The notes beneath the pieces were generated by a model. The model did no database searches, was not told where the DNA came from, and worked only from the letters and a program-made list of their open reading frames with translations. Both the position numbers and the translations under genes were made by a program. Shown here one piece after another: positions 1-64,000 of a stretch of DNA of 64,000 nt. The stretch covers positions 22,985,891-23,049,890 of the forward strand of contig NC_091127.1 in assembly GCF_040183065.1 (NCBI RefSeq). Direction: 5' to 3'. Each line of letters starts with the position of its first letter. Position 1 is the first letter of the stretch. This DNA is from Periplaneta americana (lineage: Eukaryota > Arthropoda > Insecta > Blattodea > Blattidae).

Positions 1-20
1 GATAAAACTTTGAAGACATA

Positions 21-745
21 TGGCCGGTTTTTCCGAGTATTGTTAGACAATTTAACTACTGTTAAACTCTAAACAGTTTGTTAATTAATAAAATTGTATA
101 TTTTCAACACCAGTTTGATGTAACAGATTGTTAACAGTTTGTTAATTTTAAATGTAGGATTTCGTGCAGTTAACTCATTTAACAGTTAGTTAAATATGGC
201 CGATGTCTCCACAGCTGTTCGAACAGAAGTTGCGAAATTAATATTTTGCGTCTCTCTGTAGGGAATGTTTAGCATATGACTGGTAATATAACATTTAAAA
301 AATACTTTGGACTGTTTAAATACATCAGTGTTATTTTATTTCTTTCATATTTCGTATCCATAATAGCAATGAGGAAATATAACCTTACTTTGTAATTATT
401 ATTCAGCACGTCACCTACAACTTTCATTTGTCAACTGTTTGTTTATGGAGCGTGGCCTACTATAACTGGTTGTCATTTTATGCAAGTTTCATGACTCACT
501 CTATAATATAGAATTTAAAGATTAATTTTAGCCAATCAAAAATTGTCTTACATGTGTAGAATCATTACCAACTGCTGTTGAGTAGTTAAAATAGTGCTAA
601 CGGACGTTATAGTTAAGTGTTGGCTATCTTAAACAAAATTATGTTGAACAAATGGAAAATACATTAACAAAGCTTTAAAAATAAACAGACTGTTAATTTA
701 ACATTCGTTAAGCAAAATTTAACATCACTTGGACAAACTGGCCGA
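21..745. mobile_element. Non-autonomous TIR element (MITE-like) with TA flanks
   Basis: The ends form an imperfect inverted repeat: the left starts TGGCCGGTTTTTCCGAGT and the right end, read on the minus strand, starts TCGGCCAGTTTGTCCAAGT. A TA dinucleotide lies directly outside each end, as expected for the Tc1/mariner group. The inside is rich in short GTTAAC/TTAACA words close to both ends and has no coding capacity. The superfamily is inferred from the TA flanks only. Confidence 0.55.
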
Positions 746-747
746 TA

Positions 748-1458
748 GACTGATCAGCATTTGTTTGTTTCCTGGGGCCTATTCCACAAAATTATAGACT
801 ATAATGTTGCAAGTAAATTTAGTTATAGCTATTATAAATCATAAAAATTGACAGAGGGAAATAGAAAGAACAAGAGAAAGGAGGACTGAATTAGGCAAAG
901 AAATGAGTATAGAGAGAAAGAAATAGAACAAAAGAAGATGGTGATAGGTTGAAACTCATGGCTGAATTAACTAAAGAAGTGAGTTTTAAAAATGCCGTTA
1001 ATTGTTGAGAACGGAATTAATAAAATAATGATAATAAAATGTAATTGTAAATTCTCTCTCTTTCGAAACCAATACATTCTGCACAGAGAAATACAATTTG
1101 AAGTAAACGTGGAAAACATACTGTGACATTAAGTTTTCCTCATGTTTCACTGTAACTGGAAAATGAGTTTTCCAGTTGTAATGTTTACTAACAGTTATTT
1201 CGCATAAAATGAGACTTTACTTTAAGCCAAAAACTAGTTAGGTCTGCAGTTACTTTTCCACTACAATTTTCTCAAATAAAAATTTATACCCTGCATATTT
1301 TCAGAGTGAACAGATCATGCTATATGTAACAAAAAAGTGCAATACTACATTGGTGGAAAGTTTATAGTTTTCTCCCCAAACGTTCCCTTCCATTCGGTAA
1401 CTATTGCGATTTTTGTCCATATCCATAGAAAATCGAATAAATTATAATTTATCCCTCG
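748..1458. other. AT-rich stretch, no gene recognised
   Basis: No long ORF and no motif I can name. A GGGGCCTATTCCACAAAA segment near 775 resembles the edge of a dispersed repeat, but I found no partner end. Confidence 0.4.
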
Positions 1459-1462
1459 TTAA

Positions 1463-1809
1463 GGGGACACTCAACTATATTTTGGAACTTTTTTCCTATT
1501 AGACCAATCTTTTTCAAATTTGGAGGAAAAGTTTAATATACACATGGAAAGTAACATGCAAAATCTCAGCTCATTAGATCCAATACTTTTCAAAATAAAA
1601 ATTATTTCAATTTTTAATCAATCATTAATTGAAATATCACTTTTAATTATCATTTTTTATTTTTTGGCTTTGTGCATTTGACTGTGACTTCTCAATGAAT
1701 AGGGGAAGAATTCTGCTTATTGATTTAGTTCTGTCACGTAAATTGGTGTAGAAATTTAATTTTTCATTTCTATGACACTTTTTCTCCAATTTTTAAGTTG
1801 AGTGTCCCC
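1463..1809. mobile_element. piggyBac-type MITE with TTAA target duplication
   Basis: The ends are inverted repeats: GGGGACACTCAACT at the left and AGTTGAGTGTCCCC at the right. TTAA flanks both sides (1459-1462 and 1810-1813), the hallmark of piggyBac-like insertion. A paralogous copy of the flanking repeat has a single TTAA at 49846-49849 with no element, which confirms these boundaries. The inside, 347 bp, is non-coding and AT-rich, so it would depend on a transposase from elsewhere. Confidence 0.85.
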
Positions 1810-1813
1810 TTAA

Positions 1814-2516
1814 GTAATTAACTGTCACGTGATTTCCCTCCTTTCTACGACCCTGCGACAAAACCACTTGGACGGACAGTAGATAGCATTTCTGAGTAAT
1901 TTTATCTTTTCGGATCGGACAGAAGTGAAGATTGAATTTACAGTACGTAAGGTGCTCTTTCATGGAGTAGGTACAGAATTATTTCAACATGAGTCACTAG
2001 TCCGAAGGACGAAACTGGTAATTGGGATTAGGCTAGGTACAATAGTCTACAGTGCAATAATATGACTATCGAAATGAACGGCCACCATTTAAAAAAAAAT
2101 ATATTTAAATATCCATATTATAGTTATTTTTCAATTTAACTTCATTCTCTAAATTGTACGCTAATGTGTTGTAGATAGTAGAATATACACTGAATAATTA
2201 ATACGTCCGAATGGATAGCTCAGTTCGTGAGTAAAAACAATTATTGTTAATACAGTACTGTATTTTGATTAAACAAAAACCTATAATGAAAATTATCGAA
2301 CTCAAAATCACGATATTTCTTAGTTTACGTAAATGGATGAACTACTTTTCTTCCCTCCTATACCTAGTAAAGTGATTTGTTTGTATTTTACGCCAGTATC
2401 ATCGAACTCTAGTCGTGGAAGGGGGTAGCAAACGGTGTTTCCGGTTCTCAACCGTTAATCCAAGGTATACTCAGGTCAATATTAGAAATGTTAGTAAAAA
2501 TAAAATGATGTCCCTG
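1814..2516 (+). mobile_element. Partial copy of the mariner-like element at 49455-50531
   Basis: This stretch matches 49850-50531 closely over about 700 bp and ends at the same terminal repeat (TAAAATGATGTCCCTG) followed by TA. The matching left terminal repeat was not found upstream, so the copy is 5'-incomplete. It carries the TTAA MITE at its left edge. No transposase reading frame survives. Confidence 0.7.
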
Positions 2517-2670
2517 TACAAAGACAGACGGGAATTCTCTGTTAACCATTTTATTCAAAACATCGAAAGACTGAAGGGTGCTTTCTCCAGTGCAGAAGAG
2601 AATAAAAATTATAAGATTTATTGAAATTTCTAAATATATCTATATAAAAGACAGTAAATATATAATAGTA

Positions 2671-3190
2671 CATTATGCAACGAGCCTATAATGGTAGTAA
2701 TTAAGACGCTCGCGTCATTATAATCAAGTTTCATACGACTTTTTATGCTCGACCATATTTCTAACTTGAAATTATTCATAAGTATTCATGTTATTATTAT
2801 CTGACTGAGGAGCGGAACTGACCTTGTGCAATACCTCGTAAATTGTGAGATGTGCGCAGACGCGAAAGTATTGATTTTTTTCCGAGAAACAGATGTCGAC
2901 ATTGACCTTGACATTTAAAAACTAGATGACAAATTGAATTTATTTGAATATTATTTACAATTAACGCTAATTATTATAGTAACAGAACTGACTTTATTTC
3001 AAATATAGGTGATTTACTGATTTATTGTTGTCTTTCGATTGCGGATCCGAGAATAATCGATTTGCGCTTTCATAGTGCTACAATGGTATTTTCTGAACTT
3101 TAATGAATAGGTGTACTTTAATGAGGTCCATTAAAGGGCTGCTAACAGGTGTATAATTACTAGATTTCGGCATGGTCGAGCATAAAAATA
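2671..3190. mobile_element. Non-autonomous TIR element, copy 1 (partner near 22.1-22.7 kb)
   Basis: Inverted ends TTTTATGCTCGACCAT (2741) and ATGGTCGAGCATAAAA (ending 3187) bound a core that recurs in reverse orientation at 22110-22576. The similarity continues outside the left end (an ACGAGCCTATAATGG block from about 2671), so the true element is probably larger than the obvious inverted repeat. There is no coding capacity. Confidence 0.6.
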
Positions 3191-3990
3191 CATATTTATT
3201 ATGGTTTAGGTTTTTTATGTTCAACAGAATTTACATACAGGCTATGATTCTTATGACCATGAGTCGGAAAAATATCTAAGAACTGATGAGGTTTGAAGTA
3301 AGGGGAAAAAAGGTAAAAACCTATAAATCCGGTCCCTAGATATGACTCTTTCGTAATAAAAGTCGCAACCATTGAACAGCTGTAACTAAACTTGGATTGG
3401 TATGCTGAGGAGTACAATGAACACGGAAAGATGACCCGAGAACCTTATCTATGCGAGCCCAAATGGGAGTTATCAGAGCTGATAGCATATTACCGGAACA
3501 AGGGGCGACAGTGAGATATGCGGTCAGGTAAGGGCCGGTCACATGATCCAGATAGCTGCAATACAACGCGCCATTAGCCGTCCCATCAGATCGCGGATGC
3601 GGGTGCTGCCTATAAATCAGGCGCAACTGCCGTCGCGTCGTCAAGCTCGCCACAATTACAGCAAATAATCTGCCTTCATGCAGGTGTCAAATGTGCACTG
3701 TCACGAGAAGAGGTCTTGCGAAAGCCTTCATGACTACAGTGATGATAACAATAATGATCGCTCCCCACATAGATAGCGGGAACACCTCGCTGGACTTAAT
3801 ATTGCTTATTGGAATCTGTGAAATCAGAGCTATGTAAAGTTACTAATACCAAAATATTAATATAAATTGCTTGATTAAAACTTACCAATTTGCTGAATTT
3901 ACTACACTGCTAATAACCAGCTAACACTCACCTGAAACGAAGAAATAATGTGTCAGGTATATGTTTTGCAAGTTACAATAATTAAATAAA
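3191..3990. other. Unassigned stretch with a GC-richer island (about 3330-3700)
   Basis: The 3330-3700 part is clearly richer in G+C than its surroundings and holds a 105-codon minus-strand ORF (3336-3653). The predicted peptide matches no family I recognise and has no obvious domain or signal peptide. It may be part of a repeat or a decayed single-copy sequence. Confidence 0.25.
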
Positions 3991-5430
3991 TACATACATA
4001 ACTAAATAAATACACCAGTAAATAAGTAAATAGGTAAATAAGTAAACAAATAAATAAATACATAACTAATAAACGCATATATATAGTAAATAAATGAGTA
4101 AATAAATCAATAAGTAAATAAATAAAAAATAAATAAAGAAATAAAAAATAAATAAGAAAATAAATACAACAGTAAATAACTAAAAGATAAATAAATAAAC
4201 AAATAACTAAATAAATACATAACTAAATAAACACATAAATAAATGAATAAATGAGTACATCAATCAATAAGAAAATAAGCAAATAAATACATAACGAAAT
4301 AAATAAATAAATAAATAAGAAAATAAATAATTGATTAAATAAAATATAAGTTAAAAAATGAGTAAATAAATAACTAAATAAATAAATAAAATAAATACAT
4401 CAGTAAATAAGTAAACAAATAACTAAATAACTACGTAACTAAATAAACACATAAATAAATGAGTACATAAATCAATAAGAAAATAAGCAAATAAATACAT
4501 AACGAAATAAATAAATAAGAAAATAAATAATTGATTAAATAAAATGTAAGTAAATAAATGAGTAAATAAATAAATAAAAGAGTAGATAAATAAATAAATA
4601 AATAAATAATTGATTAAATAAAATGTAAGTAAATAAATGAGTAAATAAATAAATAAAAGAGTAGATAAATAAATAAATAAATAAAGTAAATACATCAGTA
4701 AATAAGTAAACAGATAAATAAATAAACAAATAACTAAATAAATACACAACTAAATACGTACATAAGTAAATCAATGAATCAAAGAGTAAATAAACAAATA
4801 CATAAATAGGAAAATAAATAAATGATTAAATAAAAGATAAGTTAATAAGTAAATAAATAAATGTGTAAATAAATAAATAAATGAGTAAATAGATAAAATA
4901 ATAAATAAATGTGTAAATAAATAAATAAGAAAATAAATATATCAGTAAATAAGTAAATAGAAAAAATAAATAAGCAAATAACTAAATAAATACATAACTA
5001 AATAAATAAGTAAAAAAATAAATCAATCAATAAATGAGTAAATAACAAATAAATAAATGATTAAATAAAATATAAGTAAATAAATACATAGAGTAAATAA
5101 ATAAATTAGTAAATAAATAAAAAAGAAATAAGAAAATAATCAAATAAGAAATAAGAAAATAAACAAAAAATAATAAATAAACAAATACATATATAAATAC
5201 ACAAAAATAAATTAATAAAGAAGTAAATGAATATATAAATTATTAAATAAAAATAAGTAATTAAATAAAACAGAAAATAAATAAATAATGACAAAAATAA
5301 GTGAATAAACAAATACACAAATAAATACCTAAGTAAATTAATAATTGACTAAATAGATACCTAGATTAATAAATATAGAAGTAAAGAAAGAAATAAATAC
5401 ATAAATAAATAACTAAATAAATAAATCTTA
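3985..5430. repeat. Long degenerate AAAT-type tetranucleotide field
   Basis: About 1.4 kb made almost wholly of AAATA/TAAA words with scattered substitutions. Reading frames through it encode only Leu/Ile/Tyr/Phe-rich low-complexity peptides and are not genes. Several sub-blocks of about 70 bp repeat at a higher order (compare 4540-4600 with 4610-4670), suggesting local duplication after the simple repeat formed. Confidence 0.9.
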
Positions 5431-6440
5431 TAGCCTCTACGCGCGATGTAAGTGAAACTTCTCAGCCTAAGTTGTAAACATACAGAAATTTTTTTTTAAA
5501 TATTTGTGCAATAAGAGGTGATAAAATAGTGTTAACTAGGTTAAATGTTATAATTTTATACTCAGTGCCCTACAGAATTTAAAAATGAAGCAATTGGTTT
5601 ATCATAGCTAAGTTGTTGTTAGCCTATTGTCCGAAGACAGGTCGGAAGCTAGTGACAGTAACAAGGCATCACCCATGAGGCAACTAAGCCAGGAGATAAT
5701 ACCAGTTAAGATATGAAAACTATACTGTGTAACTATTCCATATATGTAATTGTCACTTTTATTTCGTTTAAAGTAAATCATAAATATTAAGTCCCCAAAG
5801 TAACATTGAAATTAATTTTCAACTCCAAGAAAAGTTCAATCCGATAACCATTGATGAGAAATTATTTTCCACGAAAAAATCTGAACCGGAATACTAGTTG
5901 TACGAGTTTCAAAGCGTATATGCATTACTAAATTACAAAGTAAATTATGTATTTCCTTTTGATATTAACGTTTCATTTCTGAGAGCAATGTTGTTTCAAA
6001 TTTCTATTTCCAATCACGTAGATTTCCCGCTGTACGGTCACCACTAGAATATTTACTTTCTAAATAACGAATTGGTTCTATAATCAGATTGCTGCAGACA
6101 ATATGACAGTACAGAAATCGTATCCATTTGTTAATTTTAATCAACAGGAAATACGTCGGGAACCATACAATTATATTAATGGCCTCGGAGACCCACACAA
6201 CAATACTATACAAACGAATCTGTTATTTTTGGCTTGAAACCAAATTTAAAAATGTAATTTTCTGTGTAAAACTTTAAAAAATGTATTACTTCCAGAGACA
6301 AAATAAAAACACACATCCATTCGAAACTAATTTCTATCGACCTCAAATTATACTAGGTATAATACACTTCAATGTTCACTGCCATACATAAACAAATAAG
6401 AATACAATATAAAATCTTATGCAACTCCATTCGGCATTAA
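5431..6440. other. AT-rich stretch with one dispersed repeat fragment
   Basis: About 5612-5702 resembles 19361-19475: both have GTTGTTG, then TGTCCGAAGACAGGT, then an ACTCATGAG/ACCCATGAG core and AACTAAGCCAG. This looks like a short dispersed, possibly SINE-like repeat. The rest holds only short, unrecognised ORFs. Confidence 0.45.
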
Positions 6441-7455
6441 CGTACAGCAGAGTTCGTATAGGTCAATTTCTGACAAATGCGTTTCCAATTCACTGTGGGC
6501 TAAAGCAAGGAGATGCACTATCACCTTTACTTTTTAACTTTGCTCTAGAGTATGCCATTAGGAAAGTCCAGGATAACAGAGAGGGTTTGGAATTGAACGG
6601 GTTACATCAGTTTCTTGTCTATGCGGATGACGTGAATATATCAGGAGAAAATCCACAAACGATTAGGGAAAACACAGGAATTTTACTGGAAGCAAGTAAA
6701 GAGATAGGTTTGGAAGTAAATTCCGAAAAGCCAAAGTATATGATTATGTCTCGTGTCGAGAATATTGTACGAAATGGAAATATAAAAATTGGAAATTTAT
6801 CCTTTGAAGAAGTGGAAAAATTCAAATACCTTGGAGCAACAGCAACAAATATAATGATACTCGGGAGGAAATTAAACACAGAATAAATATGGGAAATGCC
6901 TGTTATTATTCGGTTGAGAAGCTTTTATCATCCAGTCTGTTGTCAAAAAATCTGAAAGTTAGAATTTATAAAACAGTTATATTACCGGTTGTTTTTTATG
7001 GTTGTGAAACTTGGACTCTCTCTTTGAGAGAGGAACATAGGTTAAGACTGTTTGAGAATAAGGTGCTTAGGAAAATATTTGGGGCTAAGAGGTATGAAGT
7101 TACAGGAGAATGGAGAAAGTTACACAACACAGAACTGCACGCATTGTATTCTTCACCTGACATAATTAAGAAAATTAAATCCAGACGTTTGAGATGGGCA
7201 GGGCATGTAGCACGTTCGCATGGGCGAACCCAGAAATGCATACAGAGTGTTAGTTGGGAGGCCGGAAGGAAAAAGACCTTTGGGGAGGCCGAGACGTAGA
7301 TGGAAGGATACTATTAAAATGGATCTGAGATAGGTAGGATATGATTGTGGAGACTGGATTAATCTTGTTCAGGATAGGGACCGATGGTGGGCTTATGTGA
7401 GGTCGGCAATGAACCTCCGGGTTCCTTAAAAGCCGTAAGTAACTTATGGTTCATC
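6441..7455 (+). mobile_element. RTE-like LINE, 5'-truncated, broken RT ORF
   Basis: This is the C-terminal half of a non-LTR retrotransposon reverse transcriptase. The first readable part (6419-6886) has the [14 protein letters not shown] and YADDVN motifs, which is RT with one catalytic aspartate pair (YADD). A second frame (6889-7299) carries the thumb-like region, with [16 protein letters not shown] and [12 protein letters not shown] deletion near 6857 removes the INDTR stretch seen in the copy at 20254-21653 and breaks the frame; a second break lies near 7215. The 3' end is GGTTCCTTAAAAGCC followed by a short GTAAGTAA tail, as in the other copies. A non-functional, older copy. Confidence 0.88.
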
Positions 7456-7512
7456 TTTATAAATAAATATTTGGTTGTATTGTAATAGTTTCAAATACTT
7501 TTATTATAATTA

Positions 7513-8484
7513 CTAGCCGTACCCGTGCGCTCCGCTGCACCCGTTAGAAATAAATACAAAGTAATTACATAATTAAAATAGGACATTTGATCCAGGGAAC
7601 ATTCGTGTTTGATAGAAGAATAAATCGTTTATTATGTTACTTAATTTAAATTGTATTAAACAAATTAAATGGGATCATTTTGATCCAGAGACCACTCATT
7701 TGGTCATAAAAATTATTTTAGGAAATACAGGAAACGAATGTACAGAATAACCTATCAAGTTTTCTGTGTATAAGAAGCTATTTTAATCTTACCTGTCCTC
7801 GATTCACTCAGAAGTTACTGTAATAACATACAGCATTATGTTCATCTAGAGAAACTACACTTTCCAATGGTGAATTAATAATTAATTATACAAATCGGTA
7901 ATTTAGCTTCCGATATTACTTCATACAAACATAGAAACATTTTCTGTAGGCTATGTTTCATAGCTTTCGATTGTTGTTGTCCAAGGCCCCTTATAGACGA
8001 AGTCATTTGTTTTTTATTTCATTACATCGCCTTAGATGGCGTTGTTATTGTAATTTTGAAACTCATTTATCTCATTAAATATCAGTCCTATCAAAATTTT
8101 GCATAGAGTAAAACTTATCGGATATTATTTTTAAAGAAACTTTTGTTATGTAATATTTTTCATGAAAATTAATAATGAGATATTTCCATTTATTTAATTC
8201 AGGCCCCTTTATAACCCCCTTTTGAATAAAACATTTTGAATGCCATATAGCCTAAATTCTAAGTTACAACGAACTTAATTTATATTACAATTTTCATATA
8301 AATCGGTTCAGCCATTATCGCGTGAAAAGGTAACAAACATCCTGACAGACAGAATACAAACAAAAATTTCAAAAAAGCGATTTTCGGTTTCAGGGCGCTT
8401 AATTATATATGTTAGAACCAATTATTTTTGGAAAATCGAAAATTACCGGAAAACTTTCGGCTACAGATTTATTATTAGTATAGA
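7513..8484 (-). mobile_element. Non-autonomous Helitron, copy 1
   Basis: Read on the minus strand it begins TCTATACTAATAATAAATC and ends GTGCAGCGGAGCGCAC, a short spacer and CTAG, next to an A/T dinucleotide. A TC start, a 3' hairpin and a CTRR end are the marks of rolling-circle Helitrons. It is about 972 bp and nearly collinear with the copy at 45656-46638. It has no Rep/helicase gene, so it would need an autonomous relative. The base just outside the 5' end does not fit the usual A-T target, perhaps through later mutation. Confidence 0.8.
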
Positions 8485-9329
8485 CATGAAAATCGTTATT
8501 TAAGATGCGATATGAATGTTAAAATATTATATACTGACAAAATCCGACCAGTAGTTTAGGTGAAATTACTGTACATACACGGAGACATGTCGAGCTCTAA
8601 ACCACCTCTGCGGTATCAGGATGATGCTGAAAACGCGCATTTCCGCAAACATGTGGGAATCGATTTTGCAGATTTACAATATTTCCTCTAATAGAAAATA
8701 CCAGAACAAAAGCTGGCAAAAGAAGAGCTTCATTTAAACCACAAATAGTATTTACAATACACTACGATGGAAAATATTTCCTTATATTGGTTTAATATTT
8801 TTGTGTATTTTAGTTTGAGCAAATATTTCTATCGCTACCGTTTTTTGCACAGTATAAAAATAATAATCAGTACTCTACTAGTGACATGTTTGTATCTGTG
8901 GAGAGTTTCTCTCTGCACAAAACGACATTTACAACAAGCCATCAATAATTTAATTTCCCACTTTAACCCAGCTGGCTTCAATACTATGGATCGCGCGAGT
9001 CAACCGATCAGAAACCACGCCCACGACAGGTCAGGATATTATACAGGCGGAAACAATTGAAAGTTCACATGACGATCAGAGTCGTTGCTAGGATACTGAC
9101 AGTTGCTTATGCATCGCTGTGTGATTGTTTTTGTTTGGGTAAAACGATAACAGAAAATCGTATGTGCGTCTTCAGTCTGGTTAAAGAATTTGGTCTATGT
9201 GCAGAAAGCCTAGTCAAAAGTGGCCAGTTTCTGAAAATGAAAAATAACAGGGAGCTCCTTTTTCTACTGAAATTGCCTTATGAATAAGATTGTTAATTAT
9301 CGGTCAAATTTAGTAAAGGACGCTATGTA
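8485..9329. other. Unassigned stretch
   Basis: Two short plus-strand ORFs (8767-9060, 97 codons; 9057-9287, 76 codons) overlap by four bases. Neither resembles a known family, and I treat them as chance ORFs. Nothing else was recognised. Confidence 0.3.
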
Positions 9330-10084
9330 CAAATTCTTTCATAAGTAACGAGTCTATCGAAAAATTTACAGTAAAACCTCGATAAGACGCGCCCGCTTAT
9401 TACGCTATCCCGTGTAATACGCTTTTTTTTGTCCGGTCCCTGCACATTTCATATATAACGCCTTTATAAAATGCCCCGTTTGTTGCGCTCAAGTCCCGCA
9501 TAATACGCTGTTTTTTGTGGAATATTTTCGATGTAATTTTCAGCAATGTATTGTCATTGCAAGTTATCTTGAACCTTACATCCCCTAAGTCTGTCTTTGG
9601 AACTGCTCGGTACGGCATGTACTCATCAACGTAACGGCACGGCAAGGATGCCCCTCCCTCGGGTAACGTGACTCTTTTCAGAAAACGTTGGTTATTTTAC
9701 CTTACGGCTCTCTACTATAAAAGAACTTGGTTCAATAAGACATCATCTTCTATCGATACTCCGGTTTTGAGAGGAGAACATAGTTTCGTAGCAAGCTTTA
9801 ATTAACCTGTAATGAGTAAGTATTTAAATATAATCGTGTGTACACTCCTCTCTCATCCGGGCTGGGGACCGGCAATGAAGGAGTTACTACAGCTACTTCT
9901 GTACATTATATAGACCTGCATGACTTAACACCTACAGCTGATATGTACATATTCTTATAACAATATTTTACAGGCTTATTATTTGAATATACATTAATTT
10001 ACAATTATACACAATCCATATCCCTATCATTGCTACCATCATCGCTTGTTCCTAAATTAATTATTTCGCCAATGGCATCATCCG

Positions 10085-10202
10085 TTCGGAATTATCTTCT
10101 TAATCGTAGGTACTACTTTCTGAACGAGATAGAATTCTTCGATTGTATCCCGAATGACATGTTGATCGAAGTCGTCTACTTCAAATTTACACAAGTCTAA
10201 TT
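10085..10202 (-). pseudogene. Candidate exon-2 remnant of the same gene
   Basis: After a pyrimidine-rich stretch ending CAG, the minus strand reads LDLCKFEVDDFDQHVIRDTI, then EEFYLVQKVVPTIKKI, then a stop soon after. This DDFD..VIR..IEEFY..KK.VPT..K pattern is what I expect to follow exon 1 in this protein family. With the splice sites as I read them the two frames do not join in phase, so I call it a decayed copy. The intron would be about 130 bp. Confidence 0.4.
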
Positions 10203-10333
10203 CTGGAATGAAATAATATGTTTAGTAGAACTATAAGAAAATAATAACGTGCAACAGTAATGCATTATGTCGCTCTCAATACACACACTATTGTACATAT
10301 CTATTATAGCAATAATAACTAAACATTACATAC

Positions 10334-10770
10334 CTATTCTTTCCCGGAGTAGTGTGAGGTTCATTCGGTTGTAATGCAATATTATTCTTAATTCTCTTCA
10401 CGGAACTAATACTTTTGCCAGAGTATTTAGCCGCTCTCTCATATTCCTTATCAAGAGGTTCCAGTAAATATTTGTTTAATTTTTCCTCCTCGCAACACTT
10501 AATTATATTTGCGATAATTTCTCTTTCTCCGCTGTGGATAACAGCGTTACTTTTTCTCCGCGGTGGTGTGATTTCACCATAATTACTACCCTGTGGTTGT
10601 TGCTCCATGTTAACACTACTGGTACGCAGTGAAGGAAATAGTTCTATGTTTCTTGACAAGAGATTATGATGCAGAGCATGCGCAAACAACTCAGTTGGCT
10701 CCACCCGCGTTACGCGCTTCCTTCCCTCTACCCCTCTGTCCCCGCTCAGAAGGTTCAAGATAACTTGCAA
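10334..10770 (-). pseudogene. Exon-1 remnant of a transposase-derived gene
   Basis: A likely start at the Met near 10608 opens MEQQPQGSNYGE, followed by RRKSNAVIHSGEREIIANII and YERAAKYSGKSISSVKRIKN. This pattern is familiar from the N-terminal helix-turn-helix of many insect uncharacterised, transposase-derived proteins. On the minus strand the exon ends at ..AATAG followed by GTATGT, a good splice donor at 10333. The family assignment is from memory. The upstream part of the 160-codon ORF is probably not coding. Confidence 0.45.
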
Positions 10771-12055
10771 TGACAGTACTGTAACAGCAATGAAACATTT
10801 TGGTCACTGAACTCACTGGTGCCATTAACCTGAAAAGTATTGGTATTCGACCCTATACCCACACATTTATACCTTCATACTTCATACCTTAGTATACCCC
10901 ACCCTCTTGTTACGCTCTCTTATTCGACTCCTTACCTGCGCGCTTAAAGCCTACATACAGTTACAATACCTCACCCTCTTTTTAAACCCTCTCTCTCAAA
11001 CAGCATTCCTCACTCGGCCGTAATAAAATTCTGGAAATTTTTGCTGGGCAGTTTGTTGTCCTTTATTGTATTGAAGTGTCTGTGAATGTGATTACAATGA
11101 GTTACAAAGCGCTTTCTGTGTCGAAAAAATTGGAAATCTTACAAAAGTACGATGAGACCAGTAGGCTACTCTTACTCAGAAACAACTCTCTGATGCATTA
11201 GGAATCCCATCATCGATATTAAGAATGATAATAAAAAATCGCGACTCAATCACTACAGTTGCGACATCGTCGGGAGGATGTAATCGCAGGAAACTGAAGT
11301 GTGGTAAATATGAGGACTTGGAGAACACGCACACGGCAAACAACTATAAATGACTTTTTTCCGAAATAATTAAGTACAGTACATATTGTAAATGTCTTTG
11401 ACGTACAGTACAGTAATTACACAATGGAGCAATACTGTAAAACCTTTCATGAATCATGTATTTCAATAAAGAAAAATGCTAATAGATACTGTATATAAGT
11501 CAAAATTACTATACCCACCTAATATGCGGTACCGGTTAATACGGTGTTTACACCCGGTCCCTTGAACAACGTCTTATCGGGGTTTTTCTGTATTATGGAT
11601 AAGTTTTTGAAATGATGTTCATCCTCACGAGAAAGAAACATTCCCAGTGCCGTACAGTCGATTTGAAAACAAACACCCCCCTCTCCCCCCCCCCGCGCCG
11701 CCAGAGAAAGCTACTTATCCATGTGTAATGTGCATTTGATACAATCTTAAAATGACCTGGAGCATGGCCTCCTATACGCCAACGATAATGCCACACGGCC
11801 ATGCCTATACACATTGTTGTGATATTCTGGAATGATAAAATGCCACGCAGCCGCTTAACGTTATTGCAGAAGAGAAAAATTACAGCCCGTTTTGAACTCG
11901 GAAACAGTGCCGCTCAAATTAAGCGTTTATTTCGTAGACGAAGTATTTCCAGGCAGGTGGATCGATCGCACAGGCCCAATCCGTTGGCCTCCGCGATCAC
12001 CTGATTTGACTCCCCTGGACTCATTTTTCTGGGGATTCATCAAGGATCGTGTCTA

Positions 12056-12236
12056 AGGGTGCTATTCATAGACATTTCGCAGCTCGCGCTACAAGCGTAC
12101 TAAGCTAGCCCCGGTTATCCACTGGTTACTTGTACAGAATTCAGATCATATCCTATCGCTAACACTGGTTTATGAATACGAAACACGCTGATCACCCACC
12201 GGAAACCCGCGCTAAAAATGTCTATGAATACGGCCC
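12056..12236. mobile_element. Small TA-flanked MITE, copy 1
   Basis: Inverted ends carry TATTCATAGACATTT at both termini (AGGGTGCTATTCATAGAC at the left; GTCTATGAATACGGCCC at the right). Taking it out with one TA restores the host transposase reading ..KDRV-YVTKPHII.., so the duplicated TA target is directly demonstrated. The 181 bp are non-coding. A second copy, at about 35940-36809, is split by a solo LTR. Confidence 0.8.
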
Positions 12237-12299
12237 TATGTGACTAAGCCACACATCATTCCTGAATTAGTGGAACGAATTGAACTCTCGTTACAAATG

Positions 12300-13369
12300 T
12301 GGAGCTTGTTTCCAAAAGGTACCAAATCCACAATTTTCGAAAAATGAGTTACAGATGGCAGCACATTCTTAGCTACCTCTAGAACGGAAACACTAACCAT
12401 TTCTCTCGAAAAGTACCAAATCATATCTCCAGAAGCCACTGAAAACAGTGTTTTACAGCAGAAAATACCACATCCATGCTGAGTTTGATGCCAAAACATA
12501 CCAAATCTCTGTGTTCCTATTGGTTCTCAACTTTGCGTCACTGATATGTCGCGAGTTGTGCAGCAATTTCATTGGCTATTGTGATGACGTATTAGTTGTT
12601 TGGGCTGCTGTGACATTAACGAACTTCCATTTTACATTAATATTATAAATTCTGAGTCTGTTATTAGTACAGAGGATGAGGATAACATTGTTGTTAATTA
12701 TGATTAGAACAAACATAGTCTCTATTTTGTGAAATTTAATTAAGAATATTTAATAATATGTATTTAATTTTATAGTGTTTGAGAATAATTCCTGTACATC
12801 CCCATTCATAATACTGAGTTATTCCATGCCAATATCAAAGTCATGTTCAGGATGCTGAGAAAAAAGATTTGAAAGTTTTGCTAGCATCCATGGGCTATTG
12901 TGACATTAACAAACTCCCACTTTAGGCCTATAGTAATTTTATAAATTTTGAGTCTGTTGTTAGAACAGAGGTTGAGGATAACACTGATGTTAATTATGAT
13001 GATTGTAACGGCAAATATAGCCTAAATTTGTGAAATGAAAAATGTTGAATTATGAATTCACTTTTACAGTGATAGTAAATAATTCCTGTACTGTACATCC
13101 CCATTCATAATACTGAATTATTTCATGCCAATATGTACCACATCCAATTTTGTTGCCAAAATGTACCAAATCCAAACTAAAACCATCAATAACTTCTTAT
13201 AAATGTGTGAAATATCCTAAATATATGCCTAAATATGATTGATGACATGTAAAGAATAGTGACACGAAGTCATAACAGTATATAATATTTTTTAAGGCCA
13301 TGAGCAGTTTTTTTCATTTCCTGTAAAATTAGGTCTGTTGGATTTGGTACCTTTTGGAAACAAGCTCCA
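12300..13369. mobile_element. Unclassified TIR transposon with 6-bp target duplication
   Basis: The terminal inverted repeats of about 31 bp start TGGAGCTTGTTTCCAAAAGG and are nearly perfect. CAAATG lies directly outside each end (12294-12299 and 13370-13375). The host coding sequence continues across it (..ELSLQM then VTPDMLARVHE). The 1070-bp inside has no transposase but contains an internal duplication of about 110 bp (12605-12710 and 12894-13008) and several ACCAAATCC-like words near the ends. A 6-bp duplication fits few superfamilies; I leave the class open. Confidence 0.7.
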
Positions 13370-13487
13370 CAAATGGTCACGCCTGACATGCTCGCCAGAG
13401 TCCATGAGTGAGGATGAACATCATTTCAAAAAATGATCCAAAATAGTTAATTTTTCAATAGACTCGTTACTTATGATAGGCTCTGTA

Positions 13488-13720
13488 TTACAATCTTGCT
13501 TACGAATATATTATATAAGTACCACGCTTTTTTTTTTTTTTTTGAGAATGTGAAATTGATCTTTCGAGCAGTTAATGAATTTGTACGGAAATTTTAATAT
13601 GAACACACAGATATTTCAAATTCAATTACTAAATTTATCAAAACTTTGGGTCCCGCAAACTCTGTCATGAACCCAACACTCATCCACTATTGTAACTATA
13701 CTGTTGCCAGTTTTACCCCT

Positions 13721-13769
<49 letters not shown>

Positions 13770-14500
13770 CTATCACCATTGCTATTACTGTTAATTTAAC
13801 AACTTTTTTTTCTTGTATTAGCTTCGTGTTTTTCCAGTCACGTGACACCAATAAGTTTAAGTTTCCGAATAAGATATAAGTATATTATGAGAGTTACGCT
13901 CCCCAGTAAACTAAACAATTTTTAACGAAAAATGAAACTGATGCACGCTCCTAACGTTGTATAAACGGTAATTATATATTAAATGCTTCGTTTCAACTAC
14001 ACAACATGTGTCGATAATAAATCAATGTTCGATTGAGAATGGCTCGCTTTATCCCACAAATCTCACAAATTTTGTCCGGCATCAAACTTTGGTCCCTTTG
14101 ATAAGAAGTTAACTTCATGTGTAGCTGGATCATTTTACTAGCTTGTGACAGAAATTTGTGCATGTTTTCATGATCTCCATACACACCATGAATCTCGCTG
14201 TAACAAAGATCGAGAGTCATTTGTCGCTAAATGAGGACGGACGTCCGCTGTAAAATTACGGCTTGCCATAAAGTTTTTATTAGCCCACTCGTCGGACGAG
14301 GTTTGTATGGGAGTCATGAGACTACAATTTGTCATCCCTAAATCCTCTTCAAACAGGTGAGGATGGGCCATGCAGGATGTGAGTTACAGCGGAGACATGC
14401 AATCCTGCTCTGCCGGGAGCCAACGCAAGGTACGAACCGAGTACCACCTCCAAAATAGAAGCGGAGAATTCTTGAACAATGTACTGACGTTCTGTAGCAT
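13488..14500. other. Unassigned stretch with an ATC microsatellite
   Basis: Holds an (ATC)n tract at about 13721-13769 and short ORFs of unrecognised sequence (for example 13993-14220, minus strand, 75 codons). The 14220-14470 part is GC-richer, but I see no domain. Confidence 0.35.
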
Positions 14501-14501
14501 A

Positions 14502-14545
14502 ATATAATATAATATAATATAATATAATATAATATAATATAATAT
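14502..14545. repeat. (AATAT)n pentanucleotide array
   Basis: About nine uninterrupted units. It directly abuts CAGTGGAGACTCC at 14547, which looks like the terminal repeat of a pogo-like element. Confidence 0.9.
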
Positions 14546-15059
14546 ACAGTGGAGACTCCGTTGGAAACTTCTGTTAAGGAAACTTCTAATTTGGAAAGCT
14601 ACCAGATTCCGCTCACTACAGGAACACCACTCAATACGTTACGGCAGAGATGTCCAAAAGGTGATTCGCGAATCACAGTGTAGTTACTATGCAACCTGCA
14701 ATGTAACCCCCTTCATTCACCCTCCTCCCCCGTAAGGCACCATGACTGCCATAGCGTGTGCTTGATACAGTAAACAAGGCAGTGGCGGGCGTTCCGGACG
14801 TATAAGATGGTTTATGAATGCCTCTGTCCAAGCTTTCGACCTCCAAATTTAATGTAGAGTGGGAACTAGAGTTTCTTCGCTATGAAGATGGTGATAATAT
14901 AAAATGTCTTATATGTTCCAAGACAATTTCCGGCATGTTGAATGGCATTCTCAATATGCTGAGTTACAATGTATTATTGATTATTATAAATATTATTATA
15001 TTAACGTTATTGGATATTATATTACCAGTATTATTGTTATTATTATTATTATTATTACT

Positions 15060-16045
15060 GTTTATTATTTGCAGACGATTTAAAAATTTTTCGTACAATC
15101 AAAAGTAGTACTGACTGTCAATCACTTCAATGTGACATTAATTCAGTCGCTAAATGGTCGGAAGACAATGGTATGACAATTAACGTATCCAAAACTAATG
15201 TAATAACCTTTTCTAGAAAAACTTCTTCACTGAAATTTAATTATTATCTAAATAATGTACTAATTAACAGAACGGATTGCGTAAAAGATTTGGGAATATT
15301 CTTTGACAGTAAATTGTATTTTCATAGTCACGTTGATTACATTTACAATCACGCAATCAGAATGCTAGGAATAATACGGTCAATAACTTATTCTTTTTCC
15401 ACGCCCGATTCTCTTTTAATGCTATACCATACATTGGTGCGATCGAAACTCGAATATGCATCTGTAGTTTGGAACTCGATTACAACTACGGACTCGGCTA
15501 AATTAGAAAATATACAAAGAAAATGTATATCCCTATGTTCATTCAGATTTCTGCCCATTAATTCCGGGTATAGTTATGAGAGAAAATGTGAATATTTTAA
15601 TTGTCAAAATCTATATGCTAGACGCCATGAGCTAGATTATCTGTTCTTTTGTAAAGTCCTCAAAGGTGATATATCCTGTGACTCTTTCTTAAACAATATT
15701 ACCTTACGTATTCCAACAAAAGATATGAGAGCCCACAAACTTTTCTATATTAGAAATTCGAAATTTCTTTCACCAGTCTCCAGATGCATTAAAAATGCCA
15801 ACATGCATGGCTGCGAATTCGATCCCTTCAATCTATAGACTTTGTTTGCTCTTGGCAACGATTTATCATTTATGTATTCTTTTAGGCATTATACTCAATT
15901 AACATTCTCTCATAGTATTCTTAGTTACCCATTCATAGTCATTATTGTAATTGTAATTATATTTATGTGTAATAATTATTTTTGTTTTATGTTTTTGTTA
16001 TATTTGTGCTGAACTGTAATTGGCCAATGGCTGTTGTACAGCACA

Positions 16046-16105
<60 letters not shown>

Positions 16106-16106
16106 A
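15060..16106 (+). mobile_element. Jockey/CR1-like LINE, 5'-truncated, inside the hAT element
   Basis: Starts within the reverse transcriptase at LFADDLKIFRTIKSSTDC, continuing in the long frame 15173-15838 (SKTNVITFSRKTSSLKFNYY, DLGIFFDSKL, LVRSKLEYASVVWNSITTTD), the usual palm/thumb order of non-LTR RTs. The endonuclease and most of the RT fingers are missing through 5' truncation. The frame is open to its natural stop at 15836, though the first part reads in another frame. The 3' end has a stem-loop (GTGCTG ... CAGCAC, 16006-16044) and an (AAAT)n tail. The clade is inferred. Confidence 0.85.
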
Positions 16107-16312
16107 ATTATGCATATTCCCTCATTATTCCAGGAGTAGATTGGGCAAAAGAACTGAGTAACCTGTTAAATAAGCATGCTCTGCATATTGATGTTCCTGC
16201 AACTGACATGACAGAAAAAGAATACTTGTTAGTTAAACTGTGTCATGGGAGATAGCCAAATCTCTCAAATCATTTCAGGAAAGCGAGTTTGTAGAAACAT
16301 GCATAGTTAAAG

Positions 16313-16378
16313 TTATTAAATAAGTATATAATAAATTTCAATCTTAAGATTGAAATTTATTATATACTTATTTAATAA
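16313..16378. repeat. Perfect 66-bp palindrome
   Basis: Every base of the left 33 pairs with the right 33 around a central CTTAAG at 16343-16348, with no spacer. It is the core of a 97-bp insertion (16315-16411) in the hAT coding sequence, flanked by an 11-bp direct repeat TAGTTAAAGTT (16304-16314 and 16412-16422). Confidence 0.95.
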
Positions 16379-16817
16379 TTTACCAGGCATATTGATATAT
16401 AAAATGAATTGTAGTTAAAGTTGCAGAAATTTTGTGCCCCAAAGAATTGCAACACTTTCGCAATTTACACCTTTCTCGACAAACTGTTGCACGAAGAATT
16501 GACATATTTAATGACATATCTAGGCAGATTGATGCTACAATTCATAACTTTTTACATTTTTCTCTCGCTTGAGATGAAAGCAATGATTTGATAGATACAG
16601 CTCAGTTATCTGTATTAATACGCGGTGTTGACAAACAGATTAATGTTGAGGAATTTTTATTAGACCTGATTCCTTTAAAAAGTAACACCACTGGAGTAGA
16701 AATATTCAATGGCGTTTGCTTGTGCGTACATAAACATAATTATTTACAGTATTCAAAGCTAGCGTCCATGGCAACTGATGGAGCCCGTTCCATTGTTGCC
16801 GAGAAAAGGGGTTTTAA

Positions 16818-16907
16818 CCCTCAACTGGTATCTAAGGGTCAATATACCCGTATACCCATATTGCTTGATATCGTAATGTACACTTAAAAAGCGATACCAG
16901 TTGAGGG
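16818..16907. mobile_element. 90-bp piggyBac-type mini-MITE
   Basis: Perfect 15-bp inverted ends CCCTCAACTGGTATC, with TTAA on both sides (16814-16817 and 16908-16911). It interrupts the hAT transposase sequence between ATDGARSIVAEKRG and LKVFLNERGIS. At 90 bp it is among the smallest elements one would expect still to be mobilised in trans. Confidence 0.9.
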
Positions 16908-17477
16908 TTAATTGGCAGACTAAAAGTGTTTCTTAACGAAAGAGGTATATCAGATTTCTACACAGTACGTTGCATTCTTCATCAAGAAGCCCTTTGTGAG
17001 AAAACTTTGAATTTTCAGCACGTCATGGATGTGGTGATACGTAATATAAACAAAATTCGAAACAGCGCAAAGTCAAAATGTAGGACCAGCATTACGGACG
17101 GCCAATAATTACGGTTGGCAGTGTGTGATATAACTCCGGATTTCAATGCAATATTGCTGAAACAAATATGTGAAACTGAAGAAGATTAATTTCAATAGAA
17201 TGCATTTCATTCATTATTATACGTTATCATACTGTTCCAACGTCTATAGTTTATGTATTTATTTGTATTCATTAACAAATTGTAATTCTGAATCAAGTTA
17301 AAGTACATGAACTTCCCCAATGATGTCTAGCATGCAATAAACCCGCCACTGTTCTAGTTAACTCACCTGTCGCTACCTACATCTTCAACCCTCCCACCCG
17401 AGGTCATGAGCTTATGCAATCTACTTGCTGCAAGTGATTCGGAGCAGACGATCCTTTTAGACGCCCATGCGTTACGG

Positions 17478-18000
17478 TTAAGGCGATCGCTTTGCTCATG
17501 CTCGACGTCGACATCAAAAGGTACACAAATTTAAATAAGAATTATTTTAGCATCTAAATATGTACACACACAATATGAGGAGAAGATTTCTTAATAACAC
17601 AAATATAAGAGTAACTGCAGTGGTAACTCCTCTAAATAAAATAATTGTTTTAGCATTAACAATAAAAATATTTTAAGTCATTTGGACTGATATCCTTTCA
17701 TAATACATTTACTCAGACAAAAAATTAAGCTGAAGCTTGTAGGAAATCTGCTACGTGGTCCCTCCAACGCTTAGACAAGTACATTATCCTCGTACGTACT
17801 ATTATAACAGTATAGTATAGTGTTTATATTCACCCGGTTGCTTACACCTCGTCCTCTGATTGCGAGTCAGTGAGTTCATTGCTTGGGAGTGGTTGCATCT
17901 CCGAGGTAGAGGCGGGCACATAAGACCAATAATGTAGTACACAGTACCTACAAATGTATTAAATGATCTTTGATTGGCCAATAGTTTTTACCCCATGTAT
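17478..18000. other. Unassigned AT-rich stretch
   Basis: No gene recognised. It ends at AGGGACTCCACTATAA (about 18011), which, read backwards, resembles the CAGTGGAGACTCC at 14547; the two may be ends of an older pogo-like element enclosing the hAT insertion. Confidence 0.3.
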
Positions 18001-18018
18001 GAACAAAGAAGGGACTCC

Positions 18019-18158
18019 ACTATAATATAATATAATATAATATAATATAATATAATATAATATAATATAATATAATATAATAATATAATAATATAATAAT
18101 ATAATAATATAATATAATATAATATAATAATATAATATAATAATATAATATAATATAA
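18019..18158. repeat. TATAA-type array, left part
   Basis: Pentanucleotide TATAA/AATAT units mixed with 8-mers containing an extra AAT. It directly abuts the candidate Helitron. Confidence 0.9.
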
Positions 18159-19123
18159 TCTATATATAGGCCTATAATTTGAACTGGTAATGGAAATTAA
18201 AGGGAAAACGGCTGAACGGATTTTAATAAATGGCCCCTCATTTTGAAGCTTGGAACCCAAAGTTTTTCGGAAACATAGCAGTTTTCAGTGAAATGTCAAT
18301 TTTCCTAGACAATTTTCCTATTTTCCAAAATCCATCTGTCGTCAGTTTTGAGAACTAGCTAATTGCATTCAAGAGAAGCGAAGCGAGCATCAAGTCGGCC
18401 GTGTTGCATTTCAGAATAAAACAAAACACACACTACAGTAAACAATATTACATGAAGGCCATGATCTGCAAGAATGCTGACATATTTAGAGCTCAAATTA
18501 ATTTTGTTATTAAAAACTTAACTTACTAAAATTATTTACAGGTTCGATTCTGTGGTGTGTAATTTTCTGGGTAAAGCTGTGTATTGGATATTAAAAACAA
18601 AAAATCTTGAGGTGGTTTGATGACATTATTACTATTAGAAATGAAATATTATTGTAGTTAATGCCTGATGTGTCTATTTTTCATTAATTATACATAGTAA
18701 TGCTATATTGATGATATGAAAGTGAAACGTTTTGGGGTTATATAAGTAGATATAGAGAATAACTTAAATTAGATTTTGATTTCTATATTTTACTGAGTGG
18801 CGGCTATATAGTATGGAGTAGGCCTATATGTTACCGAAAGCTATAAAACTTACGTAAGATAACAATATTATTAAAAATCAAATATTTTTATAGTTATTAA
18901 TCAAGTGGGGTTGAGTCTTTTTCATATATTTAATGGCGGTGTGGTATAGATATTTATATGCGTGGTTCACTTGAGTATTGGCTCGAGAGAGAGTATCTTT
19001 CATTATTATGGACGCAAATAACTTTCAGAATGTCTGGTATTCTTCACTGAAAATAAATCTGAAAAATGTTTATTTGAACGTCTAATGAACTTAGTTTACA
19101 GCATTTGCTGCCCAAGCCACTAA
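18159..19123 (+). mobile_element. Candidate Helitron inserted in a TATAA array
   Basis: It begins TCTATATATAGGCC after an A and ends with a small hairpin (CAGC-ATTT-GCTG at 19099-19110), nine bases, then CTAA before T. These are the 5' TC, the 3' hairpin and the CTRR-T of Helitrons. TATAA repeats lie on both sides, as if one array had been split. The length (965 bp) is like the other Helitrons here, and it shares a GGCTGAACGGATTT word with them. No coding sequence. The weak hairpin keeps confidence moderate. Confidence 0.5.
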
Positions 19124-19245
19124 TATAATATAATATATAATATAATATAATATAATATAATATAATATAATATAATACAATATAATATTATATTATATTA
19201 TATTATATTATATTATATTATATTATATTATATTATATTATATTA
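19124..19245. repeat. Pentanucleotide array that switches strand
   Basis: (AATAT)n runs to about 19187 and then becomes its reverse complement (TTATA/ATATT)n to 19244, so the array as a whole can fold into a hairpin. Confidence 0.85.
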
Positions 19246-20253
19246 GTGAGTAAAATGCAGTTCTGCCTGTAGTTTTCCTATTTAATTTTATGAAGAAACT
19301 TGTGTACAAAAGGTACAGTGGGTGAAAGAAGGAACATTTTGAATATGTTTTCAAAAACAAGTTGTTGTTGTTGTTTAGTCAACTGTCCGAAGACAGGTTT
19401 GACGTCGTGACACCATTAACACAGCACTCATGAGACAACTAAGCCAGAAGATAATGGGGGTAGGATGGCCAGTTCATCAATTTATGATCGTGAAGTACAA
19501 ACCTTTTTATGCGGTTTTTTATAACACAGTTCACAGAAAAATAACAATGCCTACAGCAAAGCATATTATGAATCTAAAGAATCTGTCATTTGTTTCACAT
19601 TCTGTATCCATGACTACGTATAATCCGAACAGAACGAATTCTGAAACTTGTAGTTAGTTCTCTTCCAAGTTTCTCGACGTTTAGTACACAATAACTGTCG
19701 AACTCCTCGTGTCATGGCGCCGCTATATAAATCAATTGCCGGAGCTGACTTCAATTCAAGAGACGGGTCCGGCTTCACTAACGTGAAAGTGGGTTGAAAA
19801 TAATATTGTGCCACAACGAACTACTTTGGGTGCCTTCTAGAATATAGTGCATATATGAGAAAAAACTTCTTTCAGGTCATTCGCATAAAATTACGCTCAG
19901 AAAGGAAGACCTTTTCTCAATCTTTATACGTGGCCTACTTAGGACACGCGACTTAGCCGAATAACTAGATAATCGACTTTTTTTTTTTTTTCGCTGGAGA
20001 TACCGAGTCAAAATTCCGGAGACAATTGTGCTGCAGCAGCAGCAGTAGTTTATTTAACGAAGATTTTCAGTTGAAAAGGTTATTCACCTTCAAAATACAG
20101 CATAATCGAGAAATGCTAACGGATTTTCCTGGAACCTCTATCAGACAGAATGTTTCTTTCACAATCTCCAAAAATCACACGGACATCAAAATCACAGTGA
20201 CAAAACCGTTATCTATCACAGAGAATTTTCCAGAGCTGCCATATTCCACCTCT
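19246..20253. other. Stretch with one dispersed repeat copy
   Basis: About 19361-19475 is the second copy of the TGTCCGAAGACAGGT repeat also seen at 5612-5702. Flanking sequence is AT-rich without recognisable genes. Short ORFs here (for example 19430-19657) overlap the repeat and are probably not real. Confidence 0.45.
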
Positions 20254-21653
20254 TACTTACTTACTTACAAATGGCTTTTAAGGAACCCGAAGGTTCATTG
20301 CCGCCCTCACATAAGCCCGCCATCGGTCCCTATCCTGTGCAAGATTAAGCCAGTCTCTATCATCATACCCCACCTCCCTCAAATCCATTTTAATATTATC
20401 CTCCCATCTACGTCTCGGCCTCCCTAAAGGTCTTTTTCCCTCCGGTCTCCCAACTAACACTCTATATGCATTTCTGGATTCGCCCATACGTGCTACATGC
20501 CCTGCCCATCTCAAACGTCTGGATTTCAAGTTCCTAATTATGTCAGGTGAAGAATACAATGCGTGCAGTTCTGTGTTGTGTAACTTTCTCCATTCTCCTG
20601 TAACTTCATCCCGCTTAGCCCCAAATATTTTCCTAAGCACCTTATTCTCAAACACCCTTAACCTATGTTCCTCTCTCAGAGTGAGAGTCCAAGTTTCACA
20701 GCCATACAGAAGAACCGGTAATATAACTGTTTTATAAATTCTAACTTTCAGATTTTTGGACAGCAGACTGGATGATAAGAGCTTCTCAACCGAATAATAA
20801 CACGCATTTCCCATATTTATTCTGCGTTTAATTTCCTCCCGAGTGTCATTTATATTTGTTACTGTTGCTCCAAGATATTTGAATTTTTCCACCTCTTCGA
20901 AGGATAAATCTCCAATATTTATATTTCCATTTCGTACAATATTCCCGTCACGAGACATAATCATATACTTTGTCTTTTCGGGATTTACTTCCAAACCGAT
21001 CGCTTTACTTGCTTCAAGTAAAATTTCCGTGTTTTCCCTAACCGTTTGTGTATTTTCTCCTAACATATTCACGTCATCTGCAAAGACAAGAAGCTGATGT
21101 AGCCCGTTCAATTCCAAACCCTGCCTGTTATCCTGAACTTTCCAAATGGCATATTCTAAAGCGAAGTTAAAAAGTAAAGGTGATAGTGCATCTCCCTGCT
21201 TTAGCCCGCAGTGAATTGGAAAAGCATCAGATAGAAACTGACCTATACGGACTCTGCTGTATGTTTCACTGAGACACATTTTAATTAATCGAAGTAGTTT
21301 CTTGGGAATACCAAATTCAATAAGAATATCATATAATACTTCCCTCTTAACCGAGTCATAAGCCTTTTTGAAATCTATGAATAACTGATGTACTGTACCC
21401 TTATACTCCCATTTTTTCTCCATTATCTGCCGAATACAAAAAATCTGATCAATAGTCGATCTATTACGCCGAAAACCGCACTGATGATCCCCAATAATTT
21501 CATCTACGTACGGAGTTAATCTCCTCAAAAGAATATTGGACAAAATTTTGTACGACGTCAACAAAAGTGATATTCCTCGAAAGTTACTACAGTTGGTTTT
21601 GTCCCCCTTTTTAAAAATAGGTACAATTATGGACTCCTTCCATTGTTCTGGTA
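20254..21653 (-). mobile_element. RTE-like LINE, 5'-truncated, RT reading frame intact
   Basis: One uninterrupted frame of 461 codons (21663-20278) covers most of a reverse transcriptase: [19 protein letters not shown] (about residues 28-46), [12 protein letters not shown] (RT motif A), [25 protein letters not shown] (motif C with the catalytic DD), [10 protein letters not shown], then a C-terminal [21 protein letters not shown] and [15 protein letters not shown]. The first ATG lies in the target duplication, so translation as such is unlikely to be meaningful. CATATTCCACCTCT is repeated at both ends (20240-20253; 21654-21667). The 3' tail is (TAAG)n, seen as CTTACTTACTTAC. The endonuclease is absent. 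It is the youngest-looking LINE here. The RTE clade is inferred from overall motif style and tail. Confidence 0.92.
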
Positions 21654-21667
21654 CATATTCCACCTCT

Positions 21668-22105
21668 ATCCCAGAAATTTTGATTAGTCATCGATGTATT
21701 TAAACAACGATCCCCTGGCTCCCCTAGTTACTTAAAAATGACATCCAATTTAAATTAAAGAACTGCAATGTATTACTTAAGTCAATAAACATTCGTCTTA
21801 GATATTATTTCCTTCAGGCCTATAAAGCTAGTCACAAGTTGGAAAACAGAAGTTGTTTATATTTAATAGATTTAATCCCCTGAAAGATCGACGATCACAT
21901 GTCGGTATCATAGACATGGGGTTTTCAAAACGTGAAATGCGATCAGTTTCTTAACGAATCTGTATTCATCCTCGCAACTTAGCTGCTCTAGAATTCCATA
22001 CTACTTATCTAGGATCTTTCACCCCAAGAATATTTGTTGTTAATAATTAGCATATTTTATAGCTTATTTCATTCGTAATTGGTATACACAGTACAACGAA
22101 ATTAA
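21668..22105. other. Unassigned AT-rich stretch
   Basis: No ORF of note and no repeat recognised between the LINE and the following TIR element. Confidence 0.4.
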
Positions 22106-22107
22106 AA

Positions 22108-22712
22108 GCTTTTATGCTCGACCATGCCGAAATGTAGTAATTATACACCTGGTAGCAGCCCTTTAATGGACCTCATTAAAGTACACCTATTCATTAAAGT
22201 TCAGGTGTTCCACCAATCAGAAAACACCATTGTAGCAATATGAAAGCGCAAGTATCGATTATTCTCGTATCTGCAATCGAAAGACAACTAGTTCTGTTAC
22301 TATAATAATTAGAGTTAATTGCAAATAATATTCAAATAAATTGAATTTGTCATCTCGTTTTTCAATGTCTAATTCAATTTCAAGGTTATATCAAGGTTAA
22401 TGTTTATTTTACTCTCTAGATTATACCAAGGTCAATGTCGACATTTGTTTCTCGGAAAAAATCAATACTTTCGCGTCTGCGCACATCTCACAATTTACGA
22501 GGTATTGCACAAGGTCAGTTCCGCTCCTCAGTCAGATATGAATAATTTAAAGTTAGAAATATGGTCGAGCATAAAAAGTCGTATGAAACTTGACTACAAT
22601 GGTAATTAAGACGCTCGTATGAAAATTATTAAAAATCGCTTGCGCTCGTTTCATAAACATACTCGCGTCTTAATTAGTACCATTATAGGCTCGTTGTATA
22701 ATGTACTATTAT
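22108..22712. mobile_element. Non-autonomous TIR element, copy 2 (inverted relative to copy 1)
   Basis: Inverted ends TTTTATGCTCGACCAT at 22110 and ATGGTCGAGCATAAAA ending at 22576; the core is about 470 bp. The flank from 22577 to 22712 also matches the flank of copy 1 and contains its own inverted pair (GAGCGTCTTAATT / AATTAAGACGCG), so a larger composite was copied. Non-coding. Confidence 0.6.
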
Positions 22713-23175
22713 TGCATCTAGATTTACTCACTATGTTTAAGCAACGAATGAATGAATGAATTAATTAATTAATTAATTGTATCCTGTTTTTATCTTTTCA
22801 ATTATCAGAGAACACATTCACGTTCCTTGAAATAAAGCATAAAAAGGAAACTGTTATTGCATCAAGTGTTAATTATTATTATGTCTAGGAAATTAATTAA
22901 TTTAGTCTCATCACCTTTTGCAGCAGAAAGAACATGAAGCTAGTTTGACAAATAGAAATAATTAGCCTACTCATGAAACTACAACATTTTACCCATAACC
23001 TACATGGGAGTTTATGCTATATTTGTTTCACTTGTTTATTTTTGGAAAAGTAGATATTCACTTTGCTCACAGCAAAACACTACCACTGTAAAATAATTCT
23101 AACTAGAAAATAAAGACGTGGTTTATAGCTGGGTTCATCCATGAACCCAAGCAATAAACACGAAAAAAAAAAAAA
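22713..23175. other. Unassigned AT-rich stretch ending in a poly-A run
   Basis: Nothing recognised. A run of about 18 A at 23163-23180 precedes the LINE fragment. Confidence 0.4.
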
Positions 23176-23179
23176 AAAA

Positions 23180-23415
23180 ATTCACGTATGAGCGAATCCA
23201 GAAATGCATACAGAGTGTTTGTTGAGCGGTCGAAGGGAAAAAGACCTTTGAAGAGGCCAAGACGTAGATGGGAGGATAATATTAAAATGGATTTGAGGGA
23301 AGTTAGATATGTTGATAGAGACTGGATTAATCTTGCAAAAGATAGGGACCGATGGCGGGCTTGTGTGAGGGCGGCAATGAACCTGCGGTTGTTTCTTAAA
23401 AACCATTTGTAAGTA
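23180..23415 (+). mobile_element. RTE-like LINE, extreme 3' fragment
   Basis: Encodes only the C-terminal tail of the same family as the copy at 20254-21653: [20 protein letters not shown], then [15 protein letters not shown] and [15 protein letters not shown]. The stop comes slightly later than in the other copies. The tail is GTAAGTAA. It is truncated to about 235 bp. Confidence 0.85.
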
Positions 23416-23966
23416 AATACATAATTACGAAAAAATTTTAATTGTAAAGGAAACTAAAATAACCAAGGATAACAACATATCTAGGTTACTAGAACGTTTC
23501 GGATTATATGGATGTAAATATTAACAATAAAAAATGGTGTGGGGTCAGAAAAGACCCCAAGTACTGTCTTTCTCCGATGAGTTTAGCGCTGGGACCTGTG
23601 GTATTCTTGCCATCAGTGGGGGGGGGGGGTGTTGCAGGTAGATTCTTTTGTTGCTACAGCCAAGCCGAGCCGAGCGGAGTGGGAAGTATTAATCGTCCAA
23701 AAATACGCAGTCTTCAGTTTGTAGTAGTGTGTGAATATTTCATATACATATTGTTTAACTAGGCCTATATGGTTTTGTTATTAATATATTAAATATATTG
23801 TTGCAATATTTACTCAAACAACTCCCTGATGTTACTGTAGCTATGTTAATATTATATGAATTACTCATGTTAAATATTTCACCGCTACAAGTCACATGCT
23901 GTGGAAAAGTTTTTAGTTTTATTCTATTGGAATTTTAGAATATGTGTGATTGGTATCGTGAAAAAC
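23416..23966. other. Unassigned stretch
   Basis: Includes a G run at 23618-23627 and a GC-richer patch at about 23640-23690. The 84-codon ORF at 23508-23762 matches nothing I know. Confidence 0.3.
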
Positions 23967-23980
23967 AGATTCCTATAATG

Positions 23981-24741
23981 ATGAGAGAGAGATGGAACGG
24001 AGAAAAATTCTCTCCGGCGCCGGGATTTGAACCCGGGTTTTCAGCTCTCCGTGCTGATGCTTTAACCACTAAGCCACGCCGGATACAATCCCGACACCGT
24101 TGAGAATCGTCTCAGATTAAGCTCCATCTCTTGGGTTCCCTCTAGTGGCCGCCCTCTGCACTACGTCATAGATGTCTATGCACGCAGGACCGAAGTCCAT
24201 ACATGTGTAGAGATGCACTCAGATGAGTGACTGGTTGGCCGGGGTCCGACGGTATGGGCGCCGTCTTTAAATCACAAAGTGATTTATTACGCATATCATA
24301 TTTATTTTTGATGTACCGAAGTACATATGATATTTCCATGCAGATATTCTCCTTTCTCAGATGATGAGAGAGAGATGGAACGGAGAAAAATTCTCTCCGG
24401 CGCCGGGATTTGAACCCGGGTTTTCAGCTCTCCGTGCTGATGCTTTAACCACTAAGCCACGCCGGATACAATCCCGACACCGTTGAGAATCGTCTCAGAT
24501 TAAGCTCCATCTCTTGGGTTCCCTCTAGTGGCCGCCCTCTGCACTACGTCATAGATGTCTATGCACGCAGGACCGAAGTCCATACATGTGTAGAGATGCA
24601 CTCAGATGAGTGACTGGTTGGCCGGGTTCAAATCCCGGCGCCGGAGAGAATTTTTCTCCGTTCCATCTCTCTCTCATCATCTGAGAAAGCAGAATATCTG
24701 CATGGAAATATCATATGTACTTCGGTACATCAAAAATAAAT
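23981..24741. mobile_element. tRNA-derived SINE composite with foldback arms
   Basis: A 14-bp direct repeat AGATTCCTATAATG flanks the block (23967-23980 and 24742-24755), so it behaves as one insertion. Two copies of a unit (from about 23981 and 24363) each carry, on the minus strand, a tRNA-like head: TGGCTTAGTGG (box A) and GGGTTCAAATCC (box B). The second unit ends in an inverted copy of its own first 120 bp or so (24299-24420 against 24620-24741), giving a foldback with a second box B on the plus strand, and an AAAATAAATA end. Known SINE biology (pol III promoter, LINE-made target duplication) explains the parts; the two-armed form is unusual. Confidence 0.8.
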
Positions 24742-24755
24742 AGATTCCTATAATG

Positions 24756-25036
24756 TCATCCGAAAATCATTTGTTGGTGATATCTTAAAATACAAATCAA
24801 GTAATTTTACTTCTCAAGTGAGTTCAGCAGTACAGTATATTTAAATTGACTACTTTACAAATTTAATTCAATTCTATTTACCACTAAATTTTATAGTATG
24901 ATTCTTCTTTTCATTTATATTACTGTAGTTTTATTATGATTTTTCTTTTTATTTATTTTATTGTATTTGTATTTCTGGTGGTGTGATGGCCTTAACTTCA
25001 CCAGAGTAAATAAATAAATAAATAAATAAATAAAAT
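24756..25036 (+). mobile_element. LINE 3'-end fragment with stem-loop
   Basis: At 24974-25005, TCTGGTG ... CACCAGA forms a hairpin around GATGGCCTTAACTT, followed by (TAAA)n. The same GGCCTTAACT-containing hairpin ends the jockey/CR1-like LINE at 28300-29105. The coding part is missing. Confidence 0.5.
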
Positions 25037-26435
25037 TTTCTACAATACTTTCCTTCTCTGAACACTTAAGTACGAATGGTTGTATCTCTATCTCGCCAAA
25101 AATACGTTAGAAAACTAATAGGCATACTGCTCTCATAAATTGGGCGAATGTTTTCAGCATGATTGTACTTCCTTCCAGACTGCCGCTGTCACTGTCCCCT
25201 CCCGCTCCAGTACCGCGCTACACTATTTGGAACCGCATTCCTCTCAGCACTAAACTCCTCAGAGGATGACAGTAGGCTAAGTGTCGAAGGTCAATTGAGC
25301 ACATTCATGTCATAGGTTAAGTTGATGAGCACAAGATAAGTCAAAGGAATTCCCACATAATTACCTGATATTCTCCTTACAGTTTGAGAATATCCTAGTA
25401 CTCAGCGAGTTTTCAACCCACGTCCAGCTTGTTATCCTCTGAGTTACGCCTGGGGCTTGTGGTATTTTTCAAAAGTTATTATCGAACGTAAATAAAAAGC
25501 GTGATACAGCAACCGTTCCGGGTTTTAAAGCCATGTATCGACGGGGAAATTTGAGCCAGAATTACGACCTGCGGACATGTAATCACGTCAAACAGTGCAA
25601 TTTCCTGCAATGCAAGTTTGAACGGGGGGTACTGTCACCGGCTTCCGGTAATGATTACAGCACGTAATGACAGTCTGCTCTTTGCAGACGCTGTATCTGA
25701 TACATCGCATCTGCCGCTGCGTGCAATATATCAATGACAAAGTGTGGAGAGCTGGTTTCGCAACACAACGAGCATAAAATCTCGAAAAGTTACGAGGCAG
25801 AAAAAAAAACCCAAGGTCATGAAGGTAACACGTAGTTTCTGATTATATATTAGGGCCCATGTTTTACGTGATTTGAAACACGTTGCTTCAATTTGCCAAT
25901 AATATCCCCGCCTGTGGTTTGTTCTCATGAACGTTCATATTCAGCATCCATTCGTAATAACATTGAATGATACCAATAACAGATTTCACCGACTATTTTG
26001 CTGATGTACCAATGGAATGTAAGAATCTATTGAGTTTTATCCAATCAAAGCCAACTATCAACGGAAATCTTTTCGAAACAATTTTATCACACCTAATGTG
26101 CATTCATTTAAAATCTTGTACCACCTGATGTTCAAATGTTAAGTATTTCATTGTTTTCTTAAAAATATAGTGGGCCGTGATATTGACTGATGCTAGAAAA
26201 TATACAAATATTAAATATCTTAATTTATAATATAATCTGTTTCTTAGTAATATAATTATGTTATATTTTGTATTAATTATCAATATATTATTACTATTTG
26301 CGAAGTAGTCTAAACATATTCTTCAGATAATCCGTTTAAACAAAAAAATATTACTGCATACGCAAAAACTCCTTACTTATGACAATCTCTCTTTTTTGTG
26401 TCTGTGTGTGTGTGTGTGTAATAAGACAGTGTAAG
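25037..26435. other. Unassigned stretch, partly GC-richer (25140-25720)
   Basis: The 25140-25720 portion is of higher complexity and GC than the average here and may be low-copy sequence, but no reading frame longer than about 65 codons is visible. The remainder is AT-rich. A (TG)n tract of about 18 bp lies at 26403-26420. Confidence 0.3.
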
Positions 26436-26640
26436 CGAGCGAGTAGGCTGAGACAAAACGTTTCGGCGTCGCATTCGGGAGGTCCCGGGTTCAAACTCCG
26501 TGGCCGACCAATCTGATTGGGCATTTTCATGGTTTCCCTCAGTCACAAAAGGCGAATTTCGGATGGGAAATGTACATACCATGATTCATCACCACCTCAA
26601 TCACCATATCATAAACATTAGTCAAAATGTAAAATAAATT
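26436..26640 (+). mobile_element. tRNA-derived SINE
   Basis: A tRNA-like head (GAGTAGGCTGAGAC near box A; GGGTTCAAACTCC, box B, at about 26487-26500) is followed by a body with a GGCGAATTTCGGATGGGAAA segment and a CATCACCACC-rich 3' part. Box B is good, box A weak. Not a functional tRNA: the cloverleaf does not close. Confidence 0.6.
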
Positions 26641-27165
26641 ACATGAACATAAAACCATCTACAACACATAATAGAAACAGGAACTCAACAATAGTGAAAA
26701 CGCCTACTGGTACAGTATATCCACAGATCCTAAACACGGGATAAGACTACAGATGTTAAAGCGCGTATAAATAAACTAAAAAAAAATAATGTATTAATTT
26801 TTAAGACTATATTGAGGTTCTGGCTGATATGTATATCTGTTATAAGGCAGTACATCTCACTTGACGAGAATTAACGGACGAGAGTATATTGATTTAGTAT
26901 GCAGTAATAGTAGTCTACGTTAGTTTAAAATTCCATTACTTTAACTATGCTCAATTGAATTGTGTTAAAATAGATAAAATAAATAAACTATGCAATAAAA
27001 GCATAAAGTTAATTCTACACCATCATTTAAAGTTCAAGCATAGGCTTATCATTTAATTGGAAATCTTCCAGCTGAGAGTAAGAGCCTTCAGTTCTTTCAA
27101 GTATATTTCATTTCAGACGCTGACCAATTGTCTATTAGGTCTAATATAGTATCTTTTTTTTTTTT
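26641..27165. other. Unassigned AT-rich stretch
   Basis: Nothing recognised, apart from a T run at 27156-27169 that is probably the tail of the SINE that follows. Confidence 0.35.
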
Positions 27166-27166
27166 T

Positions 27167-27350
27167 TTACTTTTTAGTAGGTTATTTTACGACGCTGTGT
27201 CAACAGCTTAGGTTATTTAGCGTCTGAATGAGATGAAGATGATAATGCTGGTGAAATGAGTTCGGGTTCCAGAACCGATAGTTACCCAGCATTTCCTCGT
27301 ATTGGGTTGAGGGAAAACCCCGGAAAAAAAATCTCAACTAGGTAACGTGA
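27167..27350 (-). mobile_element. SINE body fragment (same family as 61187-61412)
   Basis: The minus strand reads GGGGTTTTCCCTCAACCCAA, then GCTGGGTAACTATCGGTTCT, then TCATCTCATTCAGACGCTAA and GTTGACACAGCGTCGTAAAA, nearly the same order as the plus-strand copy at 61.2-61.4 kb. The tRNA-like head is missing. Confidence 0.65.
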
Positions 27351-27541
27351 ACAATTCCAGGAAGTATTGCATGACAATAACAGTTAAATTCATAGTTTTA
27401 AATACAACTTTCAAAATGACTGAGAAGCAAACGACTTACGACATGCAAAAAGCTATTATTCATTAAGTAATTACAAAACTGCATTTATATTTGTCAATAT
27501 TTAATTCTAAGAAGTGCAGCGAAGCGCACGGATATGGCTAG
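27351..27541 (+). mobile_element. Helitron 3' end
   Basis: GTGCAGCGAAGCGCAC, a short spacer and CTAG before T (27513-27541) reproduce the 3' hairpin and CTRR end of the full-length Helitrons here. A matching 5' end was not found, so the left boundary is unknown. Confidence 0.5.
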
Positions 27542-27559
27542 TAATAAATATAAATGTAA

Positions 27560-28148
27560 ATATAACATTGCCGCACTTCGATTATTGTGACGTTTTGTTA
27601 AGTGACCTAAGTTCTGAATTGTCAGTCAAGTTACAGCGAGCTCAGAATATGTGCGTCAGATACGTATGCAACATCCGACGATATGGTCACATATCACCGT
27701 CCTTCGCAAGTCTATCGTGGCTCCGACTTAAGTAACGCAGAACTTTACATTCTTTGTCTTTATTCTTTCGAATTCTGCACACTTCAACACCAAATTACCT
27801 TTCGTCTCGTTTCTCTTATCTATACTCTAACCACGACGTAAATACCAGATCACTTATCTGTGGCGCGTTAAGTATACCTCTTCATAGAACATCTCGTTAT
27901 TCATCATCTTTTACAGTATCCACCTCGCGACAATGGAATTCTCTGTCACAAAGTATTAGGGGCTGCAAGACAATAAACACTTTTAAAAACAGCTTAAAAG
28001 ATAACCTTATTAGCATTTCACTCCAATCATACTGATTTAAACTATCACTGACTACATTGTTACTCCTTCCTTTAGACATGCATCCTGATAGTGCTGTATT
28101 TTCAAAATTGTCTCATAATAATCTCTTTCTATTATCTAACATTATACA
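27560..28148 (+). mobile_element. Jockey/CR1-like LINE C-terminal fragment, copy A
   Basis: Two frames together show the C-terminal region of a non-LTR RT: LPHFDYCDVLLSDLSSEL, LQRAQNMCVRYVCNIRRYGH, then LLFRILHTSTPNYLSSRF and TSRQWNSLSQSIRG. One in-frame stop (TAA for the Gln/Glu codon near 27733) breaks it. There is no RT catalytic core. The copy ends abruptly at 28148, at CATTATACAGAGTG, which may be the edge of another insertion. Confidence 0.8.
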
Positions 28149-28297
28149 GAGTGAAAGTGAAATAATCCTGCAGATAGGGTACACTTGAAGGACTAGAACA
28201 TCTACTGTATATTACATTTCGTGATTAAATGCACGGTAAATTAGAAAAAAAATATGTTGAAAGTTTCAGCAGTCTGGCAACATCGCAGCTAAACCCT
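28149..28297. mobile_element. Possible DNA-transposon end between two LINE copies
   Basis: Starts TACAGAGTGAAAGTGAAATA, which has the TA-CAG start common to mariner-like elements, but no matching right end is visible. Confidence 0.25.
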
Positions 28298-28299
28298 AG

Positions 28300-29105
28300 T
28301 AATGCCGCACTTCCATTATTATGACGTTCAGTTACGTGACCTAAGTTCTGAACTGTCAGTCAAGTTACAGCGAGCTCAGAATATGTGCGTCAGCATCCGA
28401 CGATATGATCACATATCACCGTCCTTCGCAAGTCTTTCGTGGCTCCGACTCAAAGAACGTAGGACTTTACACTCTTTGTCTTTACTCTTTCGAATTCTGC
28501 ACACCTCAACACCAAATTACCTTTCGTCTCGTTTCTCTTATCCATACTCTAACCACGACGTAAATACTAGATCACTTATCTGTGGCACGCTAAGTATACC
28601 TCTTCATAGAACATCTCGTTATTCATCATCTTTTACAGTATCCACCTCGCGACAATGGAATTCGTTCTCACAAAGTATCAGGGGCTGCAAGACAATAAAC
28701 ATTTTTAAAAATAGTTCAAAGAATAACAGTCTTAGCATTTCACTCCAATCATACTGACTTAAACTATCACTGCCTACATTGTTACTCCTTCCTTTAGACA
28801 TGCATCCTGATAGTGCTGTATTTTCAAAATTGTCTCATAATAATCTGTTTCTATTATCTAACATTATTGAAATATATTAACATTCTATGTATTTTAGCTT
28901 AATTCTGCTACACAGTTTATTTCAGTGTTTAATTAATAGTTCATAGTATTTTGTTGTTTAATTCGTAAATAACTCTTGTATACATGTAGCTCTTATCTAA
29001 ATCAAATTGTTGAATTCTTTGTAAGTTCATACATATGTATGTATACTTTTTGCTGGTTGAGTGGAAGAGGAGGCCTTATGGCCTTAACTCTGCCAGCTAA
29101 AATAA
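28300..29105 (+). mobile_element. Jockey/CR1-like LINE C-terminal fragment, copy B
   Basis: A 151-codon frame (28302-28757) is nearly the same protein as copy A: LPHFHYYDVQLRDLSSEL-like start, then LSWLRLKERRTLHSLSLLFR and TSRQWNSFSQSIRGCKTIN. A short deletion removes the CVRYVCN stretch. The 3' untranslated region is complete and ends with a hairpin (GCTGG ... CCAGC, 29052-29097) and A-rich/ATT repeats. It is 5'-truncated at almost the same point as copy A. Confidence 0.82.
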
Positions 29106-29877
29106 ATCATCATCATTATTATTATTTTATAATGTATACAGACATAGAACTGAAAATTGAATGCAATGCCTTCTGTGTATCTCTATTTCTATTGTTTCCT
29201 AAGCGAGGTCCTCATAACATGATAATATTCCAGATTGATAGCGACTTCTACTCGAAATTTCTTTTTCAGCCCATTGTACAAGTTATCACAGTACACAAAT
29301 GACTGTCCCGCCATTTATTCTTGATGTAGAAGGCCGGAGCACATTTGTAACTTCCACGGGGAAGAAACGTCCAAGGCCATCTTCAAAGCGGAGAGAGAAA
29401 AGCAGATGACGTGGGCAATTCCTTCATCGTGGAGGGTGGTTGTGCCGACAGCGTCATAATGTATTCCCGGATAGATGGCACAATTTTGAGAAAGGAGGCC
29501 GCAAATTGAAAGAGACTGAAGTAAAGAGGAGCGAAGGGGAGTGGGGGGGGGCAGAGGCCCCACGAGGCGACATAAGCACCGAGATAACGACGCGAGCGCC
29601 TCTATGCGACGCATCGGAAACCATCACCTAGATGTGATGTTCACTGTGAAACACTTCGTAAGTTGGTCGGAAGTTGCGCGGTGCACCATAGTGTGTAAAG
29701 CAGCCCAACTGTCAAATATACGAGGGTAGGACATACAGTGTCGCGGGAGCAGCATCAGTAGTGCTAATGGTAGTAGCAGTAGTACCAACAGTAGTAGGTA
29801 CATAAATACGAGGAAAGAAAGAACAAATAAAAAGCAGACGTCGTTTGAAATGGTACATGCTGTACTTTCTTATAATA
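29106..29877. other. Unassigned stretch with a GC-rich island (29314-29720)
   Basis: 29314-29720 is strikingly GC-rich for this window and holds overlapping ORFs on both strands (for example 29315-29614 minus, 99 codons; 29440-29631 plus, 63 codons). None resembles a family I know. It could be a low-copy, formerly functional sequence. Short GTAGTA repeats follow at 29756-29800. Confidence 0.3.
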
Positions 29878-29879
29878 TA

Positions 29880-30894
29880 CAGAGTGATTTATATAGAACT
29901 GACACATTTCTTTCTTTAATTATTCCGTTGGAAATTCATTCAATGACCCAATTTTAGCACCAAATTAAGCAGAATGTTCTGGAGTTTCGATTCCTTGTCA
30001 CTAGATGCACAGATGTTTATGTTTTATTCCTATTGTTGGCAGCGCTGACCCAATTTTAGCACCAAATTAAGCAGAATGTTCTGGAGTTTCGATTCCTTAT
30101 CACTAGATGCGCAGATGTTTATGTTTTATTCCTATTGTTGGCAGCGCTGACCCTATTTTAGCACCAAATTAAGCAGAATGTTCTGGAGTTTCGATTCCTT
30201 GTCACTAGATGCGCAAATGTTTATGTTTTATTCCTATTGTTGGCAGCAGTAGATGCGCAGATGTTTATGTTTTATTCCTATTGTTGGCAGCTGTTTTCGA
30301 CATTTTGTGTCAACGTGAAAATGCAGTACACATTAAATCAACGACTCTTCCTTGTGAAGCAATACTGGATTACGAATTCAATTACAGCTACTCAAAGGGC
30401 ATACCAGAGAGAATTTGGTGTTCGCAATCCTCCTAAAAGAAACACAATACTGGGACTAATTGGAAACAACTGGATCTCTGGTGAGTGAAAAGGGCAAGCA
30501 TCGTTCATCTAGGCTTCCCACGGTTGTTGTTGATGTAAGAGCACGACTGGAGCAGTCACCCAAAAAATAATTAAGACGTTTGTCTTTGAGTTTGTTGAGC
30601 AACTGGACGATGTAGAGCTGAGTCAAGGATATTTTCAGCAAGATGGCGCTACATGCCATACATCAAACGAATCCATGGATCTACAGTAATTGCAAGATTC
30701 TTTGACGACCGAATAATTTCCAGGAACCTGTGGCCACCGAGATCTCCGGATTTGACAATGCCGGACTTCTTTCTATGGGGTTACTTAATCTCCCAAAATT
30801 CCTCTACATTTTAGGTATAATAAGTTGTAGCTAGCACAATTCGTTTTGAAACAATTAATGAAAGAAATGTGTCAGTTCTATATAAATCACTCTG
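29880..30894 (+). mobile_element. Mariner-like DNA transposon (DUF4817/DDE type), deletion derivative
   Basis: Inverted ends of at least 35 bp begin CAGAGTGATTTATATAGAAC, with TA on both sides (29878-29879; 30895-30896). The plus strand encodes a DUF4817-like N-terminus at 30322-30488 (NQRLFLVKQYWI, then TQRAYQREFGVRNPPKRN), then FQQDGATCHTS (30630-30662), which holds the second catalytic Asp of the DDE triad, and LWPPRSPDLT farther on. Large parts between are deleted and the frame is broken. Three 102-bp tandem repeats occupy the 5' side (29945-30250), with a shorter fourth. Confidence 0.85.
29945..30300. repeat. Three and a half 102-bp tandem repeats
   Basis: Units starting GACCCAATTTTAGCACC lie at 29945, 30047 and 30149; a shorter copy of the unit's end (GATGCGCAGATGTTTATG) follows to 30292. 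Unit identity is very high, so the duplication is recent compared with the age of the decayed ORF. Confidence 0.9.
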
Positions 30895-30896
30895 TA

Positions 30897-32256
30897 TATA
30901 CGTTTACAATTCATTCAATTCTTTCATCATGTTCGGGATTATATCGCACCCCCACTAGAGTGTTACATCTATGAAATTGTCGATTTTGAGACAACACCAT
31001 TTTCGTATGCGCAAAAACGTATTCTACCATCTGAATTAACGTTGTAACTCTAGTTCGTCAAATAGGCGCTAGGGAGCGCATGTAACGCTCTTCGGTTTTG
31101 TATTGGGGAATTGACGGAAGAGCGACTAGTGTTACATTTCGGAATAACTCAGTGCTTTGCTACTTTTCATGGTTGTGAGGTGGTTAATAGTGTTACATGT
31201 AGAGTTACAACGGTCTTCGGTTTTGAATAAGTTGCTTTTTTGTATTCCTTATCCCAGATGACTGCTACATGAAGAGATACAACTATCTTCCGCTGTAAAA
31301 ATCTATTCATCTTGCATTGATTGTTTAAAAGCAGTGTTACATGTTCAGATGTAACAGTCTTCGAGTAATTAAGTCTCACTTTGCCTTCATTGTAGTCTTC
31401 TTAAATGTGGTTATAAATAAACATGTAACTGTCATCATTTTTTTAGTTGTAACAGCTTATGATGTCACATTTTTAATTACACATAAGCAATATCATAACC
31501 GTTTGCCTCTTCATTTTACTTTCTAAAGATAAATATTTTTTTAGGCTTAATCTCATGTAGATACTGGTGATAGAAAGCTCCTGAAAATTCAATTTTATAA
31601 TTTTTGAATGCTATAATTATATTTTTATTTAACTTTTATATTAATTAAATACCTACTCTAAAGTCGTATTTCATATTAATTAATTACTCTAAAGTCACAT
31701 TTTCTTATAATGGAAAGAGGTAAGCTATCAGTAAAATGATCCTCAATGGAACTACCAACAATCAGAATAGCAAAGCTTAGGCCATAAGCTTATATGCAAA
31801 ATGAATAATGAAAACAAAAATAAGGAGCCTAAAGTTTGTCGCAGAAAAATATTGGGAACCACTGCCTTTCGAATATGACTCTTACCTCTCATTTGTTGAT
31901 AACTATATTTTGAAAGACATATTGAATAATTTTTCTTCTTTAGAGTTCCCAGATAAAAAGAGCTATTCGGAGTCGCTTTCCAACAAGGAAGATCACACCT
32001 GTAGAATCTTTCCAAAAGCTACTCAAAATCAGTGATTCGATTTCATTTCTGTTCGAAAGAAGCAAGGTTTAAGACTTTTTTGAGTTGTGAAAGCATTCCA
32101 CAGGTTTATTACAGTTTTTACGCCTTTTGTAATGCAGTATCACTTAGACTGAAATAATATTTGTTTCAGTATTTGTTCTATTTTCTTAATTTATGTTAAT
32201 ATAGTCAATATGGATAAATATCAGTAGGCCTATTTATATAATTTGTATAGAACTGT
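30897..32256. other. Unassigned stretch with about 72-bp degenerate repeats
   Basis: GTTACATGTAGAGTTACAAC (31191), GCTACATGAAGAGATACAAC (31263) and GTTACATGTTCAGATGTAAC (31335) are spaced 72 bp apart, each followed by a GTCTTCGG-like word; a weaker GTTACAT lies at 31132. The rest is AT-rich. Short ORFs (for example 31808-32035, 75 codons) are unrecognised. Confidence 0.45.
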
Positions 32257-32271
32257 ATAAGAAAAAAGGTA

Positions 32272-32557
32272 AAGGTATCCCCGTAACATGCCATGAAGGC
32301 ATTTGGGGGGCATGGAGGTAGAGCCCCATGCTTTCCATGACCTCGGCACTAGAATGAGGTGGTGTGGTCGGCACCACGCTCTGATCGCTTTTTACCCCCG
32401 GGAAAGACCCGGTACTCAATTTTATAGGAGGCTGAGTGAACCTCGGGGCCGTTCTGAAAGTTTGGCAACGAGAAAAAATCCTGTCATCACCTGGGATCGA
32501 ACACCGGACCTTTCAGTCCGTAGCCAGCTGCTCTACTAACTGAGCTACCCGGCCGCC
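32272..32557 (-). mobile_element. tRNA-derived SINE, complete
   Basis: The minus strand starts with a fine tRNA-like head: GGCGGCCGGGTAGCTCAGTT (box A TAGCTCAGTTAG), an anticodon-like arm, and GTGTTCGATCC (box B). A non-tRNA body of about 200 bp follows, ending GGCATGTTACGGGGATACCT. ATAAGAAAAAAGGTA is repeated at both ends (32257-32271; 32558-32572), a 15-bp target duplication. It is 286 bp. Confidence 0.9.
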
Positions 32558-32572
32558 ATAAGAAAAAAGGTA

Positions 32573-32960
32573 CAATAATAAATTTACCATGGTACTATGA
32601 ACATGAAGAATGGCATTAAGTTGATGATAAATAATCTAATGTAATAATTAGTGGCATATCAGAAACCATTTTTTTGGTACAGGAAATAATAGCACTAGAA
32701 ATTAAGTTTTTTATTTCGGAATTAGAATAAGCTACACGTTTCATATTTTGTATAATGGCAATATAAAAAATAAAGGTAAGCATAAACAATGAGAACAGAA
32801 TAAATGAAATAAAAGGGAAAAAACCATGGAAAATGAAAAGCAAAGGGTAAAATATCAAGAAAAAAGAAGACAAAAAGAAGAACAAGTATTCATAAGGAAT
32901 AGTGAAACGAAGCAATGGACAGCCACATAAAAGCTAGGTGCAGGAAAGGTAAGAACAATT
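32573..32960. other. Unassigned AT-rich stretch
   Basis: Purine-rich on the plus strand; the 99-codon minus-strand ORF (32616-32915) is Phe/Leu/Ile-rich low-complexity and not credible. Confidence 0.4.
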
Positions 32961-32976
32961 ACAAAATTATTTATAT

Positions 32977-33814
32977 TACTTACAAATTGCCTTTAAGGAA
33001 CCCGAAGGTTCATTGCCGCCCTCACATAAGCCCGCCATCGGTCCCTATCCTGTGCAAGATTAATCCAGTCTCTATCATCATATCCCACCTCCCTCAAATC
33101 CATTTTAATATTATCCTCCCATCTACGTCTCGGTCTCCCCAAAAGTCTTTTTCCCTCCGGCATCCCAACTAACACTCTATATGCATTTCTGGATTCCCCC
33201 ATAAGTGCTACATGTCCTGCCCATCTCAAACGTCTGGATTTTATGTTCCTAATTATGTCAGGTGAAGAATACAATGTATGCAGGTCTGCGTTGTTCTCCA
33301 TTCTCCTGTAACTTCATCCCTCTTAGCCGCAAATATTTTCCTAAGAACCTTATTCTCAAACACCCTTAATCTCTCTTCCTATCTCAAAGTAAGAGTCCAA
33401 GTTTCACAACTATACAGAACAACAGGCAATATAACTGTTTTATAAATTCTAACTTTCATATTTTTTGACAACAGACTAGATGACAAAAACTTCTCAACCG
33501 AATAATAACAGGCATTTCCCATATTTATTCTGCGTTTAATTTCCTCTCGAGTGTCATTTATATTTGTTACTGTTGCTCAAAGATATTTGAATTTTCCACC
33601 TCTTCGAAAGACAAATCTCCGATTCTTATATTTTCATTTCGTAGAATATTATGGTCACGAGACATAATCATATACTTCGTCTTTTCGGGATTTACTTCCA
33701 AACCTATCGCTTTATTTTAAGTAAAATTTCCGCGTTTTCCCTAATCGTTTGTGGATTTTCTCCTAACACATTCACGTCATTCGCATAGACAAGAAGCTGA
33801 TGTAACCCGTTCAA
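32977..33814 (-). mobile_element. RTE-like LINE, 5'-truncated, broken ORF
   Basis: Same family as 20254-21653. The minus strand encodes a C-terminal frame of 102 codons (33301-32993; [40 protein letters not shown]), with degenerate YADDVN-equivalent and KYLGAT regions in other frames upstream. ACAAAATTATTTATAT is duplicated at both ends (32961-32976; 33815-33830), 16 bp. A short TTACTTACAAA remnant of the (TAAG)n tail is present. Several frameshifts make it older than the 20-kb copy. Confidence 0.9.
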
Positions 33815-33830
33815 ACAAAATTATTTATAT

Positions 33831-34370
33831 AAAAAAGAAAAAGATAAGATGAAAATATATAAATACACAGACCGAGACACACGCAGAGAGAAAGATAATG
33901 AAAGGAATAAATTAAATACAAATGAAGAAAAGAGAAGAATAAAGATGGAAAGCAACGAAATAAAGTAATGACTGAGAGAAGTCTACGAAGGAAGACGGTC
34001 TGACACGCCGCAGCGTTCTTCAGCGTTGTTCCCATTTATTTTGCGCGAGTCTATTACAAGCTGAGAGACTGGGAAATGAATCTCCGAGGATTGATGTGCG
34101 AGAGGTTACTCCAGTATACGTCGGACGTTGTCCTGGTTACTACAGACAACTGACTGTACAAGCGTGTTTAGTCTCTGTACAAAACTGCGATTACTTATTC
34201 AATCATTTATGTAGCTAGGTTACCTCATTCGATATAGTGCTGACTTCTCACGTAGAAGAGATATTCAGACCATAGTGATGCCGAAGTGTCGGCTTTATTT
34301 TACACAAGCCCCTGTACTGAAGGCAAATAATCTTATTATTAGAGCCGGGATGTTTGGCAAAATGCCTTTC
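33831..34370. other. Unassigned stretch
   Basis: Purine-rich first 150 bp, then ordinary AT-rich sequence; no gene or repeat recognised. Confidence 0.35.
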
Positions 34371-34373
34371 TTA

Positions 34374-35389
34374 AGCCTCGTTCACACTTTTCAAGTAACT
34401 TGAATTCAAATCACTTGAAAGACGAACTTGAAAAATGTGAACTATGTTTCAAGTTGACTTGAAATCAATTAACGGCTTGAATTCAAGTTTCAAGTGAAGT
34501 TGGATCCCTTTCTACTTTTTACTTGACTTGAAAACTGTGAACGTCACTTGATAACTTGAATTCAAGGAGAAAAGAGCGGGAATTTAAATTAACACCTATT
34601 TTAAGAGCGTTAAATTAACAGCTGACTGTTTTTCAGTTCTACTAGGAACGTAAAAATAATAGCAAACAGCAGTAAGTGAAATAGTGACCAAATATTTGAG
34701 TTTCTGAAGTTGTATAAAATTCACGAAGGCCTGCGGATTATAGAAACTGCAAAGTTTCGTAATAGAAATGCAAAGGAAGCTGCACAGAAAGGAAGAGTTC
34801 ATTGAAGAATTGAACAGCAGAGATTTTAACGTGGACACAGATGAGGTAGCCTATGAAAAATAATACAAAACTATTAAACTATAGATAGAAAAGAAGTGAG
34901 GAAGATAAGAGGGATTAAGAAGAGAAGAGCGTTGCTTGAAGGGATGATATTTATCGCCGAAACTGGCATGGTTCAATGTGGTTGATAGATTTTTGTGGGG
35001 GATCTGTAACAGCTTCAAGAAAATAATTTTCAATTACCGTATGGTAAATCAGACTCGCTTATGTTTTATTATATTTGCGATAAGAATTATTAAATCTGCT
35101 TGAAGATTTCACTATTCTATTCGTAATGGTCAGTGGTCGTGTATTTCTCTTACTAATCTAATTCCTAACCCATACTAAACAACGCGTCTTCCATTTCTTC
35201 AATATATTTATCATTTCCCTGGCACGGAGGTTTGCTACTACAGAAATTCCTAATGCACAACATCCATGGACGCCATTTTATCCTACTTGAAAACAAAATA
35301 ACTTGAATATGTCTGAACGGCGACTTGAACTCAGGTACTTGAAATCACGTGACTTGAATTCAAGTTACTTGAAAAATGTGAACGAGGCT
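34374..35389 (+). mobile_element. PIF/Harbinger derivative with subterminal palindromes
   Basis: Inverted ends starting AGCCTCGTTCACA, continuing through TTCAAGTAACTTGAATTCAA; TTA duplicated outside (34371-34373; 35390-35392), the PIF/Harbinger target. CAAGT/ACTTG words and ACTTGAATTCAAGT palindromes repeat many times within about 190 bp of the left end and 100 bp of the right end, as expected of transposase-binding arrays. It carries a remnant of the second Harbinger ORF (MADF protein) but no DDE nuclease. It is 1016 bp. Confidence 0.82.
34686..35025 (+). pseudogene. MADF-domain protein remnant (Harbinger accessory ORF)
   Basis: In three successive frames the plus strand reads DQIFEFLKLYKIHEGLRIIE followed by FRNRNAKEAAQ (34686-34787), then EEFIEELNSRDFNVDTDEVA (about 34793-34850), then PKLAWFNVVDRFLWGI (about 34960-35010). 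This order (FLKLY..H.GL, RNRNAKEAA, LNS..F.VD.DEV, PKL.WF....FL) is the Myb/SANT-like MADF fold that Harbinger elements encode beside their nuclease to bind the termini and import the transposase. Frameshifts and stops show it is dead. Confidence 0.7.
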
Positions 35390-35392
35390 TTA

Positions 35393-35935
35393 CTGGGTGG
35401 AAGTAAATCATTATTTGCATAGATATAAATATCATTTAAGGTAAATCAAAGTGATGGGCCAATTTTTATTGTGCCTATTTTGCCTTTTTAAGGGTTTCTT
35501 ACTAATAAATGCCTTTTTTGTTTTGTCATTTTAAAGCAATATTTCTTGTTTATTTGCAATTTTCTAATTAATTGTAATGTAATGTGTATGAAATTTAAAT
35601 ATTTGAAACCATGACTAACTTTACTAACAATAGTAAATAAAAGTAATTTATTTCGGTGCTTAATCTGATAATAATCGTGCTCTAATATTATTGGTGTAAT
35701 ATTAATAATAATCGACAATCCACAGTTACAAATATAATATTGTCATGTCTTCACGATACCAACCATCAACTTTATAATTTTAAATATTAAGCTCGTTCCC
35801 ATAGAAGTAATCACGTAACATTTCCAATTGTTTTCTTTCATATTTTCAAATCTTATTGTTACAATTTTGTGCTACACGTGTTTATTATTGTAGGAGAAAG
35901 AAATTTTGAGTGACAGAAGGTATGCGATGGGTTAG
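35393..35935. other. Unassigned AT-rich stretch
   Basis: No gene recognised; ORFs are short and AT-driven. Confidence 0.4.
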
Positions 35936-35939
35936 CTAG

Positions 35940-36809
35940 AATGCTAGATATCATATCATATCGCTAACACTGGTTTATGAATACGAAAAACGTTAGTTAG
36001 CTGATCATCCACCGGAAGCCCGCGCTAAGAATATTGTGACAGCGACGTGAGATTCGAACTCACGACCAGCGTCCCGCAAGAGAGCAGATCGCGCGTGAGC
36101 CGACACGGGCTTCACGGAGCACTGAGGGACGGCGCGCGGCGGAGAGAAGAGAGGGGAAAGGGCCTACGCGGCGAGGGAGTTTGCGCGCGCATCTGGTGCT
36201 GGCAGAGAGGAGAAGGATCTGGATTGTTCTCTGGAGTGCTATCTCTGGACACGCGTGGAACTTTCCAGGCTACGTCGCTGTGGTTATAAAAGAAGAAACG
36301 CGATCGAACTTGAGCAGTTTTCAGTTTATTCAGCCAGTCAGTGAGTAAGCCAGAGCAAGCAAGCCAGTCTTGTGTACCGGAGTTCGACTCGAGTGTGCGT
36401 CCGCAACTGTGTCAGCATCCCAAGGCCTGAGTTCGAGTGCAGTGGACCGCAGTTGGAGGGACCTGAGTTCGAGTACAGTGGACTGTCTCTGAAGGTCTGT
36501 GGTTCGAGATACTGTGAACTCTAGTGACTGAGCTAGAAGAACTGTGAACTGAGAACTGACAGTTCTGATTTGTAAATAGTGTTTCATGAACATTAGTTAA
36601 AATTAACAGTTCATTGTTGATCGTAATAGTCCAAGTAAATTGTCATTGTCGTCAGTGGAGTGCTATAACGAATACTGTGTTGAGTGAAAATCCTATTGTT
36701 GACGAGAGCGTTTAAGGTGAATTGTAGAAAGGAATTATTGTTGAGATAATAAAGTTACATTGTTGTTTAGTTGAAATAAATTTACAATATCTATAAATAC
36801 GGACCAAAA
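35940..36809. mobile_element. MITE copy 2, split by a solo LTR
   Basis: ATATCGCTAACACTGGTTTA, then CATCCACCGGAAGCCCGCGC, match the MITE at 12056-12236. After the LTR the rest (CTATAAATACGGACC) matches its right terminal repeat. The left end is degraded or truncated. Confidence 0.7.
36035..36786 (+). mobile_element. Solo LTR (likely Ty3/gypsy-type)
   Basis: A 752-bp block starts TGTGACAG and ends TTTACA, with a 4-bp target duplication ATAT on each side (36031-36034; 36787-36790) lying inside a known MITE, so both edges are well defined. It has a TATA-like TTATAAAAG at about 36283 and AATAAA signals near the end, fitting promoter and polyadenylation parts. No internal coding region remains: a fossil left by recombination between two LTRs. 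Superfamily from duplication length only. Confidence 0.75.
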
Positions 36810-37329
36810 AATTTCATTTATTTTTTATGGATAGTTTTCGAAAACAATGCAAGGAAATAATATTTCTCGGTTTTAAGTTCTTTATATTTAAAAAAATTAT
36901 AACACTCTCCAATTTCTAACAAATATTATTAAAAACAAAGATTGTGAAACATTCCCTGAAAATCTTGTTCAGGTACCTGTAGCAGTTTTCTAGTAACGTT
37001 CGCCCAAACTTCATGAAATTAATTGTCGAGATAGGCAGTGCAGTACTTCTTACCTTAACTAACTTCAATATGATGTCAGGAATTTGCTACAGAATTGGGA
37101 TTCAGAGATGATCTGCTTAAAAAAGTCATCTTCTGACAACACCAGCAGTTTAAGTAGTAGTTAAGTAAAATGAACATCTTTAATGTATAAATATAAGGAG
37201 TATTTTAATTATTTACGATATATAAAATAAGAGGCAAATAAGTGAATGGCAAACAGAAATGTTAAAGATAGTTTTTTTAATACATCGATATCTGTCGCAG
37301 GAAATTGTGAAAAGAACCTGTTAATCTTA
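36810..37329. other. Unassigned AT-rich stretch
   Basis: Nothing recognised. Confidence 0.4.
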
Positions 37330-37337
37330 ATCTAGAT

Positions 37338-38184
37338 CAGGCCTGCACAAGGTGTGTGCTCTCCGAGCCGGCTCACAGCTCATGAGCGGAATGCAGATAT
37401 TAGCTGCGCTCTGTATAAGGTGGACTGGAAGAAGGGGTGATCTCGTACAAAATATACACAAAAGGAAGTACTATTACGAGTGTTTATGAAATGAATTCCC
37501 GTTTAGTGTTTGCATAACTATCTTGGACTATTATTAATTAATAAATAAATATTTATTTTACAGAAATAATAGAAATTCTATAGCTACTTAAATGTACAAT
37601 ATCATTTTGTTATATGTTTATTTATCAGTACATAAAAACGGGGTTTTATGCTGTTGGCAGCTGAAAGGAACAGTAGCTTACTGATCGTAATGAAACATCA
37701 GTTACAGATATTCGATGTCTGCCTTTATTAAAGTTGATTATAGAAAACAGTTGCTCACAAATATAAATGTTAAGCCAAACATAGTAATCATTTTCACAGC
37801 CAGCCTGTGTAGTCATGGATATTATTGCTAATGTTTAGTCTTGTAAAACTCAACCAGGTATTATTCAAACGATCTTTAGCCCTTAGGTCACATTGAATAT
37901 CAATGTTCGAGCTGTAAATCGTTAAATGTTAAATGTTATGTTCCGTCTTTTAGATTCCTCCATACTATGCTGTAGCAAAGGGTAAGCAACGTGAAACAGT
38001 TACTGAGAATAGGCCTATACACTTCACTCCACTAGATAATTGAGTGGTCGTTTCCCTCTCCTCTACCTATAGCAAGTCTATGTCATTCTGACGTATCTTC
38101 CTCTCCGTTTCGGCGAGCGGTAAACACGGCTCTCCCGCTCCGAAGGAGCACACGCGCTCGTTAAGCGCTGTTTGTGCAGGTATT
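37338..38184 (-). mobile_element. hAT element, deletion derivative
   Basis: A perfect palindromic 8-bp duplication ATCTAGAT flanks it (37330-37337; 38185-38192). Ends are CAGGCCTGCACAA and TTGTGCAGGTATT. On the minus strand, about 37785-37670 encodes YICEQLFSIINFNKGRHRIS followed by VTDVSLRS, the C-terminal dimerisation segment of hAT transposases (usually ..CE..FS.....R.R..L....L..L). The rest of the transposase, including the DDE residues, is gone. GC-rich subterminal parts carry GAGC/GCTC words. Confidence 0.87.
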
Positions 38185-38192
38185 ATCTAGAT

Positions 38193-38790
38193 GTAGTATA
38201 CTTTACGATTTTTTCACTGATCTCACTGTCCATCAGTCGTGATCATCACTGGACAAAGGATCGTCCAGATTAACAATAATGACTGTAGCGACTTAGTGCC
38301 ATTGCAAACATCCAATGGTACAGGTAAATCGATGATAACGCGAGGTCGTAAATCAGCCCGCTGCGTTATCGGCCGGTGCATACTTCACCCTGATGCACTT
38401 CGCAGCAGCTTCATCACGCCAGCAGAGTTGATGTGTTTGCCAGGTGTCGACGCCGGTTTTGTTTTCAATAAATCAAGATTCCAAGCTGCAACGTTACACA
38501 CGGTGACGTACCCCACCTGCCACAAAACATCCAGATATCTACCATCACGGTGTCGTATTTCCAAGTCCGGAGATAGATTCCAGTTATCATATTACTATAT
38601 GCATAAACTATAGCCGTCATCACAAAAACTGTTCTTCCATGTTTCAACGAAAATACATGTTCCGAAGTTCTTCGTTGTGACACGGATATAAGAGCTCCTG
38701 CTGCAAGTTCAGCGACCTCTGGTTCGTCTGAAATGCAAATGTATTATTTACTTTTTCTTAAGGAACAGATGTACCGCGAAGTAGTGTCGC
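38193..38790. other. Unassigned stretch with a 124-codon ORF
   Basis: Plus-strand ORF 38239-38613 lies in sequence of normal complexity and GC near 45%. The product (beginning MIITGQRIVQINNNDC) matches no family I recognise, with no signal peptide, membrane segment or clear domain. It might be exon-like or repeat-derived. I make no functional claim. Confidence 0.25.
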
Positions 38791-38926
38791 GGTTTAAGGC
38801 AGTGGTATTCAAACTTTTTTGCTAGCGAACCTCCAAAATACATTTTTCTTCACCTTCGTACCCTCAAACTACATTGCAATTATATGAGAACAAAAGAGAC
38901 TATGATTGATGTCGTATTAAAAATAT

Positions 38927-38928
<2 letters not shown>

Positions 38929-39005
<77 letters not shown>
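38929..39005. repeat. (CTT)n(ATT)n microsatellite
   Basis: About nine CTT followed by some seventeen ATT units. Confidence 0.95.
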
Positions 39006-39007
<2 letters not shown>

Positions 39008-39669
39008 CATACAGTAGTTATTGATGCAATAGACTAATAATAGTAATCATATATTACGATACAAGGGTGGGGAGTGCTTTTTATAAAATCGAGAAAAGAT
39101 TGAAACACGAGCAGAGTGAATTTTTCAGTTTCCGAGATTTTGTAATCCACTATACAAACGTGTATTGTACAATATTTTTTGCACGATCATATTTTTAAAA
39201 TTGCAAATACGATATATTTTGCATTGGAAATTTAGAGCCATATTATTCCAAAGCCTTCGTAAAACTATACTGTAATGGTAACTAAGTAACAATAGACTAA
39301 GTGCACTGTAATGGGTCTATTTCAGTACGGTTTTATGTTGTGAGCAATTGTTTCCCTAGCAACAAGTTTCTGTGTGGGAATTATAACTTTCAAGGCCTAA
39401 CAACAATAGCTGGAAATACAACAAAAAATGCGATGGAGCAAAAATAATATTGGGGCAATGAAAAACAAGAGCTAATATTGTGAAAGAAAGAAAATATGTA
39501 AACTGTAATAATTATTTTTTTCTCTCGCTGTTATTTTACTCGCTTTAACATCTTCGGTCATATCGCGAGTTAATGTTTCACGTGAAATTCGAAGACCTGT
39601 GTACTATTGTTGAGACTGGTTCTACTGTTGTGAACTGTATAGCCTATGTATTACTGATTTGTTATGAAT

Positions 39670-39842
39670 ATGATTTCGGTGATGAATGAGGCCGGTGATA
39701 TTCAGGGATGTTATGGCCCGAATTTCCTGGCATTTGTCTTACGGTTGAGGAAAAACCCTCAACCAGGAAATTCAACCCAACCGGAAATCGAACCCGGGCC
39801 CTCTGCGTAAGAGACCAACATGCTGGCCCCTACATCACAGAG
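39670..39842 (-). mobile_element. tRNA-derived SINE inside the hAT element
   Basis: The minus strand has CCTCTGTGATGTAGGGGCCA, an anticodon-arm-like section, CGGGTTCGATTTCCGG (box B) and a body beginning TTGGGTTGAATTTCCTGGTT. Box A is poor. It is later than the hAT element it lies in. Confidence 0.6.
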
Positions 39843-39996
39843 GTGGTCAATAATTATTATCATCAAGTATAATAAAATAAATATGTCAGCATTTTTTACA
39901 TACATAGTAGGCCTAAGTTGGATGTGTACCCTTTCAGAAAACCCCGCGTACTCCTGGGGCTACGCGTACCATAGATTGATTACCACTGGTTTAAGG

Positions 39997-40541
39997 TATC
40001 ATGTCTTGGATGTACCATTACGGAATGAGCTGCTCTTCATGGGGGAAGACATTTTATCATGAAATTTCGGGTACTCTATTAGACCGGTGCCCACCCGGCA
40101 TTGTGACGAATTTGGGAGCTACAGTGGGTAAAGGAACCCAGTTCCGTGAGCCACCTATAAAGGCTGGAAACAGCATTGTGTTAACCACACGTTACTCCCG
40201 TACCAGTTGGAGGTCATTTCTGGTGAAGCATGAAAACGTGAGATCAGCAGTGGGCTGATAGGCCTTAGACCTCCACGGGCTGTCGGGCATATCATCACTA
40301 CCGCCACCATCACCACCACCACCACCACCACCACCACCACCACTACTACTACTACTACTACAGGGTGTCCACATGAAAAGCCTACAACTTCAAATGTAAA
40401 AGACAAATTATTGAGACAACGATATCTCGATTTTATTTTCTGCATGTTAATCAGAAACTGTCAAAACTTTTATGAGAATTTTGTTGGAATGTTGAAATGC
40501 GTTTTTTGGTTGCAGGTAGACCCTACTATCATAAAGAATAA
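39997..40541. other. Unassigned stretch with a CCA/CTA microsatellite
   Basis: 40301-40362 is (CAC)n(TAC)n. The preceding 40060-40290 is GC-richer and has an unrecognised ORF. Frames through the microsatellite are not genes. Confidence 0.35.
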
Positions 40542-40685
40542 AGGCTTACAAGATCAAACATTATTTACACTATTATACACGATTTACTAAATAAATGGGA
40601 TATAGTATTATGAAATAAAATACCCAAATTACAATAAACAACATTGTACATAATAATGTAAATAATGTTTGACCAGTGTATGCCT
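40542..40685. mobile_element. Short MITE
   Basis: Imperfect inverted ends AGGCTTACA ... ATCAAACATTATTTACA (left) and TGTAAATAATGTTTGAC ... TGTATGCCT (right), 144 bp in total; no coding potential. The target duplication is unclear. Confidence 0.5.
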
Positions 40686-41185
40686 ACATCCTATATTATA
40701 GTGTAAATAGTAAAAAAAAGCATATTATAGTGTACATAGATCAAGTAATTTAAATAGTAAATATTAGCGTAATTGCTAAAGTAGCCCATGTTTTGATCTG
40801 CTCCACTTTACGAGACAAGAGTCACGTGAGCCGACAGTCAAGTACTTCGCTTGCTAGACGCACGCATTCCACTTAAAAATTCCAGTAATACTTAATCATG
40901 TAGCCTCCTGGGATAAGGTACGGTCCTTAATAATCAGTTCCGTACCTCAAATACTATGCACACACATTACATTAATTTTTCAACTTGTGTATCCTAAAAT
41001 CTCTCAAGATCTGTCCATGAAACGAAACTGAGTCTCTCAGAGGGGAAGTAAAGCATTTTCAACAGTAATCTCACTAGAGGTTTTCATTTATCTAGAGAAA
41101 ATCAAAACTCGAGTGGGATTTAATTGACTATTATACGATTAGAAGAAAGTATATGAAGATTTGAAGAAATAAAGTACTCTAATAC
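40686..41185. other. Unassigned stretch
   Basis: No gene recognised. Confidence 0.4.
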
Positions 41186-41194
41186 AATAAAATA

Positions 41195-41960
41195 TTGACT
41201 TATTAAAATTCTATTTCACTAACGTTAGCTGCACGAAAACATTTGAACGGAGCCAACGTTTTCAGTTGACTGTCTATATGCTGTAAACAAATGACGGTCG
41301 TTTTATAGTACCGTAAAGAATTTGCAGTTTGAAATGTTGGAAAACAAAGAAACAAATGGTAGGAAGGGGATAAAACAGGAGAAAATATATAAATATTAGA
41401 AGAAATAAAGTACACTAATACAATAAAGTAGATATTAACCCGTAATTGGTCAGGTGGTGACTGTGAGTACCTCAGCCATTGTAAGAAAAGAAGCCTGCGC
41501 CAGGGGGATGTGGGGAGGGTTCCTGTTCAATTCAGATTTTTTTCATTGCTTATTATGATGCCTGTTTCCCTAATTTTGAAGAAAACCTAGTTAAAACAAA
41601 TATAGGTACCTGATTATATACATTAAAAATTCAGTTTGATTATCTGAGTCCTACGATATAAGTTTCTAAGTTACGTAACTAGAAAAATACCTCTCCACTT
41701 ACGAGTTCATTGACTTAGTAAAATTCTATTACACTAATGTTAGCTTCACCAAAACGTTTGAGCGGAGCCAACATTTTCAGTAGACTATCTATGCGAGAAA
41801 CAAATTACGATCGCGAAGCATGTTTTATAGAACCGTAATGAATTTGCAGTTTGAAATGTTGTCAAACAAAGAAACAAATGCTAGAGTAGTGGTAAAAACA
41901 AACAAATGCTAGGGAAGCGATAAAATTAAACAAATGCTATGGAAGAGATAAAATTGTGCG
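41195..41960. repeat. Direct duplication about 510 bp apart
   Basis: 41200-41375 and 41710-41890 share AAAATTCTATT, AACGTTAGCT/AATGTTAGCT, GGAGCCAACNTTTTCAGT and GAATTTGCAGTTTGAAATG in the same order, with about 80% similarity by eye. The second copy is followed by three ACAAATGCTA...GATAAAA mini-repeats. Function unknown. Confidence 0.6.
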
Positions 41961-42014
41961 ATAAGCAGCCATGATTGTTTGAAAGACGTCCTTTCGTGCC
42001 ATTTTACTGGTCAA

Positions 42015-42872
42015 AAGTAGTATGACGTAGTAAAAATGTTATTGTTGTTTTCTAATGCCAGGCATTTGACAATGAAGTCATTTGACCTCTTGACCTCCAA
42101 TATTTTTCAAAGATATTATCATGACCAGCCACTGAAGCACAGATTTTGAGGTGTTACGAATCCATTTCTTGGTTTGAGTTGCACAATGGACAGTTAGGGG
42201 ACTGATATATTCCAATTCTATGCAGGTGTTTGGCCAAACAATCATGGCCTGTTGCCAATCTAAATACAGCTACAGACGATTTTCGTGGTAAATCGGGAAT
42301 TAACTGTGGATTTTGATGCAGAGAGTTCCATTTTTCCCTTGGGATTGTGTTATTAAATTTTGTATGTTGAAGTCTAAGTATGTAGATTTAATAAATCTTT
42401 TCACAGAGTAATACGTAGATTTAGTTACAGGTCTATAAGTAGCAGTGCTGCCCTTCTTTGCTAAAGCATCCGCATTCTCGTTTCCCAGGATTCCACAATG
42501 GGATGGTATCCATTGGAATACAATTCTTTTATTGAGTGATATTAATTGAGAGAGCATTTTAGTTATTTCTGCTGTTTGAGATGAAGGTGTGTGTTTAGAG
42601 ACTATTGATAGAATAGCTGCTTTGGAGTCTGACAATATAACTGCATTCCTAAATTTATTGATGTGGCATAGAAGATTCCTGAGATTTTCACTTCTTGCAA
42701 TGATTTCTGTATCAAAACTTGTTCCATATCCAAGAGATCTATAAAGTGAGAAGAGACAGCACGTAACACCTGCACCGGCACCTTGTTCTCTGGAGATAAA
42801 GGATAGTAAAAATGTAATAGTCTGATAAAACATTCACACGTACTATGTAGGATGTCGTGCATACACAATGAC
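42015..42872 (-). mobile_element. LINE 3' half with RNase H domain (jockey/I-like)
   Basis: Minus-strand frame 42833-42300 encodes ribonuclease H: TEIIARSENL, VILSDSKAAILSI (second acidic site), then IVFQWIPSHCGILGNENADA LAKKGS split by spaces only here, the conserved histidine and last Asp of RNase H. Downstream frames add VAVFRLATGHDCLAKHLHRI and CPLCNSNQEMDS, a Cys/His-like C-terminal tail before the 3' end. The RT itself is missing through 5' truncation, and at least one stop disrupts the tail. RNase H points to the jockey/I/R1 side of LINEs, different from the RTE-like copies here. Confidence 0.85.
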
Positions 42873-42874
42873 AG

Positions 42875-43020
42875 TCATACATGTACAGCTGTCAAAAAAA
42901 AAAAGTGGCCGCACTCGTGAACAGCGAATATTTTCAAAGTCCACTTCGGGTCGCGGCGATGTTACACGATGCATGTGCTTGTACAAGCAGTTCCCGAACT
43001 AAGAAAGTTTTCTACGTTTG
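42875..43020 (+). repeat. Dispersed repeat, plus copy
   Basis: ACAGCTGTCAAAAAAAAAAA GTGGCCGC (continuous), then CTTCGGGTCGCGG and ACACGAT recur on the minus strand at about 45205-45110. Probably the 5' part of a SINE-like element. Confidence 0.5.
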
Positions 43021-43088
43021 CGCCTCGTAGGCCAGCGGTAGAGTGCTTGTTTAATGATTCGAAGGTTGTGGGTTCGGGCCTTTTTCAA
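43021..43088 (+). mobile_element. tRNA-like SINE head
   Basis: GCGCCTCGTAGGCCAGCGGT holds a box A-like part and GGTTGTGGGTTCGGGCC a box B-like part, spaced as in a tRNA. The acceptor arm does not close, so it is a SINE head, not a tRNA gene. Confidence 0.5.
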
Positions 43089-43104
43089 GTTTTCATTTTA
43101 TTTT

Positions 43105-44180
43105 TTAATCGTTCTTTAGCGATGTAAATGCTATTCAAATTATCATTTATATCCAGTTATCGTTCTTTATGGATATCACGTTATTTATATTTTGTTATCG
43201 TTCTTTAGTGATATGAATAAAATTCAAGTCATCATTTGTATTTTGTTATCGTTTTATAACGATATGAATAACAATTATTATTATTGTATCTCCAATGGTG
43301 GTTAGCCCTATTTTACATATGTATGTTAGGCCTATAGTTTCATACACAAAAAAGGTAAGCATAAAGAGAAATAGAAAAGAAAATTAAATTAGCTTACGCG
43401 ATGTAAACAAAACATAAACAAACCTTAAATTAGGCATTGCGATTGCAAAATAAATATCAGGTATCAATTTGAAACATACAAAAACATTAACAACACACAT
43501 ACGTAACACATCTATAACACTTTCCGTACCATACATCATAAATTAATACACAATAATCACACAAACACAATCAAACTATAATTACGACATTTCGACGACA
43601 TCAAGCATCACATAACTGACTCACATGTATAACAAATCAAGCATCCGTTACAACACATACACTTCAACATAGTAACCACACTTTTAAAAGTTACAAATTT
43701 GGCTCCAAGAAGAATAAATAGGACACTGTTACTAATTACTATTCTTCTACAATTTCTTAAATACATCTGTAATAAATCTGTGAAATTCCGATATGAATAA
43801 TATTCACGTTTTTTATATTGTTATCGTTCCTTAGCGATATAGATAATATTCAAGTTATCATTTATATTCTGTTTTCCTTCATTAACATTATAAAATAATA
43901 TTCAAGTTATTTATATTGTTATTGTTCCTTCGCAATATAAATAATCTGTATTTTATGTAAGTAATTATTACAACACAAATAACCATCTTTCTTTGTAAAA
44001 TAGGTTATTTTATTTAGATAATTAAGTAAGTATTATATAATATCTTATATTAATTAAACAAACCGATATTTATCATTTATATTCTGTTATCGTTCTTTAG
44101 TGATACTGTATAAATAATATTCAAGTTATTTATATTGTAATCGTTATTTAGCGATATAAATAACATAAATTTAATATTAG
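43105..44180. repeat. Dispersed array of TATCGTTCTTTAGCGATA hairpin units
   Basis: TATCG ... CGATA hairpin units recur at about 43112, 43158, 43197, 43247, 43818, 44089 and 44139, joined by TTATTTATATT and ATTCAAGTTATC linkers. A non-repetitive block (about 43290-43790) splits the array. No coding capacity. Confidence 0.65.
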
Positions 44181-44274
44181 GTTTGGAAAAATCCAGTTGC
44201 ATAATACTGGTATTAGTTTTTCTTTTTGTATTATTACATTATACTATCTTGAACCACAATAAAATGAAAAGGAG

Positions 44275-44345
44275 TAACGAGGAATTGAACCTGAGACGTT
44301 GACATCTAAATTTCGACGTTCGTCCACTGAGCCACGAGGGCAAAA
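44275..44345 (-). mobile_element. tRNA-like SINE head (minus)
   Basis: The minus strand reads GCCCTCGTGGCTCAGTGGAC (box A TGGCTCAGTGG) and CTCAGGTTCAATTCCTCG (box B), with tRNA-like spacing. It closely resembles a tRNA, but the variable middle and ends do not form a clean cloverleaf. It faces the head at 43021 across the hairpin array. Confidence 0.55.
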
Positions 44346-44685
44346 GTGTGGAAACATTTTCGGAAAAATTGGCCCAATCACACTCTAAGATTTTCTGATG
44401 ATTCGTAGAAGCTAGTTCAGGATGCGGGGGGCAAAGGCTAATTGAGATTTCCCGGTCTCTGATCGGGTCAAACATCCTGATAGAATTAATATTTAACCCT
44501 TGCCGTGACTTTCGGTGAAGTCCGGAGGGCCCAATTAGTCAAATCCACTCTCCTCATCTCCACGCTTGGGTCGCCTGGAATTTAATAAGATGCGAAAGAG
44601 ATAGTGGTGTGCGGAAAGCAACTGGATGTTACCGCATTTAGGCCTATCCTTCCCAAGAAAAACTGCAAACATGAACAAAGGATGC
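44346..44685. other. Unassigned stretch
   Basis: Moderate-GC sequence between the tRNA-like head and the LINE fragment; nothing recognised. Confidence 0.35.
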
Positions 44686-44689
44686 TTTT

Positions 44690-45095
44690 AATAGAAGAAG
44701 AAGGATATTCTGCGGACCTCTGGAAAAAGAACTAAGGAAGAGACTAGTGAAGTGCTTTGTGTAGAGTGTGGCATTGTATGGGGAAGGAACATGGACATTA
44801 CGACGAAATGAAGAGAAACAAATTGAAGCATTTGAAATGTGGATGTGGTGAAGAACGGTGCGTGTGAAGTTAACAGACAAAATAAGAAATAAAATTGTGT
44901 TTGAAAAAGTGAGTGAAGAAAGAATGATGCTGAAACTGATTAGAAAGAGAAAAAGGAATTTGTTGGGTCTCTGGTTGAAAAGAATAATAGACGACATTAG
45001 GATATGTGGATCATATGCGGAGACTAAGAGGAAGGCAGAAAATAGGAAAGATTGGAGATTGCTGGGTTTCCAATGAAAGACCTGCCCATGGACAG
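44690..45095 (+). mobile_element. LINE C-terminal fragment (third LINE family)
   Basis: The plus strand encodes KERLVKCFVWSVALYGEGTW, EEKQIEAFEMWMW, then in the frame 44858-45076 RVKLTDKIRNKIVFEKVSEE followed by RMMLKLIRKRKRNLLGLWLK. This is the C-terminal part of a common insect non-LTR RT (typically CFVWSVALYGAETWT..EEKRIEAFEMW..RRM). A stop near 44850 splits it. No RT core or tail seen. Confidence 0.75.
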
Positions 45096-45109
45096 AACAC
45101 TTATGTATG

Positions 45110-45205
45110 TGGGTATGTTCAGAATGCCTGGAAGATCGTGTCTAAGAGCAGTCGCTACCCGAAGGGAACTTTGTTCCAGGAGAGCGGCCACTTTTTCTTT
45201 TGACA
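45110..45205 (-). repeat. Dispersed repeat, minus copy
   Basis: The minus strand reads ACAGCTGTCAAAAGAAAAAG, TGGCCGCTCTCCTGGAAC, CTTCGGGTAGCGAC and ACACGATCTTCC, aligning with 42875-43020 on the plus strand. The two copies form an inverted pair about 2.3 kb apart. Confidence 0.55.
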
Positions 45206-45478
45206 GCTGTACAAACGTTCGGACTTGCCGTCGGGCTTTTAGAAGGAAACGCCTATGAAATGCGAAAAGGTATGATTAGTGAATAAGAAGACTTTTGAGC
45301 AGCCATGTGTGCAGCAACACAGGTTGACGACCACGAGATTGACCGCCGACAGTCGGACGAGCACGGACGCTTTGTTGCGGCGGGCGTCCACTGTATAATT
45401 GACAAACACCTGATAACAACGCCTCCCTAATTGCCTCAATATCGCCTGCCTTCCGCCTCACCACCCAACACAATGTCC

Positions 45479-45569
<91 letters not shown>

Positions 45570-45655
45570 AAACATTAAGTACCCAGATTATAAATACAGA
45601 AGTCAATTAAGTAACAGACCAAGCAAAATGAAAAATACATTAAATCATTCCGATA
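45206..45655. other. GC-rich unassigned patch and CAA/TAA microsatellite
   Basis: 45290-45478 is GC-rich with unrecognised ORFs; 45480-45531 is (ACA)n and 45532-45567 (TAA)n. Long Leu-rich frames come from the microsatellite and are not genes. Confidence 0.4.
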
Positions 45656-46638
45656 TCTATACTAATAATAAATCTGTAGCCGAAATTTTTCTGGTAATTT
45701 TCGATTTTCCAAAAATAATTGCTCCTAAAATATATAATTAACCGCCCTGAAACGCGAAAATCGCTGTTTTGAAATTTTTATTTGTACGTCTGTCTGTCTG
45801 TCTGGATGTTTGTTACCTTTTCACGCGATAATGGCTGAACCGATTTATATGAAAATTGGAATATAAATTAGATTCGTTGTAACTTAGAATTTAGGCTATA
45901 TGACATTCAAAATATTTTATTTAAAATGGGGGTTATAAGGGGGCTTGAATTAAACGAATCGAAATATCTCCCTTATTATTAATTTTCATGAAAAATATTA
46001 CATACCAAAAGTTTCTTTAAAAATAATTTCCGATAAGTTTTACTCAATGCAATATTTTGATAGGACTGATATTTAATGAGATAAATGAGTTTCAAAATTA
46101 CAATAACAACGCCATCTAAGGCGGTGTAATGGAATAAAAAACAAATGACTTCGTCTATAAGAGACCTTGGACAACAACAATCGAAAGCTATGAAACATAG
46201 CTTACAGAGAATTTCTGTGTTTGTATGAAGTAATATCGGAAGCTAAATTAACCGATTTGTATAATTAATTATTAATTCACCATTGGAAAGTGTAGTTTCT
46301 CTAGATGGACATAATGCTATAATGTTATTACAGTAACTTGTGAGTGAATCTAGGACAGGTAAGATTAAAATAGCTTCTTATACACAGAAAACTTGATAGG
46401 CTATTCTGTACATTCGTTTCCTGTATTTCCTAAAATAATTTTTATGACCAAATGAATGGTCTCTGGATCAAAATGATCGCATTTTAATTTTTTTAATACA
46501 ATTTAAATTAAGTAACATAATAAACGATTTACCCTTCTATCAAACACGAATGTTCCCTGATCAAATGTCCTATTTTAATTATGTAATTACTTTATATTTA
46601 TTTCTAACGGGTGCAGCGGAGCGCACGGGTACGGCTAG
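45656..46638 (+). mobile_element. Non-autonomous Helitron, full length, copy 2
   Basis: Begins TCTATACTAATAATAAATC, ends GTGCAGCGGAGCGCAC then GGGTACGG and CTAG; it sits exactly between A (45655) and T (46639), the Helitron target. It is 983 bp and collinear with 8484-7513. It includes a (TCTG)n stretch (about 45790-45812) and ATGGCTGAACCGATTT. No Rep/helicase is encoded. Both ends look complete, so it could serve as the reference copy here. Confidence 0.87.
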
Positions 46639-46779
46639 TTAACTAATAAAGTAATGCTAACCAACAAAAACTACAAGTCACGTTACCCCGGTGATCCCAT
46701 CGGGTATGGATAAAATAAAGACACCGTAAAACATTTACTACTGTACTTTGTTGAAACTTTGCGCATACAACAATGAAAG

Positions 46780-47215
46780 ATGGGAGATTCCTCAGAGCTC
46801 AACATGACCCCCATTGTGCACCCTGCACAACTCATAACGGTGATGCAATTCAGCCCATGTCCGTTGTAACATAAGAGGGGTGATTTGTTGAAAAGCTTGA
46901 GTAATTTTTACTCTCAGATCATCAACGTTTCTGGGTTTCTGTATATAGATAATGTCTTTAACAAAACCCCACACGAAGAAGTCAGGAGGAGTTAGATCTG
47001 GGGAGTTTGGGGGTCGGGCCAAGCCAAGAGATAGCTGCTTCTCGTACTGGGTTTCGCCTGCGACTTCCTGCATATTTTTTTAACACAGAAACTGTTTCTA
47101 CAAATGTTCGATACCACAACATTATGGAATCGTATTTAGATAAGTTACGCACACCATACTCACGTCGAAATTCCCTTTGAACTCTTTTAACACTCTCAAA
47201 GAACACATTGTGCCC
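46780..47215 (-). mobile_element. Mariner-like DUF4817/DDE element fragment
   Basis: On the minus strand an N-terminal piece (47206-47100; FFESVKRVQREFRREYGVRN, the DUF4817 signature) is joined almost directly to a C-terminal piece (47073-46792; LGLARPPNSPDLTPPDFFVW, then QITPLMLQRTWAELHHRYEL). The DDE middle is deleted. No inverted ends were found. It belongs to the same broad group as 9330-13485, 29880-30894 and 49455-50531, but its protein differs enough to be another family. Confidence 0.8.
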
Positions 47216-47429
47216 GCGACTTCTAGCAATTTGATTCTTTACAGATCAATGTTGCATCCTAAAGTACAGTCTTAAAGAATTTACAAGAGTGGGTTGATTT
47301 GTAACAATTGTTGTGATAAGTGCGTAAGAAAAATGTTATTTTGTCGCACTAATTTCCGGCAGCCAATCGCGTTGCAGTTCGGCTACATTTATACGTGTGC
47401 GTCTTGTGATTCGCTGATATTCATTTCTT

Positions 47430-47678
47430 AAGGCTCGATAAATATAATATATATTCGCCCGCCATTTTGGCTCTTTCGTTGGCGTTCGCAGAAAGCACAC
47501 GAAGACGTTATTTGCCGCTCAATAAATTTGCTGAATTACAGTGCGTTTGATTTATTATCATAGGAGCTACGATATGATAATGTTTAACGGTGTGGCAAAC
47601 GATTCCTCGTATGGTAGCTCGGCAACGAAAGAACAAAAATGGCGAACGATACTACCTACCTAGACTTTATAGAGCCTT
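47430..47678. mobile_element. MITE with imperfect inverted ends
   Basis: Left AAGGCTCGATAAAT ... CGCCCGCCATTTTGGCTCTT; right ..AACGAAAGAACAAAAATGGC ... ATAGAGCCTT. About 249 bp, non-coding. The target duplication is unclear. Confidence 0.5.
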
Positions 47679-48015
47679 CACTTCCTAAGACGTAAGCAAA
47701 GAGGAGGAGTCACGCCGGGAATAACGGCGTCGCGACTATAGTTAAAATTGAAGAAGAAGAAGAAGAAGAAGAAGAAGAAGAAGGAAAAAAGGAAAAAAAA
47801 AATCTGTTGATTCTGTATTTTCTGTATCTGTAACATTCTTTTACCCTTAAATCTAAAGAAAAAAAGGTATTTTACAAACAGCTTCAAATTACTATAACTC
47901 TGAAAATATTGAGAATAGGGTCCATGTTCATATGTCATTTTTGCTTAAAATGACTTCGGAAATGTGCTCCGTACGTGGCTGTTACTCCTTGTAAATCACC
48001 TTATATAAATATTCC
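47679..48015. other. Unassigned stretch with a GAA microsatellite
   Basis: (GAA)n at about 47752-47782, then A-rich sequence. Nothing else recognised. Confidence 0.4.
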
Positions 48016-48504
48016 TTGGGTTACTTTTCTTTTGGTGATATTTTGTGGTTGTATTTTCGTGTGTGTGAATTTACTAACTTTGAAACTACACAGGAAATAG
48101 TTTCTAGAACCTACGGCACTGCCGACCAGGTTTATTCCGCTCCTGGAAAGAGTCAAGTTAATGGTTTTATCGCCCTTTCAAATCCATATCCGAGAATCTC
48201 TGACCCAAAGGCCAGCATGGTAACCGACGCGAAACCATGCTACGAGTACAATCTCCAGTATTTACAATCTGTGCGACAAAGAGCTGCAGATGTCGATATT
48301 CTAATTAATTCCTTCAATTGTTCAGAAATTCAGATTTCTCTAACTTATCTTTACTTTGTAACCTACACCACAGTCCCTCAGGGCTCTGAACCTTGGTACT
48401 CTCGCAACGTTTACCTGTGTGACAGTCAATACTGTCAAAGTTTCCGTGTAAATTTAGTCAGCAAGGGCTTCGGTTTGTTTCCAACAGCCTCGAGCACTTC
48501 TTGA
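48016..48504 (+). CDS. Hypothetical ORF, 162 codons, unknown
   Basis: The longest ORF in the window not explained by a repeat that I can name. The product starts MGYFSFGDILWLYFRVCEF, has five Cys in the second half and no obvious domain; the first 15 residues are hydrophobic but do not make a clear signal peptide. Base composition (about 43% GC) is higher than its flanks. No splice or promoter evidence. It could be an exon of a low-copy gene, part of an unrecognised repeat, or chance. Confidence 0.2.
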   Translation: MGYFSFGDILWLYFRVCEFTNFETTQEIVSRTYGTADQVYSAPGKSQVNGFIALSNPYPRISDPKASMVTDAKPCYEYNLQYLQSVRQRAADVDILINSFNCSEIQISLTYLYFVTYTTVPQGSEPWYSRNVYLCDSQYCQSFRVNLVSKGFGLFPTASSTS

Positions 48505-48839
48505 GAAGCTGTTTGCGAAACACGTGTAGCCTGAAACAGTGGCGTGTATCTGCCTTCCAGCGGCGTGCGACGACTTGTGTTATTGACCTAGAAGTGGTGT
48601 CCAAGTCTTACGTTAATGTTATAGTCTTTTATTATCTCTGCCACTGTGCGACGTCACAGTTAGCGTGAGGGGGAAAAGAAATAGTAGAAGGTTATAATTA
48701 GGGGGCGGATGTTGATGAAAAGTCATCATCTTATTTTTCACGTTAGAACGATCCCTATCAATATAAAATTTTTTTTCTGTTGGAATGGAATGGAATTTAA
48801 CTGAGGGGGACACGGATGGCTCAGCACTGAGACCTATTG
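48505..48839. other. Unassigned stretch
   Basis: Nothing recognised between the hypothetical ORF and the SINE. Confidence 0.4.
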
Positions 48840-48851
48840 AGATCTATTGCG

Positions 48852-49079
48852 TCTACCTGGTTGGCAAGTTGGTATAGCGCTGGCCTTCTATGCCCAAGGT
48901 TGCGGGTTCGATCCCGGGCCAGGTCGATGGCATTTAAGTGTGCTTAAATGCGACAGGCTCATGTCAGTAGATTTACTGGCATATAAAAGAACTCCTGCGG
49001 GACAAAATTCCGGCACATCTGGCGACGCTGATATAACATCTGCAGTTGCGAGCGTCGTTAAATAAAACATAACATTTTT
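48852..49079 (+). mobile_element. tRNA-derived SINE, complete
   Basis: tRNA-like head ACCTGGTTGGCAAGTTGGTA (box A) and TGCGGGTTCGATCCCGGG (box B), a body with TTTAAGTGTGCTTAAATG, and a 3' part GAGCGTCGTTAAATAAAACA. AGATCTATTGCG is duplicated at both ends (48840-48851; 49080-49091). A minus-strand copy lies at 58979-59200. Confidence 0.92.
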
Positions 49080-49137
49080 AGATCTATTGCGCTAACCCTC
49101 GATATAGAATGAGTTGCATGCCACAGATCCCCTACGC

Positions 49138-49452
49138 CAGTGATGTCAAAGCAAGCGCATTTTTCTGTCCTTGACGTCGTGCGCGGGCAGCAAGCGCTAA
49201 GTATGGAAAGAGGAAGGGTTGTGTATATGAATAAGCAACCTATTGGATTAAGAAAACAGTGGTGCACAAACTTCAAACGGAACGTGAAATTTTATGTTGT
49301 TATTTTTATATGGCTTCTTTCTGTTTAATATTATCTATATATTCTGTAAAACAAAAGTACTAACACTGATTTCTTAATATTGCACTCGTGTTTTAAATCT
49401 TAATAACATAATAGAGAGTTAAGAAGGAATATTCACTTAAATTCCATAGTAG
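49138..49452 (+). mobile_element. hAT-like repeat, left part (copy A)
   Basis: Starts CAGTGATGTCAAAGCAAGCG and matches the hAT element at 61513 onward. Continues after the TA element at 50534-50757. The right terminus is not recognisable here. Confidence 0.6.
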
Positions 49453-49454
49453 TA

Positions 49455-50531
49455 CAGGGACATCATTTTATTTTTACTTCAATTTTTATTGTACCTAGTT
49501 TTTGAATGTACTTCACTCCCACCCCTTCTACTAAGGAAGTTCCAACTCCACACAGAACCAAGACCGCAGATAGTAAGCAGTACTGAGTTACTGAGTATAG
49601 TACGTTCCAGAAATATGTTCGCGTTTTCCAGTGATGAAAGAGCTTTCAATATTGAATCACATTTTCGCACAGGTACTGTCATTTTGCCTACGTCGCATCC
49701 CGATTTCCTCCACCTGCTTCTGCTCGCCCCTCTGTAATAGCTGGGCTGTCTTAGCTCTTTTCTGAAAACATTAATTTGTCTTAGGAATTGGAAGTTTACG
49801 TAATATTATACAGCTCTTTAATTTAACTTAAATAAAAGGGCCTCGTTAAGTAATTAACTGTCACGTGATTTCCTCCCTTTCTACAATCCTGCGGCATAAC
49901 CACTTGGACGGACAGTAGATAGCATGTCTGAGTAATTTTATATTTTCGGGTCGGCCAGAAGTGAAGATTGAATTTACAGTGCGTAGAGTTGGTACAGAAT
50001 TATTTCAACATGAGTTACTAGTACGAAGGACGAAACTGGCAATTGGAATTAGATGCAATAGTCTATAGTGCGATAATATGCACAAAAGAACTGAAGCCTG
50101 TATCGAAATGAACAGCCACCATTTTCAAAATTGTGTTTAAATATTCATATTATGATTATTTTCCAATTTAACTTCTTTCTCTATATTGTACGCTAATGTG
50201 CTGTAGACAGTATAATATACACTGCATAATGAATACGTTCGCATGGATAACTCACTTCGTGAGTAAAAACACTTATTCTTAATACAGTACTGTACTTTGA
50301 TTAAAGAAAAACCTAATGAAAATTATCAAACTCAAAATCGCGATATTTCCTAGTTTACGTAAATGGATGAACTACTTTTCTTCCTTCCTATACCTAGTAG
50401 AGTGATTTGTGTTTTACGCCAGTATCATCGAACTCCAGTCTTGGAGGGGGGAGCAAGCGGTGTTTCCGGTTCTCTAAATGTATAGACAGGTTAATATTAA
50501 AAATGTTAGTAAAAATAAAATGATGTCCCTG
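49455..50531 (+). mobile_element. Mariner-like element (DUF4817 type) with a related empty site
   Basis: Inverted ends CAGGGACATCATTTTATTTT and its complement (AAAATAAAATGATGTCCCTG) with TA outside (49453-49454; 50532-50533). The host repeat at 61.8 kb has the same sequence with a single TA and no insertion, which proves both ends. A short plus-strand DUF4817-like piece (about 49615-49680; MFAFSSDERAFNIESHFRTG) is the only coding trace; the catalytic region is deleted. It is 1077 bp. A partial second copy lies at 1814-2516. Confidence 0.88.
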
Positions 50532-50533
50532 TA

Positions 50534-50757
50534 TAATATTATACTGTATTAAGTGGATGAAACACATCATTCATAAAGAAAGTGATATCCCAAAGAAAGA
50601 GATTGAGTATGACATAAGTTGGAATTTATATTGATGGTATCTTTAGCCTTACAAAAGTAATCAATACACTAATCAAAACAATATTACAGTACAAAGCAAA
50701 GTTACCTAGGTACTGTATCTGTTTTAAGTGTAGCTAATATTACATAACAAAACTCTT
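50534..50757 (+). mobile_element. hAT-like repeat, continuation of copy A
   Basis: Collinear with 61812-62041; the similarity stops after AACAAAACTCTTATC. Confidence 0.65.
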
Positions 50758-51492
50758 ATCCATCGACTATTGTATTTCACAGTCTCTTCTGGTCTTTCAC
50801 AGAATAAAGTTCCCCTTTACAGTACCTTTTATTGATGGTACTTTGACGAACAGTGTAGGCCTACAGCCTACATTTTTCATCATCATAAACCACATTTTTG
50901 TTTATAAATGAAAAGTTAAAAAAAAAAGCAAAATAAAACAAGATAACTTCATCAATAAAAAAGGTTTGTGTCGCCGCAATGTCATGGAAACAGACAGTAT
51001 AGTTCCGTAACAAAATGCGGTGCACTACACAGCCAGAGGGCAACACGGGCGACATCCAATATTCGCTGCGCTGGGAGTACATTGAAAATTTATCGCGAGA
51101 ATTTTAGCATGATGAAACGAGACACACGTAAACAGTTTATTTAAATATTCTCCTCCCATGTCGAACACATCAGTAATACCATCGACAGTTCACAAACGAC
51201 CGCTTTGTTTTATTACTGTTTGTGTGTGGACGACAGAGCTCTATAACCAAAAGTCCGCTGGTTCGATACCATGGATTCCAAACATATTCTAACTTTAATT
51301 TTATTGAATTTATTTGGTTTGACTCCATACATTCCAAACGTTTTCCAACTGTAATGTTACTGAATTTATGTGTAAAAAGAAATGAAGTCCATCGAGTTCT
51401 GAATTCTTTTACTCATTTGGTCTCTTTTCTAAAGTATATCGAAATATGAATGCCTGTGTGCACAAACATTTAATCAAATATATTTAAATAAC

Positions 51493-51552
<60 letters not shown>

Positions 51553-51655
51553 CCACGTTGAATCTTTCGTACACTACTTTCAACACTTGAATATAAATAA
51601 TTGATTAAATATACAGAAAACCAACCACCACCACCACACACATACACAACATATC
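50758..51655. other. Unassigned stretch with a TAA microsatellite
   Basis: (TAA)n at 51497-51552. CTGGTTCGATACC at 51258-51270 resembles a SINE box B, but no box A stands upstream. Nothing else recognised. Confidence 0.35.
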
Positions 51656-51659
51656 TAAT

Positions 51660-52460
51660 CACCCCACACAACACAAACATGCTGCATTCAGGACAATGGT
51701 ACACAGATTACTCAACATACCCTTGAGCCAACAACACTACAATGAAGAAGTGAACACAATTAAATACATACCACAAGAAAATGGTTACAACCCAAACATA
51801 ATAGACATCATAAGGAAGACAAAACAAAAACTCAACAAACACAAAAACACACAAAACACAACACAAACACAACACAAGAAATACATAACACTAACATATG
51901 AAAACAAAAACACACACAAGATCGCATTCTCATTCAAAAAACAAAAATACAACATAGCATACAGAACAGAAAACACACCACAGAGACATCTCAACACACA
52001 AACAAATAAATACAACCACACAGACGTATACAAACTCACATGTTAATAGTTGCGACAGGTTCTACATTGGACAGACACGCAGATCATTCCAAACTCGATA
52101 CAAAGAACACATTAAAGCAATAACCAGAGGACACAATACATCTACATATGCCGAACACATAACTAATGCTGACCACACATACAATAACATAAATACAGAC
52201 ATGGAAATCCTACACATACAACCCAAAAACCAAACACTAAACACACTAGAACAATATGAAATATACAGACACACTAAAACACACCCCAATCAAATTCTCA
52301 ACACACAGATCAATTTCAGAACACACACACTATTTGACAGAAGTCTTCATCACACGAACGCACCCACACAACAGGCAGCGAAGTTGAGATAGCGCCGAGA
52401 TCTAGTAGGCTCTGAGGATGGTGTCGAATAGTACCGAAACAGCTGTAAGCTGTAGCTGGT
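51660..52460 (+). mobile_element. Penelope-like element, 3' fragment with GIY-YIG endonuclease
   Basis: Reading frames show the end of a Penelope RT (HAAFRTMVHRLLNIPLS, NTIKYIPQENGYNPNIIDII), then VYKLTC and CDRFYIGQTRRSFQTRYKEH, the GIY-YIG endonuclease with its conserved Tyr, Arg and a downstream Glu (TLEQYEIY). The region is very poor in G and rich in AAC/ACA on the plus strand, a strand bias that makes Asn/Thr/His-rich protein. 5'-truncated and broken (at least one break). The 3' flank carries CTGAGGATGG ... CCGAAAC. Confidence 0.85.
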
Positions 52461-52782
52461 AGAAGCTTTAGGACTGTTTTCCAAAAGGTAGAGGCATAAA
52501 TACTACGTGCGATACAATATCGCCATTAGTGATTTATTTAGAATCTATTCCCTCATTTTACGAAAAACTTACATGAACGAAATTGCATTATACTGGCGCT
52601 GTTAAAAGAAGCGTTCAAACAGCTTCTATGACGGCACGCAAGAGAAAATTACAGTAGCCTACTTGACCTGCCTCAACCGTTACACGGTTTTATTTACATT
52701 GCTGTGGCAACCGTCCAGCATTGTTGCACGTACTTCAGTCATCTCGCTGAGAGAACACAAAGCAACTCTCTTTAGTATAATC
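52461..52782. other. Unassigned stretch
   Basis: No gene recognised. Confidence 0.4.
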
Positions 52783-53453
52783 TTTTCGCTGTAAGAAAAA
52801 TCCTAATATAAACAATAGCACGTGACTGAAGTGAGGCTTCATTGGCCACTGTTTGGCGCCATAGATTCTCAGTACATGTTGCCGCCTACTTTTGTACATT
52901 CTGTTTCATGTTAAACATTTCCCGTCACTCGTCAAGTAGGCCTAACCTCACTACTATGCATTCGTTTGCTTAGGAATCATTTACTTTAAAATTACTGTCA
53001 TTAAAACTCACATAATTTATTACATACATTTAAGACTATTCGTTTTTCTCCACTTTTCAGAGGGTTTCCACTCTTATGTTTAATAATCACACACACCGAG
53101 GACGCAGAAGCCTTCACGTGCTTACTTGAACAGCTACGAGCTCAAGTGACGCCAGCTTGTTACAAGAACAGACTACCTTAGTATTACTGTTGGTATTCAT
53201 CCGCGTTCATAGTACATAACAAAATATAAAATTAGCTTTTCTTTTACATAGCTTTTTACGTATGAGTGAAGTTGTATGTTTCATTGTATTTAACAACTAG
53301 AATTTAATTTTTTATTTTCAAATAATACAAGATTATGGTTTCCAAATACGGACTATATTTTCCTGCGTTGTGTGACTGTTTCGACTGTGAGCCAATCACG
53401 GATATGACAGTCATGTGCTTGTGTTTACATTAGGATTTTTCTTACAGCGAAAA
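52783..53453. mobile_element. Non-autonomous TIR element
   Basis: About 45-bp inverted ends starting TTTTCGCTGTAAGAAAAATC, ending (complement) CACGTGACTG/CATGACTG. The 671-bp inside is non-coding and AT-rich. The target duplication is not clear: AGTATA occurs close to but not at both edges. Confidence 0.65.
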
Positions 53454-53639
53454 CAGTATAGAAGTGTTGCTGTCATTGTTTCTTCAGGATTTTAATTTTC
53501 GTTGTACAGTTAATTTTAAATATAATATATACTGTATGTAATCAAACGAATAACATAATTCGTGAAAGTGCATACTGCGAGTATATGCAATCGATATCTA
53601 CTGCGCGATATATAGCGTCAGTGAAATTGGTGACGAGTG

Positions 53640-54060
53640 ATACTCTGGCGAAATAAGAACAAGGATTCGTCACGAGATCACCAAACATTCACCTTATAGT
53701 TGGAGAAAATCTCCGAAAAGAAAACCATATAGCCTAATTACACTACCCAACATATGGGACACACTCACGGACAGGAGAACGCGAATTGGATTATGCGCAC
53801 TGTTCAAAACATACAGAGGTGAGCCTGCCTGGAGAGAAATAAAAAAATAGGTTGTAGCCGCCAAATTATTCTTCAAGGAAGACCATTCATATAAATTGAG
53901 GGAAAGGAGACAGAGGACGGACACTGGAAAGTTTTCTTTTCTCAATCGTACTATCAGGGACTGGAATGCTTTACCTGCAGACTTACTAAACGCTTTACCA
54001 ATAACCAAAAATGTATTTAAAAATAGGCTTAAGGACTTTTCTAATAGACGGTAGTATATT
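53640..54060 (+). mobile_element. CR1-like LINE C-terminal fragment
   Basis: The plus strand encodes RIRHEITKHSPYSWRKSPKR, LPNIWDTLTDRRTRIGLCAL, FKTYRGEPAWREIKK, then a stop, and YKLRERRQRTDTGKFSFLNR followed by TIRDWNALPADLLNALP and FKNRLKDFSNRR. The RDWNALP..L....L..FK.RL ending is typical of CR1/L2-type RT C-termini. One internal stop; no RT core. It probably represents a fourth LINE family in the window. Confidence 0.7.
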
Positions 54061-54446
54061 ATACACGCTATTTGTTATATATTGATTTTTTTTATTGAAG
54101 TGTTGTATCAGTGAAGAAGTGTGTTGTGTCAGTGAAGTGAGTTGTGTAAGTGAAGTGTGTTTCTGTCAGTGAAGCTTTATAGTTTATAGTGGCAGTGCAA
54201 ACCATTTGAACAGTGGAAGGTTTTTGAAATGTTAGTGAAATCAGAATAGAATCAGTAAACTGTGTCGTAGTTCCAGTGCAGTGAGTGAGCTGACAGCGAA
54301 ATGAGTGTAGTGCTGAAAGGTACTTGTGCAGGTATGAATATATCATACTCGTGGGTTTTAGTTCGAACTTAGAGTTAAGATACAAATTAGATATACTTTA
54401 AATGTTATTTTAAGTGATCGTGCTTCATTTATTTTAGGATGTTCCC

Positions 54447-54505
<59 letters not shown>

Positions 54506-54544
54506 ATTGTTAGTATTATTAATAGTATTTTTATTAATTGTTTT
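54061..54544. other. Unassigned stretch with an ATT microsatellite
   Basis: GTGTTGTGTCAGTGAAG-like mini-repeats at about 54118-54175; (ATT)n at 54449-54502. Confidence 0.45.
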
Positions 54545-55165
54545 TATTATTATCATTATCATCATCATCATCAACAATACGATTTGGGCCCATTGGCCCG
54601 TTTCGTCTCCATAGCAATATTAAAATTGGTCTTTCCAGCGTTTTCTAGGGCGTCCGATTCGTCTTCTCCCTTGGGGTTTATAATGGTGTAGTCGGTATGG
54701 AATGCGAGTTGGTTGCATCCTACATATATGTTCATGCCATTTATTCCTATATTCTGTGATAGTTTCTATAATATTTGGCATATTTAGCTCCTGTCGTATG
54801 TCTTCATTTCGCTTGTGGTCCAATAAGCTATATCCTGCTATTGGCCTTAGCAGTCTCATTTCAGCTGCTTCTATTCTCTTCATTTGTTGAGTTGTCATAC
54901 ACCAGGTTTCGGATCCATAGGTTAATGTTGGAATCGCCATTGTTTTGTAAAATTTTAAAATTGTGTCAGTCCTAACTTTCTTCTTTAGTGTTCTTTTTAT
55001 CGTGCCAATTAACTGCTGGAATTTAGAGAGCTTCCTATCTATGCCGTTAATTTGTTCATATGATATCATGCAGCCTAGGTAATTGAAACAGTTCACTTGC
55101 TCTATGATTTCATTATTAATAATTATTTTTGTTCTTAATGGCGTTGTTCCCTTATCATTATTGAG
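54545..55165 (-). mobile_element. LINE C-terminal fragment with (GAT)n tail
   Basis: The minus-strand frame of 158 codons (55096-54620) reads NCFNYLGCMISYEQINGIDR, LKFYKTMAIPTLTYGSETW, RIEAAEMRLLRPIAGYSLLD, then GRRRIGRPRKRWKDQF. Upstream codons to about 55163 continue in frame. This is the region after the RT palm of an RTE/CR1-side LINE, distinct from the 20-kb family. A GATGAT-type tail closes the 3' end. The frame is open; truncation removed the catalytic core. Confidence 0.82.
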
Positions 55166-55865
55166 TGTAGGCTAATTAGTTACCACTGCCACCGGGTATA
55201 TGCCCATTGCAGTGTGAATACATACATACATACATACATACATACATACATACATACATACATACATACATACATACATACATACATACATACATACATA
55301 CATACATACATACATACAAATTTACTTCCGTGAAGATAATACATGTTTTTAGTTCATTTTCACGAGTAGATTCTGAAAACGATGCTTAGAATGTCACATC
55401 ACGTCACAATGTTTAGATATTTTAGACATCCTACATCGAAAACGAGTTCTCGTCCCACCTGGTGACACGAGTGTCATATATTGGCTACCCCTGTCCTATA
55501 CGACTACTTACATACTTATAAAATGTGTTATCTGTTATTTGTTATACCATCTAACCAAGCCTTTGTCAGTTATCAGTATACCGGTAATAAATCAGTCAAT
55601 TCTTCTAGAAGTAGATACCGCAAAGAGATAAACCCAGGTAGACATCGGTCTGGCACTTGTAATGGGGTTGTAAAGTAATATTATTTCCTGCACAAGACGA
55701 GATGTAACGTATGTGAGAATATGTGTTTCTGGCTCAATTTTGAATATTTTCAGAGATTCTGTACCTAACTTACATAAGCATTTTGTACGTTTAAATACCA
55801 TGTATTTCAATGTAATTCTAACTACAGCTCCTTTGGTAATTTCCAAATCTGTGTCTCAATTTTAT
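55166..55865. other. Unassigned stretch with a CATA microsatellite
   Basis: (CATA)n runs uninterrupted over about 100 bp at 55220-55318. The remainder has no recognised feature. Confidence 0.5.
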
Positions 55866-57041
55866 TTCATCATCATCATCATCATCATAATCATCATCCT
55901 GTCAAGTACTAGCCCCAAAAGAACTGTTACGGCCTGAAAAAGCGATTTTCTTGCCATCTTTTCATAGGTCGACCAAGTGACCGTTTCCCATTTGGACGAT
56001 ACTTCATTATTGCCTTAGGGATCCTGGATGAAACCATTCTTGAGACGTGTTCCTTCCAGTTTAACTGATATCTGGAGATATAGTCCAGTATTGGTGACAC
56101 ATTAAGTTCTTGAAGGATACGTTCATTTTCTTTCGATCCCATTTAGTGTAGCCAGATGTTCGGCGCATGAATCTCATCTCGAAAGCTGTTAGTCTACTTT
56201 CATCTTTAGTCCTTACAGTCCACGCTTCACTCCAATAACATAAGACTGATCGAGCTGTTATTTAATAAGGACGAGTATGAGTTGATTTTTGTACTAATGA
56301 AGGTTTTAAAACTCTATTAATGATGCCCATTGATTTGTTGAATTTTACAATTTTCTCTGATAAATCCAAATTTTCAACAAAAGAAAGTTTATATCCTAAA
56401 TAATTAAACTCTTTCCAAAATTGTATTATTTAAACAAATTTTGCTTGGTATTGGATATTTATCACAAAAGGCCATTATTTTTGTTCTGTTAATGGATATT
56501 TCCATTGAATATTTTTGAGCTATTAAATTTAAATTATGTACATCAACTTCTGATGTTGCTAGTAAAACAAGATCATCTGCAAACGTTATTACATCTAATT
56601 TTAAATTTCTGTTAATAGTGATATATCCGTGTTTTGTTTCTCTAAAATCTTTCACAATGGCATTCATATAAACGATAAAAAGCAAAGGAGAGAGGCCACA
56701 ACCTTGTCTGACTCCTGAGTTTATTTCCGTCCAATGACTTATTTTTTCTTTTATTTTTACTGCAATAAGGTTTGATTTATAAAGGTTATAAATATTATAT
56801 ATGATCTGCTTTGGGATCTGATCCTTTGTCAAAATTTCGAATAACAAAATTCTGTTCACTTTATCAAATGCTTTTATAAAATCAATAAATGCCAAATGTG
56901 TTTCTATATCGAATTCTCGATGCTTCTCAATCAAAATTTGCATAGTAAAATATCCATCGCAGCATGATCTGCCCTTCCGGAAGCCATTTTGTTCTTCACT
57001 AATTATATCTTCATAATATTTACATAATTTAGTCTTAATAA
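55866..57041 (-). mobile_element. LINE reverse transcriptase fragment, cut by a Helitron
   Basis: The minus strand begins at the Helitron junction with LCKYYEDIISEEQNGFRKGR, then AFIDFIKAFDKVNR (RT motif A), NSGVRQGCGLSPLLFIVYMN, VITFADDLVLLA (motif C, catalytic DD) and, after a break near 56404, SKENERILQELNVSPILDYI and SLGRPMKRWQENRFF. The main frame is 179 codons (56943-56404). A (GATGAT)n tail lies at the 3' end. It is related to but distinct from the fragment at 54545. RT motifs are intact locally, but the gene is dead: interrupted 5' and with frame breaks. Confidence 0.88.
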
Positions 57042-58096
57042 TCTACATACTAATAATAAATCTGTAAGCGAAATTTTTCTGGTAATTTTCGATTTTCCAA
57101 AAATAATTGGTGTTAACATGTATAATTAATCGTCCTGAAACCGAAAATCGCTTTTTTGAAATTTTTGTTTGTATGTCTGTCTGTCTGTCTGGATGTTTGT
57201 TACTTTTTCACGCGATAATGGCTGAACGGATTTCAATGAAAATTGGAACATAAATTAAGTTCGTTGTAACTTAGATTTTAGGCTATATGGCATTCAAAAT
57301 ACTTTTCTGTCTGTCTGTCTGTCAGTCTGTCTGGATGTTTGTTACCTTTTCACGCGATAATGGCTGAACGGATTTCAATGAAAATTGGAACATAAATTAA
57401 GTTCGTTGTAACTTAGATTTTAGGCTATATGGCATTCAAAATACTTTTCTGTCTGTCTGTCTGTCAGTCTGTCTGGATGTTTGTTACCTTTTCACGCGAT
57501 AATGGCTGAACGGATTTCAATGAAAATTGGAACATAAATTAAGTTCGTTGTAACTTAGATTTTAGGCTATATGGCATTCAAAATACTTTTCTGTCTGTCT
57601 GTCTGTCAGTCTGTCTGGATGTTTGTTACCTTTTCACGCGATAATGGCTGAACGGATTTCAATGAAAATTGGAACATAAATTAAGTTCGTTGTAACTTAG
57701 ATTTTAGGCTATATGGCATTCAAAATACTTTTCTGTCTGTCTGTCTGTCTGTCAGTATGTCTGGATGTTTGTTACCTGTTCACGCGATAATGGCTGAACG
57801 GATTTCAATGAAAATTGGAACATAAATTAAGTTCGTTGTAACTTAGATTTTAGGCTATATGGCATTCAAAATACTTTTCTGTCTATCTGTCTTTCTGTCT
57901 GTCTGGATGTTTGTTACCTTTTCACGCGATAATGGCTGAACGGATTTCAATGAAAATTGGAACATAAATTAAGTTCGTTGTAACTTAGATTTTAGGCTAT
58001 ATGGCATTCAAAATACTTTTCTGTCTGTCTGTCTCTCTGTCAGTCTGTCTGGATGTTTGTTACCTTTTCACGCGATAATGGCTGAACGGATTTCAA
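57042..58096 (+). mobile_element. Helitron copy 3 with expanded inner tandem array, 3'-truncated
   Basis: Starts TCTACATACTAATAATAAAT, collinear with the first 250 bp of the full Helitron (45656). From 57191 the inner GGATGTTTGTTACC...TCTGTCTG block is repeated seven times. The expected second half and the 3' hairpin/CTAG end are absent: at about 58096 the sequence passes directly into an RTE-like LINE. It inserted into the LINE that ends at 57041. Confidence 0.82.
57175..58096 (+). repeat. Seven-unit tandem array, 142/146-bp period
   Basis: GGATGTTTGTTAC words start at 57191, 57333, 57475, 57617, 57763, 57905 and 58051, giving periods 142, 142, 142, 146, 142, 146. The 4-bp steps are single CTGT gains or losses in the (CTGT)n joining part. 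Apart from these, the units are nearly identical. Confidence 0.95.
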
Positions 58097-58440
58097 GAGG
58101 GATGAAGTTACAGGAGAACGGAGAAAGTTACACAACACAGAATTGCACGCATTATATTTTTCACCTGACATAATTAGGAACGTTAAATCCAGAAGTTTGA
58201 GATGGGCAGGGCATTTAGCACGGATGGGCAAATCCAGAAATGCATATAGAGTGTTAGTTGGGAGGCCGGAGGGAAAAAGACATTTGCAGAGGCCGAGACT
58301 TAGCTGGGAAAATAATATTAAAATGGATTTGAGGAAGGTGGGATATGATGGTAGAGACTGGATTAATCGTGCTCAGGATAGGGACCAATGGCGGGCTTAT
58401 GTGAGGGCGGCAATGAAGTTCCGGGTTTCTTAGAAACACG
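58094..58440 (+). mobile_element. RTE-like LINE 3' fragment fused to the Helitron
   Basis: Begins GAGGGATGAAGTTACAGGAG and encodes [40 protein letters not shown] and LSWENNIKMDLRKVGYDGRD, the same C-terminal region as the 20-kb copy. It ends with GGGTTTCTTAGAAAC instead of the usual CCTTAAAAGCC and lacks the (TAAG)n tail. Confidence 0.85.
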
Positions 58441-58968
58441 AGGAATTCATGGGATTCTAATTCCAGTGTGCAGCGTTTTTCGATTAACGGCTTACATAAG
58501 AAATTTCTGCTTGGAAATTAGGTCTCGAAACACACTGTTGCACGCTATGCCGCGTTCACTTTCTCACCCTGCCTGTATTCAAGTCGGAACAAAGAGGCGA
58601 CAATAGCCTGCCTCATAACTGAGCCGTGTGACCTTAAACACCGGCACATCCGGCGGGTAATGCAGCGCCCTGCAAGCACACACTCTCCCTTTCAATGTAA
58701 TTACACAGCAAGGCAGGACTGGCTGGATGTGTGGTCATCTTCGACATGACGCGGTAGAAATTGTTAATGTACTGATAAATGGAAACGTTGACCCATGCCG
58801 AGGAAACAAGCCACCAAACAACCCCTTTCATCACAATGATACTACCCCTCTAATACGAGGGATGGGAGATTAGATACTGTTAATGATGCCGCAATAGTGG
58901 TACAGTGTTGGAAGTGCAACTACTGCCCAAGTATTCAGTATTTCTCAGTCTGAAAAGTAAACAATTTT
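58441..58968. other. Unassigned stretch
   Basis: Moderate GC between 58600 and 58850; no recognised gene or repeat. Confidence 0.35.
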
Positions 58969-58978
58969 GTAACATGTA

Positions 58979-59200
58979 AAAAAAGTTATGTTTTATTTAA
59001 CGACGCTAGCAACTGCAGAGGTTATATCAGCGTCGCCGGATGTGCCGGAATTTTGTCCCGGGAGTTCTTTTACATGCCAGTAAATCTACTGACATGAGCC
59101 TGTCGCATTTAAGCACACTTAAATGACATCGACCTGGCCCGGGATCGAACCCGTAACCTTGGGCATAGAAGGCCAGCGCTATACCAACTCGCCAACCAGT
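58979..59200 (-). mobile_element. tRNA-derived SINE, second copy of the 48.9-kb family
   Basis: On the minus strand: GGTTGGCGAGTTGGTATAGC (box A), TACGGGTTCGATCCCGGG (box B), CATTTAAGTGTGCTTAAATG, ending AACGACGCTC-like reversed 3' part with an AAATAAAACATAAC tail. Near-perfect 10-bp duplication GTAACATGTA / GTAGCATGTA. Confidence 0.9.
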
Positions 59201-59875
59201 GTAGCATGTATTTTGACAGATATTCCAACCTGTGATGCACTTTTCTGATTTCGTACAGTCATTTACCTCCAAGATATTGGATATATTTCCCTCATATTCA
59301 AGATATATACACTCCAATTCACCCGAAAAGTTCCAAAGATTACATTTTTAATTAATAAAAACAGTTATTGTATGGAGACGCTATATCGAAATTTCAAAAA
59401 CATGTAATTTAAGCCTATTGAAAATCAGATCTAATGCTATTCCTTGCAATCTTTTTACTTTATTTATTTATTTATAATTGATGATACACATAAGACAAAT
59501 ACAAGAACGAATCACTAAATCCGGTAAAGCAATAAATGTTTCAAATTCTATAATCTGGAGTAAAGATATAACAAAAAATAGAAAACTATATTACGTCTAT
59601 AATATATTGTGCAAGTCGCGAGATTTTATTCCCGAAAGCTCACGTGCTGAATCACTGTTAAGTGCACTGTTACTTGCCATGTTATCTTCCGAACGGTGCC
59701 ATACTAAGCGAAACCTGTTTACAGGCATACAACCGTCAGGGACTATAAGGTGATGGTGATAATGATGAAGATGATGATAGAGTTAATGACGTGGTATCAA
59801 AACAGTGTTGGAAGGCTAGAAAATAAATTTCTCGTGTTACTTTATCTCTTGTACTATTTACTCATTTCTCTTATC
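59201..59875. other. Unassigned stretch
   Basis: A 91-codon ORF (59478-59753) is unrecognised. GATGAT-like words at 59752-59780 are a small microsatellite. Confidence 0.35.
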
Positions 59876-59890
59876 AAGTGTTCTACATAA

Positions 59891-60680
59891 GGGAAAACAC
59901 GGGAATTTTACTGGAAGCAAGTAAAGAGATAGGTTTGGAAGTAAATCCCGAAAAGACAAAGTATATGATTATGTCTCGTGACCAGAGTTATTGTATTGTA
60001 TTCTACGAAATGGAAACATAAAAATTGGAAATTTATCTTTTGAAGAGGTGGAGAAGTTGAAACATCTTGGAGCAACAGTAACAAATATGAATGATACTCG
60101 GGAGGAAATTAAACACAGAATAAATATGGGAAATGCCTGTTATTATTCGGATGAGAAACTTTTACAATCCAGTCTGCTGTCTAAAAATCTAAAAGTTAGA
60201 ATTTATAAAACAGTTATATTACCGGTTGTTCTGTACGGTGTGAAACTTGGACGCTCGCTTTGAGAGGGAACATAGGTTAAGGGTGTTTGAGAATAAGGTT
60301 CTCAGGAAAATATTTGGGGCTAAGAGGGATGAAGTTACAGGAGAATGGAGAAAGTTGCACAACGCAGAACTGCACGCATTGTATTCTTCACCTGACACAA
60401 TTAGGAACATTAAATCCAGACGTTTGAGATGGACAGGGCATGTAGCACGTATGGGCGAATCCAGAAATGCATATAGAGTGTTAGTTGGGAGGCCGGAGGG
60501 AAAAGGACCTTTGGGGAGGCCGAGACGTAGATAGGAAGATAATATTAAAATGGGCTTGAGGGAGGTGGGATATGATGATAGAGACTGCATTAATTTTGCT
60601 CAGGATAGAGACCTATGGCCGGCTTACGTGAGGGCGGCAATGAACCTCCGGGTTCCTTAAAAGCCAATAAGTAAGTAAGT
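59891..60680 (+). mobile_element. RTE-like LINE, 5'-truncated, broken ORF
   Basis: Same family as the 20-kb copy. Frames show [25 protein letters not shown]-type sequence (59991-60263), then [20 protein letters not shown]-equivalent and [20 protein letters not shown] (60247-60534). A lost G in the CETW codon region near 60240 shifts the frame, and a stop (TAG) replaces Trp near 60532. The tail is (TAAG)n. The duplication AAGTGTTCTACATAA / AAGTGTTCTATATAA (59876-59890; 60681-60695) differs at one base. Confidence 0.9.
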
Positions 60681-61186
60681 AAGTGTTCTATATAAGCTTT
60701 TGCTCTTTTGAAAGCTTACTACAGTAAAACCCCGATTATCCGCCACCCTATTAACCGATTAGCGGATTATCCGATTCTTTATCGGTTTTTTTTTCTCTGC
60801 TGAATAAAATATGAAATATGCCCTACTGCACAATGTTGATAACTTTTTTTTTTTTTTTTTTTATTACAAAGCTTTACCATTACACAACATGTAATAGAAA
60901 TTCTGCTGCTGCCGGAAACAGAAATAGTTATTTGTGGAAGGGCTGTTTTTCCCAGCTTCTAAAATTGTCACTACCTTCTTTCAAAGAAATAACCCCAAGA
61001 ACTTCCAGACAATTGCTAACCCTTGCACCACTCAGTCTGCCTTCCACGGATATCAAAAGAAAATCTGTTGTATTATTTATTGGGGGGGGGGGACTAATAA
61101 TTGAGCGGTTTAGAAAAGGACCTACCGCAGCAGAATACGAGATTGGAATTACAACTGTGCCTCATTTAATAAAAAACAGTCCACAC

Positions 61187-61412
61187 CTGCGGAGCAACGG
61201 TTAGCGCTTCTGGTCGCCAAACCAGTTCCAGTCGGGGCAAGTTATCTGGTTGAGGTTTTTCCGGGGTTTTCTCTCAACCAAATTTGAGCAAATGCTGGGT
61301 AACTTTCGGTGCTGGACCCTGGACTCATTTCACTGGCATTATCACCTTCATCTCATTCAGACGCTAAATAACCTAAGATGTTGATACAGCGTCGTAAAAT
61401 AATCTACTTAAA
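61187..61412 (+). mobile_element. tRNA-derived SINE
   Basis: Head GGAGCAACGGTTAGCGCTTC (box A-like) and CAGTTCCAGTCGGGG (weak box B), then a body GGTTTTTCCGGGGTTTTCTC, GCTGGGTAACTTTCGGTGCT and TTGATACAGCGTCGTAAAAT. It matches the minus-strand fragment at 27167-27350. It interrupts the Tigger HTH sequence. Confidence 0.75.
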
Positions 61413-61512
61413 AATTAATAAAATAGAAAACAAGGGTAATATTCTATGTACATATTATTTTACTACATTGTATTTATTGGTTATAACCAGCATAATATTG
61501 TATAGTGTAGTG

Positions 61513-62666
61513 CAGTGATGTCAAAGCATGCGCATTTTTCTGACCTTGACGTCGTGCGCGGGCAGCAAGCACTAAGTTGTGTATATGAATAAGCAACCTG
61601 TTGGATTATGAAAACAGTGGTGCACAAACTTCAAACGGAACGTGAAATTTTATGTCGTTATTTTTATATGGCTTCTTTCTGTTTAATATTATCTATATTG
61701 TCTGTAAAACAAAAGTACTAACACTGATTTCTTAATATTGCACTTGTGTTTTAAATCTTAATAACATAATAGAGAGTTAAGAAGGAATATTCACTTAAAT
61801 TCCATAGTAGTATAATATTATACTGTATTAAGTGGATGAAACACATCATTCATAAAGAAAGTGATATTCCAAAGAAAGAGATTGAGCAGGACATGATAAG
61901 TTGGAATTTATATTGATGGTATCTTTAGCCTTACAAAAGTAATCAATAAACTAATCAAAACAATATTACAGCACAAAGCAAAGTTACCTAGGTACTGTAT
62001 CTGTTTTAAGTGTAGCTAATATTACATAACAAAACTCTTATCGCATTATGCTTTTATGGTGATATTTGTGAGCAACTTCCTATCATTAGGATATTAAATT
62101 ATTTTCTCGAAATCTGCTGAAGCTATAAGCCTAGAGCTGATATTTTTACAACACATGGGCACGTATCTTTTGTTTATGATGTAACAGTAGTTCCTTTGTT
62201 AATTAATTTCCTTACAAACAATTTCCATGCGAATATTTTCAAAATTTTCAATACACTATCTTCAGTAATACGTATATACGGTATATTAGATTTACGAAAA
62301 CATTCTTTAAGGCTACTAAATAAATAGGCCTGAAAATTTCACTTTTCTATACGAAAAGTTGAGAAAATATTTCTTTTGAATAAAAAAAAATCAAACTTGT
62401 GAAAAATGAGCATTGAAATTAAAAGTTACATTCTTATAATACACTTATACTTCTCAGACAAATCTAAAAATTAACATTGATACAGTTTTAATAACTTCTC
62501 TTCCCTTTATGTATTGAATCAGTGCTGGCCAACCCTGGATATAGCTCGACTAAGCGGCATATACCACCTCTTTCGTCTGTCTCTTTCCTTTCCGCTGTAA
62601 AGCGCTCAGGCTCTCCTGGGCTCTAAAGCGCGCGCTTGCTCCTGTGGGCATCAATTGACATGCCTG
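61513..62666. mobile_element. hAT-like element, copy B
   Basis: The left end CAGTGATGTCAAAGC and, on the minus strand at the right, CAGGCATGTCAATTG are similar; the 8-bp flanks GTGTAGTG (61505-61512) and GTGTTGTG (62667-62674) differ at one position. Similarity with the copy at 49138 starts exactly at this CAG. A GATATTTGTGAGCAACTTCC segment (about 62063) may be a trace of the hAT C-terminus (ICEQL). It carries the empty TA site (about 61812) for the element at 49455. Confidence 0.65.
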
Positions 62667-62849
62667 GTGTTGTGCATAGTATGAAGAGCGAGTGGTTGCA
62701 GTGAGACAGGAGCTTTAAATTACGAAACTGTAAATACTCGTATTATGAACTTAATTTATGAATTTTATATGGTACTGATTACCCAATCTTTTAGATTAAC
62801 TGTCCAGTCCATCCCCTTCATTACCACGGATAATAGAGGTTCTACTGTA

Positions 62850-63546
62850 AGTGAAAGCACATTTCGTGTAAAAGGGATTCATGTTAGAAGATGCTGCAGT
62901 CTTCCCTAGTTGGTCGGCTTCCTCGTTTGTTATTTAATTCACTGTTAACGAATGCTATGTTTATGTCTTTGAAACAACGTAGTATTACACATTCCAAATT
63001 AAGCTGTCTTCAATTTAAAAAGTGTAAACACGGTACATTAGATATGCCAGTGTTTTTATTACATTCATAATCTTAAACGTCTTCTGCAGCAGTCCTTGTT
63101 ATAGGTAAGAAGTTAATACCTGGGTGCAATGCAAGGCCTCTGGCTTCATTTCCATTGTAGAGCCTCTCACCGCGTTGTACAGCTCAAGCGATAACTATCA
63201 CGTACAGAGGCCAGCTCAGCCTTGGCCTTAAGGTACGAAGTTATACAATGTCCAAGCAGGAAGTGCAGCGGGAAAGCGGGCTGGGAGTAATAACATTACA
63301 GATTGAAGTCATGCTTTCAGCCTCACAGTACCTACAGTGCACCGTGAGACAATGCATCAAATATTATACTGTATATTACAATACATTACTCTACTAATCA
63401 TTATATGTACTGTAATTTTATTATATTGTGTATTATATGAATTTTCCTGTTGAAAATGAATTTAGCTCAGCTTTGGAACCATCATTATTTCATCCACAGA
63501 AACTTTACATATTATAAGGCAAAATATTATTAGACAATTATTATAT
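62850..63546. other. Unassigned stretch
   Basis: AT-rich, with a moderately GC-richer part at 63110-63340. No gene recognised. Confidence 0.35.
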
Positions 63547-64000
63547 AAGTAAAGTGATAGCTTTGGAAGTAAAGCCCGAAAAGACAAAGCATATGATTAT
63601 GTTTCGTGACCAGAATATTGTACGAAATGGAAACATAAAAATTGGAGATTTAGCCTTAGAAGTGGCTGAAAAATTCAAATATCTTAGAGCAACAGCAACA
63701 AAATAAATGACACTCGTGAGGAAATTAAACGCAGAATAAATACTGGGAAATGTCTGTTATTATTCGGTTGAGAAGCTTTTGTCATCTAGTCTGCTGTCAA
63801 AAAATCTGAAAGTTAGAATTTATAAAACAGTTATATTACCGGTTGTTCTGTACGGTTGTGAAACTTGGACTCTCACTTTGAGAGAGAAACAGAGATTAAA
63901 GGTGTTTGAGAATAAGGTTCTTAGGAAAATATTTGAGGCTAAGAGAGATGAAGTTACAGGAGAAAGGAGAAAGGTACACAACGCAGAACTTCACGAATTG
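63547..64000 (+). mobile_element. RTE-like LINE, runs off the window end
   Basis: Begins in ..LEVKPEKTKHMIMFRDQNIV.. with GNIKIGDLALEVAEKFKYLR in frame, then, after a loss near 63704, NTGKCLLLFG-type shifted sequence and [30 protein letters not shown]. Same family as the 20-kb copy. It continues past base 64000. At least two frame breaks. Confidence 0.85.

Follow-up and report, generated by a model that had tools for sequence, protein, structure and literature searches.

How many transposable elements lie between positions 9328 and 13487 of this window (the whole 64,000-nucleotide stretch of Periplaneta americana DNA that was analysed), and does one truly contain the others? Nested transposons are common, and the preliminary description read this region as a nest of four elements with three readable target duplications: a mariner-like element holding a Tigger element, a MITE and a 1070-bp TIR element. 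All four are indeed present at base resolution, but the count is five, an inner element at 9551-10776 having been overlooked, and we conclude with high confidence that five dead DNA transposons are nested here on three levels, the whole nest (9328-13487, plus strand) comprising the outer mariner-like element and its flanking TAs. The direct inserts in the outer element are three (the Tigger-like element, the MITE and the 1070-bp TIR element), and the fifth element sits within the Tigger-like element, not directly in the outer one. The three duplications are likewise all there; two of them are 2-bp TAs, which are weak evidence alone, and the argument is carried by the third, CAAATG, together with two checks of continuity, one of a terminal repeat and one of a reading frame.

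The first of these checks concerns the ends of the outer element, which occupies 9330-13485 between TAs at 9328-9329 and 13486-13487 and measures 673 bp once the three elements inserted directly into it are taken out. As had been described, it has a TA at both ends and carries inverted repeats. Repeat scan and alignment place its left TIR in two plus-strand parts, one running up to the Tigger-like element (9330-9368) and one following it (11593-11628), and its right TIR in a plus-strand stretch (13370-13485) that also holds the right CAAATG and the end of the transposase tail (stop at 13409-13411). The preliminary description had proposed aligning the left repeat, minus the Tigger, with the right one: with the Tigger-like element and one TA removed, 64 of 72 columns match (3 gap columns, score 55), as compared with a top score of 17 among 20,000 random 80-mers taken from the rest of the window on both strands. 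Specifically, the stretch directly 3' of the Tigger-like element continues the outer repeat with a score of 30 (the best of the 6,030 other plus-strand TA sites reaches 13), and the TA that served as the Tigger target is paired, in the same alignment, with a TA of the right outer repeat. The Tigger-like element thus lies at a TA inside the left terminal repeat, which resumes after it, and the terminal repeats match across the nest as claimed, with the exception of their outermost six bases, which fall outside the local alignment and agree at only three of six positions. It is this poor agreement at the extreme tips that lends something to a different account of the locus, in which the outer pairing is fortuitous or an old inverted duplication and the elements were brought side by side by rearrangement, not nested. 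A rearrangement, however, would give neither an outer repeat that resumes in register after the Tigger-like element nor a protein that reads through the sites of the MITE and the 1070-bp element, and we assign this account almost no probability. A sixth, larger element enclosing the nest was also considered and rejected, as the left flank (6500-9327) and the right flank (13488-17000) yielded only matches with E values of at least 0.10.

Insertion into the outer element is also visible in what remains of its transposase. These remains begin with a weak, helix-turn-helix-like N-terminal remnant of 34 aa (11840-11941, plus strand), which has a weak CENP-B_N-like match (E 0.043, below the cut-off), and continue in a different frame as the first part of a catalytic tail (11946-12055, plus strand). 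Only four bases separate remnant and tail, and the middle of the transposase is therefore gone; the element lacks the stretch carrying the first two acidic residues of the catalytic triad, whose DD34D spacing would mark mariner proper. The tail resumes after the MITE (12239-12299, plus strand), ends there in the left CAAATG, and is completed beyond the 1070-bp element. When both inserts are removed, it reads as 68 residues in one frame to the stop, in agreement with the earlier claim that the MITE lies in catalytic coding sequence and that the protein reads through once it is taken out. At the MITE joint the frame alone is no test, because MITE and TA together add 183 bp, which is divisible by three; left in place, however, the MITE makes a stop with its first codon in the tail frame. 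Beyond the 1070-bp element the frame is informative, since the element plus CAAATG is 1076 bp, which is not a multiple of three. Tail residues 15-66 also align, without gaps and across both joints, to a mariner-like sequence elsewhere in the window (46858-47013, minus strand; 26/52 identical, 50%, E 7.8e-14). That sequence is another mariner-like catalytic tail, around which no clear TIR pair was found.

Among solved structures, a relative of the tail is the Sleeping Beauty transposase (PDB 5cr4), which resembles residues 8-52 (45 residues, E 0.0036) in an alignment that crosses the MITE joint and has its one gap elsewhere, and from which the outer element differs in keeping only the tail. The only other structure match listed was an unrelated homeobox protein (E 0.6), and searches of the joined tail against Pfam (E up to 5) and NCBIfam (E up to 1) found no model. 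Where Sleeping Beauty has its third acidic residue, the tail reads D, as in mariners. With a TA at both ends, TIRs, and a catalytic tail related to Tc1/mariner transposases, the outer element has the attributes of the Tc1/mariner group.

The Tigger-like element (9369-11590, plus strand; TA at 9367-9368 and 11591-11592) is 994 bp long without its inner element, and its TIR (CAGTAAAACCTCGATAAGACG) matches the opposite end at 19 of 21 positions. Its two ends belong together, scoring 17 as an inverted pair and 16 as a direct subterminal repeat where the maximum among 4,650 random pieces was 15.5, and between 9369 and 11590 we find the TA duplication and CAGT-type TIR of Tigger/pogo elements. A putative Tigger transposase remnant with a CENP-B-type N-terminal helix-turn-helix is spread over two frames (11097-11353, plus strand); when the two frames were joined by an X, it matched CENP-B_N at E 0.0056 and 16.7 bits, below the cut-off of 21.2, and the CENP-B structure 1hlv at E 0.77, ranked under an unrelated chain. 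No catalytic part of a Tigger transposase was recognised in the element. The family names for several parts of the nest are weakly founded. Elsewhere in the window, 60720-62849 has TA flanks and ends (CAGTAAAACCCCGATTATCCGCCA) with 18/24 inverted matches, a value within the shuffled control, and is perhaps a second Tigger-like element.

Inside the Tigger-like element lies the fifth and innermost element, of 1226 bp (9551-10776, minus strand; TA at 9549-9550 and 10777-10778). The repeat scan paired 9548-9577 with 10750-10779 in inverted orientation; trimming to the TAs gives 9551-10776, and beginning at the second base the ends so defined hold 26/26 perfect inverted bases. Its TA duplication and TIR are those of a Tc1/mariner element, and its open frame of 171 aa from stop to stop (10288-10803, minus strand), which has no Pfam match, may be the exon for the N-terminal part of a Tc1/mariner-type transposase of insects. 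The site lies in non-coding Tigger sequence, so the frame offers no check of 9551-10776 as an insertion, and one might hold that the locus has four elements only and that this segment is a native part of the Tigger, for example a captured fragment moving along with it. A 26-bp perfect inverted repeat placed exactly within TA dinucleotides argues against this, as do ends unlike those of the Tigger and a frame on the strand opposite to the Tigger remnant; a native origin is in our judgement very unlikely, and we retain the segment as an element in its own right, inserted in the Tigger.

The 181-bp MITE (12056-12236, unstranded; TA at 12054-12055 and 12237-12238) is short and has a TIR and a TA duplication, as MITEs do; elsewhere in the window it has one partial relative, at 35950-36032, which corresponds to an internal stretch of it (84% over 83 bp). 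The 1070-bp non-coding TIR element (12300-13369, unstranded) bears out its earlier description, with CAAATG on both sides (12294-12299 and 13370-13375) and a perfect TIR of 31 bp; when flank lengths of 2 to 11 were tried at these ends, the two flanks were identical only at length 6. No coding part was recognised on reading its open frames, and a frame lying partly within it (13270-13425) gave no convincing match in the protein search. The element contains an internal duplicate of ~240 bp (77% identity) and seven TACCA(A/C)ATC motifs, none of which occurs in the other 62,930 bases of the window. Going by its sequence, it might represent an undescribed family or superfamily of DNA transposons in which transposase-binding sites are clustered near the ends, a proposal that we consider unlikely.

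How much weight the tips of these elements bear by themselves can be gauged from a scan of the whole window for inverted repeats that are flanked by TA and match at 17 or more of 24 bases, after a complexity filter. The scan found 106 pairs, several of them overlapping registers of one repeat, as compared with 34, 32 and 29 pairs (best values 18, 19 and 18) in three Markov-model windows. Among the best 40 of the 106 pairs are the inner element (23/24), the Tigger tip (19/24) and the outer repeat in a register further in (22/24; 20/24 at the tip itself); the MITE pair is absent from these 40. The Tigger and MITE tips alone do not exceed the control and stand on other evidence.

Several further features of the window deserve mention. 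A TA-flanked pair at 29878-30896, with 24/24 inverted bases (CAGAGTGATTTATATAGAACTGAC), is probably another deleted mariner-like element; between its ends lie a 102-bp tandem array (3 copies) and, at 30731-30787, a fragment of a mariner-like catalytic domain. A second TA-flanked pair with 24/24 inverted bases (CAGGGACATCATTTTATTTTTACT), at 49453-50533, probably marks another TIR element, and a TA-flanked inverted pair at 52776-53460 has 22/24 matches. On the minus strand, 24012-24083 and 24395-24466 are tRNA-Ser(GGA) genes that score equally; they lie within a 269-bp duplication of 99.6% identity, and about 121 bp of this duplication recurs after it as an inverted copy (99%). Finally, there is a long degenerate AATA array at 3977-5426 (1450 bp, 67% matches) and a tandem array at 57162-58096 (142-bp unit, 6.5 copies, 96% matches).

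Relatives of the nested elements were also sought in viral, prokaryotic and plasmid collections. The outer catalytic tail returned 35 pattern stretches in viral contigs and 578 in genome contigs, none of them confirmed, and none in plasmids, and the 21 pattern stretches returned for the inner-element peptide in viral contigs were likewise not confirmed. Searches with exact patterns, taken from the outer TIR, the 1070-bp TIR, the inner TIR and the MITE, gave 0 matches each in these collections. An 18-base outer-TIR pattern occurred in three viral contigs, where nothing further matched with E below ~0.06; these matches are taken as chance. Absence from the collections says little, since they are prokaryotic and viral and the locus is eukaryotic.

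What order of events does the nest record? The DNA itself shows the boundaries and target duplications, which element contains which, and that both the repeat and the reading frame continue across the inserts; the outer element is the oldest level, as first proposed. Because of the nesting, the relative order runs from the outer element to the Tigger to the inner element, and the outer element is older than the MITE and older than the 1070-bp element; among the Tigger, the MITE and the 1070-bp element, nesting gives no relative order. Dating by TIR divergence was dropped, as the repeats are too short and were possibly never identical. On the reading that we favour, the locus began as a non-autonomous mariner-like element of 673 bp, its internal part presumably already deleted, between two TA dinucleotides, and three elements then entered it by separate cut-and-paste insertions, each with a target duplication: a Tigger/pogo-like element in the left terminal repeat (TA), the MITE in the catalytic-tail sequence (TA), and the unclassified 1070-bp TIR element farther along the same frame (CAAATG). 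After the arrival of the Tigger, a Tc1/mariner-type fifth element inserted into it (TA). Each element was presumably deleted before it inserted and may have been mobilised in trans by intact relatives, and the nest probably has no present function.

The locus is a well-resolved new example of an already known, ordinary kind of genome debris, and leaves knowledge of transposons in general unchanged. Its value is that of a clean worked example, in which the continuity of the repeat and that of the frame, checked independently, both confirm a reconstruction made by eye; it also orders five transposon families in part and supplies exact ends for all five, usable in a repeat library. That younger elements interrupt older ones, such that nesting yields relative age, is the basis of the interruption analysis described in PMC2517846. 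The nested clusters treated there resemble ours in that nesting is read as relative age, and differ in that they come from mammalian genomes at genome scale, whereas here we have a single locus of DNA transposons. Also comparable are non-autonomous lineages of Rhodnius prolixus, both mariner and Tigger-like, for which PMC4678618 describes TA duplication and internally deleted mariners, as well as a Tc1-mariner element nested in a MITE. Among the Tigger-like ends given there for Rhodnius prolixus is TACAGTACAACCTCGAT (PMC4678618), which resembles TACAGTAAAACCTCGAT in the present element, a comparison made by eye and of the ends only.
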